From Tahibacter harae (GTDB lineage Bacteria > Pseudomonadota > Gammaproteobacteria > Xanthomonadales > Rhodanobacteraceae), in contig NZ_JANFQO010000011.1 of the NCBI RefSeq assembly GCF_024437735.1, forward strand, positions 62,001-126,000: DNA of 64,000 nt, written 5' to 3'. The notes beneath the pieces were generated by a model. It was not told where the DNA came from. It was given only the letters and a program-made list of their open reading frames with translations, and searched no databases. Positions 1-64,000 of the stretch are shown here, one piece after another (the first letter of the stretch is position 1; each line of letters opens with the position of its first letter). Position numbers and translations under genes: made by a program.

Positions 1-1440
1 CGCGGCGATGGTATTGGGATAGAGGTACAGATCGGCCGCGCTCTTGATCGTGATTTTGCCCGGCTTGACGTCGCTGTAATCCTCCGGCCCGGCGAAGCCG
101 GCCTTGAATGCGGCAGCGGCGGAGAGCACCGGCACCCCGGCCAGGTCCGGCCGCTCGGCCTTGATCCATTCCTGGGTGAAGGCGCGCTGCGCGGCATTGA
201 CCACGCCCAGCGCGCTGACGTCGCCCTGGTCGGCGAAATACGTGCTCAGGTGGAAATCGCTCTGGCCTATCGCGGTCTCCACCCAGGCGATGGTGGCGCG
301 GTGCTCGGCATCGACGATGCGGCCGATTTCCACATCCGGCGCGACGCAGTCGCCGCCCTTGGGGCAGATAGGCCGCACTTCGCTGTAGCTCTTGTCCTTG
401 ACTACCTGCCAGCGGCCGTCCTTGCGTTCCAGCGCCAGCTTGATGAGGCCCAGTCCCTTGCCCCAGAAGCTGCCCATGACCGCCGGCACGCCGCGCACCA
501 GGCCGCGTTCGTTGTCCACCTCGGGCATGTTGTTGAAGCGCGACTTGGGATTGCTGGCGTTGGGAAAGGTGTCGTGGGAATGGCCCAGCATGATCGCGTC
601 GATGCCGGCGATGCCGGCCAGATGCCAGTTGGCGTTCTCCATGTCGACGTTGTAGGGCGAAGGATTCAGCCCGCCGTGCGACACCGCCACGACCAGGTCG
701 ACTTTCTGCGCGCGCAGCTCCGGCAGATAGCGCTGGGCTGCCTCGACCACACCCATCACCGTGACCTTGCCTTCGAGATTGCGCTTGTCCCATTTCAGGA
801 TCGGCGGCGGCGCAAAGCCCAGCACGCCCACGCGCAGCGGCACGCTGAGCGCGCTGCCGTCGGGCGTATAGGCGGTGATGGTCTTCTCCACCACGTGCCA
901 GGGCGCGTACAGCGGCTTGCCGTCGCGGGCGGAGAACACATTGCTGAGCACGAAGGGAAAGGACGGGCCGGTGCAGCGCGGCGTGGTCACGCCGTCGGCG
1001 TTCATGGGCGTGCCGGTGACCTGGGCCAGGTAGTCCAGGCCGTAGTTGAATTCGTGATTGCCTATGGCCGCGGCGTCGTAGCCCAGCGCATCCATGGCCT
1101 TGTACATGGCCAGCTTCTCGCCGCAGGGCAGGCGCTGGGCCAGGGCCTGGTAGTCCGACAGTGCGGTGCCCTGGATGGTGTCGCCATCGTCGAACAGGAA
1201 GCTGTTCGGGTTTTCCTTGCGCGCCTCGCGGATCAGGGTGGCGACGCGCTCGAAGCCCAGGGTCGGATCTATCACGCCCTTGAAGTAGTCGAAGCTCAGC
1301 ACATTGGCGTGCAGGTCGGTGGTTTCCAGCAGGGCTACATCGGCGCGGGCGCCGTCCTGCAGGCTGGGACCTTTCTTCTGGCCGGCGGCGCAGGCGGTCA
1401 GGGCGAGGGCGAGACTGAGGGCGAGGACGGCACGGGACAT
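1..1440 (-). CDS. cpdB: 2',3'-cyclic-nucleotide 2'-phosphodiesterase, lipoprotein (3' end outside window)
   Basis: The visible N-terminal 480 residues read as a periplasmic metallophosphoesterase of the CpdB/UshA family, which hydrolyses 2',3'-cyclic nucleotides and 3'-nucleotides so the cell can scavenge nucleoside and phosphate. A lipoprotein signal (LALALTAC) puts the lipidated Cys near residue 18. The family metal motifs follow in order: TTDLHANV near residue 42, DDGDTIQG, GNHEFNYG, VAVSHGG and MLGHSHDTFPN. The start at 1440 fits directly before the signal peptide. The ORF runs off the left edge, so the C-terminal nucleotidase domain (about 150-200 residues) is only partly visible. It is divergent from the alkaline phosphatase gene starting at 1612, which suggests a shared phosphate-acquisition role. 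The family call is secure; the exact substrate preference is inferred. Confidence 0.9.
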   Translation of the reverse strand, partial: MSRAVLALSLALALTACAAGQKKGPSLQDGARADVALLETTDLHANVLSFDYFKGVIDPTLGFERVATLIREARKENPNSFLFDDGDTIQGTALSDYQALAQRLPCGEKLAMYKAMDALGYDAAAIGNHEFNYGLDYLAQVTGTPMNADGVTTPRCTGPSFPFVLSNVFSARDGKPLYAPWHVVEKTITAYTPDGSALSVPLRVGVLGFAPPPILKWDKRNLEGKVTVMGVVEAAQRYLPELRAQKVDLVVAVSHGGLNPSPYNVDMENANWHLAGIAGIDAIMLGHSHDTFPNASNPKSRFNNMPEVDNERGLVRGVPAVMGSFWGKGLGLIKLALERKDGRWQVVKDKSYSEVRPICPKGGDCVAPDVEIGRIVDAEHRATIAWVETAIGQSDFHLSTYFADQGDVSALGVVNAAQRAFTQEWIKAERPDLAGVPVLSAAAAFKAGFAGPEDYSDVKPGKITIKSAADLYLYPNTIAA

Positions 1441-1611
1441 GGGCGGCAGGGCTGAGGAAGTCGGGGCCGCACCTTAGCACCGGTGCGCGTCGGTCGCATG
1501 TCCAGGCCGGCCTGGTGCGGTCGCGGCGTCTGTCGCGGGGCCGATAGCGGGCGCAACCCGGCGCTGTCACACTCGCCGCCTATCGTTGCAATTCCTGCCG
1601 GAGAACGCCCC

Positions 1612-3336
1612 GTGAAACATCTGCGCCTGCTGCCCTGCCTGATCGCCTTCGGCCTCAGCGCCTGCGCCACCCGGCCCGAAGCGCCGGCGGCGGCCGGCAC
1701 TTCGGCAAACCCGATCACGGTGCCGCAGATCACCCGGCCGCAGCAGGAAACCGCGCAGTGGTGGTTCACCGCCGGCGCGGCCGCGGCGCATGCCAATGTC
1801 GGCGCCACGCCGCCGCGGGCGAAGAATGTGATCGTCTTCCTCGGCGACGGCATGAGCATCACCACCATCGCCGCGGCGCATATCCTGGCCGGCCAGCGCC
1901 AGGGCAAGGACGGCGAAAGCACGCGCCTGGCTTTCGAGACCCTGCCTTACACCGCGCTGAGCCGCACCTACGAGACCGATTCGCAGACGCCGGATTCGGC
2001 CGGCACCATGACGGCCATCATGAGCGGGGTAAAGACCAAGGCCGGCTTCATCGGCGTCGGCCAGGGCGCGCTGCGCAGCGATTGCGCCTCCACCCGCGGC
2101 AACGAGCTGCTGAGCATGCTGGAGCTGGCCGAACTCGCCGGCATGGCCACCGGTGCGGTCACCACCACCAAGCTCACTCACGCCACGCCGGCGGCGACCT
2201 ACGGCCACCTGCCCGAGCGCAACTGGGAAGCCGACGTCAACGTGAAGGAGTCGGAGAAGGGCGGCGATTGCGCCGACTTCGCCCGCCAGCTGATCGAAAA
2301 CCCCTTTGGCGATGGCCTGGAAGTGGCCCTGGGCGGCGGCCGCGAGAACTTCATGCTGCCGACCCAGCGCGATCCGGAAGAGCCCGGCCGCCCCGGCAAG
2401 CGCCTGGACCAGCGCGACCTGGTCGCGCAGTGGAGCGCACGACCCGGTGCCGCCTATGTGTGGAACAAGGAACAATTTGACAAGGTGGATATTGGCGCTA
2501 CACGCCACCTGCTCGGCCTGTTCGAACGCTCGCACATGAAGTTCGACCACGATCGGCAGAATCCGGCCGCCGAACCGGGCCGCGTCGCCGCCGACGAGCC
2601 CAGCCTGGCCGAGATGACGCGCACGGCGCTGAAGCTGCTGAAGAAGAATCCCAAGGGCTATTTCCTGATGGTCGAAGGCGGCCGCATCGACCACGCCCAC
2701 CACGCCGGCAACGCCTACCGCGCGTTGACCGACACCATCGCCTTCGCCGATGCGGTGCAGGTCGCGCTGGACGATACCGATGCGGCCGACACCCTGATCG
2801 TGGTGACCGCGGACCATTCCCACACCATGACCTTCGCCGGCTATCCGCAGCGCGGCAATCCCATGATGGGCCTGGTCCACGGCGGCTCGGATTTCGAGGA
2901 TTCCGGCGAATCGCTGGCGCTGGACCAGGGCCAGCAGCCCTATACCACGCTGGGCTATGCCAACGGCCCGGGCTATACCGGCGCCACCGACACCCAGCCC
3001 GAAGGGCCCAAGACCTTCCCGCACTACTACAAGAAGCTGCTGGGCGCGCCCAAGGGCCGGCCCGACCTGCGCAAGGTCGACACCACTGCGCCGGACTACA
3101 TGCAGGAAGCCACCGTGCCCTTCATGGGCGAATCCCACGGCGGCGAAGACGTCGCCATCTTCGCCCGAGGCCCCGGCGCCCAGGCCTTCCACGGCGAACT
3201 GGAACAGAACGTCATCTTCCACATCATCGTACAGAGCGCGCCGCTGCTGCGCGCCAAACTCTGCGCCAGCGGTAGCTGCAATGCGGACAAGGTGCCGGTG
3301 AAGCTGCCGGATCGGGCCAGTTTGCTGGGGAAGTGA
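1612..3336 (+). CDS. phoA: Alkaline phosphatase, predicted lipoprotein
   Basis: A 574-residue alkaline phosphatase (PF00245-type) that hydrolyses phosphomonoesters outside the cytoplasm. Visible motifs are VIVFLGDGMS (first metal Asp), DSAGTMTAIMSG carrying the nucleophilic Ser, EGGRIDHAHHAGN (metal ligands), TADHSHTM and SHGGEDVAIFARGPGA (C-terminal metal His). A GTG start at 1612 is preferred because GGAG lies 9 bases upstream and it is followed at once by a lipoprotein signal ending LSAC. In-frame codons back to 1483 give no signal peptide. It is longer than Escherichia coli PhoA (471 aa), as in the larger alkaline phosphatases of many Xanthomonadales. It is divergent from cpdB with a 171-bp gap. 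The symbol is given for family membership, not proven orthology. Confidence 0.92.
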   Translation: MKHLRLLPCLIAFGLSACATRPEAPAAAGTSANPITVPQITRPQQETAQWWFTAGAAAAHANVGATPPRAKNVIVFLGDGMSITTIAAAHILAGQRQGKDGESTRLAFETLPYTALSRTYETDSQTPDSAGTMTAIMSGVKTKAGFIGVGQGALRSDCASTRGNELLSMLELAELAGMATGAVTTTKLTHATPAATYGHLPERNWEADVNVKESEKGGDCADFARQLIENPFGDGLEVALGGGRENFMLPTQRDPEEPGRPGKRLDQRDLVAQWSARPGAAYVWNKEQFDKVDIGATRHLLGLFERSHMKFDHDRQNPAAEPGRVAADEPSLAEMTRTALKLLKKNPKGYFLMVEGGRIDHAHHAGNAYRALTDTIAFADAVQVALDDTDAADTLIVVTADHSHTMTFAGYPQRGNPMMGLVHGGSDFEDSGESLALDQGQQPYTTLGYANGPGYTGATDTQPEGPKTFPHYYKKLLGAPKGRPDLRKVDTTAPDYMQEATVPFMGESHGGEDVAIFARGPGAQAFHGELEQNVIFHIIVQSAPLLRAKLCASGSCNADKVPVKLPDRASLLGK

Positions 3337-3366
3337 AGGGCGGGATCGGAGATCCGGGATCGGATC

Positions 3367-3502
3367 CGGGATTTCAGATTCGAGATTCGAGATTCGCCGT
3401 GACTGTGCGGCGAAACTTCGAATTTTTTGGCAAGCAGGAATTACCGAACTTCATTGAGCAAAGCGGAAACTCCCTCTCCCCCAAGCGAGCTTGGGGGAGA
3501 GC
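3367..3502. repeat. Dispersed intergenic repeat, copy A
   Basis: The spacer after the alkaline phosphatase gene holds three tandem heptamers (GATTCGA, GATTCGA, GATTCGC at 3377-3397). These are followed by GTGCGG, a T-run with GG, AAGC..GAA.TTACCG, CATTGA and then the palindrome CTCTCCCCC..GGGGGAGAG at about 3475-3502. The same ordered blocks recur after another plus-strand gene at 42411-42530. The palindrome could fold in RNA and end transcription between the convergent genes. Heptamer arrays of this kind are common in Xanthomonadaceae intergenic regions. The rest of the 291-bp spacer (3337-3628) holds nothing else recognisable. Confidence 0.7.
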
Positions 3503-3628
3503 GCTGGTTCATACGCGATCCGGCTGCCCGGTGCTTGCTTTCCTTGCCCTGCCGCTCCCGCAGGAAGGCGTATCGCAGCAACGAGCGGCGGCACGATCCT
3601 GATCGTTCCCATGCAGGGCCAGCCGGTT

Positions 3629-4333
3629 TCACGGCTTGCGCGACTTTGCCGACGCCGCCTGCCCGGCCTCCGGCTCATACCGGTACCGCCCCGTCACCGT
3701 GTAGTCGAACAGCATGTCCTCCAGCTGCGTCCCGGCGCCGATGTTGTGCAGGATCAGCGGACGGCCGCCGCGGCGCTGGGCGGAGACGATGCCGATATGC
3801 GGCACGCCGGAAGGCAGCCGCCAGGTGACGATATCGCCGGGTGCGTAGATCGAGGCGTCGGTCTGGCTGATGGACAGGCGCTGGCCGTGGCGGGTGAAGA
3901 AGGCCGCCAGGTTGGGTACGCGGCGGTGGTCGATGTTGCGGTCGGTGGAGCGCAGGCCCCAAAGCTTGGGATAGGCCGCCCAGGCCGCGCGCATGTCCTC
4001 GTGCACGCGCTGCTGCAAGTCCACGCCCAGGGCGCGGTAGGCGCGTATCACCACATCGGTGCAGACGCCGCGCTCGGCCGGCACATCGCCGTTGGGATAG
4101 GGCAGGCGCACATAGGCCGGATCGTAGTAGCGTGTCACGCCGATCTGCCGGCGCGCCGCGGCGATGAAGTCGTCGGGGAAGGCCGCCGCTGCTTGCGCCG
4201 CAACCGGGGACGACCGTGGTTTTGCGGCAGCGTCCGTCGCGGCCGCCGGCGTCTGTGCCGTGGCCAGGCCGGCGCACAGGCTGAGGAACAGACCGGCCGG
4301 AAGAGGGGCGTGAAAGAACGGGAACGGATTCAT
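3629..4333 (-). CDS. DUF1287 family protein (secreted NlpC/P60-like)
   Basis: A 234-residue protein with a signal peptide (MNPFPFFHAPLPAGLFLSLC, cleavage near ATAQ) and a C-terminal DUF1287 domain. Family marks are RQIGVTRYYDPAYVRLPYPN, GVCTDVVIRAYRALGVDLQ with the likely nucleophilic Cys, a DHRRVPNL segment, GDIVTWRLPSGVPHIGIVS with the likely catalytic His, and LILHNIGAG. DUF1287 proteins resemble NlpC/P60 cysteine hydrolases and are generally assumed to act on the cell envelope, although no substrate is established. The ATG at 4333 is chosen because it opens the signal peptide; the in-frame extension upstream is Arg-rich and lacks coding character. It is divergent from a second cysteine hydrolase at 4657. 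Confidence 0.85.
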   Translation of the reverse strand: MNPFPFFHAPLPAGLFLSLCAGLATAQTPAAATDAAAKPRSSPVAAQAAAAFPDDFIAAARRQIGVTRYYDPAYVRLPYPNGDVPAERGVCTDVVIRAYRALGVDLQQRVHEDMRAAWAAYPKLWGLRSTDRNIDHRRVPNLAAFFTRHGQRLSISQTDASIYAPGDIVTWRLPSGVPHIGIVSAQRRGGRPLILHNIGAGTQLEDMLFDYTVTGRYRYEPEAGQAASAKSRKP

Positions 4334-4656
4334 GCGGGAAGCCCGGCCGAAAGGAGGACTGCGGATAGCGGGACCGCAGAGCGCCTGCTCGGCAGCAAAG
4401 GAGGGTGGGCCCGCAACAGGTCCAGGTGCGGACTGGCCGCTGCGGAAGCGCTTGCGGGAGCGGCAAGGGTCACGGCGAAAGCCCGCCCGGCAGCCCATGT
4501 CCCGCGCCGGCGGCGGCACAACGGGCGCCGCAGCGGGAACATCGCCCGCCTCCGCGTGGTATTGAGCACGGCGACACCCTCGCCGTCGCAAGGCGCCGGT
4601 AGATCAGCCGGTATCGCGAAGCGGCATCCAGTCAACGTCATCGCAGGAATTCCCTC
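4334..4656. other. Divergent intergenic region
   Basis: This is a 323-bp spacer between the divergent DUF1287 and YiiX-like genes. It must contain both promoters, but no convincing -35/-10 pair, operator or small gene is visible. The open frames crossing it are GC-driven extensions of the flanking genes. Confidence 0.5.
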
Positions 4657-5292
4657 ATGTCGGATCTGCCCCGTTCGCGCGTGCGCCGCTTGCTGTGGCC
4701 GATCGTGCTGCTCGCAACATTGCCGCTGGCTGCCTGCGGTCGCGAGCCGGCCTTGCGCGACGGCGACATCATCTTCCATACCTCGCGCTCGGCCCAGAGC
4801 GCCACCATCCAGCGCGCGACGCATTCGCGCTACAGCCATATGGGCCTGGTGCTGCACAAGGACGGCAAGCCCTATGTGTTCGAGGCCGTATCTACGGTGA
4901 AGTTCACGCCGCTGGCGCAGTGGATCGCTCGCGGCGAGGGCGGCAGCTACGTGGTCAAGCGCTGGCGCGAGGCGCCGCAGCGGCTGGATGCCGCCGGTGC
5001 CGCGCGCCTGCGCCGGGAGGCGACGGCGTTGGCCGGCCGGCCCTACGATCTCGCCTTCGCCTGGTCGGATGCGCGCATCTATTGCTCCGAACTGGTGTGG
5101 AAGGCCTATCAGCGCGCGTTCGGCGTGCGCCTGGGCGAGACCCAGCGCCTGCGCGATTTCGATTTGACCGATGCCGCGGTCAAGGCCAAGTTGCACGAGC
5201 GCTACGGCCAGCAGATTCCGCTGGACGAGATCGTGATTTCCCCGGCGGCCATGTTCGATAGCGAATTGCTGCAGACCGTCGCTTCGGAATGA
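4657..5292 (+). CDS. YiiX/YebB-like NlpC/P60 cysteine hydrolase, lipoprotein
   Basis: A 211-residue protein with a lipoprotein signal (TLPLAACG, lipidated Cys near residue 27) followed by a YiiX-type permuted NlpC/P60 domain. The family pattern is visible: LRDGDIIFHTSRS, then THSRYSHMGLVL with the conserved His, a mid-domain strand, and IYCSELVWKAY with the conserved Cys. YiiX-like enzymes hydrolyse amide or ester bonds of lipid or envelope substrates; the substrate here is unknown. The ATG at 4657 sits 8 bases after an AGGAA ribosome-binding site. The next genes are on the other strand, so it is probably monocistronic. Confidence 0.85.
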   Translation: MSDLPRSRVRRLLWPIVLLATLPLAACGREPALRDGDIIFHTSRSAQSATIQRATHSRYSHMGLVLHKDGKPYVFEAVSTVKFTPLAQWIARGEGGSYVVKRWREAPQRLDAAGAARLRREATALAGRPYDLAFAWSDARIYCSELVWKAYQRAFGVRLGETQRLRDFDLTDAAVKAKLHERYGQQIPLDEIVISPAAMFDSELLQTVASE

Positions 5293-5509
5293 GCTGCGCG
5301 CGCGGCCGTGGCTTCTGCGCGGAAATCGCTGGGGCGTCGCTGAGAGAAACCGCATCGGAAAAAACCGGATAAGTCCGAAAACGCATCCGGTGGATCCGCC
5401 CGGTGCAATCGTCGCACCGGACGGACGCACCGGATGAAAGTCCCCGGGGCAGAAAGCCGCGCGCCGTCCCGCGCTTCCTGCGCAGGAAACCCGGCGCGCG
5501 GCGGGTTGC

Positions 5510-7357
5510 TCAGTCGGCGATGCGGGCGATCTGCGCGGGCTGTTCGCCCTTGATGCGCCGGGCCGCTTCGACCAGCTGCACGAATTCGGCGCGATAGCCG
5601 TCGCTGTCCTCGCCGCGGGCGGCGCGGGCCAGCGCGGCGATGCCGTTCAGGTCGAACTTGCCGAGATGGGAACCGCCGCGCAGCGAATCGGCGAAGGCCG
5701 CGACCGCCGCGGCGAAGCGCAGGCGTTCGCTCGCGCTTTGCTGCAGTTCGCTGCGGCGCAGCGGGCGTTCGATCAGGCGGCTGCTGTCCTGGTCCGGTTG
5801 CTTGTAGCGCAGCTTGACGAAGGCGATTTCCTCGGCGCTGACGGTATTGGCCGGCCTGGCGCCGCCGTAGCGCAGCGGATCGACCTGGCCGGCGTCGCCG
5901 GTCAGGGTCAGCTCGTACAGTGCGGTGACATCGTGGCCGGCGCCGATCTCGCCCGCGTCCACTTTGTCATTGTTGAAATCTTCGCGCCGCAGCTTGCGGT
6001 TCTCGTAGCCGATCAGGCGGTATTCGGCGACCGCGGCCGGGTTGAATTCCACCTGGATCTTGACGTCCTTGGCGATGGTGAACAGGGTCGATCCGGCCTC
6101 GGCCACCAGCACCTTGCGCGCTTCGGCCAGACTGTCGATATAGGCGTGGTTGCCGTTGCCGATGTCGGCCAGCTGCTCGGCCAGTTCCTCGTTGTAGTTG
6201 CCGGCACCGAAGCCCAGCGTGGTCAGCGCCACGCCGCTTTCGCGCTGGTGGGCAACCAGGGTCTTGAGCGCCTGAGTGTCGGTGGTGCCGACGTTGAAAT
6301 CGCCGTCGGTGGCCAGCACCACGCGGTTGACGCCGTCCTTGATGAAGGCCTGCCGCGCCATGGCATAGGCCAGCTGTATGCCGGCGCCGCCGTTGGTGGA
6401 GCCGCCGGCGGCCAGGCCGTCCAGCGCTTCGAGTATGCGCTGGCGCTGGTTGCCCGGCGTCGGCGGCAGCACCAGGCCGGCGCTGCCGGCGTAGACCACC
6501 ATGGAAACGCGGTCCTGCTCACGCAGCCCGGCGACCAGCTGCTTGAACGCATCGCGCAGCAGCGGCAGCTTGTCGGCGGAATTCATCGAGCCCGAGGTGT
6601 CGATCAGGAACACCAGGTTGGATGGCGGGACCTCGCTGCGCGGCAGTTCGTAGCCCTTGATGCCGACCAGCAGCAGCTTGCGCTGGGCGTTCCACGGCGC
6701 GGCGGCCAGTTCGGTGGTTACGCTGAAGGGCGTGTCGCGCGTCGCCGGCGGCGCGTAGCCGTAGTCGAAATAGTTGAGGAATTCCTCCGCGCGCACCGCG
6801 TCGGCCGGCGGCAGCTGGTTGGCATTGAGCATGCGGCGCACATTGGTATAGCTGCCGGTATCCACATCGATGGAAAAGGTGGAGACCGGGTTTTCCGCGG
6901 TCAGCTGCAGCGGGTTGTCATCGTGGTCCTGGTAACGCTCGGTATTGGCTTCCTGCTCCGGCGCGCGGGCGGTTTCGGCGGCCAGGGCGATGCCGGCGGG
7001 CGGCGGCGCGCCGGCGTAGTTGGCGGCGGCGGGTTTGGCCGGCGGCTGCACGGCCGATTTCAGACGATAGGCCAGCGCCTGCGGATCGGCGCGGCCGGCC
7101 TTGGCTTCGGACTTGTCGGCGCTCTTCTCCAGCGACGGCTTGGCGCGCAGATCGGCCGGAGCCGCGGTGGCGGCGGTGCGCGAGCCGGTCACCTGAATTT
7201 CATCGGCGCTGACCGCGGAAGCCGGCGGCGTCGCGGCGATCTGCTCCTGCGGCGCAGGCTCGGGCCGCGCGTGCGTGGCGGAGATCGGTTCCTTCTGTGC
7301 GCAGGCGGCGAGGGTCAGGGCGAGACTGATCGCAAAGCTCAGGCGGGTGCTGCGCAT
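5510..7357 (-). CDS. VWA domain lipoprotein (YfbK-like)
   Basis: A 615-residue lipoprotein (LALTLAAC signal). After a long Ala/Pro/Lys-rich linker (about residues 25-150) comes a VWFA-N segment (NPVSTFSIDVDTGSYTNVRR), then a von Willebrand A domain with an intact metal site: DTSGSMNSADK, GGSTNGG and LATDGDFN. A DUF3520-type C-terminal region follows (EFNPAAVAEYRLIGYENRKL, ALYELTLTG, FVKLRYKQP). This is the architecture of YfbK and related surface VWA proteins, whose exact role is not established. GGAG lies 7 bases before the ATG. It faces away from the beta-barrel gene at 8188 on the same strand but is separated by 141 bp, so it probably has its own promoter. Confidence 0.9.
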   Translation of the reverse strand: MRSTRLSFAISLALTLAACAQKEPISATHARPEPAPQEQIAATPPASAVSADEIQVTGSRTAATAAPADLRAKPSLEKSADKSEAKAGRADPQALAYRLKSAVQPPAKPAAANYAGAPPPAGIALAAETARAPEQEANTERYQDHDDNPLQLTAENPVSTFSIDVDTGSYTNVRRMLNANQLPPADAVRAEEFLNYFDYGYAPPATRDTPFSVTTELAAAPWNAQRKLLLVGIKGYELPRSEVPPSNLVFLIDTSGSMNSADKLPLLRDAFKQLVAGLREQDRVSMVVYAGSAGLVLPPTPGNQRQRILEALDGLAAGGSTNGGAGIQLAYAMARQAFIKDGVNRVVLATDGDFNVGTTDTQALKTLVAHQRESGVALTTLGFGAGNYNEELAEQLADIGNGNHAYIDSLAEARKVLVAEAGSTLFTIAKDVKIQVEFNPAAVAEYRLIGYENRKLRREDFNNDKVDAGEIGAGHDVTALYELTLTGDAGQVDPLRYGGARPANTVSAEEIAFVKLRYKQPDQDSSRLIERPLRRSELQQSASERLRFAAAVAAFADSLRGGSHLGKFDLNGIAALARAARGEDSDGYRAEFVQLVEAARRIKGEQPAQIARIAD

Positions 7358-7498
7358 GGTCGTGCTCCGGGTTGAGGTGCGGGTACAACGCCGCCTCCTC
7401 GATGCCGGGGTTTTGCCTGCGCAGGAATTTTTCGGCGGCCCTGCAGGGCCGGGCAGGGTGCGGGGAACCGCCGCGACGGGCGATCCCCCGCGGGGGCA

Positions 7499-8188
7499 TT
7501 ACTGGCCGAAGCGGTAGGCCACGCTCATCGAGACGAAGTCGATATGGTCGAAGCGGCCGTTGCCGTCGTCGGTGAGTGCGAAGCGGTTGCCCACGTGCTG
7601 GTAGCGGTCCCAGTCCAGGCGCACATCCCACTGCGGGTTCACGCGCACGTTCAGGCCCAGGCCGAAGGTGGCCTTGGTATCGCTTTCGCTGTGGCTGTAG
7701 GTGTGCGGGCGGCCGCTGGCGGCGGTGCCGCTTTCGTCGTAGTCGGTCTTGGCGTTGTACAGGCCGGCGCGGACGATGCCGGAGACGTTGTCGGTGAAAT
7801 CCAGCTCGCCGAACACGGTCGCGCTGGGGCCGCTGATGTTGTACAGGCCGTCGATGGTGGCGTTGGCATTGGTCAGCGGCACGCGCGAATGCAGCACGTA
7901 GTTGCTGTGCACCTCGCCCAGGTCGACCCAGGCGAATTCCACGCCCAGCCAGGGCAGGAAACGGTAGCCGCCGAAGATCTTCCAGGCCTGGTCGGTGTCG
8001 TCGCGCAGGTCGGCGGAAAGAAAATCGTAGCCGCTGTTGCCGCGGTAGGCGTCGCGGATCTGGCTGGGCAGGCTGTCGTCGTAGCGTGCCTGGCCTATGC
8101 CGCCGCCGACGTAGAAGCCTTCGCCGCCGGCCTGGGCCGTGCCGGCACAGGCGCAGATCAGGGTTGCGCCGAGCAGTTTCTTAAACAT
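7499..8188 (-). CDS. Outer-membrane beta-barrel protein
   Basis: A 229-residue protein with a signal peptide (MFKKLLGATLICACAGTAQA) and the alternating hydrophobic/aromatic pattern of a small 8-stranded OmpA/OmpX-like barrel. It begins GEGFYVGGGIGQARYDD, contains GGYRFLPWLGVEFAWVDLGEV and LGLNVRVNPQWDVRLDWDRY, and ends in SVAYRFGQ, close to the usual terminal aromatic signal. The start at 8188 is supported by GGAG 10 bases upstream. It is probably a porin-like or adhesion barrel; substrate unknown. A 12-base palindrome (CCCCCGCGGGGG) lies next to the stop codon at about 7484-7495 but lacks a U-tract. Confidence 0.85.
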   Translation of the reverse strand: MFKKLLGATLICACAGTAQAGGEGFYVGGGIGQARYDDSLPSQIRDAYRGNSGYDFLSADLRDDTDQAWKIFGGYRFLPWLGVEFAWVDLGEVHSNYVLHSRVPLTNANATIDGLYNISGPSATVFGELDFTDNVSGIVRAGLYNAKTDYDESGTAASGRPHTYSHSESDTKATFGLGLNVRVNPQWDVRLDWDRYQHVGNRFALTDDGNGRFDHIDFVSMSVAYRFGQ

Positions 8189-8792
8189 GTTGCTATCTCC
8201 AGAATGGTAATCGGTGTGGTTGCCGGCGCCCCTGCGCACCTGCCGGCCTTGCCGCGTCGCCGCCACCTCCCTGGGGCGACGGCAGCACGCTAGCACACGG
8301 CCTGGCCGGTCGCGTGAAGCGGCAGCGCGCAGCTCCGGCCGCGGCTGCCACGAAATTTGACCTGCCGCGCGGCAGTCGGGTGCGATCCGCGGCGGCACAA
8401 TGGCTGCCGATGCAGGCCGCAGGCCGCACGGCGCAATCTCACGGGTGCGTCAGGATTGCGGCCTGCATCGCCCGGTCGCCGGGTCCGTCCTGGACCCGGC
8501 GTTTCCGTGCCGCGGCGGACCTCCCTGTCCACCGCGCCGGGCTGTCGGCCTTCCTGGCCTTTCCCATCGGTCACAACGGTGGGACGCGCTGGTCCGCGGA
8601 TTCCCCCAAAGCGCACGCCATCGTGTCCGCGCCGCAGATGTTGTGCCGTCGCCGGCGGCCGTGTCCGATCCGCTGGCGTCCGGCGGCATTCCCGCGGCCG
8701 TTGCGCTGGCCGGTGCTTGATCCGCCCGCGCCCGGCCGCATCTTGGCGCAGCCACGGCAGGGCGAGCTGCCGCTTTGTTGCGCAGGACTGCC
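8189..8792. other. Gene-free spacer
   Basis: These 604 bp lie between divergent genes. Long frames cross the region on both strands, but their translations are Arg/Pro/Ala-rich and match no family, as expected for 70% GC DNA. I see no gene, repeat or clear promoter. Confidence 0.5.
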
Positions 8793-9593
8793 ATGACTGT
8801 TTCCGCCCGCCAGCCCGTCTTGTTCCTGGGCCACGGTTCGCCCATGAACGCCATCGAGGACAACCGCTGGAGCCGCGCCCTGCGCGAACTCGGCACGCAA
8901 CTGGTGCGCCCGCGCGCGGTGCTGGCCATATCCGCGCACTGGTTCGAGCCGGCGCCCAGCCGGCTGACCGCCCAGGCGCAGCCGCAGACCATCCACGATT
9001 TCGGCGGCTTCCCGGCCGAGCTGTTCGCCGTGCAATACCCGGCGCCCGGCGCGCCGGAACTGGCGGCGCAGATTGCCGCGGCCAGCGACGGCCGCCTGCG
9101 CACCACCCAGGAATGGGGCCTGGACCACGGCAGCTGGAGTGTGCTGCGCCACCTGTTCCCGGCTGCCGATGTGCCGGTGATCCAGCTCAGCATGGACAGC
9201 CGCCTGCCGCCGGCGGCGCACCTCGCCCTGGGCGCGCAGCTCGCGCCGCTGCGCGACCAGGGCGTGCTGATCCTGGGCAGCGGCAATATCGTGCACAACC
9301 TCGGCCATGCCTTCCGCGCCTGGCGCGCCGGCGATACGTCCACGCCGGCCTGGGCGCAGCGCTTCGATGCGGATATCGCCGCGGCGCTGCAGTCGGACCA
9401 GCCCGAAAAGACCGTGGCGCTGTTCCAGGGCAGCGACGCCGCCCTTTCGCATCCCAGCCCGGAACATTTCCTGCCGCTGCTGTACGCCGTCGGCGCGGCC
9501 GGCGCGCAGGATCAGGTCGATTTTCCGGTCACGGGCTTCGACATGGGTTCGCTGTCCATGCGCAGCGTGCGCTTTGCGCCGCTTCCTGCTTGA
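8793..9593 (+). CDS. ygiD: Class III extradiol dioxygenase, 4,5-DOPA dioxygenase family
   Basis: A 266-residue member of the LigB-type YgiD family, which opens catechol rings such as DOPA at the 4,5 position and binds one metal ion in the cytoplasm. Signature motifs are LFLGHGSPMNAIEDN, LAISAHWFE (metal His), TIHDFGGFPAELF, QEWGLDHGSWSVL, GSGNIVHNLG and SPEHFLPLLYAVGA. The ATG at 8793 follows AGGA by about 6 bases; the upstream in-frame ATG at 8775 has no ribosome-binding site. The next gene starts 33 bp downstream and is probably co-transcribed. Confidence 0.92.
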   Translation: MTVSARQPVLFLGHGSPMNAIEDNRWSRALRELGTQLVRPRAVLAISAHWFEPAPSRLTAQAQPQTIHDFGGFPAELFAVQYPAPGAPELAAQIAAASDGRLRTTQEWGLDHGSWSVLRHLFPAADVPVIQLSMDSRLPPAAHLALGAQLAPLRDQGVLILGSGNIVHNLGHAFRAWRAGDTSTPAWAQRFDADIAAALQSDQPEKTVALFQGSDAALSHPSPEHFLPLLYAVGAAGAQDQVDFPVTGFDMGSLSMRSVRFAPLPA

Positions 9594-9626
9594 ATCGCGG
9601 CACCGACCAATGAGCAGGATGCCGAC

Positions 9627-10841
9627 ATGGGCAAGGGGATACTGGGGGCCGTCGACGAGATCAAGGCCGCGCTGCAGCGGCACGACAAGCGCGCCCGCCC
9701 GGGCGGCCTGGACTGCGTCATCGCCGACAGCGTGGAGTTCCTCAATCCTGCACACTGGGATGCGCTGACCGCCGGCGCATCCTTCTTCATGCGCCGCGAC
9801 TACCGGCGCCTGCTGGAAACCCATTCGCCGCAGGGCATGAGCCAGCGCTACGCCCTGGTCTACCGCAACGGCAAACCCATCGTCGCGCTGGCCGCGCAGG
9901 TGCTGGAAGTGCGCGGCCACCAGCTCGCCAACCTGCCCGAATCGCGCGTGCGCAAGAAGGCGCTGCAGCAGTTCCGCACGCGCATCCTGGTCTGCGGCAG
10001 CCTGGTCTCCAGCGGCTTCCACGGCCTGGCCTTCGCCGCGGACGAAGATCCGGCCCTGCTCTGGCACGGCGTGGCCGAAGCGCTGTACCGCATCCGCCGC
10101 GCCGACCGCCTGCACGGCCAGATCGATTACGTGATGATCAAGGACCTGGACGACGCGCGTAACGCCGCCGCCACGCCGCTGCGCGATTTCAGCTACCGGC
10201 CGCTGGCGACCGAACCGGAGATGGCGATGCCGGTGCGGCCGCAGTGGAAGGATTTCGCCGGCTATCTCGCCGATCTGAATTCCAACTACCGCAGCAAGGC
10301 CAAGAAGATCATCAAGCAGGTGCAGGACGCCGGCTACCGCGTCGAACGCAATGCCGATGCGGCCGCGCACGACGCGCGCCTGCACGAACTCTACAGCGCG
10401 GTGGAACAGCGCGCGTCCACGCGACTGTCGGCGCTGCCGCCGGGCTATTTCGGCGCGCTGGCGCAATTGGCCGGTGCGGAGAATTTCCGCTGCACGCTGA
10501 TCCGCAACGACGAGCACATCGCCGGCTTCATGAGCACGATCAAGGACGGTTCCCGCGCGCTGGGCTATTACGTGGGACTGGATTACGCCGTCAACGCGAC
10601 CGTGCCCTTGTACCTGCGCTTGCTGCAAAGCCTGATCGAGGATGCGATCGAGCTGGGCTGCAGCGAACTCAGTTTCGGCCGCACCGCGGCCGAGCCCAAG
10701 GCGTCGCTGGGCGCGGTCGCGCATTCCAGCCATGTGTGGCTGCGCCATCGCCTGCCTGCGGTGAATGCCCTGGTGCGCGAGATATTCACGCGCGTGGAAC
10801 CGGAGGAAGTGCCGCAGCGCAAGCCGTTCAAGGAAGCCTGA
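9627..10841 (+). CDS. GNAT/FemAB-like acyltransferase
   Basis: A 404-residue cytoplasmic protein whose C-terminal part (about residues 205-380) has the BioF2/FemAB-type GNAT fold: YRSKAKKIIKQVQDAGYRVER, ENFRCTLIRNDEHIAGFMST, ALGYYVGLDYAVNAT and IELGCSELSFGRTAAEPKASLGA. The N-terminal 200 residues form a second, GNAT-like half that includes SFFMRRDYRRLLE and LICG-type strands. Proteins of this type transfer amino acids or acyl groups to peptidoglycan precursors or surface molecules; the acceptor here is unknown. AGGA precedes the ATG. The 33-bp gap to ygiD suggests one operon. Confidence 0.75.
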   Translation: MGKGILGAVDEIKAALQRHDKRARPGGLDCVIADSVEFLNPAHWDALTAGASFFMRRDYRRLLETHSPQGMSQRYALVYRNGKPIVALAAQVLEVRGHQLANLPESRVRKKALQQFRTRILVCGSLVSSGFHGLAFAADEDPALLWHGVAEALYRIRRADRLHGQIDYVMIKDLDDARNAAATPLRDFSYRPLATEPEMAMPVRPQWKDFAGYLADLNSNYRSKAKKIIKQVQDAGYRVERNADAAAHDARLHELYSAVEQRASTRLSALPPGYFGALAQLAGAENFRCTLIRNDEHIAGFMSTIKDGSRALGYYVGLDYAVNATVPLYLRLLQSLIEDAIELGCSELSFGRTAAEPKASLGAVAHSSHVWLRHRLPAVNALVREIFTRVEPEEVPQRKPFKEA

Positions 10842-11049
10842 GCGCCGCGGCGGGCCGCCGCGCGATGCCGTATCCGGCTGCGGCGCGACTGCCGCATTGA
10901 GGCGGAGGACGGCCGCGCGGCGCAGCCCGCCTTCCTGCCGCTGCGCGCCTGCCCGCCGGCGGCTGCGGCACGATGTCACGCTGCCTGCCGCCCGCGGCGG
11001 CGCGTGCTAGCGTGTGGCGGCATCGTCGCGATGCGCCCCGGGTGATGCG

Positions 11050-11415
11050 ATGAATACCTGGCTGCTTGCTGCAACCGTGCTGGCCGTCGTGGTCGGCCTG
11101 ATCCACTCGCTGCTGGGCGAAGTGCTGATCTTCCGGCGCCAGCCGCGCGACGCCGCCGGCCGGCGCCGGCTGCAGCGGCCGTTCGACATACTCTGGGCGT
11201 GCTGGCATATCGCGACCGTGTTTGGTCTCGCGCTGGCGGCGCTGCTGTGGCAGCTGGCCGCGATGCCGGAACCGCTCGCGCTGCGCGGTTTCCTGCTGAA
11301 TGTGGTCGCCATCGCCTATGCGGTCAGCGCCCTGCTGGTGCTGTTCGGCACGCGCGGCCGGCATCCGGGCTGGGCCGGATTGGGCGGCGTGGCGGTGCTG
11401 GTCATGCTGGCCTGA
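11050..11415 (+). CDS. Small multi-pass membrane protein
   Basis: A 121-residue protein with about four hydrophobic segments: residues 4-22 (LLAATVLAVVVGLIHSLLG), 50-70, 80-98 and 104-121. A basic cytoplasmic loop (RRQPRDAAGRRRLQRPFD) follows the first helix. The ATG at 11050 opens the first membrane segment; the in-frame extension upstream is not hydrophobic. Similar small proteins occur in proteobacteria, but I know of no assigned function. The gene stands alone between an acyltransferase gene and a convergent YdeI-like gene. Confidence 0.7.
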   Translation: MNTWLLAATVLAVVVGLIHSLLGEVLIFRRQPRDAAGRRRLQRPFDILWACWHIATVFGLALAALLWQLAAMPEPLALRGFLLNVVAIAYAVSALLVLFGTRGRHPGWAGLGGVAVLVMLA

Positions 11416-11548
11416 CGGATGGGCTGCGGCGCCGCTGCAACGCGGGCGATATCCCGGGCACTGGCCAGAACGATGAGCAGGCGATCCTGCCGCAGTGCCC
11501 GGGCCACGACGCGCGCAGGACGCCGGCTGCCGGCAGCGCGGAAATGCC

Positions 11549-12121
11549 TCAGCGCCGCGTGAACTGCGGCGAGGTCTCGCCGCGCTCGCAATGCGCGATC
11601 AGGCTGTCCAGGCGGCGCTCGCGCGTCGACTCCTGCTTGGCGCCGCTCACCCAGTTGCAGCAGGCGCGCCGGTAGGAGGCGTTCTGCGCGTCAAAGAACG
11701 CGGCGGCGGCGGGATGCTGGTCCAGGCGTGCACGCTGCGCCGGTTCCAGCGCTTCGCGCCGCACTTCGTAGGAATACACGGCGGTCTTCTCCGCGCGCCG
11801 CGCGGCGAAGGCGGCGCGGCCGGCGGGCTGCACCAGACCGGCCTTTTCCAGTTCGCCCATGCGGCGGATATTCACCGTGCTCCAGATGCTGCCCGGCTTG
11901 CGCGGCGTGAAGCGGATGCGATAGCGCTGTTCGTCCACGCGCTGGCGGCGGCCGTCTATCCAGCCGTAGCACAGGGCCTGGTCCACCGATTGCGGCCAGG
12001 TCATGCTGGGCTCGCCGGTGCCGGCCTTGTGATAGCCGACCCACAGCTCTGTCGCGCTGGCGTGATGGCGCTGCAGCCAGCGGCGGAATTCGTCCGGCGT
12101 ACGGAAATATTCGGCATCCAT
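11549..12121 (-). CDS. YdeI/OmpD-associated family protein
   Basis: A 190-residue cytoplasmic protein of the YdeI (bacteriocin-protection/OmpD-associated) family. Typical motifs are FRTPDEFRRWLQRHHASATE, LWVGYHKAGTG, MTWPQSVDQALCYGWIDG, YRIRFTPRKPGSIWSTVN and a C-terminal segment with FFDAQNASYRRACCNWVSGAK. Family members are small stress- or bacteriocin-linked proteins without a settled biochemical role. The start at 12121 gives the usual family length; another in-frame ATG lies 21 bases upstream at 12142. It is divergent from the di-iron protein at 12390. Confidence 0.88.
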   Translation of the reverse strand: MDAEYFRTPDEFRRWLQRHHASATELWVGYHKAGTGEPSMTWPQSVDQALCYGWIDGRRQRVDEQRYRIRFTPRKPGSIWSTVNIRRMGELEKAGLVQPAGRAAFAARRAEKTAVYSYEVRREALEPAQRARLDQHPAAAAFFDAQNASYRRACCNWVSGAKQESTRERRLDSLIAHCERGETSPQFTRR

Positions 12122-12389
12122 GGTGCTGGTCCGGCGAAGCATGCGGCGAGTATGCGATCTGCCGCGGGCAGCGGCCAGCGGGCGGATGCCGCTAGCAAAA
12201 ACTTGCAGTCGGCGTTCCGCTGACGACGGACGCGAGTCGCCAGAGGCCCGGCGCCAGTGGCGAAAAAGGCCGCGACGCCAGCGCCATCGCCCGCGCGCTG
12301 TCAGCACCACGCCCGAAATTGCCCCGCCGCCGCCGCCATCGCCACCGGGGGCGCGCGCACTGTGCAGGCTGTTTCCTCCGGAGCCCGCC

Positions 12390-13280
12390 ATGTCCCTGCT
12401 CAAGCCCGCCGCGCGTCCGCTGCGCAGCACCGATTTCGCCTGGTCGCAACTGCTGCCCGCCGGCTACGATGCCGCGCTGCTGCATATCCTGCGCACCACG
12501 GCCCTGGTCGAATCCCGCGCCGACCAGTACGCCGACTATCTGCGCGCCGTTTTCGCCGCACGCGGCAGCGAGTGGCGCGCGGCCATTGACGGCTGGAACC
12601 GCGAAGAACGCGAACACGGCGTGGTGCTGCGCCGCCTGTGCGAAGCCGCCGACGGCGAATTCGGCTTCGACGCGGCGCTGAAGGCCTATCTTGACGGTGT
12701 GGACTATCACGCCTGCGACGGCATTTCGGTGCGCGGCTCCATCGCCGGCGAGCTGGTTGCGCGCTGCGTGGTCGAAGCCCTGGCCAGCACTTTCTACCGC
12801 GTGCTGCGCGACCGTTGCGCCGACCCGCTGGGCCGCGCCGTACTGCATGCCCTGTCCCAGGACGAGGCGCGCCACTACGGCATGTTTCACGCCATGCTGC
12901 AGGCAGAGCGGGCGCGTACGCCGCTGAGCCTGTGGCAGCGCCTGCGCGTAGGACTGGGCCGCATGCTGGAACTCAGCGACGACCAGATCATGTTCGCCTC
13001 CTGGCTGGTCGATGCGGACTCGGCCCCGCGCTACGCCTGTCACGCCGCCGCGCGGCGCTACAACGCGGACCTGTATCCGCACTACCGATTTGCGCATCTG
13101 CATTACGCGGCCCGGCTGCTCTGTCCCGCACTGTTCGGCCTGCGTCACGATGGCCTGAGCCGCGTGTTCGCCGCCGGGCTGTGGCTGGGCGTGCGTGCGC
13201 GTGCGCTGCTGTCGGCGTTGCGTCCGCCCCGGCGTGAAATGCAGGAGGCGGCGTGGCGCGACCGGCTGCGTATGCCGTAA
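12390..13280 (+). CDS. Putative di-iron ferritin-like oxidoreductase
   Basis: A 296-residue, largely helical protein carrying the spacing of a four-helix di-iron site: Glu in LVESRADQY, ExxH in REEREHG, Glu in IAGELVAR and ExxH in DEARHYGMFH. This E/ExxH/E/ExxH pattern is shared by acyl-ACP desaturases, AurF-type N-oxygenases and rubrerythrin relatives. The C-terminal 100 residues are Arg/Ala-rich and amphipathic. Start choice: GGAG 8 bases before the ATG at 12390. The substrate cannot be read from sequence; acyl-chain desaturation or amine/arene oxygenation are both possible. Confidence 0.7.
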   Translation: MSLLKPAARPLRSTDFAWSQLLPAGYDAALLHILRTTALVESRADQYADYLRAVFAARGSEWRAAIDGWNREEREHGVVLRRLCEAADGEFGFDAALKAYLDGVDYHACDGISVRGSIAGELVARCVVEALASTFYRVLRDRCADPLGRAVLHALSQDEARHYGMFHAMLQAERARTPLSLWQRLRVGLGRMLELSDDQIMFASWLVDADSAPRYACHAAARRYNADLYPHYRFAHLHYAARLLCPALFGLRHDGLSRVFAAGLWLGVRARALLSALRPPRREMQEAAWRDRLRMP

Positions 13281-13380
13281 TGCAACGACGCGCCATCCGT
13301 TCCCGTCGCGGACAGGCGAGCCTGACTCCGGCGATGAGGACAGCCGGCCGCTGCGGGCAGGCGCTGCCCGGTCGCGGCGT

Positions 13381-15435
13381 CTAGTGCTGCCGCACGGCGG
13401 AGTCCCGCCACAACCAGCGGAACAGCGCGCCCATCTCGGCTGCCTGCGCCGCCGCATCGCACAGCCTGCGGCGAACCTCCGAGCGCAATTGCGTGCGTGT
13501 GGCGCGCAGTTCATCCACGTGCTGTGCCATAGCCACGGCCTGCGCCACATAGCCGGCAATGTCCGGCGCCACCCATGCGGCGCGCCCCAGCCGCTGCAAC
13601 AGGCTTGCGCTCTGGCGGCTCACGAAGCTGCTGCCCGGCAAGGTGATTACCGCGGCGCCCATCCACAGCGCATCCGCTGTGGTGGTGCAGCCGGAGAACG
13701 GGAATGGATCCAGCGCAATATCGGCGTGCCGGTAGGCGGCGAGCAGATCGGCGTAGCTGCGCTTGGCGTGGAGCCGCAGGCGTTGCGCGTCTATGCCGCG
13801 CCGGGAAAAGCGTTCGACGGTGTGCGCGCGTACCTGCGCATCGCCCAGCAATCCGGCGCCGAGTTCCAGCCGGGCATCGGGCACACGCCGCAGGATTTCG
13901 GCCCAGGCATCAAGCACGCCGTCGTTGAGTTTGGCCAGACGGTTGAACGAAACGAATACGGGCGCGTCCGCGGCGCTGCCGGCGTGATCCGGCAGCGGCG
14001 CCTGCGCCGGCGGGCTGTAGCAGAAGCGTCCGCTGTGCAGCCGGTGCAGCGTTTCCACATAGCGCTGGGGCGAATCTGCAGGTGTCAGCCATTCGTCGCT
14101 GATCCAGCCGTCCATGGCTGCCAGGCCCGTGGTGTTGAAATAGTCCAGCCAGCACAGCTGCACCGGCGCCACGCGCTGGGCGAGCACGCGCAGGCGGTTG
14201 CCGAAGGAATGGCCGGCGAGATCGACGGCGATGTCGAACTGCTGTTCGCGCAGCCGCTGCAGCAGGCTTTCGTCATCGAGGCCGCGCGCATCCAGCCAGG
14301 TGTCGGCCATTGCGCGGAAGCCGGCGGTCGCCTCGTCTGCGGCGCCGCTCAGCGAAACCAGGACGTGCTGGAAATTTTCCCGGTCGAAGGCGGCGAGTGT
14401 GTCCGTCAGGAAACTGGTCACCGGGCCGGCGTTGAACCGCGGCGAGATCCAGCCTATGCGCAGGCGGCGCCCGGCATCGGCGCTTTGCGTGCGCACGAAA
14501 GCCGTGCCGAACGGCGGTGCGTAGCGGCGGATCCAGTCCGTATGCGCAGCGAACAGGCTGGTGGTGTCCTGCGCCGGATCGTAGTGCGAAAGAATCAGAC
14601 GGCGGTTGGCCGACTCCGCGCCGAAATCGCTGCGTGCCTGCAGCGTGGCGTACAAGGCCAGCCCCGCTTCCACGTCGCCGCGGTCGATCAGGCTGACGGC
14701 GCGCATTTCCTGCGGCTCCAGCGCGTCCGGCCGCAGGGCGTGCGCTGCTTCGCTCCAGGCCAGCGCCTCGCTGGAGCGGCTGCGCTGGTGCAGCAGGCGC
14801 GCGATACGGACCAGCCGTTCGTAGCCGGGACGGGCCGGCTGCGGAAACCTGTGCAGCAATGCCAGCGCCTGATCCAGCGCGCCGCTGGCGAGGAAATCGT
14901 CGACAGCATCCAGTGCGGCGGCATCATCGGGAAATCCCGCGGCCGATGCCGTTTCCAGCGCCTGTTCATCCTGTCCCTGCTGCAACAGGACCTGGATCAG
15001 CAATCGCCGCGCCGGTGCGAAATCCGCCCGCAGCGCCAGCGCCGAGCGCAGCGCCGCGGCGCTCTGCGCCAGCCGCTTTTGCTGTTGCAGCGCGGTGCCC
15101 AGGCACAGCCACACTTGCGGCCTGTCGCCGCTGTCCGCGAGCAGCTGACGCGCCAGGGCTTCCGCCGCCTCCGGTGGGCCGAGCTGCGCCAGCAGCGTGG
15201 CTTTGAGTTCGCCCATCGCCGGATTGGCCGGTTCCAGCCGCAGGGCCTGGTCGATCTCTGCGAGCGCCGCGCGCGAAGCGCCCGACTGGTGCAGCAGCAG
15301 CGCCAGCAGAAAGCGCGGCAGCGGCAGATCCGCTGCCTGCGCGGTCAGCTGGCGCAGAAGCGCGACGGCTTCCGGCAGCTTGCCTGTTTGCGCAAGCTGC
15401 AGGGCGTGCTGGATTCGCTGTTCGGGGGAAACCAT
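13381..15435 (-). CDS. TPR protein with GT41 (SPINDLY/OGT-type) glycosyltransferase domain
   Basis: A 684-residue protein. Residues 1-300 consist of tetratricopeptide helices (for example EAVALLRQLTAQAADLPLPR and SAAALRSALALRADFAPARR). From about residue 320 the GT41 catalytic region begins: RRLRIGWISPRFNAGPV, FDIAVDLAGHSFGNRL, VQLCWLDYFNTTGL, FVSFNRLAKLNDGVLDAW, LDPFPFSGCTTTADALWMGA and ITLPGSSFVSRQSASLL. These are hallmark SPINDLY/O-GlcNAc-transferase segments. Such enzymes glycosylate Ser/Thr of cytoplasmic proteins or build surface glycans. The gene is not part of an obvious operon. Its activity (GlcNAc versus fucose) cannot be decided from sequence alone. Confidence 0.9.
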   Translation of the reverse strand: MVSPEQRIQHALQLAQTGKLPEAVALLRQLTAQAADLPLPRFLLALLLHQSGASRAALAEIDQALRLEPANPAMGELKATLLAQLGPPEAAEALARQLLADSGDRPQVWLCLGTALQQQKRLAQSAAALRSALALRADFAPARRLLIQVLLQQGQDEQALETASAAGFPDDAAALDAVDDFLASGALDQALALLHRFPQPARPGYERLVRIARLLHQRSRSSEALAWSEAAHALRPDALEPQEMRAVSLIDRGDVEAGLALYATLQARSDFGAESANRRLILSHYDPAQDTTSLFAAHTDWIRRYAPPFGTAFVRTQSADAGRRLRIGWISPRFNAGPVTSFLTDTLAAFDRENFQHVLVSLSGAADEATAGFRAMADTWLDARGLDDESLLQRLREQQFDIAVDLAGHSFGNRLRVLAQRVAPVQLCWLDYFNTTGLAAMDGWISDEWLTPADSPQRYVETLHRLHSGRFCYSPPAQAPLPDHAGSAADAPVFVSFNRLAKLNDGVLDAWAEILRRVPDARLELGAGLLGDAQVRAHTVERFSRRGIDAQRLRLHAKRSYADLLAAYRHADIALDPFPFSGCTTTADALWMGAAVITLPGSSFVSRQSASLLQRLGRAAWVAPDIAGYVAQAVAMAQHVDELRATRTQLRSEVRRRLCDAAAQAAEMGALFRWLWRDSAVRQH

Positions 15436-15753
15436 CGGCAGATGTGGCAGTCCATGCGGCTACAAGGTGTGCTCGGCGCGGAGACTAGCATCCGGGTGAC
15501 CGGACCCTGCTGTGGTGCCGGCATCCGCACCGCGGCGAATGCGGGCAAGCCCCAGGCAAATCATGGCGGATCTGCGCGGCTGCGCTACCTGGCGGCGTCC
15601 CCCCTTGTCCGGTGCCGCGGCGCAAGCCGTGCGTCGGATCAGCCGGCGGCCTGGCTTGACAGGTGCCGCGGGGCCAACCACCATCCGGCGCGCGCTTTCC
15701 CAATCCCGCGTACTCCGTACGCCGGGCGCAGCGACCATCTGCTTCAGCACCTC
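15436..15753. other. Divergent intergenic region
   Basis: A 318-bp spacer between the GT41 gene and a small membrane-protein gene. No RNA gene, repeat or clear promoter is visible; the overlapping frames are compositional. Confidence 0.45.
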
Positions 15754-15975
15754 ATGAAAACCAGCGTCTCCATCGCTGTCGGTCTGCTGGTTTCCTACCT
15801 GGCCCTCATCTGGGCCGTGGGGCATCTCGATACCGTCTCCGGCGCCCTGTGCAGTGCGGATTTCACGCTTCCCGCCATGGCCTGCCGTTTTGGCGGTCTT
15901 GGCATCACGCTGCTGCTGGTGCCGCTGTCCGGCCTGATCGCATTCCTGCTTGTCCGGGGCGCGATGGCGAAGTGA
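15754..15975 (+). CDS. Small two-helix membrane protein
   Basis: A 73-residue protein with two hydrophobic segments, about residues 5-25 (SIAVGLLVSYLALIWAVG) and 49-70 (GITLLLVPLSGLIAFLLV). They are joined by a periplasm-facing loop with two Cys (ALCSADFTLPAMACRF) that could form a disulfide. I do not recognise the family. The ATG at 15754 lacks a strong ribosome-binding site. Coding is supported by the clean hydrophobic pattern and the GC-rich third positions. Confidence 0.55.
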   Translation: MKTSVSIAVGLLVSYLALIWAVGHLDTVSGALCSADFTLPAMACRFGGLGITLLLVPLSGLIAFLLVRGAMAK

Positions 15976-16475
15976 CATAGCGGTCCGGCATATACCGGCC
16001 TGCGTGAACTGTGGCATCCCGCGTCAGCCGCAAGCCTTCCTCGCTACGTGACCGTCAGCGGCGCGCAGCCGGGTCGTCGCCCTGCCGTACGCGCTGATAT
16101 GGCTGCACCACTGCCCGAAGCCGCTGTTTCTGCGGGGCATCCGCGCATCGCAGGCGGCTGTTCAGCTCACGGCCGCCGAACGGCTGGCGTAGTTTCACTA
16201 GGTGCTGCGTGACCGCACACGCAGGTGCCAGGCGGTGGCGGCCGGTCCTGAAAGAGGCCCGCCTGAAGCAGGCGTATCCACTGGTCTTGCAGCGGCCTGC
16301 CCGGGTCTGGTCCGTAGGCGCGGCGGGTCGCCTCGGACCCGGCGAATTGATCGGAGGCCAACGATTCCTGCGGACTGGATCAGTGCGCTGCAGTCGTTGC
16401 CGGCTCCAGCGCCGTTGGTCCCGACGGCTGTATTTCCCGCTGCTCTTTCAACGCCACGAAGGCGCTGCCGCGCGG
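15976..16475. other. Gene-free spacer
   Basis: These 500 bp lie between a small membrane gene and the convergent BNR-repeat gene. A 64-codon minus-strand frame at 16167-16361 has weak coding character and no ribosome-binding site. I see no element I can name. Confidence 0.4.
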
Positions 16476-18776
16476 CTACTGCTCGAATCCGTCGACGAAA
16501 ATCGTATCCAGATCCGGATCCAGACTGATTTTCCATGCCCCGCCGCCGTACAGCCCAGCCACCAGCACGTGCGGATTCGCCGCGATCTCCAGATCCAGCA
16601 CCACGCTGGCCCGCGGCATGCCCAGCGTCATCGGCGCGAAAGTGGCGCCGCCGTCGGTGCTCTCGTACACGCCGATATCGGTGCCTACGAATACGCGCAG
16701 CGGATTGGCGGTATCGACGATGACGCTGTTGGCCGTTACGCCGGGCAGGCCGCTGCCGACAGGTGTCCAGCTGGCTCCGGCGTTGGTGGATTTGTACAGT
16801 TTGGTATTGGTGAAGGTGCTGACGGTGACATAGACGGTGCTGGCGTTGCCGTGCTCGGTGGCGATATCGGTGATGCGTGCACCGTTCAGGCCGGCGCTGA
16901 TGTCGGTCCAGTCCGGGCCGCCGGGCAGGGCGTTGCTGGTGGTATAGACCTTGCCACCGGTGGTGCCTGCGTACAGGCGCAGCGGTGCGGTGCCGCTGGG
17001 GTCGGGATCGCTGAAAACGGCGACGGGCGAGGCGAAGGCGCTGCCGGTGCTGCTCCAGCTCGAACCCGTCACCGGCATGCGGAATACGGAATTGCCACCG
17101 ACGAAGACGTAGCCCTTGGTCACGGTCATCGCCGTCACCCACTGGTAGCCGCCGGCGACGAGGCCGGACGTGCTCACGCTGCTGTAGCTGATGGCGCCGC
17201 CGTAGAGGCCGGCGTAGTTGCTGCTGCGCGAGATGTTGGGCAGGTCCGACGAGGGATAGCTGGTCTGGAACGTGTAGCGGCCGTTGTTGGCGCCGTCGTC
17301 GGGCGCGGACAGGTTCATGAAGCCGTCGCCTGTGGTGCGCGTGAGGAACCATACGTTGCTGGTGGAGCGCGCCAGCGAGGAATTGTCCTGTGCGCCGCCG
17401 AGCATGCGGTCGGGATCGCGACGATCGAGCGCGATATCGTAGAACTGGGTCAGCGTCAGGCCGTCGTTGCGGTGGGTGAAGGTGGCGCCGCCGTCGTTGC
17501 TGCGCCACAGGCCGCCGTCGGAGCCTATCCACAGCCGTGTGGAGCTGTTGCGCGAGAAGTACACGTGGTGAATGTCCTGGTGCACGCTCTGCGTGCTGCC
17601 CCAGGTCGTGGTCATGGCGGTGCGCGTGGCGCCGCTGTCGCTGGACAGGTACGGGCGGATCGCGCCGACCATGATGCGGCTGGGGTTGGCGGGATCCACG
17701 TCGATGGTCAGGTTGTAGCTGCACTGGCCGTCGCAGGCGCCGGTGGCCATGGAGGCCCAGGTCGCGCCGCCGTCGCTGGTCTTGTCGATGGCGCCGCCGG
17801 ATGTGTACATGTAGACGATGTTGCTGTTGCTGTCGGCCGTGGCGAGGCGGATCTTGGCCGAGGTGTTGGCGCGGGAAGTGGCCCAGGTGACGCCGCCGTC
17901 GGTGGACTTGAGCACGCCGACGCCGTTGACCGCGGCCCAGGCGATGTTGCCGTCGTTGCGGTCGAAGCGCACATCCATGCTGCGGCCGCTGCTGACTACG
18001 CGGGTCCAGTTCAGGCCGTTGTCGGTGGTGCGGTAGATGCCGCTGGTGGCGGTGACGCTGCCGTTGACGCACTGGCCGGCACCGGCGACGAGCAGGGTCT
18101 GCGGCTGGCCGGGGCGCCGTGCGATGGCGTTGATGGTGCTGAGCTTGAGCGTGTTGGCGCCGCTGCCGTTGCGCGGCTGGAAAGTCAGGCCCGCGTCGGT
18201 GGAGCGATACAGGCCGCTGCCGAAATAGTCGTAGCAGCCGGAAGCGAAATCACCGGTGCCCACCCACAGTTCATCCGCGGCCGGCGTGGCGCCGTTGACC
18301 AGCAGCAGCGCGCCTATGGCCTGCGAATCCAGCTCGTCGGAGAGGCGCAGCCAGCTGTCGCCGCCGTCCACCGTCTTCCACAGGCCGCCGGAGGCGCTGC
18401 CCAGGTACTGGATGTTGTCGTCGCCGCTGCGCACGGCGAAGGAGAGGATGCGGCCGGACACCTTGCCGAAGGTCCAGCCGGTCATGGTCATGGGGCTGGG
18501 ACCCATGGACTGCCAGCGCGGCGCGACGGTGAGGTATTGCGGCGTTCGCCGCGCCAGCACTTCCTGCTGCTGCACCAGGGCTTCGCTGCGGTAGAGCGCG
18601 GCATCGGGCTCGTGTTCGAGATTGCGCACTTCGTTGAACCAGCGGCGGCGTTTTTCCTGCTGCAGCGATTCGCCGAAGGTCTTGTCGCCGGGGATCAGCG
18701 GGCCTTGCCCCTGCGCCGATGCCAGCACGGGCAGGGCAAGGAGCAGCAGGGCGGAAATCAGCAGGGTTCTGGGCAT
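16476..18776 (-). CDS. Secreted BNR/Asp-box beta-propeller protein with F..GFE tail
   Basis: A 766-residue exported protein (signal peptide MPRTLLISALLLLALPVLAS) made of sortilin/VPS10-like BNR repeats. Asp-box motifs recur (STDAGLTF, STDGGVTWAT, SDGGATWAS, SNDGGATFTH, STNAGASWTP, STDGGATFAP), consistent with one or two beta-propellers of the xyloglucanase or photosynthesis-stability type. It ends LDPDLDTIFVDGFEQ, matching a short C-terminal F..GFE tail seen on many exported Lysobacterales proteins that may be a sorting or processing signal. No catalytic residues are evident, so enzymatic activity should not be assumed. The gene is monocistronic and is flanked downstream by gene-free DNA. Confidence 0.85.
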   Translation of the reverse strand: MPRTLLISALLLLALPVLASAQGQGPLIPGDKTFGESLQQEKRRRWFNEVRNLEHEPDAALYRSEALVQQQEVLARRTPQYLTVAPRWQSMGPSPMTMTGWTFGKVSGRILSFAVRSGDDNIQYLGSASGGLWKTVDGGDSWLRLSDELDSQAIGALLLVNGATPAADELWVGTGDFASGCYDYFGSGLYRSTDAGLTFQPRNGSGANTLKLSTINAIARRPGQPQTLLVAGAGQCVNGSVTATSGIYRTTDNGLNWTRVVSSGRSMDVRFDRNDGNIAWAAVNGVGVLKSTDGGVTWATSRANTSAKIRLATADSNSNIVYMYTSGGAIDKTSDGGATWASMATGACDGQCSYNLTIDVDPANPSRIMVGAIRPYLSSDSGATRTAMTTTWGSTQSVHQDIHHVYFSRNSSTRLWIGSDGGLWRSNDGGATFTHRNDGLTLTQFYDIALDRRDPDRMLGGAQDNSSLARSTSNVWFLTRTTGDGFMNLSAPDDGANNGRYTFQTSYPSSDLPNISRSSNYAGLYGGAISYSSVSTSGLVAGGYQWVTAMTVTKGYVFVGGNSVFRMPVTGSSWSSTGSAFASPVAVFSDPDPSGTAPLRLYAGTTGGKVYTTSNALPGGPDWTDISAGLNGARITDIATEHGNASTVYVTVSTFTNTKLYKSTNAGASWTPVGSGLPGVTANSVIVDTANPLRVFVGTDIGVYESTDGGATFAPMTLGMPRASVVLDLEIAANPHVLVAGLYGGGAWKISLDPDLDTIFVDGFEQ

Positions 18777-19768
18777 CGTCGCGGTTCCGGTGGCAGTGAC
18801 GCGACCGTGGCGGCGCGGTGCCGCGCGCGGTTTCCCGGTCGCTTGCGGACCATAACCGCTATGTCGACTCAGTCAATCCGGGTGCGGCGATTTTTGTACC
18901 AATGCGCCGGCGATCCGGGGTTTTCCGTGCAATCGGGGCGCGTGGGGGCCGGCGAGGCGCGTACGGCCCGGGGTTTGCCCGGGATTGCGGTTTTGGGGCG
19001 TGGGTTGCGGGTGGTCCGTGGATTCGGTGTCGTATGGATCTGGTTGGATTTGGGACACCCACTTACCGGCTTGATTTGGGACGGCTTGATTTGGGACACC
19101 CATTTGTCGGGCTGGATTCGGGGACACCCACCTATCGCCGATCCAGGTTTCGGGCCATCCGGAAATTCCCGCGCACCGCGCCGCGGCGTCGATGTCCTGG
19201 CACGAACGGCTTCGGGACGCGGACGGTTGGATTTGGGACACCCACTTACCGGCTTGATTTGGGACACCCACTTACCGGATTGATTTGGGACGGCTTGATT
19301 TGGGACACCCATTTGTCGGGCTGGGTTCGGGGACACCCACCTATCGCCGATCCAGGTTTCGGGCCATCCAGAAATTCCCGCGCCGCGCCGCGGCATCGCT
19401 GTCCTGGCACGAACGGCTTCGGGACGCCCGGAAATCCCCCCGCCCTGCGGCGGAGCGGTTCGAGGCAAGGAATACCGGCCCAGATCGCCGGTCCCGCGGT
19501 CCGCCGCGGGCAAAGCCCGGGCCATAGTCGGCGCAACGGCACTTCGCCGGTATCGCGCCGGCGCGGAGGCGCGGTCGGTGCAGCCGCTTCCACGAGGCAG
19601 CGCGGCCGCGGCCACCCGCCGCAGCCGCGTTTCGCTTCCCATGCGATGATTGCTTCCCAACGCCAGCACCGCCCCCCCCAGGGCCGGCCGGCCGCTCAAC
19701 TTTCACCCAAGACCGCCGCCACGCCGCGCTGAACCCGCGCCGCGGCGGCCGCCGGACCGCATCGCCCC
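18777..19768. other. Gene-free region containing a repeat locus
   Basis: This region of 992 bp lies between the BNR-protein gene and dusA. Its middle (19042-19426) is a duplicated repeat described separately. The right end has an 8-C tract near 19672. The overlapping frames on both strands are repeats read in several phases and not a protein. Confidence 0.6.
19042..19426. repeat. Duplicated repeat with GGGACACCCA cores
   Basis: Two direct copies, 19042-19219 (178 bp) and 19225-19426 (202 bp), run from GGTTGGATTTGGGACACCCA to GGCTTCGGGACG. The second copy is longer because it holds one extra internal GATTTGGGACACCCACTTAC unit. The decamer GGGACACCCA occurs seven times (three in the first copy, four in the second), with further truncated GATTTGGGACGG units. 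Each copy ends with a less repetitive block containing CGCCGATCCAGGTTTCGGGC and TGTCCTGGCACGAACGGC. Nested direct repeats of TGGGTGTCCC on the other strand resemble sequences found around REP-associated (Y1 tyrosine) transposases, but no transposase gene is present here. Confidence 0.8.
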
Positions 19769-20788
19769 ATGACGCTGCCATCCCAGGAATACCACCGAAC
19801 CGCCTCCATCGACCGTGCCGACTGGCGCCTGACCGTCGCGCCGATGATGGACTGGACAGACCGGCATTGCCGCTACTTCCACCGCCTGCTGTCGCCGCAC
19901 GCGCGCCTCTATACCGAGATGGTCACCTCGGCCGCGCTGGTGCACGGCAACCGCACGCACCTGTTGCGGCACAGCGCGTTCGAGCAGCCGGTGGCCTTGC
20001 AGCTGGGCGGGTCGGAGCCGGCCGAGCTGGCCCGGGCGGCGCGCTTTGGCGAGGACGCGGGCTATGTGGAGATCAACCTCAACGTCGGCTGTCCTTCCGA
20101 CCGCGTGCAGTCGGGGCGCTTCGGCGCCTGCCTGATGCGCGAGCCGGCGCTGGTGGCCGACTGCGTCGCGGCGATGCGGGCGGCGGTGAAGATTCCGGTG
20201 ACGGTGAAATGCCGTATCGGCGTTGACGAGCAGGACGATTACGCCGGCCTGCAGCAGTTCACCGGGCTGATGGTCGCGGCCGGTGTGCAGGTGCTGATCG
20301 TGCACGCGCGCAAGGCTTGGCTGCAGGGGCTCTCGCCGAAGGAAAACCGCGAAATACCGCCGCTCAACTACGAGCGTGTGTACCAGTTGAAAAAGGAATT
20401 TCCGCACCTTTGCGTGGTGATCAACGGCGGCATCACCACGGTGGAGGCGGTGAAGGCGCACCTGCAACAGGTCGATGGCGTGATGCTGGGCCGCGCGGCC
20501 TATCACGATCCGTACGTACTGGCCCGGGTGGAGCACGCGCTGTACGGTGTGGAACCGCCGGATCGCGACGCGGTGCTGCAGCGGCTGCTGCCCTATGTCG
20601 AGGCCGAGCTGGCCCAGGGCACCGCGCTCAAGCACATCACGCGGCACCTGCTGGGGCTGTACCAGGGGCTGCCGGGCGCGCGCGGTTTCCGCCGCGTGCT
20701 GAGCGAACAGGCGCACCGCAGCGATGCGGGTATCGCGGTGATCCAGGCCGCCCTGCAGCAGCGCCATGCGCCGCCGGCGGCTGCCTGA
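19769..20788 (+). CDS. dusA: tRNA-dihydrouridine(20/20a) synthase DusA
   Basis: A 339-residue FMN-dependent enzyme that reduces uridine 20/20a in the D-loop of tRNA. DusA marks are LTVAPMMDWTDRHCRYFHRL, ARLYTEMVTSAALVHGN, QLGGSEPAELARAA, NLNVGCPSDRVQ with the catalytic Cys108, VTVKCRIGVDEQDDY, VHARKAWLQGLSPKENR and INGGITTVEAVKAHL. The length is normal. Its stop overlaps the start of the diguanylate cyclase gene by 23 bp, suggesting translational coupling. Confidence 0.96.
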   Translation: MTLPSQEYHRTASIDRADWRLTVAPMMDWTDRHCRYFHRLLSPHARLYTEMVTSAALVHGNRTHLLRHSAFEQPVALQLGGSEPAELARAARFGEDAGYVEINLNVGCPSDRVQSGRFGACLMREPALVADCVAAMRAAVKIPVTVKCRIGVDEQDDYAGLQQFTGLMVAAGVQVLIVHARKAWLQGLSPKENREIPPLNYERVYQLKKEFPHLCVVINGGITTVEAVKAHLQQVDGVMLGRAAYHDPYVLARVEHALYGVEPPDRDAVLQRLLPYVEAELAQGTALKHITRHLLGLYQGLPGARGFRRVLSEQAHRSDAGIAVIQAALQQRHAPPAAA

Positions 20789-23700
20789 GTCGCTGGTTTT
20801 CGCCGGCGCCGCGCTGCTGACGGCGGCGCTGGCCGCCGCGTCCGTCGCCGCCGCGGCCCGGTCCGGACAGGCATCGGTGGCGCAGCCGGCAGCGCCGGCG
20901 CACGAGGTTTCCTCGACCCTGCCGCAACGTGCGGTCAACCCGTCCGCCGGTGCGAATGCGCCGTCGCCGGCCGCGGCCGCGCCTGATGCCGCGCCTCCAT
21001 CGCCGATCGTGCGGATCCGCGTCGCCGGCCCCGCGCCGGAAAAGCGCGCCGACCTGGAATGGGCCGCGCTGCGCCGCTACAGCACCGCCGACGGCCTGCC
21101 GCAGAACACGGCGCATGCGCTGGCGCAGGACCAGGCCGGCTATGTCTACGCCGGCACCGAGGACGGCCTGGCCCAGTTCGACGGCCGGCGCTGGCGCCGC
21201 ATCGACCTGCCCGAGCGCGCCGGCGTGCGGCCTTACGTCAACCATCTCGCGGCCAGCGCCGACGGCGCGCTGTGGATAGGCACGGACAGCATAGGCCTGT
21301 GGCGGCGCGCCACGGACGGGCGCGTAGCGCCGGTTTCCGGCATCGCGCCGGACCTGGCGCTGGAAGCCCTGCTGCCGCGCGATGCGCAAAGCGTCTACGC
21401 GGGCACGCCGCGCGGCGTCTATCGCTGTGCCGAGGGCGGCTGCGAAGTAATTGCCGCGACGCAATCGCTGCAGGTCGCGGTGATGCTGGCTGGCACCGGG
21501 CCGCAGGGGCCGGCGCTGTGGATAGGTACGAACGAGGACGGCCTGTACCGCCTCGACAGGCCGGATTCCGCCGCGCCGGAACTGGCCGGCTGGCACCTGG
21601 GCAAGCGCGACGGCCTGCCCAACGACGCCATCCGCGGCCTGGCCTTCTGGGGCGGGGCGGACGGGCGCGATCTGTGGATAGGCACGGGCCGCGGCCTGGC
21701 GCGGCTTTCTGCAGAAAAACTTGTTGTATACGACGCGGCATCCGGGTTTCCCGAAGGCACCGCGGCGCCGCTGCTGCCGGCGCGGGATCGCGACGGCCGT
21801 CCGCTGCTGCGCGTGGCCCTGGCCCGCGCCGGCCTGGCCGAGCTGCGCGAGGACGGCAGCGTGCAGCTGGTCACGCGCGCCGAGGGCCTGCCCGAGGACG
21901 GCGTACGCAGCCTGCTGGAGACCGGCGACTCCCCGCAGCACCGCATTCTGTGGATCGGCACCACGTCCTCCGGTGTGGCGCGGCGCGAGCCCGGCCACTG
22001 GGCTGCGCTGGACGAACGCCACGGCCTGCCGCATCGCGTGGTGTTCGGCGTGGGCCGGGCGCGTTTTCCCGACGACGAGACCGAATCGCCGTGGATAGGC
22101 ACGGTGGAAGGCCCGGCACGCTGGAAGGACGGCCGCTGGCAGCGTTTCCTGCCCGAGCTGCTTCCGCGCAGCACCGTGTTCGCCATGCTGCGCGACGGCG
22201 CCGCGCTGTGGCTGGCCACGAGCAACGGCCTGCTCGGGCTGGAGCGCGGCAAGCTGGTGCAGTACAGCGTCGACAACAGCGCGCTGCCGGGCCTGACCGT
22301 GCTGGACATCGCGGCCGAAGCCGAAGCCGCCGGTTCGCGCCTGTGGATCGCGACGCGGCACGGCCTGGCCAGCCTGCGCGATGGAAAAATCACGCCGGAA
22401 ACCCTGCCGCTGGGCGATGGCGGGCCTACCGTGCGCAAGCTGCTGCTGGCGCCGGCGCTGGATGCGAGGCCGCGGCTGTGGGTGGCGACCTCCGCCGGCC
22501 TGGCCTGGCGCGGCGACGACGGCTGGCAGTTGCCGCCGGCGCACTGCCTGCCGCATCAGGAACTGCTGGACATGCAGCTGCAGCGCGGCGCCGACGGCCG
22601 CAGCGCGCTGTGGGTGGCCAGCCGCGCCGGCGTGGTGCGGCTGGACCTGGGCGGCGGCCTGCGCTGCACCGGCCTGCCGGCCTCGGCGCGGCCGCCGGGG
22701 CAGATCTACCAGCAGGCGCTGGACCAGTCCGGCCGGCTCTACGTGTTCGGCTCCAACGGCGTGACGCGCTACACCTTTGCCGATCCCTGGGCCGCTGAGC
22801 TGGTGGTCGCCGAAACCCGCCAGTTCGGCATCGAGGACGGCCTGCCCGGGCTGGAGTTCAACCGCGCCAGCTATGTCGACGCGCGCGGCCGCATCTGGGC
22901 CGGCGGCGTGGACGGGCTGGCCCTGTACGACCCGGCGCAGGAATCAGCCGCGGGGCCGGCCTCGCCGCTGCGCCTGCGCGAGGCCGCGACCGAGCGCGGC
23001 ACGCCGCTGGCGCCGGGCGCGGTGCTGGCCGCCGGCGACGATTCGGTGCGCGCCGAAGTCGCCCTGCTGGCCTACGAGCGGCCGCAGGAAATCCGCTACT
23101 GCGCCGAACTGCTGGGTTTGCGTGAGCACAGCGCGGAATGGAGCAGCGGTTCGCGCTTCCAGTTCAGCCGCCTGCCGCCGGGCGATTACGTGCTGCGCCT
23201 GCGCGCGCGCGATGCCTTCGCGGTCGAGGCGGCGCCGATAGAGATACCGTTCCGCCTGCGCGCGCCCTGGTGGCAGACCCCGGCGGCGCTGGCCGGCTTC
23301 GGCCTGGCCCTGCTGCTGGCCGGCGTGGCGTCCGGGCGCTGGCGCACGGCGGCGCTGGCGCGGCGCGCGCAGCGCCTGCAGCAGGAGGTCGCCGTGCGCA
23401 CGCGCGAACTGGCCGACGCCAACCGGCGCCTGGAACATGCCTCGCTGACCGATCCGCTCACCGGCCTGTGGAACCGGCGCCATTTCGCACTGGAAATGCC
23501 GGCCGAGGTCGCCCGCGCCCTGCGCCGGGCCGAGGACGGCGATGGCGACACCGTGCTCGGCCTGCTGCTGGTGGACTGCGATCACTTCAAGCGCATCAAC
23601 GACACCCTGGGCCATGCGGTCGGCGACGCGGTACTGGTTGAGATCGCCGCGCGCCTGCGCAACCAGGCGCGCGATGGCGACGTACTGCTGCGCTGGGGCG

Positions 23701-24029
23701 GCGAGGAATTCCTGCTGGTGCTGCGCGACACCACGCGCGGCGGCCTGGCCGCGGCGGCCCAGCGCGTGCTGGGCTGCATCGCCGAGCGGCCGTTCGTGTT
23801 CAGCGAATCGCCGCTGCAGGTGACCTGCTCGCTGGGCGTGTGCGCCTTCCCCTTCGATGCGGCCGCGCCCGACCGGCACAGCCTGGATGCCTGCCTGCGC
23901 CTGGCCGACGCGGCGCTGTACCGCGCCAAGCACCAGGGCCGCGACCGCGCCGTGCTGGTCGAGGCGGGCGGAAACGACGGGCCGCTCTGGCGCGAAGTGC
24001 GCCGTTCCGCGACGATTGCCGATTCCTGA
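20766..24029 (+). CDS. Two-component-propeller sensor diguanylate cyclase
   Basis: A 1087-residue inner-membrane sensor. After an N-terminal hydrophobic segment (residues 8-30) and an Ala/Pro linker comes a large periplasmic domain of Reg_prop beta-propeller repeats. Recurring blocks are DGLPQNTAHALAQD, LWIGTDSIGLWRR, LWIGTNEDGLYR, LWIATRHGLASL and DGLPGLEFNRASY. A Y_Y_Y-like module follows (RFQFSRLPPGDYVLRLRARD), then a transmembrane helix near residues 838-857, a short coiled coil (RLQQEVAVRTRELADANRRL) and a GGEEF domain with DPLTGLWNRR and GGEEF at about 978-982. An RxxD inhibitory site (RDGD) lies five residues before GGEEF. It should make c-di-GMP in response to a periplasmic, probably carbohydrate-like, ligand. 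The start overlaps dusA. Confidence 0.93.
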   Translation: MRRRRLPESLVFAGAALLTAALAAASVAAAARSGQASVAQPAAPAHEVSSTLPQRAVNPSAGANAPSPAAAAPDAAPPSPIVRIRVAGPAPEKRADLEWAALRRYSTADGLPQNTAHALAQDQAGYVYAGTEDGLAQFDGRRWRRIDLPERAGVRPYVNHLAASADGALWIGTDSIGLWRRATDGRVAPVSGIAPDLALEALLPRDAQSVYAGTPRGVYRCAEGGCEVIAATQSLQVAVMLAGTGPQGPALWIGTNEDGLYRLDRPDSAAPELAGWHLGKRDGLPNDAIRGLAFWGGADGRDLWIGTGRGLARLSAEKLVVYDAASGFPEGTAAPLLPARDRDGRPLLRVALARAGLAELREDGSVQLVTRAEGLPEDGVRSLLETGDSPQHRILWIGTTSSGVARREPGHWAALDERHGLPHRVVFGVGRARFPDDETESPWIGTVEGPARWKDGRWQRFLPELLPRSTVFAMLRDGAALWLATSNGLLGLERGKLVQYSVDNSALPGLTVLDIAAEAEAAGSRLWIATRHGLASLRDGKITPETLPLGDGGPTVRKLLLAPALDARPRLWVATSAGLAWRGDDGWQLPPAHCLPHQELLDMQLQRGADGRSALWVASRAGVVRLDLGGGLRCTGLPASARPPGQIYQQALDQSGRLYVFGSNGVTRYTFADPWAAELVVAETRQFGIEDGLPGLEFNRASYVDARGRIWAGGVDGLALYDPAQESAAGPASPLRLREAATERGTPLAPGAVLAAGDDSVRAEVALLAYERPQEIRYCAELLGLREHSAEWSSGSRFQFSRLPPGDYVLRLRARDAFAVEAAPIEIPFRLRAPWWQTPAALAGFGLALLLAGVASGRWRTAALARRAQRLQQEVAVRTRELADANRRLEHASLTDPLTGLWNRRHFALEMPAEVARALRRAEDGDGDTVLGLLLVDCDHFKRINDTLGHAVGDAVLVEIAARLRNQARDGDVLLRWGGEEFLLVLRDTTRGGLAAAAQRVLGCIAERPFVFSESPLQVTCSLGVCAFPFDAAAPDRHSLDACLRLADAALYRAKHQGRDRAVLVEAGGNDGPLWREVRRSATIADS

Positions 24030-24047
24030 GCGCCGCCGGAGCCGCCC

Positions 24048-24956
24048 GTGATCACCCGTTCCATCGCCGAATTCCAGCAGGCGTTCGCGCGCCTGGCGCC
24101 GCGCGCGCCGGCCTGTGCGCGGGCCGCCTTCCTGATTACGCCGCTGGGCTTCCGCCTGGCCGAGCAGTCGGCCAGCGACAACCGCTACATGGCCATGGAC
24201 CAGGGTGTGGATGCGAACGCGGCGCTGGCCGAACACGCCGGGCTGGCGCGCCGGATCAGCGCGGTGCTGCCGACGGTGTGCTTTCCCGGCGATGCGGCCA
24301 CGCCGGACGCGGTCTTCCCCAACAACGTGTTCGCCACCGCGCCCGGCCGCAGCATCATCGGCCGCATGCGCCATCCCGTGCGCCAGCGCGAGGCGCAGCG
24401 GCCGGATATCCGCGGCTTCTTCCGCGGCGTGGCCGGATATGAAGAAATTGATTTGTCCACCCTCGACGGCGTGGCCGAACTCACCGGCAGCCTGGTGATA
24501 GACCGCGCCCGCGGCATCGGCTACTGCGGCCTCGGCGAACGCTGCGACGCCGCCGGTGCGGCGGCCATGCACGCGGCGTTCGGGCTGGAACTCACCTTCT
24601 GCTTCGACCTGGCTGCCGGCGAATACCACACCAACGTGGTGATGTCGGTGCTGGCCGGACGCGCCCTGCTGATCGCGCCGGACGGCTTCGCCGACGCGGC
24701 CGTGGCCGCCGCCATCGCCCAGGCCTACGCGCCGCGCAGCCTGCTGCTCAGCGCCGCGCAGAAGGCCGACTACGCCGGCAACTGCATCGCGCTCAGCGAG
24801 GATACGGTCTGGTTCAGCACCCGCGCCGCGGCCAGCCTGCGGCCGGAACAGAAGGCCGCGCTGGCGGACTGGGGCTTTCGCGTCGAAACCGTTCCGTTGG
24901 CCGAGATCGAGAAGGCCGGCGGCAGCCTGCGCTGCTGCGTCGGCGAGATCTACTGA
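24048..24956 (+). CDS. Amidinotransferase-fold hydrolase (CtlX/arginine deiminase-related)
   Basis: A 302-residue protein of the guanidine-modifying (arginine deiminase-like) superfamily. Conserved elements are ITPLGFRLAEQSASDNRY, TPDAVFPNNVFAT, the MRHPVRQREAQRPDI segment, a LTGSLVID strand, the catalytic His194 in EYHTNVVMSVL and the catalytic Cys at 296/297 in GGSLRCCVGEI. It most resembles the CtlX group linked to citrulline or arginine use. The GTG start has GGAG 7 bases upstream and lies 19 bp after the diguanylate cyclase stop, so it is probably in the same transcript. The exact substrate is uncertain. Confidence 0.85.
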   Translation: MITRSIAEFQQAFARLAPRAPACARAAFLITPLGFRLAEQSASDNRYMAMDQGVDANAALAEHAGLARRISAVLPTVCFPGDAATPDAVFPNNVFATAPGRSIIGRMRHPVRQREAQRPDIRGFFRGVAGYEEIDLSTLDGVAELTGSLVIDRARGIGYCGLGERCDAAGAAAMHAAFGLELTFCFDLAAGEYHTNVVMSVLAGRALLIAPDGFADAAVAAAIAQAYAPRSLLLSAAQKADYAGNCIALSEDTVWFSTRAAASLRPEQKAALADWGFRVETVPLAEIEKAGGSLRCCVGEIY

Positions 24957-25013
24957 GGCGGCCGGCGCAGTGCCGCAACACCCCGGCGCAGTTCCCGCCG
25001 CGGTGCGGCGCAG

Positions 25014-25065
25014 TTCAGGTGCAATTCAATCCGCGCTACCGAGACTCGGACGCCCTCGCTAAGAT
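25014..25065 (+). promoter_or_regulatory. Possible PhoP-type direct repeat and -10 element
   Basis: Upstream of the PepSY gene, TTCAG (25014-25018) and TTCAA (25025-25029) form a direct repeat with an 11-bp period, the spacing used by OmpR/PhoP-family dimers. TAAGAT (25060-25065) resembles a -10 box, with only a weak -35. Autoregulation by the downstream PhoP is inferred from position, not shown. Confidence 0.35.
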
Positions 25066-25071
25066 GAACGC

Positions 25072-25326
25072 ATGCAACGACTGGCGGTTTCCTTGCTACG
25101 CATTCCCGCCCTGGTCGCGCTGAGCGTGATCAGCACCGCCGCCTTCGCACAGCTGACGCTGGAAGATGCGGTGGAGCGGGTGCAACAGGAGATCCAGGGG
25201 CGCGTACTCAAGGCCGAAGAAGTCACCATCGGCAAGAAGAAGCTCTACCGGATCAAGCTGCTGACCCGCGACGGGCGTGTACAAGTAGTGAAGATTCCCG
25301 CGGACGAGAACAAGGAGAGCCGATAA
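25072..25326 (+). CDS. PepSY domain protein, first gene of phoPQ operon
   Basis: An 84-residue exported protein: signal peptide ending AAFAQ, then a single PepSY domain (LTLEDAVERVQQEIQGRVLKAEEV, KKLYRIKLLTRDGRVQVVKI). PepSY domains are thought to inhibit peptidases or sense periplasmic conditions. The TAA stop overlaps the phoP ATG by one base (TAATG), so it is translationally linked to phoP and may act as an accessory periplasmic factor for PhoQ. This gene order (PepSY-RR-HK) recurs in Xanthomonadales. Confidence 0.88.
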   Translation: MQRLAVSLLRIPALVALSVISTAAFAQLTLEDAVERVQQEIQGRVLKAEEVTIGKKKLYRIKLLTRDGRVQVVKIPADENKESR

Positions 25327-26018
25327 TGCGAGTCCTGCTGGTCGAAGACGAGGCCCCGCTGCGCGAAACCCTGGCGGCGCGGCTCAAGCGCGAAGGCTAT
25401 GCGGTGGACTGCGCCGCGGACGGCGACGAAGGTTTGTACCTGGGCCGTGAAATGCCGTTCGACGTGGCCGTGATCGACCTGGGCCTGCCCAAGCGCCCGG
25501 GCATGGAACTGGTCAAGGCGCTGCGCGACGAAGGTCAGCGCTATCCCATCCTGATCCTGACGGCGCGTTCCAGCTGGCAGGACAAGGTCGAAGGCCTCAA
25601 GGCGGGCGCCGACGACTACCTGGTCAAGCCCTTCCACGTGGAAGAACTGCTGGCCCGCCTCAACGCCCTGGTGCGCCGCGCCACGGGCTGGACCAAGCCG
25701 GTGCTGGAATGCGGCCCGGTACAGCTGGATACGACGGCGCAGAGCATCACCGTCGATGGCAAGCCGGTCGACCTCACCAGCTACGAATACAAGGTGCTGG
25801 AATACCTGATGCTGCATGCGGGCGAGCTGGTGTCCAAGGCCGATCTCACCGAACACATCTACCAGCAGGATTTCGACCGCGATTCCAACGTGCTGGAAGT
25901 CTTCATCGGCCGCCTGCGCCGCAAGCTGGATCCGGACGGCCACCTCAAGCCCATAGAAACCGTGCGCGGCCGCGGCTACCGGTTCGCCATTCCGCGCAGC
26001 GACAGCCCGGCGGAGTAA
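25326..26018 (+). CDS. phoP: Response regulator PhoP (OmpR family)
   Basis: A 230-residue OmpR-class regulator. The receiver domain has acidic residues in LLVEDEAPLRE, the phosphoacceptor Asp51 in VIDLGLPKRPGMEL, Thr in LILTARSSWQDKVEG and Lys in DDYLVKPFHVEELLARL. The C-terminal winged helix contains VDLTSYEYKVLEYLMLHAGE, DSNVLEVFIGRLRRKLD and ETVRGRGYRF. It shares an operon with PepSY (1-bp overlap) and phoQ (6-bp gap). It probably controls envelope and cation/low-Mg2+ responses, as PhoP does in related bacteria. Confidence 0.93.
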   Translation: MRVLLVEDEAPLRETLAARLKREGYAVDCAADGDEGLYLGREMPFDVAVIDLGLPKRPGMELVKALRDEGQRYPILILTARSSWQDKVEGLKAGADDYLVKPFHVEELLARLNALVRRATGWTKPVLECGPVQLDTTAQSITVDGKPVDLTSYEYKVLEYLMLHAGELVSKADLTEHIYQQDFDRDSNVLEVFIGRLRRKLDPDGHLKPIETVRGRGYRFAIPRSDSPAE

Positions 26019-26024
26019 GTTTCC

Positions 26025-27407
26025 ATGGCGCAACGGCGGCCGCTGTCGCTGCAGGCGCGGTCGACCGTCGCGGCGGGTCTGGCGCTCGCCGCCTTTCTCG
26101 GCGTGACCGGCTTCGCGCTGGACCGGGCCTATTACGACGCCACGGTCGCGGCCATGCGCGACCGGCTGCAGGGCTACGTCTACGCCTACCTGGCCGGTTC
26201 CGACGTACTGCGCGGCAGCAAGCTGCTGCCGCCGGAAACCCTGCCCGATCCCGAATTCAACCGGCCCGGTTCCGGTCTCTACGCCGTCGTGGTCGGCGAG
26301 GCCGAGTCGCTGCGCTGGGAATCGCCCTCGGCGCTGGGCCGCGAGCTGGCCTTCGACACGCGCCTGCCGGTAGGCGAGACCCGTTTTGAAGGCCCGCTGG
26401 ACAATGCCGTCGGCCGTGTCTTCGTGTTCTCCCAGGGCGTGAGCTGGGAAGTGGACGAACGCAAGCCGGTGAAGCTCACCGTGCACGTGGCCCAGAGCGA
26501 GCAGCCCTTCCTGCGCCAGATCACCGCCTTCCGCCGCACCCTGGCGCGCTGGCTGGGCGCACTGGCGGTGGTACTGCTGCTGCTGCAGGTGGCGCTGCTG
26601 CGCTGGGGCCTGAGCCCGCTGCGCACCATGGTGCGCGATGTGGACAATGTGATGAATGGCGAGGCCGACCGCCTGCCCGGCCAGTATCCGGCCGAGATCG
26701 CGCCGCTGACCGGCAGCCTCAACGAGCTGATCGACTTCGGCCGCGAGCAACTGGACCGCTACCGCAACACCATGTCGGATCTCGCCCACAGCCTGAAGAC
26801 GCCGCTGGCCGTGCTGCGCAGCGAGATCGACAGCGATGCCGGCTATCACAGCCTGCGCCGCAGCGTGGAAGACCAGGCCCAGCGCATGCACGACATCGTC
26901 TCCTACCAGCTGTCGCGCGCGACCGCCTCGCGCCACCAAGTGTTCTCCACCGCGCTGCCGATCGAGACCGCAGCCGAGGGCATCGTCGCCAGCCTGGAGA
27001 AGGTCTACGCCGCCAAGCGCGTGCTGTGCGAATTTGAACTCGACGCCGACGCGCGCTTCTTCGGCGCCCAGGGCGACCTGATGGAGCTGCTGGGCAACCT
27101 GCTCGAAAATGCATTCAAGTGGGCCAACCGCCGCGTGCTGCTGACCGCCCACGTGGTCAAGGCGCCGCGCATGCGCCGCGCCGGCCTGGAGCTGCGCGTG
27201 GAGGACGACGGCCCCGGCATTCCGCCGGAGAAAGTGGAACACCTGTTGCAGCGCGGCGTCCGCGGCGACGAGCGCGTGCAAGGCCACGGCATAGGCCTGG
27301 CCATCGTGCAGGACATCGTCAAGGGCTACCGCGGCACGCTCACCGTGCATCGTTCGGACGCGCTGGGCGGCGCCCTGTTCCGGATCAAGTTCGACGCGGT
27401 GGTCTAG
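26025..27407 (+). CDS. phoQ: Sensor histidine kinase PhoQ
   Basis: A 460-residue inner-membrane kinase. It has two transmembrane segments (about residues 15-33 and 173-193) around a periplasmic sensor of roughly 140 residues. A HAMP-like linker follows (GLSPLRTMVRDVDNVMNGE), then the H-box SDLAHSLKTPLAVLRSEI with His255, an N-box (LMELLGNLLENAFKWA) and G-boxes (VEDDGPGIPPEK, GHGIGLAIVQDIVKGY). The start is supported by GGAG shortly upstream inside the end of phoP. It pairs with the upstream PhoP. Confidence 0.92.
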   Translation: MAQRRPLSLQARSTVAAGLALAAFLGVTGFALDRAYYDATVAAMRDRLQGYVYAYLAGSDVLRGSKLLPPETLPDPEFNRPGSGLYAVVVGEAESLRWESPSALGRELAFDTRLPVGETRFEGPLDNAVGRVFVFSQGVSWEVDERKPVKLTVHVAQSEQPFLRQITAFRRTLARWLGALAVVLLLLQVALLRWGLSPLRTMVRDVDNVMNGEADRLPGQYPAEIAPLTGSLNELIDFGREQLDRYRNTMSDLAHSLKTPLAVLRSEIDSDAGYHSLRRSVEDQAQRMHDIVSYQLSRATASRHQVFSTALPIETAAEGIVASLEKVYAAKRVLCEFELDADARFFGAQGDLMELLGNLLENAFKWANRRVLLTAHVVKAPRMRRAGLELRVEDDGPGIPPEKVEHLLQRGVRGDERVQGHGIGLAIVQDIVKGYRGTLTVHRSDALGGALFRIKFDAVV

Positions 27408-27516
27408 CGCGGCGATGGAAGCGCCGCCGCGGCGCAAGGTCTGCGCCGCAGCGGCTGATTGCTCCGCAATGTCCCGCGCCGCGCACACGGCCGGCGCGAC
27501 CGCCGCGCTCAATACT

Positions 27517-27828
27517 TCAGCACGTGCACTGCCGGTAGTTCGAGGCCGCGGTCAGCACATTCACTTCAGTCGTACCCGAGGCCGTGCCGCTTTTCTGGAA
27601 GGCGTACAGGTCGTCATCCGGCATGCCGTGGGCGGCGGTGGCGATGTTCTCCTGGCGGAAGATTTCCTTGAGCGCGGCCGACATGGTCGCCGTCAGCGCC
27701 GTGGTGCTGCCGCCGACCACGGCGCCGCCGATCACCAATGACGCCGATGCCGAGAAGCCTGCATTCACCAGCTGCGCCGACGCCGTCGCCAGCATGGCGG
27801 CGGAACTCAGGCCGTTGACGCCTTGCAC
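27517..27828 (-). CDS. Small hypothetical protein
   Basis: A 103-codon frame from a GTG at 27828 with G/C-biased third positions. Its product begins with an Ala/Ser-rich stretch, has one glycine-rich hydrophobic segment (ASLVIGGAVVGGSTTALTA) and a polar tail with DDDLYAF, ending NYRQCTC. I do not recognise a family. It lies 12 bp after the stop of the membrane-protein gene and has no clear ribosome-binding site, so it may depend on translation of that gene or start elsewhere. Confidence 0.5.
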   Translation of the reverse strand: MQGVNGLSSAAMLATASAQLVNAGFSASASLVIGGAVVGGSTTALTATMSAALKEIFRQENIATAAHGMPDDDLYAFQKSGTASGTTEVNVLTAASNYRQCTC

Positions 27829-27840
27829 GCCGGCCGCCGC

Positions 27841-28350
27841 TCAGGAGTTCGCCGCGGCCGCCGCCGTTTTCCGGTAGCCCGAACGCAGCATGGCGAACTG
27901 GAACGCGACCAGCGCCAGATAGCCGAGGAAGGCAATGCCGATGGCGCCGACGACCAGCGCATCCTGCGGCCCCGCCGCCAGCGGCGCGCCATCCGGCACG
28001 CGGGTGAAGGTTTCGGTGAAGCCCGGGATGAAATGGAAGAACAGGGCCAGCGAATACAGCGCGGTATGGGCGTAGGTCATCCATGGCGCCGCCGCGGCGC
28101 GCTCCAGCCAGACGGCGGCGGCCAGGGTAAGCAGAGTGAGGATGCTCAGTGCATGGGCTTCGTTGAAATGGCCGGTGCGGTAGATGCAAAGCCCGCTGAC
28201 GCAACTGCCCACCGTCAGCCAGATAAACAGCTTGCCGCGGACACTGTGCCGGCTGATCCGGCCGCTGGCCGCCAGCGCCGCGATGCCGGCTGCCAGGCCG
28301 GCAATGCTGACCGCGGTATGGACCCAACCGAACGGGGTGATACCGAACAT
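27841..28350 (-). CDS. Multi-pass membrane protein
   Basis: A 169-residue protein with about five transmembrane helices, starting at residues 8-28 (GWVHTAVSIAGLAAGIAALA). His-containing helices include YRTGHFNEAHALSI and YAHTALYSLALFFHFIPGFTE, which could ligate heme or a metal in the manner of small DUF2306-like membrane proteins. GGAG lies about 10 bases before the ATG. The 103-codon gene follows it. Function unknown. Confidence 0.7.
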   Translation of the reverse strand: MFGITPFGWVHTAVSIAGLAAGIAALAASGRISRHSVRGKLFIWLTVGSCVSGLCIYRTGHFNEAHALSILTLLTLAAAVWLERAAAAPWMTYAHTALYSLALFFHFIPGFTETFTRVPDGAPLAAGPQDALVVGAIGIAFLGYLALVAFQFAMLRSGYRKTAAAAANS

Positions 28351-28511
28351 GGCGGCTGCTCCAGGAGAGTGCGGCGAACATGTACTGTCCGGCGCGCGGG
28401 CGGAATCCCCGGCCGGGCAATTCCGCGCTACCTCTTTCGGGTGTGCCGGCAGGTGTCTGCCGTTTTCTTCGCGTGACGTCGCCGCCTGGTTTTCCGCGCG
28501 GCCGATGCCAT

Positions 28512-29714
28512 TCAGAGCGGCGGCTGCGTTGCGCCGGCAGTGCCGATGGCGGCGTAAAGCCGGTGTGCCACTGCCTCATGCTCGAATTGTTCCGCGACAT
28601 AGTTGCGCGCATTCGCGCCCATCACCGCGCGCTGTTCGGCCGCCAGATCTAGCGCCTGTGCCAGGCAGCCTTGCAGTTCCTCGCTGCCGCGGTAGCTCCA
28701 GCCGGCGCGGGACTGGGCCACATGGTCGGCCAGTACTTCGCAGTCGCCGTTGACCACGACCGGCGTGCCCTGGGCCAGCGCTTCCAGGGTGACGATGCTG
28801 AAGCTCTCCCAGCGCGAGGGCATGACGAAGGCGCGGGCGCCGGCCATCAGGCGGCGCTTCTGCGCTTCGTCCACAAAGCCGAGGAAATGCACGCCGTCGC
28901 CGGGGCGCAGACCCAGGTGGTCGGCGCCGGTGAGCACCAGTTCCACCGCGCCGCGGCGGCGCGCGCGCAGTTCGCGGAAGGCGGCGATGAGTTCGCGGCA
29001 GCCTTTGCTTTCGTCGATGCGGCCGCAGTAGAGCAGGTAGGGCAGCTCGCGCTCGACCGCTGCGGCGGGATGTACGGGCACGGCCATGCCGACCACGGCG
29101 CCGGCTTCGGTGCCCCACAGGCGCCGGCCCAGGCGGCGCTCGGCCTCGGTCAGCCAGACGATGCGCGCGGCGCGCTGCGCGGCGCGGGCGTAGATGGCGA
29201 GATAGGCCGGCGGTTCGTCGTGCAGGGTGGGGATCAGCACGCGCTTGTGGGCCGGTACGCATTCCATGGCGAAATACGTGGTGGGATAGAGGTAGGTGCA
29301 GAACAGCACCGCGTCGTAGCCGGCGTGGCGGGCGTGCAGATGATCCAACAGGCCCGGACACCATGGCCCCTGCGCGCGCACGAACTGCTCGGCCAGTGGG
29401 GCGCGCCAGGGAATTTCCGCTTCGCCGCGCTGTTCCACGTGCACGGCATGGGCCTGCAACAGGCGCCGGTGCAGTTCGCCGAACCAGCTGCCGCGCGGCC
29501 AGGCGCTGGGAAAGCGGCGAATGGTGATGCCGTCGTGTTCCTCGCTGCCGGCGGGCAGGGCGTTGTCCCAGCTGCGATAGTCCAGCGCGCAGCTGGTGAG
29601 GATTTCCACGTCGCAGCGCGCGCGCAGCAATTGCGCGTAATGCCAGGCCAGCGCCTCGGAGCCGCCGGCCACATCGCGGTGGCAGCGCTGCACCACGATG
29701 GCGATGCGCTTCAT
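28512..29714 (-). CDS. Glycosyltransferase family 4
   Basis: A 400-residue GT-B enzyme. N-terminal acceptor half: IAIVVQRCHRDVAGGSEALAW. C-terminal donor half: LPYLLYCGRIDESKGCRELI, VHFLGFVDEAQKRRLM and FVMPSRWESFSIVTLEALAQGTPVVV with the EX7E-type nucleotide-sugar site. It should transfer a sugar from a nucleotide donor to a lipid-linked glycan in the cytoplasm. Its ATG overlaps the upstream GT4 stop by 4 bp (ATGA), making it the last gene of the leftward glycan operon. Confidence 0.92.
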   Translation of the reverse strand: MKRIAIVVQRCHRDVAGGSEALAWHYAQLLRARCDVEILTSCALDYRSWDNALPAGSEEHDGITIRRFPSAWPRGSWFGELHRRLLQAHAVHVEQRGEAEIPWRAPLAEQFVRAQGPWCPGLLDHLHARHAGYDAVLFCTYLYPTTYFAMECVPAHKRVLIPTLHDEPPAYLAIYARAAQRAARIVWLTEAERRLGRRLWGTEAGAVVGMAVPVHPAAAVERELPYLLYCGRIDESKGCRELIAAFRELRARRRGAVELVLTGADHLGLRPGDGVHFLGFVDEAQKRRLMAGARAFVMPSRWESFSIVTLEALAQGTPVVVNGDCEVLADHVAQSRAGWSYRGSEELQGCLAQALDLAAEQRAVMGANARNYVAEQFEHEAVAHRLYAAIGTAGATQPPL

Positions 29715-30793
29715 GCGAAGGCGGCCAGTGCGGCGGCCAGGCGTGCTTCCAGCACGGCGGGGGCGAATTCCTCGCGGTAGCGCGTGCGGCCGGCCAGGCG
29801 CAGCAGGTCGGCCGCGGCCGGATCGCGGCGCAGCCGCTCCAGGCTGGCGGCGTAGAGGCGCGGATCGGATTCCTGCCAGAGCAACCCGGCCCGGCCCAGC
29901 GTATGCGGGATGGCGCAGCGCGCGCGCGCGACCGTGGGCACGCCCAGGGCCATGGCTTCAACCAGCGGCACGCAAAAGCCTTCATGCTCCGACAGCATCA
30001 GCAGTGCATCGGCGACCAGCCAGCAGGCTTTCAGCCTGGCATCGTCGATGTTGTCAAGAAAATGTACATGTTCGGAAATATCCAGTGCGGCGCAAAGGTC
30101 GCGCAGATGGCGCGAATAGCGCGCCAGGCGCCGGTCGTGCTTGCCGACCACGAGCAGGCGCGCATCGGCGGCGTAGTCGCGCCGGTAGCAGGCGAAAGCC
30201 TCGAACAGCGCCGCATGGCCCTTGTTCGGCGCAATGCGGCCCAGCATCAGGATATTCGGCCGGCCGTCGCCGTAGCGGTCCAGCAGCACGCTGTCGGCCG
30301 GCTGGTCCAGCAACGCTTCGCAGCGGTGGAACGGCGCCAGCACCTGGGCGCGTTCCGCCGGCAGGCCGGCGGCGACGAGTTCGTCGCGGTTGTACGGTGA
30401 GCAGGCCAGGGCCAGGTCGAAGCCCAGCGTTGCGAGCGTGGCGAGGCTGGCGCGGCCGGCGGCGCAACTGCGCACGTGCTCGCGCGACCAGCCGTGGAAA
30501 AACTCCGGCGGCGTGATGTTGTGGTAGCGCAGCACGCGGCGGCAGCGCAGGCCGGCCAGCTGCGCCTCGATGCGCGGCCAGCCTATCGAATAGTGGTAGA
30601 TGACCAGGTCCTGCGCGCCCAGCCAGGCATCCAGGCCGCCGGTGGCGTGGATGCCTTCGCTCAGGCCCTGGCTATGGTCGGCGTACAGGCGCACGGCGTG
30701 GCCGGCGCGGCGCAGCGCCGCGGCCATCTCGATCACGTCGGTGCCGACGGCATCGTGCGCGGTCAGCGAAGGGGCGAGCAGGGCGATCTTCAT
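29711..30793 (-). CDS. Glycosyltransferase family 4
   Basis: A 360-residue GT4 enzyme: MKIALLAPSLTAHDAVGTDV at the N-terminus, NILMLGRIAPNKGHAALFEAF, HVHFLDNIDDARLKACW and LLMLSEHEGFCVPLVEAMALGVPTVA with both Glu residues of the donor site. The ATG at 30793 is chosen because it opens the Rossmann strand; the in-frame extension upstream is Arg-rich and lies inside the preceding gene. It sits 16 bp downstream of the DUF4214 gene and overlaps the next GT4 by 4 bp. Confidence 0.9.
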   Translation of the reverse strand: MKIALLAPSLTAHDAVGTDVIEMAAALRRAGHAVRLYADHSQGLSEGIHATGGLDAWLGAQDLVIYHYSIGWPRIEAQLAGLRCRRVLRYHNITPPEFFHGWSREHVRSCAAGRASLATLATLGFDLALACSPYNRDELVAAGLPAERAQVLAPFHRCEALLDQPADSVLLDRYGDGRPNILMLGRIAPNKGHAALFEAFACYRRDYAADARLLVVGKHDRRLARYSRHLRDLCAALDISEHVHFLDNIDDARLKACWLVADALLMLSEHEGFCVPLVEAMALGVPTVARARCAIPHTLGRAGLLWQESDPRLYAASLERLRRDPAAADLLRLAGRTRYREEFAPAVLEARLAAALAAFA

Positions 30794-30809
30794 GCGGGCC
30801 GGCAGGGGC

Positions 30810-31397
30810 TCACGGTGCCTGATCGCGTTGCGCGCCGCGCAGCGCGGCGACCTCGGCGCGCAGACGCGCGACCTCGGCCGCGAGATCGGCGACTTCCGCC
30901 GCCGCCGCATCGCGCGCCAGGGCCTGGCCCAGGCGGCGCTGCTCGCGCGCGATCTCGGGCAGGCTCAGCAGCAGGGCGCAGCGTTCGATCAGGCTGCCGA
31001 TCACGGGCAGGCGGCACAGGCGCCAGAACCGGTAGCGGGCATTGAGGCCGCGTACTTCCACCCCGTAGCCGCGGCCTTCGGCGGAGTCGCGCAGATCGCC
31101 CAGAATGGCGATCTTGCTGTCGCCGGCGGCCAGGCGCTGCAGCACCAGCAGCTGGCCGCCAGGGTCGGGCGGGCGCTTGAGCAGGCAGCGGTAGGCCAGC
31201 TCGGCGAACTCCTCGTTGTGCACGTGCAGGAAATCGTCCAGCGCGTAGCGCAGGCGCTGCGGATGATCGACCGGAAAGGCGTCCGGTGCGAGGGCGCGGC
31301 GGCGGCTGTCGGCGGCCGGCGGCGGCGCCAGCTGTTCGGCGGCGGCGCGGATTTCCTGCTGCAGCTGCTGCAGCGCGTCGTCGGGGCGGGTCGTCAT
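30810..31397 (-). CDS. DUF4214 domain protein with coiled coil
   Basis: A 195-residue protein. The DUF4214-like segment (about residues 45-110) reads YALDDFLHVHNEEFAELAYR, LLKRPPDPGGQLLVLQRLAAG and KIAILGDLRDSAEGR, the phycobilisome-linker-like helix bundle often encoded beside glycosyltransferases. A linker FWRLCRLPVIGSLIERC precedes a C-terminal coiled coil (VADLAAEVARLRAEVAALRG). It probably scaffolds or recruits glycan enzymes; this is inference from context. The ATG at 31397 lies 25 bp after the transglutaminase-like gene. Confidence 0.82.
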   Translation of the reverse strand: MTTRPDDALQQLQQEIRAAAEQLAPPPAADSRRRALAPDAFPVDHPQRLRYALDDFLHVHNEEFAELAYRCLLKRPPDPGGQLLVLQRLAAGDSKIAILGDLRDSAEGRGYGVEVRGLNARYRFWRLCRLPVIGSLIERCALLLSLPEIAREQRRLGQALARDAAAAEVADLAAEVARLRAEVAALRGAQRDQAP

Positions 31398-31422
31398 GCG
31401 GAGGCGGTGTAGCGGCGCGGTT

Positions 31423-32604
31423 TCAGCGCGATTGGCCCGCGGCAGCCACCGCGGCACCGGGCGCGGCCAGCGGGATGATGCCATAGGCGCGCGCGGTGGC
31501 GAGGTCTATCCACTGGTAGTCGGGCTTCTTCTGGCCGAAACCCGCGGCTTCGCGCGCATAGCGCGCCTGACCGGCGACCAGCGCGGCGGAGAAGCTTTCC
31601 AGTGCGTCGCTGTCGATCAGGCTGAGTTCGTTGACGAAGCCCGGCCGCGGCCGCACCGCGAGCTGGCGCGCGCCGAGCAGGGTGGTCTCGACGAAAACCG
31701 GCGAGGACTTCCGCGCATCCGTATGGAAGGCGAGCAGGGCATGCCGCGGCACCAGCAGCAGCACGCTGCGTATGCCCAGCCGTTCCAGCGCCGCGGCCAG
31801 CAGCAGGCTGCCGTCGATGCAGTTGGCGCGGCGTTCTTCCCAGACGTCGTCGTGCAGGCGCACGTGCTGGCTCCACACCAGCGGCCCGCGGGCCAGGCCG
31901 GGATCCTCGTCCGCATAGCGCACGCCGTGCAGCTGCAGTACTTCCCATACCGCGTAGACCGCGGCGGTGGTCTGCGCCGGTGTGCGCGGGCCGGGTTTCA
32001 GGCTGAGGAAGGGATGCCGTTCCGACGCTTCCTGCAGGATGCGGTCGATCACGTGCGAATTCGGGTCGGCATAGGCGGCGAAGATCCAGCCGAGGTCGAC
32101 ATGGTCCTTGCCGTCGCGCACGTAGTACAGCGCTTCGCTGAGTGGATGCAGGCGGATCTCGCGGCGCTGAACTTCCGCTGCCGCGGCGCCGCGCTGCAGG
32201 CGGAATTCGACCACGGTGTTCTGCGGCGTGGCGATGCGCGCCAGCGCGGAGCGGCTCCAGCGCAGCCGCGGCCGCAGCGTGTAGCGTTCGCCGGCGCGCG
32301 GCAGCACGGCGTCGACCACGGCGGGCTCGGCCAGTGCGGCGGTGCTTACGCTGAGATGGACGGCTTCGTTCGCGCTCTGCGCGGTCACTTCCACCGCGAT
32401 CATGCCGCTGCCATCGCCGTAGCGCGCCTCGCCCGGCCTGCCCGCGCGCTGGGACAGATCCAGCACCGGATACAGCGCATCGTCCGGGCTGATGCTGATG
32501 CTCCAGCCGCTTGCCGCGGCGCACGGTTTCACGCCCGCTACACCGGCGATGGCGCAGGCCAATAGCGCCAGGAAACGGCGCAACGGAGTTTGCACGGAAA
32601 GCAT
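31423..32604 (-). CDS. Exported transglutaminase-like protein
   Basis: A 393-residue protein with a signal peptide (LRRFLALLACAIAGVAGVKP) and, in its second half, a transglutaminase/papain-like core: Cys in EERRANCIDGSLLLAAALER, His in LLLVPRHALLAFHTD and a downstream Asp in KPDYQWIDLATARAYG. The N-terminal half is a beta-rich region without a recognised family. Exported transglutaminase-like proteins usually act as proteases or maturation factors at the envelope. As first gene of the leftward glycan operon it may handle a glycoprotein or polymer export partner. The start at 32604 opens the signal peptide; the promoter must lie in the 94-bp divergent gap. Confidence 0.78.
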   Translation of the reverse strand: MLSVQTPLRRFLALLACAIAGVAGVKPCAAASGWSISISPDDALYPVLDLSQRAGRPGEARYGDGSGMIAVEVTAQSANEAVHLSVSTAALAEPAVVDAVLPRAGERYTLRPRLRWSRSALARIATPQNTVVEFRLQRGAAAAEVQRREIRLHPLSEALYYVRDGKDHVDLGWIFAAYADPNSHVIDRILQEASERHPFLSLKPGPRTPAQTTAAVYAVWEVLQLHGVRYADEDPGLARGPLVWSQHVRLHDDVWEERRANCIDGSLLLAAALERLGIRSVLLLVPRHALLAFHTDARKSSPVFVETTLLGARQLAVRPRPGFVNELSLIDSDALESFSAALVAGQARYAREAAGFGQKKPDYQWIDLATARAYGIIPLAAPGAAVAAAGQSR

Positions 32605-32698
32605 GTGCCGACTATCGTTGCGGCCGCCTGTGCTTGTCCATAGGCCGCGCAGGGCGATGGCCTGCGTTCCCGACCAAGCCCTTCCCCGCGGAGTTCCC

Positions 32699-33220
32699 AT
32701 GCGCAAGATCCTGCCTTCGTTCGTCGTCCTGCTTTCGCTGGCGGCCTGCAGCAGTCCGCCCCAGGACGCCAAGCCCGCCGCCGCTCCGGCCGCACCCGCG
32801 GCCGCACCCGCCAAGCCGGCGCAGAACGCGCCCGCTACAGCAGAAGGTGCCGCCGCGCCGGCTGCGCCCGCGCCGGTGCCCGAAGGCGCCTGCGGCGACC
32901 AGAGCGCCCTGCCCAAGGAACAGCGCCTGGCCAACACGCCGCGCTGGACCACGGCCAGCGAAGTCGACAATTTCGGCTACGAAGTGTTCCGCGGCGAAGC
33001 CGAAGCCGGTCCGTTCGCCAAGCTGGGCGACAAGCCCATCCTCGGCGCCGGCACCACCGACGAGACGCGCAAATACGAGTACCGCGACGACACCATCGAT
33101 CCCTGCCGCGACTACTGGTATTACGTCGAATCCATCGCCACCGACGGCACGCGCGAGAAGTTCACCCCGGTGTTCAAGGCGCCGGCCAAGCGCCGCGCCG
33201 CCGCTGCGCCGGCGCAGTAA
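32699..33220 (+). CDS. Lipoprotein with fibronectin III-like domain
   Basis: A 173-residue lipoprotein (VLLSLAACSS signal, lipidated Cys near residue 18), an Ala/Pro/Lys linker of about 40 residues, then a small beta domain: TPRWTTASEVDNFGYEVFRG, FAKLGDKPILGAGTTDE and CRDYWYYVESIATDGTREKF, a fibronectin type III-like pattern. Two Cys at either end of the domain could pair. GGAG lies 5 bases before the ATG. It is first in the rightward glycan operon, 3 bp before the GT39-like gene, so it may be an accessory at the outer face of the membrane. Function unproven. Confidence 0.8.
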   Translation: MRKILPSFVVLLSLAACSSPPQDAKPAAAPAAPAAAPAKPAQNAPATAEGAAAPAAPAPVPEGACGDQSALPKEQRLANTPRWTTASEVDNFGYEVFRGEAEAGPFAKLGDKPILGAGTTDETRKYEYRDDTIDPCRDYWYYVESIATDGTREKFTPVFKAPAKRRAAAAPAQ

Positions 33221-33223
33221 ACG

Positions 33224-34576
33224 ATGGCGCCAGGGCAGGACGTGCAGATGCACCGGCGTGTCCTGCTTTGTTTATTTGTCGCTTTGTTTCTTCTGCAGCA
33301 GGCCGCCCTGCTGTGGCTGTACTGGGGCGGCGCGGGCGCCAAGGTCCTGCTCGGCGACGAGGTGAACTACCTGGCCTGGGCGCGCGGCCTGGCCGGGCTG
33401 GGGCCGATGCCGGCACCGACCGGCTGGTGGCCGCCGCTGCAGGCCTGGCTGCTGGCCGGACTGTTCCGCCTGTGCGGCGAGCAGCTGTGGCTGGTGCAAT
33501 TGCTGCAAACCGCATTGCTGATCGCCTGCGCCGGCCTGCTGCGCGCGATCTGGCGCGACGTGGACGGCCGCGTGCGCGCGGCCAACTTGGCCGCGGCGCT
33601 GTTTCTGCTCAATCCGTCCACCATGGCCTATGCCCATTGGCTGTGGCCGGAACCCGTACACCTGTTCCTGCTGCTGGCGGCGCTGCGCCTGGCACAGCGC
33701 GCGTCCACGCCGGCACGCGACCTGCTCGCCGGCGCGGCACTGGGCGCGGCGCTGCTGGCCAAGAGCCTGCTCAGCCTGTTCTGGCCCTTCGTCCTGCTGC
33801 TGCAGGGACGGCGCTGGCGCGGCATGGCCGCGTTGCTGCTGGGCGTGGCCGCGGTGATCGCGCTGCCGCTGTGGCAGGGCTGGAAGGAAACCGGCAAGCC
33901 CATGATCGCCGACAGCTCGGCCTTCAACCTGCTCGGCGGGCTCAAGGACCGCTGGCGCAGCGACTACATCGACGACAGCGTGGCCGCGCTGGCGCAGGAC
34001 TATTTCCAGTCCGCGCCGAGCATCAGCGCGCGCAATGCGATCTATCTCGACCGCGCCGAAACCCTGGTCGCGCAGCAGGGCCTGCTGCCGACCTTGCAGC
34101 AGCAGCTGGAGCGGCAGTATTTCCGCCTGTTCAGCAGCAAGACGCTGCTGTTGAGCCAGCTGCCCGGGCCGGCTTGCGCCGGGCACACCGGCAGCTACCG
34201 GCCGGCCTCTGCCTGGTTGCCGCAGCTGCTCGCGGCGGCGGCCGATGCGCTGCATCTGCTGATCCTGGCCGGCTTTGCCGTGGGCCTGGCGTTCTGGCGG
34301 CGCTGGCGCGAACCGCTGGTGTGGTGGACTGGACTCTTCTTCGCCTACCAGCTGGGCCTGTATCTGCTGCTGCACGTGAAGGCGCGTTTCCTGCTGCCGT
34401 TCATGCCTTTCCTTTGCGCCTTCGCCGGCAGCGCCTGTGCCAGCCTGGGCCGGCCCGACGCCGCCGCGGCGGTCTGGCTGCATGGCCGCTGGCGCTGGGT
34501 GCTGGCGGCGCTGCTGTCCGCCCTGCTGCTGCTGCTGGCCCTGGGCGGCCCCTGGCTGGACCATAGTTGTGGCTGA
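33224..34576 (+). CDS. GT39-like membrane glycosyltransferase
   Basis: A 450-residue integral membrane protein with about 11 hydrophobic segments. The first periplasmic loop holds LLGDEVNYLAWARGLAG, matching the Asp/Glu pair (DE) of the GT39/ArnT-like catalytic loop, and the first helix contains LLCLFVALFLLQQAALLWLYW. It probably moves a sugar from a polyprenyl-phosphate donor on the periplasmic side. A second in-frame ATG at 33248 (8 codons in) is preceded by GGAC and could be the true start. It shares the rightward operon with the flanking genes. Confidence 0.8.
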   Translation: MAPGQDVQMHRRVLLCLFVALFLLQQAALLWLYWGGAGAKVLLGDEVNYLAWARGLAGLGPMPAPTGWWPPLQAWLLAGLFRLCGEQLWLVQLLQTALLIACAGLLRAIWRDVDGRVRAANLAAALFLLNPSTMAYAHWLWPEPVHLFLLLAALRLAQRASTPARDLLAGAALGAALLAKSLLSLFWPFVLLLQGRRWRGMAALLLGVAAVIALPLWQGWKETGKPMIADSSAFNLLGGLKDRWRSDYIDDSVAALAQDYFQSAPSISARNAIYLDRAETLVAQQGLLPTLQQQLERQYFRLFSSKTLLLSQLPGPACAGHTGSYRPASAWLPQLLAAAADALHLLILAGFAVGLAFWRRWREPLVWWTGLFFAYQLGLYLLLHVKARFLLPFMPFLCAFAGSACASLGRPDAAAAVWLHGRWRWVLAALLSALLLLLALGGPWLDHSCG

Positions 34577-34585
34577 GGAGGGCGC

Positions 34586-34939
34586 ATGAACCGCGAGCAG
34601 GAACTGGAACTGCGCCTGGCCGAATCGCGCCATACCGAGACGGAGCTGCGCCGCGTGATCGAGCTGCTGCTGCGCGAAGGCGAGGCCGTATTCGCCAGCC
34701 GCAGCTGGCAACTGGGCCGCGCCCTGCTGCGCCCGCTGGAATGGCTGCTGCGCCGTGCGCCGGGCAGCGCCCAGGACGCGGCGCACTGGCGGCGCATCGC
34801 CGCGGCGCATGACGAAGATCTGGCGCGGCGGCGCCGGCTGCTGGAGCAGCTGTGTGCGGATCCCGCCGCCGAGCAGGAACTCGATGCCGTGCTCGGCCGC
34901 CTGTGGCGCGAGCGCGCCGGAACCGACCGCGGCGCATGA
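34586..34939 (+). CDS. Coiled-coil protein of glycan operon
   Basis: A 117-residue helical protein: a heptad-rich N-terminus (QELELRLAESRHTETELRRV), the segment VFASRSWQLGRALLRPLEWL, which matches the S..W.L.R.LR motif that often follows coiled coils in glycosyltransferase-linked proteins, and a second helical part ending LWRERAG. It lies 9 bp after the GT39-like gene and overlaps the next gene by 4 bp (ATGA). It is likely a small organiser of the glycan complex; no catalytic residues are seen. Confidence 0.7.
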   Translation: MNREQELELRLAESRHTETELRRVIELLLREGEAVFASRSWQLGRALLRPLEWLLRRAPGSAQDAAHWRRIAAAHDEDLARRRRLLEQLCADPAAEQELDAVLGRLWRERAGTDRGA

Positions 34940-37608
34940 ACGCCGCGCCGCGCGCCAGCCTGATCGTGCTGGCCTGGAACCGCTGGGAACTGACGCGGCG
35001 CGCGCTGGACAGTCTGCTGCGCTGCGACCTCGGCGACAGCGAGATCCTCGTCGTCGACAACGGTTCCAGCGATGCCACGGCGCAGGAACTCGGCGTCTAT
35101 GCAGACCGCGTGCGCGTGCTGCGCCTGGCGCGGAACCTCGGCTACGTGCGCGGCAACAATGCCGGCATCGCGGCGGCGGCCGCGGACAGCGATATCGTGC
35201 TGCTCAACAACGACCTGGTCTTCACCCAGGCGGACTGGCTGGCGAAACTGCGCGCGTGCGTCTACGCCGCCGGCGATTGCGGCATCGCCGGCTGCCGTCT
35301 GGTCGACGACCAGGGCCATCTCCTGCATGCGGGCACGCGCGTGTTGCCCGACGATGGCATCGGCGTACAGACGCCTTCCGGCCGCATCGAACGCGACGTG
35401 GGCCAGTACAGCGATGCCGACCGCGTGGTCGAGGGCGTGGTCTTCGCCGCGGTCTATATCCGCCGCGCCGTGATCGACGCCATAGGCCCGCTGCACAGCG
35501 ACTACGACACCTACGCCGAGGACAGCGACTATTGCCTGCGCGCCCGCGCCGCCGGCTGGCATACGCGGCTGTGCGGCGGTGTCACCTTGCGCCACGACCA
35601 GCACGGCTCCACCGCCGACGATGCGGCGCGGCGCGGCGAACTGCTGCGGCAGGGACGGGAGACCTTTGCGCGGCATTGGCTGCCGGCCCTGCGCGCGCAA
35701 TACGGGACGTCGCTGCGCATCCACGGCGCGCTGGATTTTCCGCAGCACGTCGCGCGCTGGCTGCGGCCGCTGGCGCGGGCGCTGGATGCGGCCGGGATAC
35801 GCCTGTCCTACCAGTCGCTGTATGCGCCGGTATTGCCCGAGGCCATCGCCGAACCCGGCGACAGCCGCGATCACCTGCTCAACACGCTGCGCCGGCGCGG
35901 CGCCGAAACAGCGCCGGCCGCGGCGCTGTGCGTGGGCGATATCGCGCTGTGGCCGCAGGTGCAGGCCGCCTACCGCATCGGCTTGGCCGATTTCGAGACC
36001 CCGCCGGATGTGCGCGAGCAAGCCATCCTGCACGCGATGGATGAACTCTGGGCGCCCAGCGGCTGGCACCGGCGCGAGCTGGAGCGGCTGGGCCTGGGCG
36101 CGCGCCTGCGCGATCTGCCCTGGGGCGTGGATGCGGCTTATGCGCATCCGGGCCTGCGCGCGCCGCGGGCAGCGGACGGCGACTGCGTGGTGCTGTGCAT
36201 CGCCGCCTGGGACGAACTGGACCGGCCCTGGCGCCTGTTGCAGGCGTGGACGCGCCGGTTCCGCCGCGAAGACCGGCTGCGCCTGCTGCTGTGGCTGGAT
36301 CCGGCCGGCAGCGACATCGCCACGGCCACGCGCGAACTGGCGCTGGATGTGCACGGCGGCCGCTACGACATCGTGCTGCAGCCGCGCCTGGCCGAGGAAG
36401 CGCAGCAGGTCGTGTTTGCCGCGGCCGATGTGGTCATCAGCACCAGCCGCGCCAACAGCCGCTGCTGGGCGCTGCTGCAGGCGCTGGCGACGGCGCGGCC
36501 GCTGGTTGCCGTCGCGCGCGGCGCGGCGGCGGAATGGCTGCAGCGGCATGCAGGGCGGGCGGTGGATGCGGATGACGTGTCCTGCGAAGACGCCGTGCTC
36601 GCCGCGCTGGATGAAGTGCTGGCCGATCTGCCCGCGGCGCGCGCGCGCGCGCTTCGCGCCAGCGGACAGCTGCGCATCGCGGCGGACTGGCGCAGCAGCG
36701 CGCAGATTGCGCGCAAGCACCTGGCGCGGCCGTTCGCGCCGGTGCCGCGTGCGCCGGCTGCGCCGGCGCAGGGGCGCGTGATCGTGCTCGGCATGCATCG
36801 CTCGGGCACGTCCTGCGTCGCCGGCCTGCTGCACATGCTGGGCGCCTATGCCGGCGAGCCCGGCAGCTTCCTGGTCAATGCAGCGGAAAATGCCCGCGGC
36901 TTCCTCGAACGCGGCGACCTGCACCTGGCCTGCGTGGGCGCACTGCGCCGGCGCGGCGGCGACTGGTCGATACCGCTGGGCTGGGACGAAACCGCGCTGC
37001 CCGCGGCGCGGGCGCAATGGCGCGCGGACTGGCGCCGCATACAGGCCGAACTGGAGCTGCGCTCGCCCTGGCTGGTGAAGGAACCGCGCCTGTGCCTGCT
37101 GCTGGACGAGGTCGCCGATCTCATCGGTCCCTGCGCGCTGGTGCACGTGGTGCGTGCGCCGGACTGCGTTGCGGCCTCGGTCTGCCGCCGCCACGGCCTG
37201 CAGGCGCCGCAGGCACTGGCGCTGTGGGAACACTACAACCGTGCCGCGGCGCAGCTGTGCCGCGACCGGCCGGCCCTGGTGCTGGATTACCATTGCCTGC
37301 TGCAACAGCCGCAGCCGCAGGTGCGGCGCCTGTACCGGCGCCTCTGCGACTACGGCGTGCAGGGCCTGCGGCTGCCCTCGGCGGAGGAAATCGCCGCCTG
37401 GGTGGCGCCGCAGCTCGCGCGCGAACGCAGCCCGCGCGGCTTTGCGCCCAGCGCGGCGCAGCAGGCGCTGTGGCAGGCGCTGCGCCGGCGCGCCGCGGAC
37501 GAGGATGTGCCGCTGCCGCCGGCCGACGCCGGCGCGGCGGCCTTGCTGCAGCAGCTGGGCGCGGATCACCGCGCGGCGATGGCGGCGGAACAGGAACGAG
37601 GCGGATGA
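34936..37608 (+). CDS. GT2 / GT4-like / sulfotransferase fusion
   Basis: An 890-residue protein with three enzyme-like parts. Residues 6-270 are a GT2 enzyme: ASLIVLAWNRWELTRRALDS, LVVDNGSSDATAQEL, LLNNDLVFTQADWLA and DTYAEDSDYCLRARAAG. Residues about 330-600 resemble the donor half of GT4 (AMDELWAPSGWHRREL, LPWGVDAAY, VVFAAADVVISTSRANS, LLQALATARPLVAVARG), but the usual Glu before the AxA helix is Gln, so this part may be inactive. Residues 614-850 form a P-loop sulfotransferase: VIVLGMHRSGTSCVAGLLH at 617-635 (PAPS 5'-phosphate loop), WLVKEPRLCLLLDE and HVVRAPDCVAASVCRRHG (3'-phosphate site with Arg). It probably adds a sugar and sulfates or recognises a glycan. ATGA overlaps link it to both neighbours. 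Confidence 0.85.
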   Translation: MNAAPRASLIVLAWNRWELTRRALDSLLRCDLGDSEILVVDNGSSDATAQELGVYADRVRVLRLARNLGYVRGNNAGIAAAAADSDIVLLNNDLVFTQADWLAKLRACVYAAGDCGIAGCRLVDDQGHLLHAGTRVLPDDGIGVQTPSGRIERDVGQYSDADRVVEGVVFAAVYIRRAVIDAIGPLHSDYDTYAEDSDYCLRARAAGWHTRLCGGVTLRHDQHGSTADDAARRGELLRQGRETFARHWLPALRAQYGTSLRIHGALDFPQHVARWLRPLARALDAAGIRLSYQSLYAPVLPEAIAEPGDSRDHLLNTLRRRGAETAPAAALCVGDIALWPQVQAAYRIGLADFETPPDVREQAILHAMDELWAPSGWHRRELERLGLGARLRDLPWGVDAAYAHPGLRAPRAADGDCVVLCIAAWDELDRPWRLLQAWTRRFRREDRLRLLLWLDPAGSDIATATRELALDVHGGRYDIVLQPRLAEEAQQVVFAAADVVISTSRANSRCWALLQALATARPLVAVARGAAAEWLQRHAGRAVDADDVSCEDAVLAALDEVLADLPAARARALRASGQLRIAADWRSSAQIARKHLARPFAPVPRAPAAPAQGRVIVLGMHRSGTSCVAGLLHMLGAYAGEPGSFLVNAAENARGFLERGDLHLACVGALRRRGGDWSIPLGWDETALPAARAQWRADWRRIQAELELRSPWLVKEPRLCLLLDEVADLIGPCALVHVVRAPDCVAASVCRRHGLQAPQALALWEHYNRAAAQLCRDRPALVLDYHCLLQQPQPQVRRLYRRLCDYGVQGLRLPSAEEIAAWVAPQLARERSPRGFAPSAAQQALWQALRRRAADEDVPLPPADAGAAALLQQLGADHRAAMAAEQERGG

Positions 37609-39080
37609 CCATGCAAGCAAGCCCGGCGCTGGCCGCGCGGGTGGACTGGGACGGCCGGGAACTGCGCCTGCATGGCGTGGACGGCGAGATCGAACTCTGG
37701 CTGGACGGCGTGTTCTACGCGCGCCTGGCCGGCCAGGACGGCGCCGCGCGCCTGGCCCTGCCGTGCGCGCCGAACGGGCGGACGCGGGTGAACCTGGAGC
37801 TGCGCCGCGGCGCTGCATGCAGTGCCGCGGTCGCGCTGGAATCCGGCCGCGCCGGCCTGGGCCGCGCCGCGGCGGCATTGCCGCTGGCGCCGCTGGAAAA
37901 TGATGAATATGTGGATATTGCGGCATGCGCCGCAGGGCTGGCCGGCGAGGCCGCCATCGTGGTGCCGGTCTACAACGCGCCGCAGGCGGTGCGTGCCTGT
38001 CTCGACAGCGTGCTCGCGCATACCCGCGGCGCAGCCCGCCTCATCGTCATCGATGACGCCAGCCCGGATCCGGCCGTGGCGCCGCTGCTGCAGGACTACG
38101 CCGGCCGACGCGGCGTGAGCGTGCTGCGCAACGAACAGAACCTCGGCTTCACCGGCACCGCCAACCGCGGCATCGCGGCGGCCGGCCGCGCCGACGTGGT
38201 GCTGCTCAATGCCGATACCGAGGTCGCGCCGCACTGGCTCTGCGGTTTGCGCCGCGCGGCCTGGAGCCACGCCGCCATCGCCAGCGCGACGGCCGTGTCG
38301 GACAACGCCGGTGCGTTCTCCGTGCCGGAGCTGGAGCAGGAAAACCCGCTGCCGCAGGACTGGAGTTTCGCCCAGGCCGCGCTCGCCCTGTGGCAGCAGG
38401 CCGGCACGGCCTATCCGCGCCTGCCCACCGGCAACGGTTTCTGCCTCTACCTCAAGCGCGCGGCGCTGGATGCGGTCGGCGTGCTCGACGCCGAAGCCTT
38501 CCCGCAGGGCTACGGCGAGGAGAACGACTGGTGCCAGCGCGCCGCCGCGGCGGGCTGGCAGCACGTGATCGCCGGCAATGTGCTGGTGCGGCATGCGCGC
38601 AGCCAGAGCTTCGGCCACGAACGCCGCCGCGCCCTGGGCGAAGCCGGCATGGCTGTGCTGCGCCGGCGCTGGCCGCACTACGAGAGCGAAGTCGGCGCCA
38701 GCCTGTTCTCGCCGCGCCGGCGCGTGCTGGACTGGCGCGTGCGGCGCCTGTACGCCGAAGCGCCGCCGCTGCCGCGGCTGCTGTGCTGGGAAGATGCGGA
38801 GGTCGGTGCGACCAATCACAGTGCCTGGCGCGCCGGCTTCGGCGGCGGCGGTATCTGGCTGCAGGGGCCGCAGGGCGTGCAGGAAACCTTCGGCAGCGAG
38901 AACCTCGCCGCGGCGGCCGCGCGCGCGGACCAGGCCGCGGCCTTCGCGCGCCTGCTGCAGCGCTGGGCGATCGCTCGGATCAGCGGCGCGCTGCCGGCGC
39001 ATCTGGCCGCGGTCGCCGCCGCGCTGAACATCGCCGGCGATGGCTGGCGCGTGGCGAATCCGTTCGGAGACGGCGCATGA
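37605..39080 (+). CDS. Glycosyltransferase family 2
   Basis: A 491-residue protein. Residues 1-110 form a beta-rich N-terminal module (ELRLHGVDGEIELWLDGVF) of unknown role. Residues 115-370 are the GT2 core: AIVVPVYNAPQAVRACLDS, LIVIDDASPDPAVAPLL, GFTGTANRGIAAAG, LLNADTEVAPHWL and FPQGYGEENDWCQRAAAAG. The last 110 residues include LPRLLCWEDAEVGATNHSAW. It overlaps the upstream fusion gene and the downstream gmd gene by 4 bp each, so all are co-translated. Confidence 0.9.
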   Translation: MTMQASPALAARVDWDGRELRLHGVDGEIELWLDGVFYARLAGQDGAARLALPCAPNGRTRVNLELRRGAACSAAVALESGRAGLGRAAAALPLAPLENDEYVDIAACAAGLAGEAAIVVPVYNAPQAVRACLDSVLAHTRGAARLIVIDDASPDPAVAPLLQDYAGRRGVSVLRNEQNLGFTGTANRGIAAAGRADVVLLNADTEVAPHWLCGLRRAAWSHAAIASATAVSDNAGAFSVPELEQENPLPQDWSFAQAALALWQQAGTAYPRLPTGNGFCLYLKRAALDAVGVLDAEAFPQGYGEENDWCQRAAAAGWQHVIAGNVLVRHARSQSFGHERRRALGEAGMAVLRRRWPHYESEVGASLFSPRRRVLDWRVRRLYAEAPPLPRLLCWEDAEVGATNHSAWRAGFGGGGIWLQGPQGVQETFGSENLAAAAARADQAAAFARLLQRWAIARISGALPAHLAAVAAALNIAGDGWRVANPFGDGA

Positions 39081-40111
39081 GCCAGGTGGCCCTGGTCACC
39101 GGAGCCGCTGGCCAGGACGGCGCCTACCTCTGCCGCGATCTGCTCGCGGCGGGCTGGCAGGTGCAGGCCGGCGTACGCCCCGGTGCCGAGGAACCGGCCC
39201 TGTGGCGGCTGCGCGAACTGGGCCTGCTGGGCCGGCCGGCCTTGCAGCTGCTGGCGCTGGACGTGCGCGACGCCGCCGCCTGCAACGACGCGGTGCTGCA
39301 ATTGAAACCGCAGCAGGTTTTTCACCTGGCCGCGATCAGCAGCGTGGCGCGGGCGGCGCAGGAGCCGCTGGCCGCGGTCGACAGCAACGGCCTGGGCGCG
39401 CTGAACCTGCTCGAAGCCGTACGCTGCCATGCGCCGCAGGCGCGTTTCGTACTGGCTTCCAGCGGCGAGATCTTCGTGCCGCGCGACGGCGTGATCGACG
39501 AGGACTGCGCGCTGCAGGCGCGCCATCCCTACGCCCTGTCCAAGCTGCTCGCCCATGCGGCGGTGCGCACCTATCGCGAGAGCTACGGCCTGGCCGCTTC
39601 CGCCGCCATCCTGTTCAATCACGAATCGCCGCTGCGCGGCAGCGCCTTCGTCACGCGCAAGATCGCCGCGGCGGCGGCGCGGCGCGGCGCCGGCGGCGGC
39701 GAAGTGCTGCTGCTGGGCGACCTGTCCGCGCAGCGCGACTTCGGTTACGCGCCCGACTACGTCGCCGGCCTGCGCGCGCTTGCCGCCTGTGCCGTGCCGG
39801 ACGATTACGTGTTCGCCAGCGGCGAATGCGCGTCGATCCGCGAGTTCGCCAGCCTGGCCTATGCCGCGGCCGGCATCGAAGTGCGGTGGCAGGGCAGCGG
39901 CCCGGACGAACACGCGCTGGATGCGGCCGGCCGGCGCTGTATCGGCGTCGATCCCGCCTTGCTGCGCCGCGCCGATGCGCCGCTGCTGCGCGGCGACGCG
40001 GCGCGGGCGCGGCGCGAGCTGGGCTTCGCCAATACGGTGCCGCTGCTGCGGCTGGTGCGGCTGCTGGTCGAGGCCGAGCAGCGCCGCCTGGGCCAGGAGC
40101 GCGCGCCGTGA
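39077..40111 (+). CDS. gmd: GDP-mannose 4,6-dehydratase-like
   Basis: A 344-residue extended short-chain dehydrogenase. NAD(P)-binding ALVTGAAGQDGAYLCRDLL, then VFHLAAISSVARAAQEPL, LASSGEIFVPRDG, the YxxxK pair Tyr152/Lys156 in HPYALSKLLAH, and the GMD-diagnostic AAILFNHESPLRG with AFVTRKIAAAAAR. It should convert GDP-mannose to GDP-4-keto-6-deoxymannose, a precursor of GDP-rhamnose, GDP-fucose or perosamine. No reductase or aminotransferase partner is in the window, so the final sugar is not defined. Confidence 0.88.
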   Translation: MSQVALVTGAAGQDGAYLCRDLLAAGWQVQAGVRPGAEEPALWRLRELGLLGRPALQLLALDVRDAAACNDAVLQLKPQQVFHLAAISSVARAAQEPLAAVDSNGLGALNLLEAVRCHAPQARFVLASSGEIFVPRDGVIDEDCALQARHPYALSKLLAHAAVRTYRESYGLAASAAILFNHESPLRGSAFVTRKIAAAAARRGAGGGEVLLLGDLSAQRDFGYAPDYVAGLRALAACAVPDDYVFASGECASIREFASLAYAAAGIEVRWQGSGPDEHALDAAGRRCIGVDPALLRRADAPLLRGDAARARRELGFANTVPLLRLVRLLVEAEQRRLGQERAP

Positions 40112-42399
40112 GCGCTACGGACGCAATGCCGGCGATGCACGATCCGGCGCAGGAACCGCTGCGCCTGATCCTCAACGTGGACGCGATCAGTGCGCCGCTG
40201 ACGGGCATAGGCGTGTACACGCGCGAGCTGGCCCTGGGCCTGCAGCAGCATCCGGCGCTGGGCGAGCTGAAACTGTTCTCGGCCTACCGCTGGGTGGACA
40301 GCGTGGACCAGGCTCTGCTGGTCAACCGCACCATACAGAACGTGCGCCGCGTGCTGCCGCTGCGCCGCGCGGCGCTGGAAGGCTATACCCGGCTGCGCGC
40401 CGGCCTGTTCCGGCGCAGCGCCGGGCATCTGCGCGACCACGTGCTGCATGCGCCCAACTTCGTGCTGATGCCGTTCGACGGACCCAGCGTGGCGACGGTG
40501 CACGATATTTCCTATTTGCTTTATCCACAGTTCCATCCGCCCGAACGGGTGCGCTTCCTCGAGCGCCACCTGCCGCCGACCCTGGCCCGGGCCGATGCGC
40601 TGATCGTCGACTCCGCGCATGTGCGCGAGGAACTCATCAACGTGCTGGGCGTGGACGAGTCGCGCCTGCACGTGGTGCCGCTGGGCGTGGATGCGGACTT
40701 CCATCCGCGCAGCGCAGCGCAGTGCGCCGCGGCGCTGGCGGCGCACGGGCTGGCGTGGAAGGGCTATCTGCTGGTGGTCGCCACGCAGGAACCGCGCAAG
40801 AACCTGGAGCGCCTGGTGCAGGCCTATGCCGGCCTGGACGCGGCGCTGCGCCGGCGCCTGCCGCTGGTCGTGGTCGGCGCGCGCGGCTGGCTGGACGCGC
40901 CGCTGGCGCGCGTGATCGAGCCGCTGGAACAGCGCGGCGAAGTGCGCCGGCTGGGCTTCGTCGCCGCCGCCGAGCTGCCCTGCATCTACGCCGGCGCCGC
41001 CGGTTTCGCATTTCCGTCGCTGTACGAGGGCTTCGGCCTGCCGCTGCTGGAGGCCATGGCCAGCGGCGTGCCGGTGCTGACGTCCAATGCGGCTTCCATG
41101 CCGGAAGTGGTCGGCGATGCGGCGCTGTGCGTGGATCCGCTGGACGTGGACGCGATCCGCGCGGGCCTGCAGCGCCTGTGCGACGACGAAACCTGGCGCG
41201 CCGCCGCGGTGCCCGCCGGCCTGGCCCAGGCCGGCGCCTATACCTGGCAGCGCACGCTGGAGCAGACCATCGCCGTGTACCGCGCGGCGCGGGCGCGCGC
41301 CAGTGCAACGCCGCCGGTGCTGGGGCATGCACGCCTGCCGCCGCCGCCGGCGCATGCTTCGTCATCGCCAGCCGCCGCAGCCCGCGGCGCCGTCGTACTG
41401 GTGAACTTCAACACCGCCGACCGCAGCCTGCGCTGCGTGGCCTCGCTGCGGCCACTGGCGGGGCAGATACGGCTGATCGTGGTCGACAGCGGTTCGCGGC
41501 CGGCCGATCTCGCCGTGCTGCGCGCGGGGCTGGCGCGTGACTGGCCGCAGGCCGAACTCATCGCCAGCCCGCTCAATATCGGCTTCGCCGCCGGCTGCAA
41601 TCGTGCCATCTCGCGCTGCCTCGCCGACGCGGCGGTCTCGCATGTACTGCTGCTCAACAACGATGCCGTGGCCACGCCGCAGCTGCATGCCTGGCTGCTG
41701 GACCACCTGCACGGCCGCGCCGCAGCGGACCTGGCCGGCGGGCGCGTGCTAAAGCTCGATGCGGGCAGCGACGAAGTCGATTCCCTGGGCATCGCCTTCT
41801 ACCGCAGCCTGCTCGCCTCAAACCGGCTGGATCCGCAGGAGCCGTATTTCGGCCCTACCGGCGGCTGCGCGCTGTATGCGCGGCGCGTGCTGGAAACCCT
41901 GCGCGACGCGCACGGCTACGTCTTCGACGAGGAATTCTTCTGCTACGCCGAAGACACCGACGTGGCCGCGCGCGCGCTGCTGCTGGGCTTTACGCCGGCC
42001 TACGCCGACGCAGTGCTGGCGCGGCACGAGGGACAGGCCTCCAGCGGCGGCGGCTTCAACGATTTCGTGCTCTACCACGGCATCCGCAATTCGTTGTGGA
42101 TGCTGCTGAAATGCGTGCCGGCCGGCCTGATCCTGCGCAACCTGCCCTGGCTGCTCGCCATCCACGCCGGCATCGTGCTGCGCCACGGCCTGCGCGGCAA
42201 GGCGCGCGTGGTATTCCGCCTCTACCGCGACGCCCTCGGCGGCAGCCTGCGCATGTGGCGCAAACGCCGCTGCATCCAGCGTAGCCGGCGCATAGGCACG
42301 GCCGGCTTCGCACGCCATGTAAGCCGGCGATTCTACGACCGCGGCTATGTGCGCAATGCGCTGAAGGATTTGTGGGCGGCGTTGGTGGGGCGGAGGTGA
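40108..42399 (+). CDS. GT4-GT2 fusion glycosyltransferase
   Basis: A 763-residue protein from a GTG at 40108 that overlaps gmd by 4 bp (GTGA); an ATG at 40126 is an alternative. Residues about 10-400 are GT4 ([62 protein letters not shown] with both donor Glu). After an Ala/Pro linker, residues about 425-680 are GT2 ([51 protein letters not shown]). The C-terminus has a hydrophobic segment ([16 protein letters not shown]) and basic residues, suggesting membrane association. It ends the operon and could add two consecutive residues. Confidence 0.9.
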
Positions 42400-42410
42400 T
42401 TGGAGTATTG

Positions 42411-42530
42411 GGGTTCGGGATTCGCGCGGAGTGTGCGGTGGAACCCTGGGGTTTTTGGGAAGCGAAATTTACCGCTGCATTGAAGAAACGCGCGAAACTT
42501 CCTCTCCCCCGAGCCTGCTCAGGGAGAGGG
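42411..42530. repeat. Dispersed intergenic repeat, copy B
   Basis: The same ordered blocks as at 3367-3502: GATTCG-type heptamer, GTGTGCGG, GGTTTTTGGGAAGC, AATTTACCG, GCATTGAAGAAACGC, GAAACTTCCTCTCCCCC and a closing GGGAGAGGG palindrome arm. Both copies sit just after a plus-strand stop codon. Confidence 0.7.
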
Positions 42531-42676
42531 CTGGAGCGAGGGGCAACGATCAACGCGCCTCGCCTTTGAATTTTCGCCACAATCTCCAACGTACAAAGAG
42601 CGATGCGAGAGCCGGAATTCTTCGCAGACCGCCCTTCACCCGGCCTCTTCCCGCGATCGCTTTTCCACCCAAAACG

Positions 42677-42700
42677 AAAAAGGGGCTTCCGCCCCTTTTT
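42677..42700. terminator. Bidirectional Rho-independent terminator
   Basis: AAAAAGGGGC-TTCC-GCCCCTTTTT forms a 10-bp hairpin with a T-run on each strand. It serves the GT4-GT2 gene (plus strand) and the C25 peptidase gene (minus strand), which converge here. Confidence 0.9.
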
Positions 42701-42739
42701 CACTCATTCTGACCGGGGCGCCGTTCCGCCAGCACGACC

Positions 42740-45457
42740 TTATTTGCTCGCCATCGGCGCCACCGGCTTCGCCCCGCCCTCGGCGGCGGCCTTGGGGGCG
42801 AAAGGCTGGTCGAAACTGGACCGCAGCAGCGTTTCCCCGTGGTTGACCAGATCTGCCTGCACCGGCCTGGCCTTGGCGCCGGCGACGCGCTGGGGCGGCG
42901 GCAGCGGGTCGATGATGTTGATTTTGGCGATGGCGTCGAAGCTGCGGTCCGGGTCGGCGAGGTAGCCGCGCACTTCGGCGGCGGCCTGGCGTACCGCGGC
43001 CGGCGGGTCGGGCAGGGTGAAACGGCTGCCCTGGGCGGCGAAGCGCGAGACATGCAGCGACTTGCCCTTGTTGTCGACCCAGTTGACCTCGACCATGCCG
43101 CGGAAACTGTCGCGGGCGAGCTGGGCTTCGATCAGGTCGGGGCCGAACGGGCGCAGCTTGCGCACCAGGCGGAATTCGCCGGCGGGGCGTTCCAGGATCA
43201 CCGCCGGATCGCCGAGCAGATTGTAGGTCTCGACCAGGGTTTCATCCTTGATCGGCGTCTTGCCGGCGACGATGGCGTCGCCGATGGTGACGCCCGTCTT
43301 GGTCAGCTGTTCGACGATGACCTTGCTGAATTCCGGCGACGGCGAGTTGCGCCAGGACGCGGCGAACACCGCAATTGCGCCCTTGCCGGGTTCGCGCAGG
43401 AAGCGTTCGCCGATGGAGTCTTCGGTCGGGTTGTCGAACGGGGCCGAATAGCAGGTCATCGACAGCACCATGGGCAGGCGGCCGCTGTTGTTCAGGCCGG
43501 AGACGTCGTCCAGCGTGAACAGGTCGTGGTTCTTGCGCAGGTCGGGCGGGCCGGTGCGCCAGATGTAGCGGCCGCCGTGGCCGATGAAGTGCACCAGCAG
43601 GCGGCCTTCGTTGAGGCCGTCCTTGATCGAGCTTTGATGGGCCAGGTTGTCCTTTTCGTCGGGGCTGGCGTAGACCTTGTCGGTGAGGAAGCCGGCATTG
43701 TCCAGGTTGCGCGCGATATCGTCGGAGGTGCGCTTGAAGTAGTCGCTCTCGTCGGTAATGAACATCACGTCGCGGCGCCAGCTGCCCAACTGCGGCGTGC
43801 TCATGTAGCTGATGGTCTTGTCGACGATGGCCTTGACCTCGGCCGGCTCCACCACCGGGAAGCGGCCCAGGGCGATGACCGGGGCCAGCGGATCCTTGCC
43901 CACGCTGACGAAATGATTGTCGCTGGCGGATTGGCCGTCGTAGGACATGAACTGCCAGGTCGGGATCAGGCCGCGGTGCTTGAGATCGGCCGGCGTGTCG
44001 GCATAGGGAATGCTGTCGATATCGCCGAACTGGCCCGGCATCAGCAGTTCGTTGTCGGCCCACTTGGCCAGCTGGCGGCGGTCTATGCGCTCGTGGCGGA
44101 TGTCGAAGCTGGCGTCGCCGACGAGCAGGGCGTAGCGCGGACGCGGCGCAGGCCATTCGTTGTAGGCCTGCTGCATCAGGCTGCGTATGGCCTGCGGATG
44201 CACGATGCCGTGGTTGAACTGGTCGTAGACATCCGCGACATCGATGACCGCGACCTTGAGCCCGCGCTGGCGGTGGAATTCGGCCAGCGGCTGGATTGCG
44301 TCGATCAGGCGCGCATGGCTGATGATGAGGTAGTCCACCGGCGCGGCGGGCCGGTGCAGGTCGGCGGCATTGATCGCGCGCAGGCTCAGCGGCTTGGCGA
44401 AACCGGCGTCCAGCACCGGGAACAGTTCGGTGCCGGCCTCGATGCGGCCGAACTGGCCGCCGGCGGCACTGAAGCGGCGGCCGTCGCCGGAGTACAGCGC
44501 GAGTTCGCCGCCGGCGTGGCTCAGGCCCGGGCGGCCGGCACTGCTGATGCGCAGCGGCGCGGCGGAGAGGGCGAGGTCGCCGCTGATCGGATAGTCCAGG
44601 TCGACGGAATTGAACATGACCACGTCGACGATGGGATTGGTGTCTTCCGGCTTGGCCAGGCGCTTGGGTACGCTGAGGGTCAGCACATTGCCCTGGGCGC
44701 GCAGCTGAGCGGCAGGTACACGGAATTCGTGCACTACTTCGGCGCGGCCGTCCCAGTTGAAATGGGCGACGTCCCTGCCGTCGATCTGCACATTGACCTG
44801 GTGGTCGGTAGCGGGACGCGGCTGGTTGGGCGGCACGTTGAGCGAGGACATGCCGCGGAACTTGAGCTTGAAGTCGACCGTGCCGCCGCGGCTGGCCAGA
44901 TCGGGCAGTTCCAGCGGCAGGCGGAACGGCTCCGGATCCACGTGGGTGAGCTTGGCCCAGTGCCAGAAATCCGCCTCTTCCCACTGTTTCACGTGGGCCT
45001 GGTTGAGGCGGATCATCATGTTTTCCTGCTCCAGATGGAGCTGGCGCTGCAGCGCGGCCGCGCCGGCCGCGCCCTGGGTGGCGATTTCGGCGATGCGCGC
45101 ATGCGCGCCGGGAGCGGCGCGCAGTTCGTAGACGTTGACGGTGCTGTAGGTGTCGAACCAGGACAGTGGCCCGTGCAGCGCCCGGCCCACCCATTCGATG
45201 CGGTCGCCGGCGCTGAAATTGGCGCCGCTGCCGGTGATGCGGATGGGAACTTCGACGCCGCGCTGGGTCAGGTAGAGCGAATCCCGCGGGCAGTCGGCCA
45301 GCTGCGGCACGGCCTGCGCGAGGCTGGCGTGATCCAGCGCGTACACGCCGGCCTGTTCGATTTCTATGTGTGCGGCGCCGGAGCAGGCGAGCGCGGCAGG
45401 TGCAGAGAGAACGGCGAGGAAGCCGAGGCCGGCGGCGCGGCGGAAATGCGGCAGCAT
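42740..45457 (-). CDS. C25 family (gingipain-like) cysteine peptidase
   Basis: A 905-residue exported protein (signal MLPHFRRAAGLGFLAVLSAP). The N-terminal 350 residues are beta-rich and resemble other C25-type propeptide or ligand regions. The C25 core has ALLVGDASFDIRHER, the catalytic His near residue 626 in LLVHFIGHGGRYIWRTG and the catalytic Cys near 668 in VLSMTCYSAPFDNPTEDS, then FAASWRNSPSPEFSK and YNLLGDPAVIL. It probably cleaves proteins outside the cytoplasm. The ATG at 45457 opens the signal peptide. There is no T9SS tail; export is by Sec. A 12-G tract lies upstream. Confidence 0.88.
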   Translation of the reverse strand: MLPHFRRAAGLGFLAVLSAPAALACSGAAHIEIEQAGVYALDHASLAQAVPQLADCPRDSLYLTQRGVEVPIRITGSGANFSAGDRIEWVGRALHGPLSWFDTYSTVNVYELRAAPGAHARIAEIATQGAAGAAALQRQLHLEQENMMIRLNQAHVKQWEEADFWHWAKLTHVDPEPFRLPLELPDLASRGGTVDFKLKFRGMSSLNVPPNQPRPATDHQVNVQIDGRDVAHFNWDGRAEVVHEFRVPAAQLRAQGNVLTLSVPKRLAKPEDTNPIVDVVMFNSVDLDYPISGDLALSAAPLRISSAGRPGLSHAGGELALYSGDGRRFSAAGGQFGRIEAGTELFPVLDAGFAKPLSLRAINAADLHRPAAPVDYLIISHARLIDAIQPLAEFHRQRGLKVAVIDVADVYDQFNHGIVHPQAIRSLMQQAYNEWPAPRPRYALLVGDASFDIRHERIDRRQLAKWADNELLMPGQFGDIDSIPYADTPADLKHRGLIPTWQFMSYDGQSASDNHFVSVGKDPLAPVIALGRFPVVEPAEVKAIVDKTISYMSTPQLGSWRRDVMFITDESDYFKRTSDDIARNLDNAGFLTDKVYASPDEKDNLAHQSSIKDGLNEGRLLVHFIGHGGRYIWRTGPPDLRKNHDLFTLDDVSGLNNSGRLPMVLSMTCYSAPFDNPTEDSIGERFLREPGKGAIAVFAASWRNSPSPEFSKVIVEQLTKTGVTIGDAIVAGKTPIKDETLVETYNLLGDPAVILERPAGEFRLVRKLRPFGPDLIEAQLARDSFRGMVEVNWVDNKGKSLHVSRFAAQGSRFTLPDPPAAVRQAAAEVRGYLADPDRSFDAIAKINIIDPLPPPQRVAGAKARPVQADLVNHGETLLRSSFDQPFAPKAAAEGGAKPVAPMASK

Positions 45458-45596
45458 GAGCGGGCAGAACCTGCGAATCGTCTGTACGACCGAATCTGGC
45501 AGCCTACCGGCTGAGCAAAAGCTATGCAAACCTCGCGCGGCTCATTCTGGCGCGGCCGCGGCCCGCATCGCCGCATCGGCGGCGGCGGGCCGCTGC

Positions 45597-45608
45597 GGGG
45601 GGGGGGGG
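45597..45608. repeat. Poly-G tract, 12 bases
   Basis: Twelve consecutive G on the plus strand, in the 166-bp spacer between the C25 peptidase gene (start 45457) and the P-domain gene (stop at 45624), both read leftward. It lies 140 bp upstream of the peptidase start and can slip during replication. Confidence 0.85.
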
Positions 45609-45623
45609 CCGCGGCGCCGGTGT

Positions 45624-46274
45624 TCACGGCGTGGTGGGGATGGTCTCGAAGCCCCACTTGAACAGCTGGTCGGTATGGTCGATGGTCAGTGTGGCGCCGT
45701 TGACTGTGCCGGTGTTGCCGTCGCCGGCATCCCAGAAGGTCAGGGTCCAGGTGCCGTTGGCCTGGGACGGCGGCACGCCCTTGAAGGCTTCGGAAATGAT
45801 GGCCGGCACGCCGCCCGGCTGGACGCCGCCCGGCGTCGCGGCGCGGTAGGTTTCCGGCGGCACCACCGGCGTGGCCCAGGCCCACCAGCCGCGCAGGGCG
45901 TCGTCGCTGAATTTGTATTCGCCGTTGAGGTCGCCGTCGTGGCCGCAGCCGTTGGGCACGTTGGAGCCGGTATGGCTGAAGATGATCTTGGACGGCGTGC
46001 CGCCCGGGGCGGCCAGGCTGACGACGAGGTCGCCGCGCCAGCTGTGCACCACGTTCATGCTCAGCTTGACCGCCACGACCGGGTATTGCAGGCCGGTGAC
46101 GTCAAAGCTGATGACGCGGGGCTGGCCCAGGTTGTTCACGCCGCAGCTGGGCGAGCCGGCCGGGGCGTCCGGAATGGGGCCCATGCCCGTGCCGGTGAAA
46201 GTCGCCACCTCGGCGGACGCGGACGCCGCTGCGAGGCCAAGGCCGAGCACGGCCAGAGTTGCGGTGATGCGCAT
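45624..46274 (-). CDS. Secreted P-domain (proprotein-convertase) protein
   Basis: A 216-residue exported protein (signal MRITATLAVLGLGLAAASAS). Most of it is a P-domain as found in subtilisin/kexin proproteins and secreted proteases: VISFDVTGLQYPVVAVKLSM, VVHSWRGDLVVSLAAPGGTP, SDDALRGWWAWATP and SQANGTWTLTFWDAGDGNTG. It stands alone, without a protease domain. It ends QLFKWGFETIPTTP, again with an F..GFE element. GGAG lies upstream of the ATG at 46274. It may bind or stabilise a partner protein. Confidence 0.85.
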   Translation of the reverse strand: MRITATLAVLGLGLAAASASAEVATFTGTGMGPIPDAPAGSPSCGVNNLGQPRVISFDVTGLQYPVVAVKLSMNVVHSWRGDLVVSLAAPGGTPSKIIFSHTGSNVPNGCGHDGDLNGEYKFSDDALRGWWAWATPVVPPETYRAATPGGVQPGGVPAIISEAFKGVPPSQANGTWTLTFWDAGDGNTGTVNGATLTIDHTDQLFKWGFETIPTTP

Positions 46275-46357
46275 GCCTACCACTCCAGGAAAACGACAGA
46301 AAACCGCCGCAGTGTAGCCGAACTCCGGCTCACCTACGGACGCGACAGGACGTTTGT

Positions 46358-47134
46358 TCAGTTGCCGGTCGTCGCAGCAGACGGCCGGAACAGGCGCTGC
46401 AGCAGGCCGGCCACGGCGGGCATGGCCTTGGCCACCAGGGCCGGGTTGGAGAACCAGGCCTCGGTCAGGCAGGCGAAGAATTCGTCCGGGCTTTCCGCGG
46501 CGTAGGGGTCGATCAGGGTTTCCTCGTCCGCGTCCACCGCCGCGCAGAAGGCGTCGTAGGCCTGCTGGAACACCTGCTTCCACTCGCGCCGCGGCAGCGA
46601 CGGCGGCAGCGGCGGCACGCCGTCGCTGCCGCCGTCGCGCATGTCCAGCTTGTGCGCGATCTCGTGGATGATGACGTTGAAGCCTTCGTGGGGCTGGGCC
46701 AGGTCCTGTTCGATGTCGGCCCAGGACAGCACCAGCGGGCCGCCTTCCCAGGCTTCGCCGATCAGGCTGTCCTCGCCTTCGGTGACGACGCCGGTTTCCT
46801 CGTCGTGGTGTTCCCGGCGCATGCGGAATTCGCCCGGGTAGACCAGCACTTGGCGCCAGCCGCGCAGCAGGTCGTAGTCCAGCTCCAGTACCGGCAGGCA
46901 GGCCTGGGCGGCGATGAGCAGGCGGCGCTGGTCGTCCAGTTCGGCGCCGCCCAGGGCGAAGAAGGTCTTCTCGGCCAGGAAGCGCGCGCTGAGTCCGCGC
47001 AGGCGCGCGGCCTGGTCCGGATTCAGCGGCTGCAGCAGCGCACAGGCCGCCACGGCGGCCTGCCAGCGGGCATCGTCCAGGGGTTCGGGACGGGGGCGCA
47101 GGCGCTCCCCGATACGGCGCAGCAGGGCGAACAT
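46358..47134 (-). CDS. mtfA: MtfA-type zinc peptidase (M90)
   Basis: A 258-residue cytoplasmic peptidase of the MtfA family, which in Escherichia coli links Mlc to glucose uptake control. Motifs are FLAEKTFFALGGAELDDQRR, VLVYPGEFRM, LIGEAWEGGPLVLSWADI, the zinc site NVIIHEIAHKLDMRDG, and downstream Glu in AAESPDEFFACLTEAWFSNP. The ATG at 47134 is chosen; a GTG six bases upstream (47140) is also possible. No strong ribosome-binding site is visible for either. Confidence 0.92.
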   Translation of the reverse strand: MFALLRRIGERLRPRPEPLDDARWQAAVAACALLQPLNPDQAARLRGLSARFLAEKTFFALGGAELDDQRRLLIAAQACLPVLELDYDLLRGWRQVLVYPGEFRMRREHHDEETGVVTEGEDSLIGEAWEGGPLVLSWADIEQDLAQPHEGFNVIIHEIAHKLDMRDGGSDGVPPLPPSLPRREWKQVFQQAYDAFCAAVDADEETLIDPYAAESPDEFFACLTEAWFSNPALVAKAMPAVAGLLQRLFRPSAATTGN

Positions 47135-47174
47135 GGCCACATGATGCCGTGGCGCCGCCCGCGGGCGGAAGCGC

Positions 47175-47543
47175 TTACTTGATCGAGCCGGGCAGTACCG
47201 ACTGCCAGCGCAGGCCGCCGCCGCGCGGCCGCTGCGGCACGGACGGCTCGGCCGAGGGCAGGCTGATCGCCGCGGCCGGGCTGCTGCCGCTTTCCGGGCT
47301 GGCGTCGGCGCTGTCGCCGACCAGGGCGCGGCTGTCCACCGGCACGCTGATCGGGGCGCTCTGGCCGTCGTGATAGATGACCCGGGCCGAGCTGCTGGCC
47401 GGGGTGATGTCGCAATCCTGGCGCGACTGGGCCAGGGCGACGCCGCCCGGCGTGGCGGAAATCATGAAATCGTCGGCACAGGCGGGCCCGGCCAGGAATG
47501 CGAGGCCAAGCGCCAGAATCAGCGAGTTCGGAATTGTGAGCAT
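47175..47543 (-). CDS. Small exported hypothetical protein
   Basis: A 122-residue protein with a signal peptide (LILALGLAFLAGPACA) and a mature part with two Cys-bounded short beta segments (DDFMISATPGGVALAQSRQDCD, ARVIYHDGQSAPISVP) and a Pro/Ser-rich tail. GGAG lies 8 bases before the ATG at 47543. I do not recognise a family. It lies 40 bp upstream of the mtfA start on the same strand. Confidence 0.7.
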   Translation of the reverse strand: MLTIPNSLILALGLAFLAGPACADDFMISATPGGVALAQSRQDCDITPASSSARVIYHDGQSAPISVPVDSRALVGDSADASPESGSSPAAAISLPSAEPSVPQRPRGGGLRWQSVLPGSIK

Positions 47544-47839
47544 CGGTGGCTCCGGAGGGCGGAACGCTGGCACACGGGCTCGGGCGGGTCGGAATGCTCG
47601 CACGAAAGCCCGAGTGTAGCCAGCGCGGACGCGCCGTTACAGCAGGCTTCGTGCCAACAATTGCAAGACGTCCCCGGGCCTTGTCCAACAAGGGCTTGAA
47701 GTCATGGTCATTGTCCGCGGTGTCCGCTGGGCGTGCAGCGGACATACGCCGGACAGTGGTATGGATGCGGCCAGGCGTGAATCGGTTGCGTTGCTGTGCT
47801 GCAGCACGCCAGCGGCCGGGTCCGTGGCTAGACTCGGCC

Positions 47840-49660
47840 ATGAGCATCGTATCCCCCGACCTGGCTTTCCTTGCGCCGCGCTGGCGTCCCGGCGGCCTGG
47901 CGCTCAAGCGCGGCCTGCTCGCCGGCATACGCCGGGTGCTGGCCCAGCGCGATGCGATCAACCGCATCAACGTGTTTCCCGTCGCCGACGGCGACACCGG
48001 CTCCAATCTCGCCTTCACCCTGAGCGCGGTCGAACAGGCGCTGCGGCCGCTGCGCCTGCGCAGCGCCGGCGGGCTGCTGCGCCGGGCCGGCGACGAGGCC
48101 ATAGACGGCGCCCGCGGCAATTCCGGCGCCATCCTCGCCCAGTTCCTGCAGGGGCTGGGCGAGCAACTGGCCGACCAGCCGCGGCTGGATCCCGCCGCCC
48201 TGGCCGCCGCGGCCGAACACGCCGCGCGCCAGGCCCGCGGCGCCGTGGCGCAGCCGCGCGAGGGCACCATTCTTTCCGTCATCAGCGCCTTCGCCGCCGC
48301 CCTGCGCGAGCACAGCGGCCGCGGCGCCGACCTGCGCGCCTGCTGGGCCGGCGCGCTGGCCGCGGCCCGCGCCGCGCTGGCGCAGACGCCCGAACAACTG
48401 GCCGTGCTGCGCAAGGCCGGCGTGGTCGATGCGGGCGCGCTGGGCTTCGTCGAGCTGCTGGAAGGCATCAACGACTACCTGCTGCGCGGCCGCGCCGGCC
48501 TGGCCCGGCTGCAGGATTTCCGTCCCGGCGACGCTGGCGTGGTCACGGCCGCGGGCGACCACGACGCCGGGCATCGCTACTGCACCGAATGCGTGCTCAG
48601 TGCCGAGGCCATAGACCGCGACCAGGTGCGCGCCGCCATCGCCGCGCTGGAGCATTCCAGCCTGGTGCTGGCCGGCACGCGCCAGAAGCTGCGCGTGCAT
48701 GTGCACCTGGACCAGCCGCAGCAGCTCTACGACGCGCTGGCGCCGCTGGGCCAGCTCGGCGGCTGCAAGGCCGACGACATGCGCGCCCAGCAGCGCGCCA
48801 CCCAGGCGCGCACGCGCGTGGCCGTGGTCACCGATTCGGCCGCCGACCTGCCCGATGCGGCGCTGGAGCAGCTGCCGCTGCACCTGGTGCCGGTGCGGCT
48901 CAACTTCGGCGCCCAGGATTACCTCGATAAAGTATCGATGTCGCCAAAGGAATTCTTCCACGAATTGCGCAGCAATCCGGCCGCGCCGCGCACCTCGCAG
49001 CCGCCGCCGGGGGATTTCCGCCGCCTGTTCGAGTTCCTGCTCAGCCACCACGAGGAAGTGGTCTACGTCGGCCTGTCGCGCGCGGTCAGCGGCACCTTGC
49101 AGGCCGGCGAAAGCGCCGCCGCGCGCTGTGCCGCCGGGCGCGTACGCATCGTCGACACGCGCACCGCCAGCTGCGGCCAGGGCCTGCTCGCGCGCCACGC
49201 GGCGGAACTGGCGGCCCAGGGCCTGGATGCCGACAGCATCGTCGCGCGCCTGCAGGCGCTCATCGCGCAGACCCGCGTCATCGCCTATGTGCGCGATCTC
49301 AGCCATGTGGTGCGCGGCGGCCGCCTGCCGGCCTGGACCTTGCCGCTGACGCGCTGGCTGCGCCTGGTGCCGGTCGCCGCGGTCGGCGGCGACGGCCGCC
49401 TGCATGTGGCGTCCATCCTGCGCGATGGCCCCTCCCTGCCGGCACGCTTCGCCGAGCGCATCCTGCGCCGCCTGCCCGCCGGCGCGCGCGACTGGCGCAT
49501 CCTGGTCGGCCACTGCGACAACCCGGCCGAAGCCGCCTGCCTGCGCCTGCAACTGCAGCAGCGCCTGCCGGCCGCATCCATCGAAATCGTGCCGCTGGGT
49601 GCGGCGATCTCGGTGCATGCCGGGCCGGGGGCTATCGTGGTGGGACTGTTGCCGGGCTAG
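47840..49660 (+). CDS. DAK2-DegV fusion (FakA/FakB-like fatty acid kinase)
   Basis: A 606-residue cytoplasmic protein. Residues 1-200 are a DAK2/DhaL ATP-binding domain (NRINVFPVADGDTGSNLAF with the Mg-binding Asp residues, AIDGARGNSGAILAQFLQG, VVDAGALGFVELLEG). Residues about 225-310 match the FakA C-terminal part (HRYCTECVL, LRVHVHLDQPQQLYD). Residues 327-606 are a DegV/FakB lipid-binding domain (VAVVTDSAADLP, FFHELRSNPAAPRTSQPPPGD, YVGLSRAVSGTLQA, VDTRTASCGQGLL, HVVRGGRLP). In Firmicutes these are separate proteins that phosphorylate free fatty acids; here both activities are on one chain. The start at 47840 gives a full DAK2 domain. Confidence 0.88.
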   Translation: MSIVSPDLAFLAPRWRPGGLALKRGLLAGIRRVLAQRDAINRINVFPVADGDTGSNLAFTLSAVEQALRPLRLRSAGGLLRRAGDEAIDGARGNSGAILAQFLQGLGEQLADQPRLDPAALAAAAEHAARQARGAVAQPREGTILSVISAFAAALREHSGRGADLRACWAGALAAARAALAQTPEQLAVLRKAGVVDAGALGFVELLEGINDYLLRGRAGLARLQDFRPGDAGVVTAAGDHDAGHRYCTECVLSAEAIDRDQVRAAIAALEHSSLVLAGTRQKLRVHVHLDQPQQLYDALAPLGQLGGCKADDMRAQQRATQARTRVAVVTDSAADLPDAALEQLPLHLVPVRLNFGAQDYLDKVSMSPKEFFHELRSNPAAPRTSQPPPGDFRRLFEFLLSHHEEVVYVGLSRAVSGTLQAGESAAARCAAGRVRIVDTRTASCGQGLLARHAAELAAQGLDADSIVARLQALIAQTRVIAYVRDLSHVVRGGRLPAWTLPLTRWLRLVPVAAVGGDGRLHVASILRDGPSLPARFAERILRRLPAGARDWRILVGHCDNPAEAACLRLQLQQRLPAASIEIVPLGAAISVHAGPGAIVVGLLPG

Positions 49661-49963
49661 GCGGGCGGGGCGCAGCGGGGCGAGGTCAGCCGCCGTGGCT
49701 GTATTCCGCGGGCTGCGTTGTGCAGAAGGCTGCGGCCTGCGGGCGTCGCAGCAGCTGCCCGCATCTGAAATCCGCTGCGGATGCGCGAGCCGTATCGTGC
49801 TGGCTTCCGCTGTTGCGCAGCGGTCAATTGAAATTCCGTGGCAAATTTGTCGCTGGATGGCGGCTCAAGCAGCGCCGCCTTGTGATCCACCGGCCGGCAA
49901 CTGACAATCCGTTCGGCCTGCGCCAGTAAGCGCAGGGCCTGTTCCGGTTTTGGATTCCCGGCC
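49661..49963. other. Gene-free spacer
   Basis: These 303 bp contain no convincing gene. The frames across it lack ribosome-binding sites and family motifs. Its composition is less GC-biased than its neighbours, like the following DUF4279 gene. Confidence 0.4.
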
Positions 49964-50398
49964 ATGACGCGCGTTTCCGAATCAATGGTGTCGCTGCGTA
50001 TCCTCGGAGACGATCTTCGTCCTGAAGAGATCACGGCGCTGTTCGAGGTCGAACCTTCGTTGAGTTGCTGCAAAGGCGACTTGCTTTCATCGCGGGGCGG
50101 GAAGGAGTACCGCCGCAGTAGGGGCATGTGGTCTCTGAGCGCCGAGTTGCACAAGCCCGAGAATGTGGCAGCGCAGGTCGCGGAGCTGCTGTCCAGGCTT
50201 CCCGATGATTTGTCCTTGTGGTCCACGCTGGTATCCCGATTCGAGATCGTTCTGTTCTGTGGGCTGTTCATGAATGAAGCGAACGAGGGGCTTTCCCTGG
50301 ATGCCGGCACCCTGCGCGCTCTGGCGGAGCGTGGCATTGCGCTGGATCTGGACCTGTATGGGCCTGCGGACAGCCGTCGCTCCCTTCCGCCCGGCTGA
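49964..50398 (+). CDS. DUF4279 domain protein
   Basis: A 144-residue protein matching the DUF4279 pattern: VSLRILGDDLRPEEITALFE, EPSLSCCKGDLLSSRGGKEY, MWSLSAELHKPENVAAQVAELL, LWSTLVSRFEIVLFCGLF and LSLDAGTLRALAERGIALDLDLYG. Family members are small cytoplasmic proteins, some encoded beside polymorphic toxins as possible immunity factors. Codon usage is less GC-biased than its neighbours, which hints at horizontal origin. No toxin gene is visible beside it. Confidence 0.82.
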   Translation: MTRVSESMVSLRILGDDLRPEEITALFEVEPSLSCCKGDLLSSRGGKEYRRSRGMWSLSAELHKPENVAAQVAELLSRLPDDLSLWSTLVSRFEIVLFCGLFMNEANEGLSLDAGTLRALAERGIALDLDLYGPADSRRSLPPG

Positions 50399-51527
50399 TC
50401 TCCCATGGCCGCAGCGGCATTCCGGGGGCGGGCTCACCGGGACGTTGTCGCGCAGGCCGCAGCCAGCGATCCTGACGATTACCTGATCGAGTCCCATCAT
50501 GCGAGTGAGCCGGAGGCCGTGATCATCTGCCGCACAGATCTCAGGGCGACACTCACCGCGCCCGGGCTATGAGCGCGGAGCCGCTGGGCCAGCCAAGGCG
50601 CCCGGCAGGCCAAGAAACGGATACGGCCACTTGCTGCCCAAGGACAGCAGGAACGAAGCCGCCCCCTGCGGCTCCGTCCCCGCCATCGCACGGGGCGCGC
50701 GGTGCGGACGGGATCGGACCGCCTGCGCCGCGTTCGTGCCGGCAGGGCCGTGCACGCGCCCGCCGCCGGTCCGGCGGGAGATGCCGGGGCCGGCGGCGCG
50801 GCGTCCTGCCGGTGAATACGGGCGCCGCGGCAGGCGCGGCGTCCGCTGGCGCAGCCTGTCACTCAGGTAGACAGGCGTGCCGCCGATTGCCCTGCCGCAG
50901 CGCCCCCTCGGTCTGCTGCAGTGCAATGTCGCCGGGCTCCGGTGCTGCCGCGCCGGGGCCGGCGGTCACGCCGCCCGGCTCCCGCGGGCGGCGTTTCCTT
51001 CGATGAAAGTGCCCCGCCCTTGTGGGGGAAGGCGGGGCGGCGCCTCCGGGTCAGGGGTGTGCTGGCGCCGTTGCAGCTTGAGCCGGGGCGGGCGGCGCGG
51101 CCTCTGGCGCGGCATCAGTGCGGGATCAATTGTGTCTCTCGCGCTGGCGAGATCCCGGCTTGAGCCGCCTCCCGCACCCGCCGCCGCAGATTCAGTGCAT
51201 TGTGCAGAAAGGAAATGATGCGCTTTGCTGCGTTGCGGCACGCGCGCGGCGCGGCGCCCGCGACTGGTTCATGCCGAGCCCGCCGCAGACCGCACGAGCA
51301 TCCTGCGTTCGTCTGAATGAGATCCGCGCAGAAGCGGCGTTGATGCGCGTCCGCACGCCGCTTTCCGCCGCGACGGCGCACACGAGTTTCTGCTAATGCG
51401 CTTGAGTCCGCGGGCGTACTGGAGTAAGTCTCGACGACGGCGCCTGACGGGGAGGTCAGGGCGTCAGCGCGGCGGTCGGCCTGGAGGGGCCGGTGGCTGT
51501 CGTGCGCGATGGCGGCGGGAGGGCCTT
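50399..51527. other. Large gene-free region
   Basis: These 1129 bp hold no supported gene. Frames on both strands give Arg/Pro/Ala-rich, repeat-free products. A hairpin GCCCCGCC...GGCGGGGC lies at 51011-51038 without a T-run. The last part should carry the promoter of the CadC-like gene. Confidence 0.5.
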
Positions 51528-54428
51528 GTGAGCGAACACTTCGAACTGCCGTGGCCGGCGGCGCAGCGCCGCCTGCGCATGGGCGGGCTGCTGGTCGATC
51601 TGCGCTATCGCCGGGTGATCCGCGCCGACGCGGAGACCGAGTTGGCCCAGCGCGTCTTCGATCTGCTGCTGCTGTTCCTGGCGCGGCCGGGGCAGCTGCA
51701 TTCGCGCAACGAGATTTTCCGTCTGGTCTGGCCGGGCGTGGTGGTCGAGGATGCGAACCTGACCCAGAGCATCTGGCTGCTGCGCCGCGCCCTGGGCGCG
51801 CAGGCCAAGGACTGGGTGCGCACGGTCGCCAAGCTGGGCTATGTATTCGATCCGCCGGTGCCGGTGGAATGGCCGGACGAAACGACGCCGGCGTTTGCGC
51901 CGTCGTCCCAGCCGTCCGCGGCATCCGCGGCATCGCCGCAGTCCGCGCCGTCTGTGCCGGCGCCTGCCGCCGCGGCGGCGGAGCCGGCAACATCGTCGCC
52001 GTCACCTTCCCCATCACCGCTGCTGTCGCCGTCATCGGCGGCGAGCGTGACAGCGCCTGCACCATCGCCATATCCCGCCGCACCGCCGGCGCACCCGCGC
52101 CGCCCTTCCGCCTGGCTCGCCGCTGCCTGCCTGCTCGCCGGCCTGCTCGGCCTGGGCTGGTGGCAGGTGCGCGCGCAGGGCCGGCCGCGCGTGGTGCTGG
52201 CCGCGGCGGCGGATGCGTCGCTGGCGGAAGAACAGCGCTGGCCGCTGCAATTGCTGCAGTCCTGGCTGGAATGGAAGCTGCGTGCCAGCAACAGCCTGCC
52301 GCTGGCCGCGCCCGGTGCCGCAGGCGATGACGACGACATCGTCGTCGTGCTCGCGGTGAACCTGGGCAGTGCCGAAGGCGAGGCCTGGCAGCTCAGCGCG
52401 CGCCTGCGCGGCGCCGGCGTGCAGCGCGATTTCCGCCGCAGCGCCGGCGCCGACGGCCTGGTGCAGGCGCTGGATGCGCTGAGCCGCGACGTGCATCAGG
52501 AACTCGCGCCGCAGAGCGCCGCCCTGGGCTGGCCGGCGCTTGCGCTGGATACGGCCGGTGCGGCCGAATTCGCCGCCGGCCTGGCCGAACAGCAGCGCCA
52601 TCGCCGCGGCGCGGCGGCGCAGCACTACCGGCGCGTGCTCGATGGCCGGCCGGATTTCGGCTATGCGCGCCTGCTGCTGGCCGACAACCTGTCCGAACTG
52701 GGCCAGCAGGGCGCGGTGGAAGCGCAGCTGCCGCGGTTGCGCGAATGGATGCAGAGCCTGCCGCCGCCCGCGCGCGCCCTGCACCAGGCCCAGGCGCTGG
52801 CGCTGGCGCAGGACTACGAACAGGCCGCCGCCGCCTTCGCCGCCCTGGCCGCGCAAAGCCCTTACGAGGCCGAGGCGCTGCGTCTGGCCGAGGCGCGCAA
52901 CCTGCGCCGCGCCGGGCGCAGCGGCGATGCCTTGCAGCGGCTGGCCGGCGCCGTGCCGCAGAACACGGCGCTGGCGCTGCCGTGGCTGATCGAGCGCGCG
53001 ATTGCGCAGCTCTCCGGCGGCGAAACCGCCGCCGCCGCCGCGAGCGCGGCCGAGGCCGGCGCGCTGGCGCAGCGGCAGAACTGGCCCTACGAACAGGGCC
53101 GCGCGCTGCTGCTGCTGGCCGATGCGGCCCAGGGCGGCGCCGGCGGCGACGCCGCCGCGCTGTACACGGAGGCCGAGCAGCGCTTCGCCGCGAGCGAGGA
53201 CCGCCTGGGCGTGCTGCGCGCGCGCCAGCAGGCCAGCCTGCTGGGCAGCGATGCCGCGGCGCAGCGCCGCGCGCTGGACGAAGTGCTGGCCGAGGCGCGC
53301 GCCGCAGGCAACGTGGCGTTCGAGTTCGACGCGCTGCGCCGCGCCGCGTTTCATCACTACCACCGCGGCGAGATGAGCGCCTACCGCGAACGCCTGGCCC
53401 AGTCCGCTGCTGTGGTCGACGGCGCCGGCGACCGGCTGGCGCGCAATATCGTGCTGCTGGATCTGCTGCACCAGGAATTGCTGCTGGGCGAATTCGACGC
53501 GGCCCAGGGCCGTCTCGCCATGCTGTCGGCGCAGCCGCTGCAGGGCGTGTGGGCACTGTGGTTCAGCCATTTCTCCGCGTCCATGGCCTACCAGCGCGGC
53601 GACTACGACGCCGTGCTGCAGCAGATCGAACGCGGCGAGGCGCTGGCCGGCGGCGATACCGCGCGCGCGGCGCAGCTGGTCGGCCTGTCCTGCCTGCGCG
53701 GCGCGGTGGCGCTGGCGCGCGGCCAGCCGGGCCTGGCGCGCAACGGCTTTGACCAATGCCGCGCGCCGCAGCTGCCGCACTTCATCATCTATGCCGACCT
53801 GGGCGAGGCCGAACTTGCGCTGCAGGGCGGCGACGCCCGCCGTGCGCAGCAGCTGATCGCGGCAGCAAAAGGCGCTTTATCCACAATGACCAGTTCGCCG
53901 GACCGCTCGCGCATGGCCCTGATCCTGGCGCCGCTGCTGGCGCGCAGCGGCGAACTCGCCGGCGCGCGCGAGCTGCTGCAGCAGCAGCTGCCGCTGTTCG
54001 AGCGCGCCGGCTACGCCGCGCTGGCAGCCGAGACGCACCTGGCCCTGGCCGAGATCGCCCTGGCCGGCAATGCCGTGGCCCAGGCCGGCCGCGAAGCCGC
54101 GCACAGCGACAAGGGGCTCGCCGCCGACGACTGGCAGGGACGCCGCCGCCTGCGCACCGTGCAGGCCCTGCTGGCGCAGCGCCACGGCGACGCGGCGGCC
54201 GCGGCGCGCGAACTGGAAGCCCTCGATGCGGACGCGCGCCGCCACGGCGACGTGCTGGCGGAACTGCTGGTGCACAGCCTGGCCGAAGCCAACCCGCAGG
54301 CGCGCCGCTGCAGCGCCGAGCGGCACAGCCGCCTGCTCAGCCAGAGCGGCCTGCGCGGCGCTTCGGATGTGTGGCTGCTGGCGTCCGATGTTGCGCCGCA
54401 GCTTGCAGCGGCGCACGCCACGCCTTAG
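51528..54428 (+). CDS. CadC-like transmembrane regulator with TPR region
   Basis: A 966-residue protein. The N-terminal 100 residues are an OmpR/CadC-type winged helix (LLVDLRYRRVIRADAETELA, LFLARPGQLHSRNEIFRLVW, VVVEDANLTQSIWLLRRAL, VRTVAKLGYVFDPPVPVEW). A long Pro/Ser/Ala linker precedes one transmembrane helix at about residues 194-212 (AWLAAACLLAGLLGLGWW). The remaining 750 residues are periplasmic tetratricopeptide-type helices (YRRVLDGRPDFGYARLLLAD, LAEARNLRRAGRSGDALQRL). It should sense a periplasmic signal and bind DNA in the cytoplasm. The GTG start follows GGGAGGG by 5 bases. The target genes are unknown. Confidence 0.85.
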   Translation: MSEHFELPWPAAQRRLRMGGLLVDLRYRRVIRADAETELAQRVFDLLLLFLARPGQLHSRNEIFRLVWPGVVVEDANLTQSIWLLRRALGAQAKDWVRTVAKLGYVFDPPVPVEWPDETTPAFAPSSQPSAASAASPQSAPSVPAPAAAAAEPATSSPSPSPSPLLSPSSAASVTAPAPSPYPAAPPAHPRRPSAWLAAACLLAGLLGLGWWQVRAQGRPRVVLAAAADASLAEEQRWPLQLLQSWLEWKLRASNSLPLAAPGAAGDDDDIVVVLAVNLGSAEGEAWQLSARLRGAGVQRDFRRSAGADGLVQALDALSRDVHQELAPQSAALGWPALALDTAGAAEFAAGLAEQQRHRRGAAAQHYRRVLDGRPDFGYARLLLADNLSELGQQGAVEAQLPRLREWMQSLPPPARALHQAQALALAQDYEQAAAAFAALAAQSPYEAEALRLAEARNLRRAGRSGDALQRLAGAVPQNTALALPWLIERAIAQLSGGETAAAAASAAEAGALAQRQNWPYEQGRALLLLADAAQGGAGGDAAALYTEAEQRFAASEDRLGVLRARQQASLLGSDAAAQRRALDEVLAEARAAGNVAFEFDALRRAAFHHYHRGEMSAYRERLAQSAAVVDGAGDRLARNIVLLDLLHQELLLGEFDAAQGRLAMLSAQPLQGVWALWFSHFSASMAYQRGDYDAVLQQIERGEALAGGDTARAAQLVGLSCLRGAVALARGQPGLARNGFDQCRAPQLPHFIIYADLGEAELALQGGDARRAQQLIAAAKGALSTMTSSPDRSRMALILAPLLARSGELAGARELLQQQLPLFERAGYAALAAETHLALAEIALAGNAVAQAGREAAHSDKGLAADDWQGRRRLRTVQALLAQRHGDAAAAARELEALDADARRHGDVLAELLVHSLAEANPQARRCSAERHSRLLSQSGLRGASDVWLLASDVAPQLAAAHATP

Positions 54429-54621
54429 GGTGCGCCGCCCCGTGCCAAAGCGCGGGCGATGACAGGTCTCTCCGGGTCGGGGGTGCGGTCGTCGAACCAG
54501 GCAACAGCCGCGACCGGTTCCGGTCGCGCCGCGCCGTCCTCCACGGATGGCCGCTGTCGCGTCGTCGCACGGCCATGCTGGCGCAACACCCGTTGCGTTC
54601 AACAGCATGAGGAAAACGACG

Positions 54622-57132
54622 ATGCATTTCGCAGCACTTCCGCTGGCCCTGGCTGCCGTATTCGCGGCCGCCACGACCGCCCAGGCGGCGCAGCCCACCG
54701 AAACCCGCGCGCAGAATCTCGGCTTCACCAGCATCAGCCGGGGCGAAGACGGCCGTACCGATCTCATTTCCGGCCCCAGCAATCTGCGCGCCACCAATTC
54801 CGCCGAAGTCAGCGCCCTGTTCAAGGGCGAACTGGGCGGCGTGGTAGGCCTCGGCGCCGATGACACGGTCACCGTGCAGCAGGTGGTGCGCACCGAGGAC
54901 GGCCGCAACTTCCACCGTTCGCGCCAGTTCTACCGCGGCGTGCCGGTCTGGGGCGACGGCTTCGTCGTGCAGACCGATGCCGGCGGCCGCGTCGAAGCCG
55001 TGTTCGGCGGCGCCATCGCGATCAGCGGCCTGGATGTGGACAAGCCGCGCGCCGCGAGCGAGCTGTATCCCGCCGCCGTGCGCGCGGCCATGCTCAACGA
55101 CGGCATCGCCAGCCGCACCGCCAGCGCCGGCGAGCGCCTGTTCCGCTACACCCGCGCGCCGGAGCTGGCCGTCTATGCGGCCAATGGCCACGCGCCGACC
55201 CTGGCCTGGGATGCGGACGTGGCCTATGAAACCGGCAGCCGTCCGTTCCACGCCCGCGTGTTCGTCGATGCGCGCACCGGCGCCCTGCTGAACAGCTATA
55301 CCTTTGTGCAGGATGCGATCAATCGCGCCGTGCACAATCTGAACAATTCCTGCGTCTCGGCCAGCGGCTCCGGCCTGCCCGGCCCGCTGGCCATGAGCGA
55401 AGGCGGCAGCAGCTCCGACAGCGTGGTCAACCAGGCCTACCGCAATGCGGGCCGCGTCTACTGGTGGTTCCGCGATGCCTTCGGCCGCGATTCCTACAAC
55501 GGCGCGGGCGCCAAGATCACCGTGTCGGTCAAGGCCACCTTCCAGGGCAACAGCGGCTGCAGCGGCGACAACGCCTACTGGAGCGGCTCGCAGATCGCCA
55601 TGGGCAATGGCGGCAGCACCTTCTACGACATGAACAGCGAGCCGGACGTGATCTATCACGAACTCGGCCACGCGGTGACCCAGTACACCTCCAACCTGGC
55701 CTACCAGAGCCAGTCCGGCGGCATGAACGAAGCGTCGTCGGATATCTACGCCGCTGCGGTCGAGGCCTGGATGAACACGGTTTCCGGCGAGCCCGGCGCG
55801 TCCACCGCCGTGACCTATACGCCCGACGCCAACACCTGGAAGCTGGGCGAGGGCCTGATGCGCAACGGCACCGCCGCGCTGCGCTTCATGGCCGATCCGC
55901 GCGCCGACGGGCGCAGCCTGGATCACTACACCCAATACCAGCAGCAGTACGGCAGCTGCTCGCCGAGCCAGAACAACGACTACTGCGGCGTGCACCTGTC
56001 CAGCGGCATCGTCAACCTTGCGTTCTATCTGCTCACCACCGGCGGCACCCATCCGCGCGGCGCCAGCACGGTGCAGGTGACGGCGATCCCGTTCGACCGC
56101 GCGATCAAGTATTTCTACGAATCGCATACCAGCATCCTGCAGGCCAACGACACCTTCGCCCGCCTGCGCAACGCCATGATGACGCGCGCCCGCGCCAATG
56201 GCACCGTCGGCGCCTGCGACGAAGTGCGCATCGGCAAGGCCTGGGATGCGGTCGGCGTGACCGGCACGGCGCCGGCCAATCCGAACGCCTGCAGCAGCGG
56301 CAACCAGCCGCCGGTGGCCTCGTTCACGGCGACGCCGAACGGCCTGACCGTGAGCTTCAACGGCAGCGGCTCCAGCGATCCGGACGGTTCCATCGCCAGC
56401 TACAGCTGGAACTTCGGCGACAGCACCACCGGCAGCGGCGCCAGCACCAGCAAGACCTACAGCGCGGCCGGCACCTACAGCGTCAGCCTCACCGTCACCG
56501 ACAACCAGGGCGCGACCAACACCTCGACCAAGCAGGTGACGGTCACGGGCGGCAACGGCGGCAACCAGCCGCCGGTGGCCTCGTTCACGGCGACGCCGAA
56601 CGGCCTGACCGTGAGCTTCAACGGCAGCGGCTCCAGCGACCCGGATGGTTCCATCGCCAGCTACAGCTGGAGCTTCGGCGACGGCACCACGGGCAGCGGC
56701 GCCAGCACCAGCAAGACCTATACCGCGGCCGGCACCTACAGCGTCAGCCTCACCGTCACCGACAACCAGGGTGCGACCAATACCTCGACCCAGCAGGTGA
56801 CGGTCAGCGACGGCGGCGGCAGCTGTCCGGGCGCGAGCTACTACGGCAGCTTCTTCGGCGGTGCGGGCCAGATCCAGTACCAGCCCAACGGCAACTACTA
56901 CCAGTCGCTGTCCGGCGGCGTGCACACCATCTGCCTCACCGGCCCGGCCGGTACCGACTTCGACATCTACCTCGACAAGTGGAACGGCGCCGGCTGGACC
57001 CAGGTCGCCAAGAGCGAAAGCCCGACCTCGGGCGAGCGCATCGCCTATACCGGCACCGCCGGCTATTACGTAGTGCGCGTGATCAACTTCTCCGGCGCGG
57101 GCAGCTACAGCCTGACGCTGCAGAAGCCGTAA
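54622..57132 (+). CDS. M4 (thermolysin-like) metallopeptidase with PKD and PPC domains
   Basis: An 836-residue secreted protease: signal peptide (MHFAALPLALAAVFAAATTA), an FTP-like propeptide (about 25-190), then the M4 catalytic domain. Zinc site VIYHELGHAVTQYTS (His near 346), the third ligand Glu in GGMNEASSDIYAAAV, and the proton-donor His in CGVHLSSGIVNLAFYLL. Two PKD domains (about 560-641 and 647-728) and a C-terminal PPC domain (VHTICLTGPAGTDFDIYLDK) follow. The PKD copies are nearly identical at DNA level. The ATG at 54622 has AGGA 9 bases upstream; an in-frame ATG at 54607 is less likely. Confidence 0.93.
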   Translation: MHFAALPLALAAVFAAATTAQAAQPTETRAQNLGFTSISRGEDGRTDLISGPSNLRATNSAEVSALFKGELGGVVGLGADDTVTVQQVVRTEDGRNFHRSRQFYRGVPVWGDGFVVQTDAGGRVEAVFGGAIAISGLDVDKPRAASELYPAAVRAAMLNDGIASRTASAGERLFRYTRAPELAVYAANGHAPTLAWDADVAYETGSRPFHARVFVDARTGALLNSYTFVQDAINRAVHNLNNSCVSASGSGLPGPLAMSEGGSSSDSVVNQAYRNAGRVYWWFRDAFGRDSYNGAGAKITVSVKATFQGNSGCSGDNAYWSGSQIAMGNGGSTFYDMNSEPDVIYHELGHAVTQYTSNLAYQSQSGGMNEASSDIYAAAVEAWMNTVSGEPGASTAVTYTPDANTWKLGEGLMRNGTAALRFMADPRADGRSLDHYTQYQQQYGSCSPSQNNDYCGVHLSSGIVNLAFYLLTTGGTHPRGASTVQVTAIPFDRAIKYFYESHTSILQANDTFARLRNAMMTRARANGTVGACDEVRIGKAWDAVGVTGTAPANPNACSSGNQPPVASFTATPNGLTVSFNGSGSSDPDGSIASYSWNFGDSTTGSGASTSKTYSAAGTYSVSLTVTDNQGATNTSTKQVTVTGGNGGNQPPVASFTATPNGLTVSFNGSGSSDPDGSIASYSWSFGDGTTGSGASTSKTYTAAGTYSVSLTVTDNQGATNTSTQQVTVSDGGGSCPGASYYGSFFGGAGQIQYQPNGNYYQSLSGGVHTICLTGPAGTDFDIYLDKWNGAGWTQVAKSESPTSGERIAYTGTAGYYVVRVINFSGAGSYSLTLQKP
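56299..56805 (+). repeat. Tandem duplicated PKD-domain DNA
   Basis: Two 246-bp units, 56299-56544 and 56560-56805, about 95% identical by eye, joined by a short Gly/Asn linker. Each codes for one PKD domain (PVASFTATPNGLTVSFNGSG ... TVTDNQGATNTST). The few differences are mostly synonymous or at the W-N/S-F and S/T positions, indicating a recent duplication or gene conversion. Confidence 0.9.
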
Positions 57133-57152
57133 ATCGCAGTTCTTCGCAGGAC

Positions 57153-57176
57153 GCGGGCCGGCATCGGCCGGCCCGC
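57153..57176 (+). terminator. Possible terminator hairpin
   Basis: GCGGGCCGGC-ATCG-GCCGGCCCGC is a perfect 10-bp stem with a 4-base loop, 21 bp after the M4 peptidase stop. No T-run follows, so it may only stabilise the 3' end or need Rho. Confidence 0.5.
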
Positions 57177-57302
57177 ACAATCGTGCATTGCGGCTCCGGA
57201 TCTCCGGAGCCGCAATCCCGCCGGACTGGGCAGAGGCGCCCGCACGACGAACGGCGAAACGTACCTGTGGACGAACTACGTCGGCGTTCGTAGTATCGGC
57301 GG

Positions 57303-59504
57303 ATGCGCCCAGACCCGTTGCACCTCATCCGTGTCGCCGTCGTTCTCGCCGCTGCCTGGCTGCTGTCCGCCACAGCCGTTTCCGCTGCTGAATCCTCGCC
57401 GCCGCCGGCGCGCCGCGCCGTCGTCACCGACACCTATTTCGGCAGCGAGGTCAGCGATCCGTACCGCTGGATGGAAACGCGGCCCAATCCCGAGCTGGAT
57501 GACTGGCTGCGCGCACAGAACGACTACACCCGCCACTGGTTCGCCCAGCAGCCGCTGCGCCAGGCCTTGTTCGAGCGCATACGCGAACTGCAGAAGGGCA
57601 CGGCCAGCACGCGCTTCGTATCCCAGGCCGGCGCAGATTATTTCTTCCTGGAAACACCGGCCGACGGCAACAGCGCGCGGCTGGTCAGCAAGCCGCTGAA
57701 GGGCGGCGCCGCGCGCGTACTGTTCGATCCGGCCACGGTCTCCACGCCGCAGCGCCGCGCCAGCGTGGACTTCATCAGCCCGGCGCCGGACGGCCGCCAT
57801 GTGGCCTTCGTCGTTTCCCATGACGGCGGCGAGGACTGGACCCTGCGCATCGTCGATACGGCCAGCGGCCGCCTGTTGCCCGACAGCCTGGACCGCGTTG
57901 CCACGCCGGTACCGTCCTGGGATGCGCAGGGCCGCGGCTTCTACTACACCCGGCTGCAGAAACTCGCCGACGATGCGCCGGCCACGGCCAAGTACGACAA
58001 GCAGCGCGTCTACTACCACGCCCTGGGCTCGGATCCGGAAAAAGACCAGGCCGTGTTCGGCTACGGCGTGCACGCCGGAATCGCGCTGGATGCCGTGGCG
58101 TGGTTTCCGCAGGTGGAAACCAGCGACGACGGCCGCTGGCTGATCGCCTCGGTGCAGCGCGGCACCGACAATGATCTTGCGCTGTGGCTGCGCGATGCGC
58201 GCAAGCGGGATGCGCCGTGGCGCGCGATTGCCGGATTCGACGACGGCATCGGTTCGCTGCAGATCCACAAGGACTGGGTTTACGTCATCGCCGAAAAACC
58301 CGTGCGCAACGGCCGCGTGCTGCGTTTCGATGCGCGCCGGCAAAGCCTGGCCGATGCGCAGGAATGGCTGGGCGCGAGCGACGTGGTGATCGCCGACGAA
58401 AGCGGCGGCATTGCGGCGGCGGCCGATGCGCTCTACGTCGTCGGCCTGCGCCAGGGCCGCAGCGTGGTGCGCACCGTGTCCTATGCCAAGGCCAACCAGG
58501 CGCGCGAAGTGCCGCTGGGTGCCGACGGCGAGCTGATCGAATTCGACAGCAGCGCGCGCCGCCGCGGCGTGCTGCTGGCATTGCAGGGCCCGACCCTGTC
58601 GCCGCGCGTGTTCCGCTACGACCCTGACCGGCGCACGCTCGCCGATACCGGCGTGCGCGCCGCCGATCCGGCGGATTTCTCCGCTATCGCCACGCAGCGC
58701 CTGGAAGTGCCCAACGGCGATCTGCGCGTGCCGGTGACGCTGACCGCGCGCAAGGATCTGCGCCTGGACGGCAGCCACCCGGTGCTGCTGGTGACCTACG
58801 GGTCCTATGGTGCCATCTCGCCGATGTGGTTTTCCGCCGCGGACCTGGCCTGGTACGAACGCGGCGGCATCCTCGCCTTCGCCCATGTGCGCGGCGGCGG
58901 CGAGAAAGGCGCGGAATGGCGCGAAGGTGGCCGGCGCAACCACAAGCAGAACGCGGTCGACGATTTCCTCGCCGTCGCGCGCTGGCTGGTGGCGCAGGGC
59001 TACACCACGCCGCAGCGTCTGGGCATAGCCGGCAAAAGCGCCGGCGGCGTAATCATGAGCGCGGCCGTGGCGCAGGCGCCGGAGCTGTTCGGCGCGGCGC
59101 TGTTCCGCGTCGGCGTCACTGACGTGCTGCGCATGGAAGGCAGCGAAGGCGGCGCGGCCAACGTCAACGAATTCGGCACGGTGAAGATCGAGGAAGATTT
59201 CCGCGCCATGCGCAAGCTCAGCGGCTACGCCAACCTGAGCGACGGCACGGCGTATCCGGCCGTGCTGCTGGAAACCGGCATCAACGACCCGCGCGTACCG
59301 CCCTGGCAACTGGCCAAGATGGCGGCGCGGCTACAGGCCGCCACAAGCTCCGGCAAGCCGGTGCTGCTGCGCGTGGACTACAACGCCGGCCATGGACTGG
59401 GCAACAGCAAGCTGCAGGTGGCGGAGCTGCTGGCGGATGAGTATGCGTTTCTGCTGGGCAATCTGGCGGTGGGGCAGGAAGGCCCGCAGGCTGGAGCCAA
59501 GTAG
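57303..59504 (+). CDS. Prolyl oligopeptidase family serine peptidase (S9)
   Basis: A 733-residue exported enzyme (signal IRVAVVLAAAWLLSATAVSA). The beta-propeller half starts near VSDPYRWMETRPNPELDDWL. The C-terminal alpha/beta hydrolase carries the triad Ser579 in LGIAGKSAGGVIMSA, Asp662 in ETGINDPRVPPWQ and His697 in NAGHGLGNSKL. YGSYGAISPMWFSAADLAWY and FAHVRGGGEKGAEWREGG are further S9A marks. It cleaves after Pro in peptides shorter than about 30 residues, here in the periplasm. The ATG at 57303 opens the signal. Confidence 0.93.
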   Translation: MRPDPLHLIRVAVVLAAAWLLSATAVSAAESSPPPARRAVVTDTYFGSEVSDPYRWMETRPNPELDDWLRAQNDYTRHWFAQQPLRQALFERIRELQKGTASTRFVSQAGADYFFLETPADGNSARLVSKPLKGGAARVLFDPATVSTPQRRASVDFISPAPDGRHVAFVVSHDGGEDWTLRIVDTASGRLLPDSLDRVATPVPSWDAQGRGFYYTRLQKLADDAPATAKYDKQRVYYHALGSDPEKDQAVFGYGVHAGIALDAVAWFPQVETSDDGRWLIASVQRGTDNDLALWLRDARKRDAPWRAIAGFDDGIGSLQIHKDWVYVIAEKPVRNGRVLRFDARRQSLADAQEWLGASDVVIADESGGIAAAADALYVVGLRQGRSVVRTVSYAKANQAREVPLGADGELIEFDSSARRRGVLLALQGPTLSPRVFRYDPDRRTLADTGVRAADPADFSAIATQRLEVPNGDLRVPVTLTARKDLRLDGSHPVLLVTYGSYGAISPMWFSAADLAWYERGGILAFAHVRGGGEKGAEWREGGRRNHKQNAVDDFLAVARWLVAQGYTTPQRLGIAGKSAGGVIMSAAVAQAPELFGAALFRVGVTDVLRMEGSEGGAANVNEFGTVKIEEDFRAMRKLSGYANLSDGTAYPAVLLETGINDPRVPPWQLAKMAARLQAATSSGKPVLLRVDYNAGHGLGNSKLQVAELLADEYAFLLGNLAVGQEGPQAGAK

Positions 59505-59703
59505 CGGCCCGCCGCGGGGAAGGTTCTGTTGCTGGCGGATAGTGCCGCAGCGGATTCGTCGGGCGGAGCGTGGGGCCGTGGTTGTGCGAGCCCTGTGCTT
59601 TTCTGCTCGCGAGCATTGCGCGTTGCGTTTACACCGCCTCACGCCGCCGCAGACCGACAGTGGCAACTGGCCCGGCCGGGGGAACGGTATGTGTGTTCGA
59701 GTC
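59505..59703. other. Spacer between peptidase gene and CRISPR array
   Basis: No gene is visible in these 199 bp and no further degenerate repeat is found to the left of 59704 at the expected 68-70 bp spacing. Confidence 0.4.
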
Positions 59704-60643
59704 GGTTCAATAGCCTGTCCGGCCAGAAGCGCGGCGACTGAAGTCGACCGCGTGCTCGACTGCGGCGGCAGGTTTCGACAGCCCTGTCCGGCTGGGAGCG
59801 CTGCGACGTGTTTGAAAATGGAACGGCCCTTGGAGGCTCACATGTTTCAACAGCCTATTCGGCTAGGAACGCTGCGACCTGCCTCACTGGGGCCTGCTGA
59901 CGCCGGAAAGTAGGTTTCAACAGCCTATTCGGCTAGCAACGCTGCGACAGCAGCATTCAACGCTTCATCACAGGACTTTGAAGTTACAACAGCCTATTCG
60001 GCTAGGAACGCTGCGACGACCACCTTCGCGCGCATCCAGGCGGTTCCCTCCGTTTCAACAGCCTATTCGGCTAGGAACGCTGCGACTCACCCTAACAGGG
60101 CCGTATGCCCCCCGGTTTGGGTTTCAACAGCCTATTCGGCTAGGAACGCTGCGACTATCCAGGCTGAGTTCAAGCAACGCCATGCCCCCATGTTTCAACA
60201 GCCTATTCGGCTAGGAACGCTGCGACCAGTACAGCTGCACGAGCTGGGAGGCCCTTCGCCTGTTTCAACAGCCTATTCGGCTAGGAACGCTGCGACGGCC
60301 TGGTGGGAGGCGTTGGGGCGTGAGTTCGAGTTTCAACAGCCTATTCGGCTAGGAACGCTGCGACGATATGAGCGTGATGCATGAAGCTGGCGCGCTCTAA
60401 GTTTCAACAGCCTATTCGGCTAGGAACGCTGCGACGGCCGCAGGTCATAACCCAAGGAGGTTTATCGAGTTTCAACAGCCTATTCGGCTAGGAACGCTGC
60501 GACACGCCATCCACGACTGCATTGCCTTCTATTTCCGCAGTTTCAACAGCCTATTCGGCTAGGAACGCTGCGACAACCGCCGCTACAGCGATAGCGCCGC
60601 CGTCGAAAGTTTCAACAGCCTATTCGGCTAGGAACGCTGCGAC
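59704..60643 (-). CRISPR. CRISPR array, 14 repeats (12 near-identical, 2 degenerate)
   Basis: A 35-bp repeat on the plus strand begins GTTTCAACAGCCTATTCGGC and ends TAGGAACGCTGCGAC. Starts of the 12 good copies: 59844, 59914, 59983, 60052, 60121, 60192, 60262, 60330, 60401, 60469, 60540 and 60609. Copies at 59914 and 59983 have one change each. Two degenerate copies lie at 59704-59738 and 59772-59807. Thirteen unique spacers of 33-36 bp separate them. Decay at the left end, and the minus-strand 3' end GTTGAAAC preceded by a hairpin (AGCC-GAATA-GGCT), indicate transcription on the minus strand with the leader to the right. The 8-nt handle after a hairpin fits Cas6-type processing (type I or III). 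No cas gene is present in the window. Confidence 0.97.
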
Positions 60644-61331
60644 TCTACCCTCGAAAACCCTTTCAGATCCAGCCAGTTGCAACCCCGTTTTCGGCAACCC
60701 CCGCCGTTTCTCGGCCTGGCGGCCTGGCGAGCGCATCGCAGAATGGTCTTTTCTGTCGTAACTGGCTGATTCCCTGGGTTTCGGGAACCCCGAAGGGTTC
60801 CGGTGTCGCAGATGTTCCGGTAAGTTTTTGGCGCAGTTCACTTTTTGGAGAATTCCCCGGGGCTTGCCGAATATTCCGGCGAGGTTCCCGAATTCCTTCG
60901 TCGCAGCGTTCCCGGGTACAGGATAAAGAACAAAGCCGGCCGGCCCAAGCGGGTGCCGCACAGCTTGCGGTTGCGGACCGGGATGTTGGTACCCGGACGG
61001 TAGAACTGCAGGATGGTCGGGGCGCTGACGATGTCCTCGCAGGTGCCGGTGCGCCTAGCGCTGGTTCGTCACGCGGCGCAGCTCGAATACGGACTCTTCG
61101 ATGCGCTAATCGCCGCGTTCCGCAGCGGGTCGCCGGGCTGCATTCGCGATTGCCGCTCTGCCGTAGCAGACCCCGCTGTAAGGGCATCGCCTCCAGCACG
61201 TCCGGTGCAGCCGCGTTCGCGCCGGATGATCGACGGCGGCGTGCGGTGTACAAGCCTGCTGCTGCATCAATGGGAAAAAAAAGCGGCGCCCGAAGGCGCC
61301 GCTTTCTCAATCAACCGCGATGACTCTGCGC
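60644..61331 (-). promoter_or_regulatory. Presumed CRISPR leader and flanking gene-free DNA
   Basis: AT-richer DNA follows the last repeat and should hold the leader promoter for a minus-strand pre-crRNA. It contains a hairpin GGAACCC-CGAA-GGGTTCC (60784-60801) and two plus-strand fragments similar to the inverted repeat end, GTCGCAGATGTTCC (60805-60818) and GTCGCAGCGTTCC (60900-60912). A strongly codon-biased minus-strand stretch (about 60925-61053) reads TCEDIVSAPTILQFYRPGTN and RNRKLCGTRLGRPAL but is closed by a stop just upstream, suggesting a gene remnant. The leader role is inferred from position. Confidence 0.45.
61281..61305 (-). terminator. Rho-independent terminator for DUF11 protein gene
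   Basis: On the minus strand AAAGCGGCGCC-TTCG-GGCGCCGCTTTTTTTT forms a stable stem capped by a UUCG tetraloop and followed by eight T (61274-61281). It lies about 30 bp after the stop of the gene ending at 61332. Confidence 0.93.
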
Positions 61332-64000
61332 TCAGCCGGCGAGCATCCTGCGCCACCACGCCAGACCGGCCAGGCCCAGCGCCATCAGCAGCAGCGTCCA
61401 GCTGCTCAACGCGGGTACCGGCGTCGCCGGGCTGGCCGGGGTGCCGGTCACGACGAAGCTGGTCGGGTCGGCGGCGCCGGCGGCGGCCGGGTCGTCGGTC
61501 GGCGCGCTGCTTTCGTTGCTGCCGTTGGCATCGCCGTCGTAGAACACGGTGCCCTGGTTGCTGATCGTGCCGCTGGCCGAGGAGCTGATGGTCGCGTTGA
61601 TGGTGATGGTCACGCTGCCGCCCGCGGGGACAGTGCCGTTCCAGCTCACTCCATTGGCGGCGGTGGTCACGCTGCCGGAGGTGGCATTGGCCGCGACCAG
61701 GTTCAGGCCGGCCGGCAGGGTATCGACGAATTCGTTGCCGGGGTTGTCGGTCTGCGCGGCGGTGCCGGTGTTGCTGATGACGACCGTATAAGTGACCGCC
61801 GTGCCCGGCAGGAAGCCGGCGGCGGCGGTCACGCTCTTGGTGGCGCTGAGCACGGCGGCCGGCGCGGCCTGGACGGTGTCGGTATCGGTGGCGCTGTTGT
61901 TGGCCGGATTGGTGTCGGTCACGCTGGCGGGTGCGCTCACGGTGGCGGTGTTGCTGAGCGAACCGGTGGTGGCCGACGAGATCGCGCAGACCGCGGTGTA
62001 GGTTGCGCTGCCGCCGCTGGGCAGGTTCGCCGTATCGCTGATGCTGCCGCTGCCCGACGCGGTGCAGGTGCCGCCGGCGGTGCCTGCGCAGGTCCAGGTG
62101 CAGGTCAAACCGGCCGGGAACATGTCGGTCACGCTGGCGCCGCTGGCGTCGCTGGGGCCGCTGTTGCTGGCCATGATGGTGTAGGTCGTGCTGCTGCCGG
62201 CCGTAACTGCCGTGACGCCGTCGGTCTTGGTGATGGACAGATCTGCACTCGCGCCCAGCGCATCGGTGTCGGTGGCGCTGTTGTTGGCGGGGTTGGTATC
62301 GGTCACGCCGGCGGCTGCGGTCACCGTGGCGGTGTTGACCAGCGCGCCCGTGGCTGCGGCGGAAATGGCGCAGCTGGCGGTATAGGTCACGCTGCCGCCG
62401 CTGGGCAGGTTCACCGCATCGCTGATATTGCCGCTGCCCGACGCGGCGCAGGTGCCGCCGCCGGCGCCCACGCAGGTCCAGGTGCAGGTGAGCGGCGCCG
62501 GGAAGGTATCGGCGACGGTGGCAGCGGCATTGCTGGGGCCGGCGTTGCTGGCGGTGATGGTGTAGGTGACGCTGCCGCCCGGTGTGGCCGAGGTCACGCC
62601 GTCGGTCTTGGTGATCGACAGATCGGCGCTGGCGCCCAGCGCATCGGTATCGGTGGCGCTGTTGTTGCCCGGCGTCGGGTCGGTGACGCCGGCGCCGGCC
62701 GTCACGGTGGCGGTATTGGCCAGCGCGCCGGTAGCGGCGGCGGAGATGGTGCAGCTGGCGGTGTAGGTCACGCTGCCCGCGTTGGGCAGGTTCACCGCAT
62801 CGCTGATATTGCCGCTGCCCGACGCGGTACAGGTGCCGCCGCCGGCGCCCACGCAGGTCCAGGTGCAGGTGAGCGGCGCCGGGAAGGTATCGGCGACGGT
62901 GGCAGCGGCATTGCTGGGGCCGGCGTTGCTGGCGGTGATGGTGTAGGTGACGCTGCCGCCCGGCGTGGCCGAGGTCACGCCGTCGGTCTTGGTGATCGAC
63001 AGATCCGCACTCGCGCCCAGCGCATCGGTATCGGTGGCGCTGTTGTTGCCCGGCGTCGGGTCGGTGACGCCGGCGCCGGCGGCTACCGTGGCCGTGTTGA
63101 CCAGCGAGCCGGTGGCGGAGGCGGAAATGGTGCAGCTGGCGGTATAGGTCACGCTGCCGCCGCTGGGCAGGTTCACCGCATCGCTGATATTGCCGCTGCC
63201 CGACGCGGTACAGGTGCCGCCGCCCGCGCCCACGCAGGTCCAGGTGCAGGTGAGCGGCGCCGGGAAGGTATCGGCGACGGTGGCAGCGGCATTGCTGGGA
63301 CCGGCGTTAGCCGCGCTGATCGTGTACGTCACGCTGCCGCCCGGCGTGGCCGAGGTCACGCCGTCGGTCTTGGTGATCGACAGATCCGCGCTCGCGCCCA
63401 GCGCATCGGTATCGGTGGCGCTGTTGTTGCCCGGCGTCGGGTCGGTTACGCCGGCGCCGGCGGCTACCGTGGCGGTGTTGACCAGCGAGCCGGTGGCGGC
63501 GGCGGAGATGGTGCAGCTGGCGGTGTAGGTCACGCTGCCCGCGTTGGGCAGGTTCACCGCATCGCTGATATTGCCGCTGCCGGATGCGGTGCAGGTGCCG
63601 CCGCCCGCGCCCACGCAGGTCCACGTGCAGGTGAGCGGCGCCGGGAAGGTGTCGGCGACGGTGGCGCCGGCATTGCTGGGGCCGGCGTTGCTGGCGGTGA
63701 TGGTGTAGGTGACGCTGCCGCCCGGCGTGGCCGAAGTCACGCCATCGGTCTTGGTGATCGACAGATCGGCGCTGGCGGCGAGCGAGTCGGTGTCGGTCGC
63801 GCTGTTGTTGCCCGGCGTGGGATCGGTCATGCCGCCCGGCGCGGCGACGGTCGCCGTATTGCTCAATGTGCCGCTGGCCGCGGCCGAGATCGTGCACGAC
63901 GCGGTATAGGTCACCAGGCCGCCCGCCGGCAGGTTCACCGTATCGCCGATATTGCCGCTGCCGGAGGCGGTACAGGTGCCGCCGCCGCCGCCCACGCAGG
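61332..64000 (-). CDS. DUF11-repeat surface protein with IPTL-type C-terminal anchor (5' end outside window)
   Basis: The visible 889 residues are the C-terminal part of a long exported protein. Five tandem DUF11-type units of 127 residues each begin near ADLSITKTDGVTSATPGG and contain YTITASNAGPSNAAATVADT, FPAPLTCTWTCVGAGGGTC and NLPSGGSVTYTASCTISAAA. A more divergent unit (AAVLSATKSVTAAAGFLPGT) follows. The C-terminus TPVPALSSWTLLLMALGLAG and WWRRM matches an IPTL-CTERM signal: a PALS/W motif, one transmembrane helix and a basic end. The Cys pairs in each unit may form disulfides. It should be held at the cell surface as an adhesin-like stalk. The gene continues past the right edge. Confidence 0.9.
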   Translation of the reverse strand, partial: CVGGGGGTCTASGSGNIGDTVNLPAGGLVTYTASCTISAAASGTLSNTATVAAPGGMTDPTPGNNSATDTDSLAASADLSITKTDGVTSATPGGSVTYTITASNAGPSNAGATVADTFPAPLTCTWTCVGAGGGTCTASGSGNISDAVNLPNAGSVTYTASCTISAAATGSLVNTATVAAGAGVTDPTPGNNSATDTDALGASADLSITKTDGVTSATPGGSVTYTISAANAGPSNAAATVADTFPAPLTCTWTCVGAGGGTCTASGSGNISDAVNLPSGGSVTYTASCTISASATGSLVNTATVAAGAGVTDPTPGNNSATDTDALGASADLSITKTDGVTSATPGGSVTYTITASNAGPSNAAATVADTFPAPLTCTWTCVGAGGGTCTASGSGNISDAVNLPNAGSVTYTASCTISAAATGALANTATVTAGAGVTDPTPGNNSATDTDALGASADLSITKTDGVTSATPGGSVTYTITASNAGPSNAAATVADTFPAPLTCTWTCVGAGGGTCAASGSGNISDAVNLPSGGSVTYTASCAISAAATGALVNTATVTAAAGVTDTNPANNSATDTDALGASADLSITKTDGVTAVTAGSSTTYTIMASNSGPSDASGASVTDMFPAGLTCTWTCAGTAGGTCTASGSGSISDTANLPSGGSATYTAVCAISSATTGSLSNTATVSAPASVTDTNPANNSATDTDTVQAAPAAVLSATKSVTAAAGFLPGTAVTYTVVISNTGTAAQTDNPGNEFVDTLPAGLNLVAANATSGSVTTAANGVSWNGTVPAGGSVTITINATISSSASGTISNQGTVFYDGDANGSNESSAPTDDPAAAGAADPTSFVVTGTPASPATPVPALSSWTLLLMALGLAGLAWWRRMLAG
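62230..64000 (-). repeat. Tandem 381-bp coding repeats
   Basis: Near-identical units repeat every 381 bp; the plus-strand marker GATCGACAGATC or a close variant recurs near 62230, 62615, 62996, 63377 and 63758. They encode the DUF11 units and extend to the window edge. High nucleotide identity indicates recent expansion or conversion, and copy number may vary between strains. Confidence 0.92.

Follow-up and report, generated by a model that had tools for sequence, protein, structure and literature searches.

We found that one gene of Tahibacter harae encodes glycosyltransferase and sulfotransferase (ST) domains on a single chain. The gene lies at 34936..37608 of the window, the whole 64,000-nucleotide stretch of DNA that was analyzed, and its 890-aa product has the order GT2, pseudo-GT4, ST (translation, Pfam, orthologs, and alignment). 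This gene and all other features described below are on the plus strand. Judged from sequence, the fusion is most likely a GT2 and an ST joined by a dead GT4, because the GT4 has lost the Glu residues of EX7E and its Lys, the module is poorly conserved, relatives lacking the ST have an intact GT4, and the changes map to one branch. We propose, with a probability of about 0.6, that the protein is a two-activity enzyme for a surface glycan built in the cytoplasm, in which the GT2 and ST would be active and the product would be exported by Wzm/Wzt. New here are the ST-last order, the pseudo-GT4, and the lineage.

A single intact gene encodes three domains

The fusion gene is an open frame, within a coding-like frame from 34852 (GC by codon position, 0.80/0.54/0.87), and both of its ends share ATGA overlaps with neighboring genes. 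Pfam placed Glycos_transf_2 on residues 8 to 107 (E value, 1.3e-17; 64.7 bits versus a cutoff of 23.3), Glyco_trans_1_4 on residues 418 to 559 (7.7e-6; 26.7 bits, slightly below the cutoff of 27), and Sulfotransfer_3 (PF13469) on residues 615 to 803 (1.3e-8; 35.8 bits, above the gathering cutoff of 27). We searched 99 genomes, the window's own included, and found the full-length protein with identical domain order in 10 of the 98 others, at identities from 66% down to 38%. Therefore, the fusion is neither a chance event nor a sequencing or assembly join. The protein was absent from one same-genus genome in this search (G006, 680 contigs). The first-pass annotation had read three domains on a single chain, and the frame, the Pfam matches, and the orthologs all agree with it.

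The GT2 domain (residues 1 to 262; 34936..35721), called by Pfam and alignment, has both the family profile and the acidic motifs. We found that D41-N-G-S, N91-N-D93, and E195-D196-x-D198 are invariant across 11 orthologs, so the earlier claim of intact Asp motifs held. In an alignment of 32 ST-bearing proteins, 64 of the 262 GT2 columns are invariant.

The C-terminal domain has the motifs and fold of a sulfotransferase

The ST domain, of the Sulfotransfer_3 type, spans residues 612 to 840 (36769..37455; Pfam, alignment, AF2, and Foldseek). We aligned 84 ST domains (alignment A2, which leaves out L125 and doubled loci). The P-loop GMHRSGTS (residues 619 to 626; 36790..36813), which from family knowledge we take to be the 5'-phosphosulfate site, is conserved across them: H621, S623, and G624 are invariant, and G619, M620, R622, T625, and S626 are kept in at least 90%. 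Also invariant are E658 (36907..36909), a candidate catalytic base, and the pair R740 and S748 (37153..37179), the presumed 3'-phosphate site, which matches an R and an S of 2z6v in a weak alignment. The 84 domains share 11 invariant positions, and the fusion protein has all of them. Among the 32 ST-bearing proteins, 42 of 229 ST columns are invariant.

We modeled the ST domain alone by AF2 (pLDDT, 95.0; pTM, 0.92). With this model, the top Foldseek match was 4gox (E value, 5.7e-6), and the 16 chains at E < 1e-3 were all sulfotransferases (TM-score, 0.46 to 0.59 by query length). The first 26 PDB chains listed were all sulfotransferases, many solved with PAP; their TM-scores were moderate (0.41 to 0.59), and P-loop kinases were mixed in from rank 27. 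No sulfotransferase was found among the 50 Foldseek matches listed for the full-length model or the 56 matches of the full-length profile to the PDB. The domain has the profile, the motifs, and the fold of a Sulfotransfer_3 sulfotransferase, as the earlier call of a P-loop sulfotransferase with GMHRSGTS had it, and fold and motifs gave no sign of a missing PAPS pocket.

The GT4 module has lost its catalytic residues

The middle module (residues 268 to 600; 35737..36735) has a GT-B fold. Profile matches to PDB GT4 chains span approximately residues 362 to 594, and the GT4 structures 6kih, 6tvp, 7qsg, and 2gej were among the 50 Foldseek matches listed for the full-length AF2 model (pLDDT, 84.5; pTM, 0.83). 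The EX7E motif and phosphate-binding Lys of an active GT4 are missing. In the alignment, the EX7E remnant (36454..36480) has N507 in place of the first Glu and Q515 in place of the second, and D429 (36220..36222) replaces the Lys. The first Glu is kept in none of the 32 ST-bearing proteins, and the Lys, probably the donor-phosphate binder, is Asp in all 32, which rules out a point change in a single species. The second Glu is kept in 17 of the 32, all outside Tahibacter, and is lost in 7/7 Tahibacter-clade proteins. Only 9 of 324 columns of the module (counted over residues 268 to 400 and 410 to 600) are invariant; E306, Y402, and D498 are kept in at least 97% of the proteins. The first-pass annotation had described a GT4-like donor half with Gln for the usual Glu. 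That Gln is real, but N507 and D429 are changed as well, and what was called a donor half is an entire GT-B module in degenerate form. The module is very probably not an enzyme.

In contrast, EX7E and the Lys are both kept in 7/7 relatives that have the GT2-GT4 core, in the same order, and no ST (L071, L075, and L076 from Acidobacteriota; L137, L138, L139, and L141 from Gammaproteobacteria). L137 to L139 are 35 to 37% identical to the fusion protein over residues 6 to 535, and L076 is 39% identical; L138 and L139 bear an additional GT4. We built a tree of GT2-GT4 cores that left out 16 duplicates (named contigs versus G genomes), L075 (GT2 and GT4 in different frames), and L078 and L140 (GT2 part only). 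In this midpoint-rooted tree, a single branch (support, 100/99) separates the ST-bearing cores from the ST-less ones; the composition of each of the 6 ST-less rows was flagged as deviant. Because catalytic residues are unlikely to return once lost, we take the ST-less state to be the older one. The tree places ST gain and GT4 loss on one branch, and for the GT4 argument the 32 proteins count as a single evolutionary event. This natural series, from intact to lost GT4 motifs beside the gain of another enzyme, is a usable case for the origin of a pseudo-glycosyltransferase.

The ST-last order recurs in Tahibacter and Dokdonella

A search for this domain order recovered 32 distinct proteins that conserve it, from Tahibacter and Dokdonella relatives; within the taxonomic order, it is present in 18 of 398 genomes, the window's own counted. 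Among the matches listed, ST-last fusions are confined to Tahibacter, Dokdonella, and MAGs that fall close to these genera. We counted architectures by profile matches in the best 78 loci of 552 relatives; of the 47 remaining loci, 24 hold an ST-first fusion that includes a GT2. In itself, fusion of a GT to an ST is not rare, and ST-first examples are found in several phyla. We therefore rejected the rarity of a GT-ST link as the central point; "uncommon" is half right, failing for ST-first fusions and holding, among the loci searched, for ST-last ones.

The ST-first fusions (Thiotrichaceae, Desulfurivibrio, Polarisedimenticolaceae, Actinomycetota, and others) carry an ST of the same subfamily on a chain with a GT2 and/or GT4. 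They differ in that the ST is N-terminal and the chain lacks a GT4 of the window's kind, and their ST domains sit across a 99/91 branch from the ST-last kind. That ST-domain tree is labeled per locus: one of two L116 rows is labeled B though its own chain has no GT2 match, and proteins labeled O may hold other GTs (L110 has a GT4). In the literature outside subscription journals, we found nothing on a sulfotransferase in Tahibacter or Dokdonella and nothing relevant on a GT-ST fusion.

Glycan genes adjoin the fusion gene

Neighboring genes were called mechanically, by codon-position GC, and compared among 27 related (type A) loci. The upstream membrane protein (33251..34576), GT-C-like by eye only and without a match in Pfam or NCBIfam, is present in 26/27. 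A 117-aa open reading frame, helical by eye (34586..34939), whose stop overlaps the fusion gene start, is present in 5/27, all of the Tahibacter clade. Downstream, a second GT2 gene (37605..39080; Pfam, 73.9 bits) has an ATGA overlap with the fusion gene and a best match at 53 to 70% identity in 25/27. It is followed by a short-chain dehydrogenase (SDR) of the GDP-mannose 4,6-dehydratase (GMD) family (39077..40111; PF16363, E value of 3.8e-82; TIGR01472, 232 bits, below the cutoff of 415), present in 24/27, and by a GT4-GT2 fusion (40126..42399; Pfam), matched in 23/27 and only at GT4 length in the Dokdonella clade.

Wzm and Wzt genes lie directly upstream of the fusion gene in 21/27 loci. They are found neither at the window's locus nor at five Tahibacter-clade loci, and L070 has no upstream DNA. 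The window's genome has Wzm (57% identity) and Wzt on another contig, C34.

As for PAPS supply, the genome has two genes that, by eye, encode bifunctional sulfurylase-APS kinases. PAPS-making genes are common (APS kinase was matched in 11 of 14 control genomes), and Sulfotransfer_3 has seven matches on six contigs, one being the fusion gene. The others lie on five other contigs, most scoring far higher than the fusion gene. Because of both facts, the PAPS need not serve the fusion enzyme.

Proposed function and alternatives

We propose that the N-terminal GT2 would add a sugar from a nucleotide sugar onto a growing glycan and that the C-terminal ST would sulfate that glycan with PAPS as the donor. 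The GT4 module, no longer transferring sugar, may be a spacer or a glycan-holding scaffold, and the product would leave through the Wzm/Wzt ABC transporter, a route presumed for Tahibacter. Only tentatively do we consider a lineage-specific, one-chain machine for a sugar-plus-sulfate polymer in Gammaproteobacteria, in which a working GT4 became a noncatalytic scaffold on the ST-gain branch and each sugar would pass from the GT2 along the dead GT4 to the ST before export. The first-pass annotation had offered a sulfated surface sugar or a glycan-recognition role. The adjoining glycan genes favor the former, and the one point in favor of the latter is the dead GT4.

That the ST is merely tethered and acts on a lipid, protein, or small molecule, not on the glycan built by the GT2, seems rather unlikely. 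The substrates of solved relatives by fold are peptides, polyketides, and small molecules, and NodH, of the same Pfam family, is described in part of a review as acting on a lipo-oligosaccharide (PMC11625862). However, the same-strand GT2, GMD-family SDR, and GT4-GT2 genes overlap or follow the fusion gene and are kept in 23 to 27 of 27 loci, and ST domains of the same subfamily share chains with GTs in other phyla. We count against a sulfated glycan the case of Aeromonas salmonicida, where, in the sections available of one report, a cluster for an ABC-exported O-antigen includes an ST-domain gene and the structures known from it have no sulfate (PMC4483657).

A variant of the two-activity reading, in which a terminal sulfate stops the chain instead of each repeat being sulfated, is unlikely. 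Enzymes of the WbdD type stop chains with phosphate or methyl groups, and the fusion couples a GT with a group transferase, in the Dokdonella clade in the setting of an ABC-exported glycan. The end-recognizing C-terminal domain of Wzt is known from capped O-antigens, but the neighboring Wzt (236 aa in L055 and 228 aa on C34) is too short for it. We consider it improbable that all three domains are active, with the GT4 working without EX7E by an unusual mechanism to give two sugars and one sulfate. The GT4 structures matched, the second Glu outside Tahibacter, and the three residues kept in nearly all proteins are consistent with this, but the first Glu and the Lys are gone throughout, the whole module is weakly conserved, and the Tahibacter clade has lost the second Glu too. 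It is more improbable still that the ST is a PAP/PAPS-fold remnant that only recognizes a glycan or senses PAPS; its Pfam score is modest, but every invariant position is present and the ST is highly conserved while the GT4 beside it is not.

If the two-activity reading is true, the bacterium should bear a sulfated surface sugar. Sulfated bacterial polysaccharides are thinly known: passages of 2021 and 2026 papers still describe them as restricted to cyanobacteria (PMC8205485, PMC13390465), sulfated capsules have been published for marine Vibrio and Cobetia (PMC11641403, PMC11766843), and a review counts, in the part available, six bacterial genera (PMC11625862). From the fusion gene, a sulfated glycan is predicted for one more group, which includes named strains (T. 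aquaticus DSM 21667 and D. fugitiva).

Comparison with known systems

NodH is a single-domain protein. It and other PF13469 sulfotransferases share the Pfam family of the fusion's ST, and sugar sulfation by NodH is proven, according to part of a review, on a different acceptor, the lipo-oligosaccharide (PMC11625862). The capsule clusters of Vibrio sp. KMM 8419 and Cobetia marina KMM 1449 share an ABC transporter, GT genes, sulfotransferases, and PAPS genes, and their polysaccharide is chemically proven to be sulfated; as far as the available text describes them, they differ in that ST and GT are separate genes and the PAPS genes lie inside the cluster (PMC11641403, PMC11766843). The synechan xss cluster, as described in part of its report, holds sulfotransferases and GTs in one polysaccharide locus, as here, but has separate ST genes and uses a Wzx/Wzy route (PMC8205485).

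Domain architecture of the fusion protein

The open reading frame at 34936-37608 (+) encodes a GT2-GT4-sulfotransferase (ST) fusion of 890 amino acids. Pfam gave the domain order as GT2 (64.7 bits), the GT4 family Glyco_trans_1_4 (26.7 bits, just under the cutoff of 27), and Sulfotransfer_3 (35.8 bits, over its cutoff of 27). Because it has ATGA overlaps with both the preceding 117-aa open reading frame and the following GT2 gene, we consider it probably a member of a tightly packed operon. The full-length model had a pLDDT of 84.5 (below 50 at residues 143-161 and 225-227) and a pTM of 0.83. The 50 Foldseek matches listed for this model included GT2-type proteins, such as heparosan synthase 2 and GalNAc transferases, and GT4-type proteins (6kih, 6tvp, 7qsg, and PimA 2gej, among others). 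None of the 50 was a sulfotransferase, and the ST fold thus rests on the model of that domain.

The ST domain model (pLDDT, 95.0) retrieved sulfotransferases, several of them PAP bound, as the PDB chains ranked 1 to 26, with P-loop kinases from rank 27. TM-scores to those 26 chains were 0.41 to 0.59; therefore, the fold is common to them but not close. A profile built from 84 ST domains matched the PDB entries 2z6v (E value, 6.7e-6) and 2zq5 (E value, 8.5e-4), both sulfotransferases by title, and the P-loop and R...S region were in register with 2z6v, each stretch being weak alone. We compared the same 84 ST domains from several phyla, including fusions with the ST at the N terminus (ST-first), and found that H621, S623, G624, G636, G655, E658, W677, P717, R718, R740, and S748 were invariant and that K715 and the remaining P-loop positions were kept in at least 90%. 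The domain in the window carries all of these. From these positions and the fold, the ST domain looks to be a working one. In tyrosylprotein sulfotransferases a Glu is the catalytic base, and by analogy we infer that E658 is a candidate for this role.

The GT4 module is degenerate in ST-bearing proteins

We aligned 32 distinct ST-bearing proteins and found invariant columns at 64/262 positions in GT2, 4/133 in the GT4 N-half, 5/191 in the GT4 C-half, and 42/229 in the ST. The GT4 Glu pair (EX7E) and a Lys, which binds donor phosphate in GT4 enzymes, were kept in all seven relatives that have the GT2-GT4 core without an ST (L071, L075, L076, L137, L138, L139, and L141). Among the 32 ST-bearing proteins, the first Glu and the Lys were never kept, Asp replacing the Lys in 32/32. 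The second Glu was kept in 17/32 (17/25 outside Tahibacter and 0/7 within it). The fusion protein of the window has N507, Q515, and D429 at the first-Glu, second-Glu, and Lys positions, respectively. Judged by these residues, the GT4 module of the fusion proteins is degenerate.

When 38 rows of the GT2-GT4 core were placed in a tree, one branch with support of 100/99 parted the 32 ST-bearing from six ST-less rows; it is to be taken with some care because the tree program flagged all six ST-less rows for deviant composition. Because a single branch separates the two groups, the acquisition of the ST and the disappearance of the first Glu map to the same place, and on this tree they are a single event and not 32 independent proofs. 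Two of the ST-less relatives, L138 and L139, are open frames of 1,027 and 1,034 aa with a GT2-GT4-GT4 order (Pfam, L138 only), and the first of their two GT4s has EX7E intact.

Distribution and novelty

Full-length matches came from Tahibacter aquaticus (64%) and T. soli (52%), and this kinship points to Tahibacter as the genus of the window's genome. Besides that genome, 10 of 98 had a full-length protein: six of the seven congeners and four further members of the family. An order-level draw of 398 genomes, own included, gave 22 matches at an E value of ≤1e-60: 18, from three genera of one family, spanned residues 1-7 to residue 846 or beyond, and 4, from two other families, spanned the GT2 or GT2-GT4 part only. 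A class-level draw of 369 genomes with an ST-less GT2-GT4 query gave three matches (own, one same-genus, and one ST-less). Among the best 78 of 552 relatives on GTDB contigs, 27 loci (type A) had the GT2-GT4-ST order; they are named Tahibacter, Dokdonella, or Rhodanobacteraceae or are more loosely named MAGs. In the ST tree, their ST domains are set apart from the others by a branch with 99/91 support.

Setting aside type A, the ST-less GT2-GT4 loci, and the cut locus L078 left 47 of the 78, and 24 of these had a GT2-profile match on the ST chain, always C-terminal to the ST. We scanned six such chains with Pfam: four (L080, L103, L110, and L091) had Sulfotransfer_3 plus a GT domain, L124 had GT domains with the ST recognized by our custom profile only, and L088 had the ST alone. 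The first-pass annotation had called the tie of a glycosyltransferase to a sulfotransferase uncommon; that does not hold for fusion as such, which is widespread in public genomes, but it does for the ST-last order, confined to the 27 type A loci among the 78 listed. We found no description of an ST-last or ST-first GT-ST fusion in the literature searched. Published reports on sulfated capsule clusters with ABC transporters describe separate genes (PMC11641403, PMC11766843), unlike the type A fusion.

Neighboring genes, PAPS supply, and a proposed scheme

We counted neighbors of the 27 type A loci in flanks of up to 10 kb, shorter in some. A membrane protein (GT-C-like by eye) occurs in 26. A second GT2 is present in all 27, at 53-70% identity in 25; in L069 and L079, the best match was the fusion's own GT2. 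We also found a GMD-family SDR (24/27), a GT4 or GT4-GT2 protein (23/27), two further GT4s (23/27 and 20/27), and a DUF4214 protein (23/27). In 21/27 loci, the ABC glycan exporter genes Wzm and Wzt are found immediately upstream. The pair is not beside the fusion in the five Tahibacter-clade loci and in L070, where the contig has no sequence before the gene; the window's own genome has Wzm (57% identity) and Wzt on another contig, C34. The 117-aa open reading frame (34586-34939, +) occurs only in the Tahibacter clade, at the position that Wzm/Wzt occupy in Dokdonella-clade loci. The gene at 40126-42399 (+) is a GT4-GT2 fusion in Tahibacter, and Dokdonella-clade matches have GT4 length only. 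This reads as another change of domain content within the operon, beside that of the GT2-GT4-ST gene.

The first-pass annotation had suggested a sulfated surface sugar, and genes for making PAPS are present in the genome (6.0 Mb, 79 contigs). APS kinase matches occur at three places; the two strong ones are bifunctional sulfurylase-kinase chains as read from their sequences, and neither adjoins the fusion locus. Because of this location, because 11/14 control genomes also have the APS kinase family, and because Sulfotransfer_3 matches lie on five other contigs (family in 2/14 controls), these genes are a necessary condition for the predicted sulfation but weak support for it.

From the domains, motifs, folds, and GT4 loss that we observed in the fusion protein, we infer the enzyme activities, acceptor, scaffold role, and order of steps of the most likely scheme. 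GT2 would act at the cytoplasmic face and lengthen a glycan, to which the ST would transfer sulfate from PAPS; the dead GT4 would space GT2 and ST apart or hold the chain, and an ABC transporter would export the product. An ABC-exported O-antigen cluster of Aeromonas salmonicida is reported to contain an ST-domain gene, and its O-antigen is not known to carry sulfate (PMC4483657), which is a caution for this scheme.

Other features in the window

A gingipain-type C25 peptidase (42740-45454, -; PF01364, E value of 5e-81) related to the T9SS sortase PorU adjoins the glycan locus in this gammaproteobacterium, with a match in 12/27 type A loci (flank up to 10 kb). It scored 210 bits against NF033707 (cutoff, 420). 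PorU attaches proteins to a sugar-lipid in Bacteroidota. The gene at 45627-46442 (-) encodes a proprotein convertase P-domain protein, in which Pfam revealed no peptidase domain. An 887-aa frame at 61335-63995 (-) runs to the window edge and contains DUF11 repeats (six stretches), with a subthreshold PEP-CTERM match at its end.
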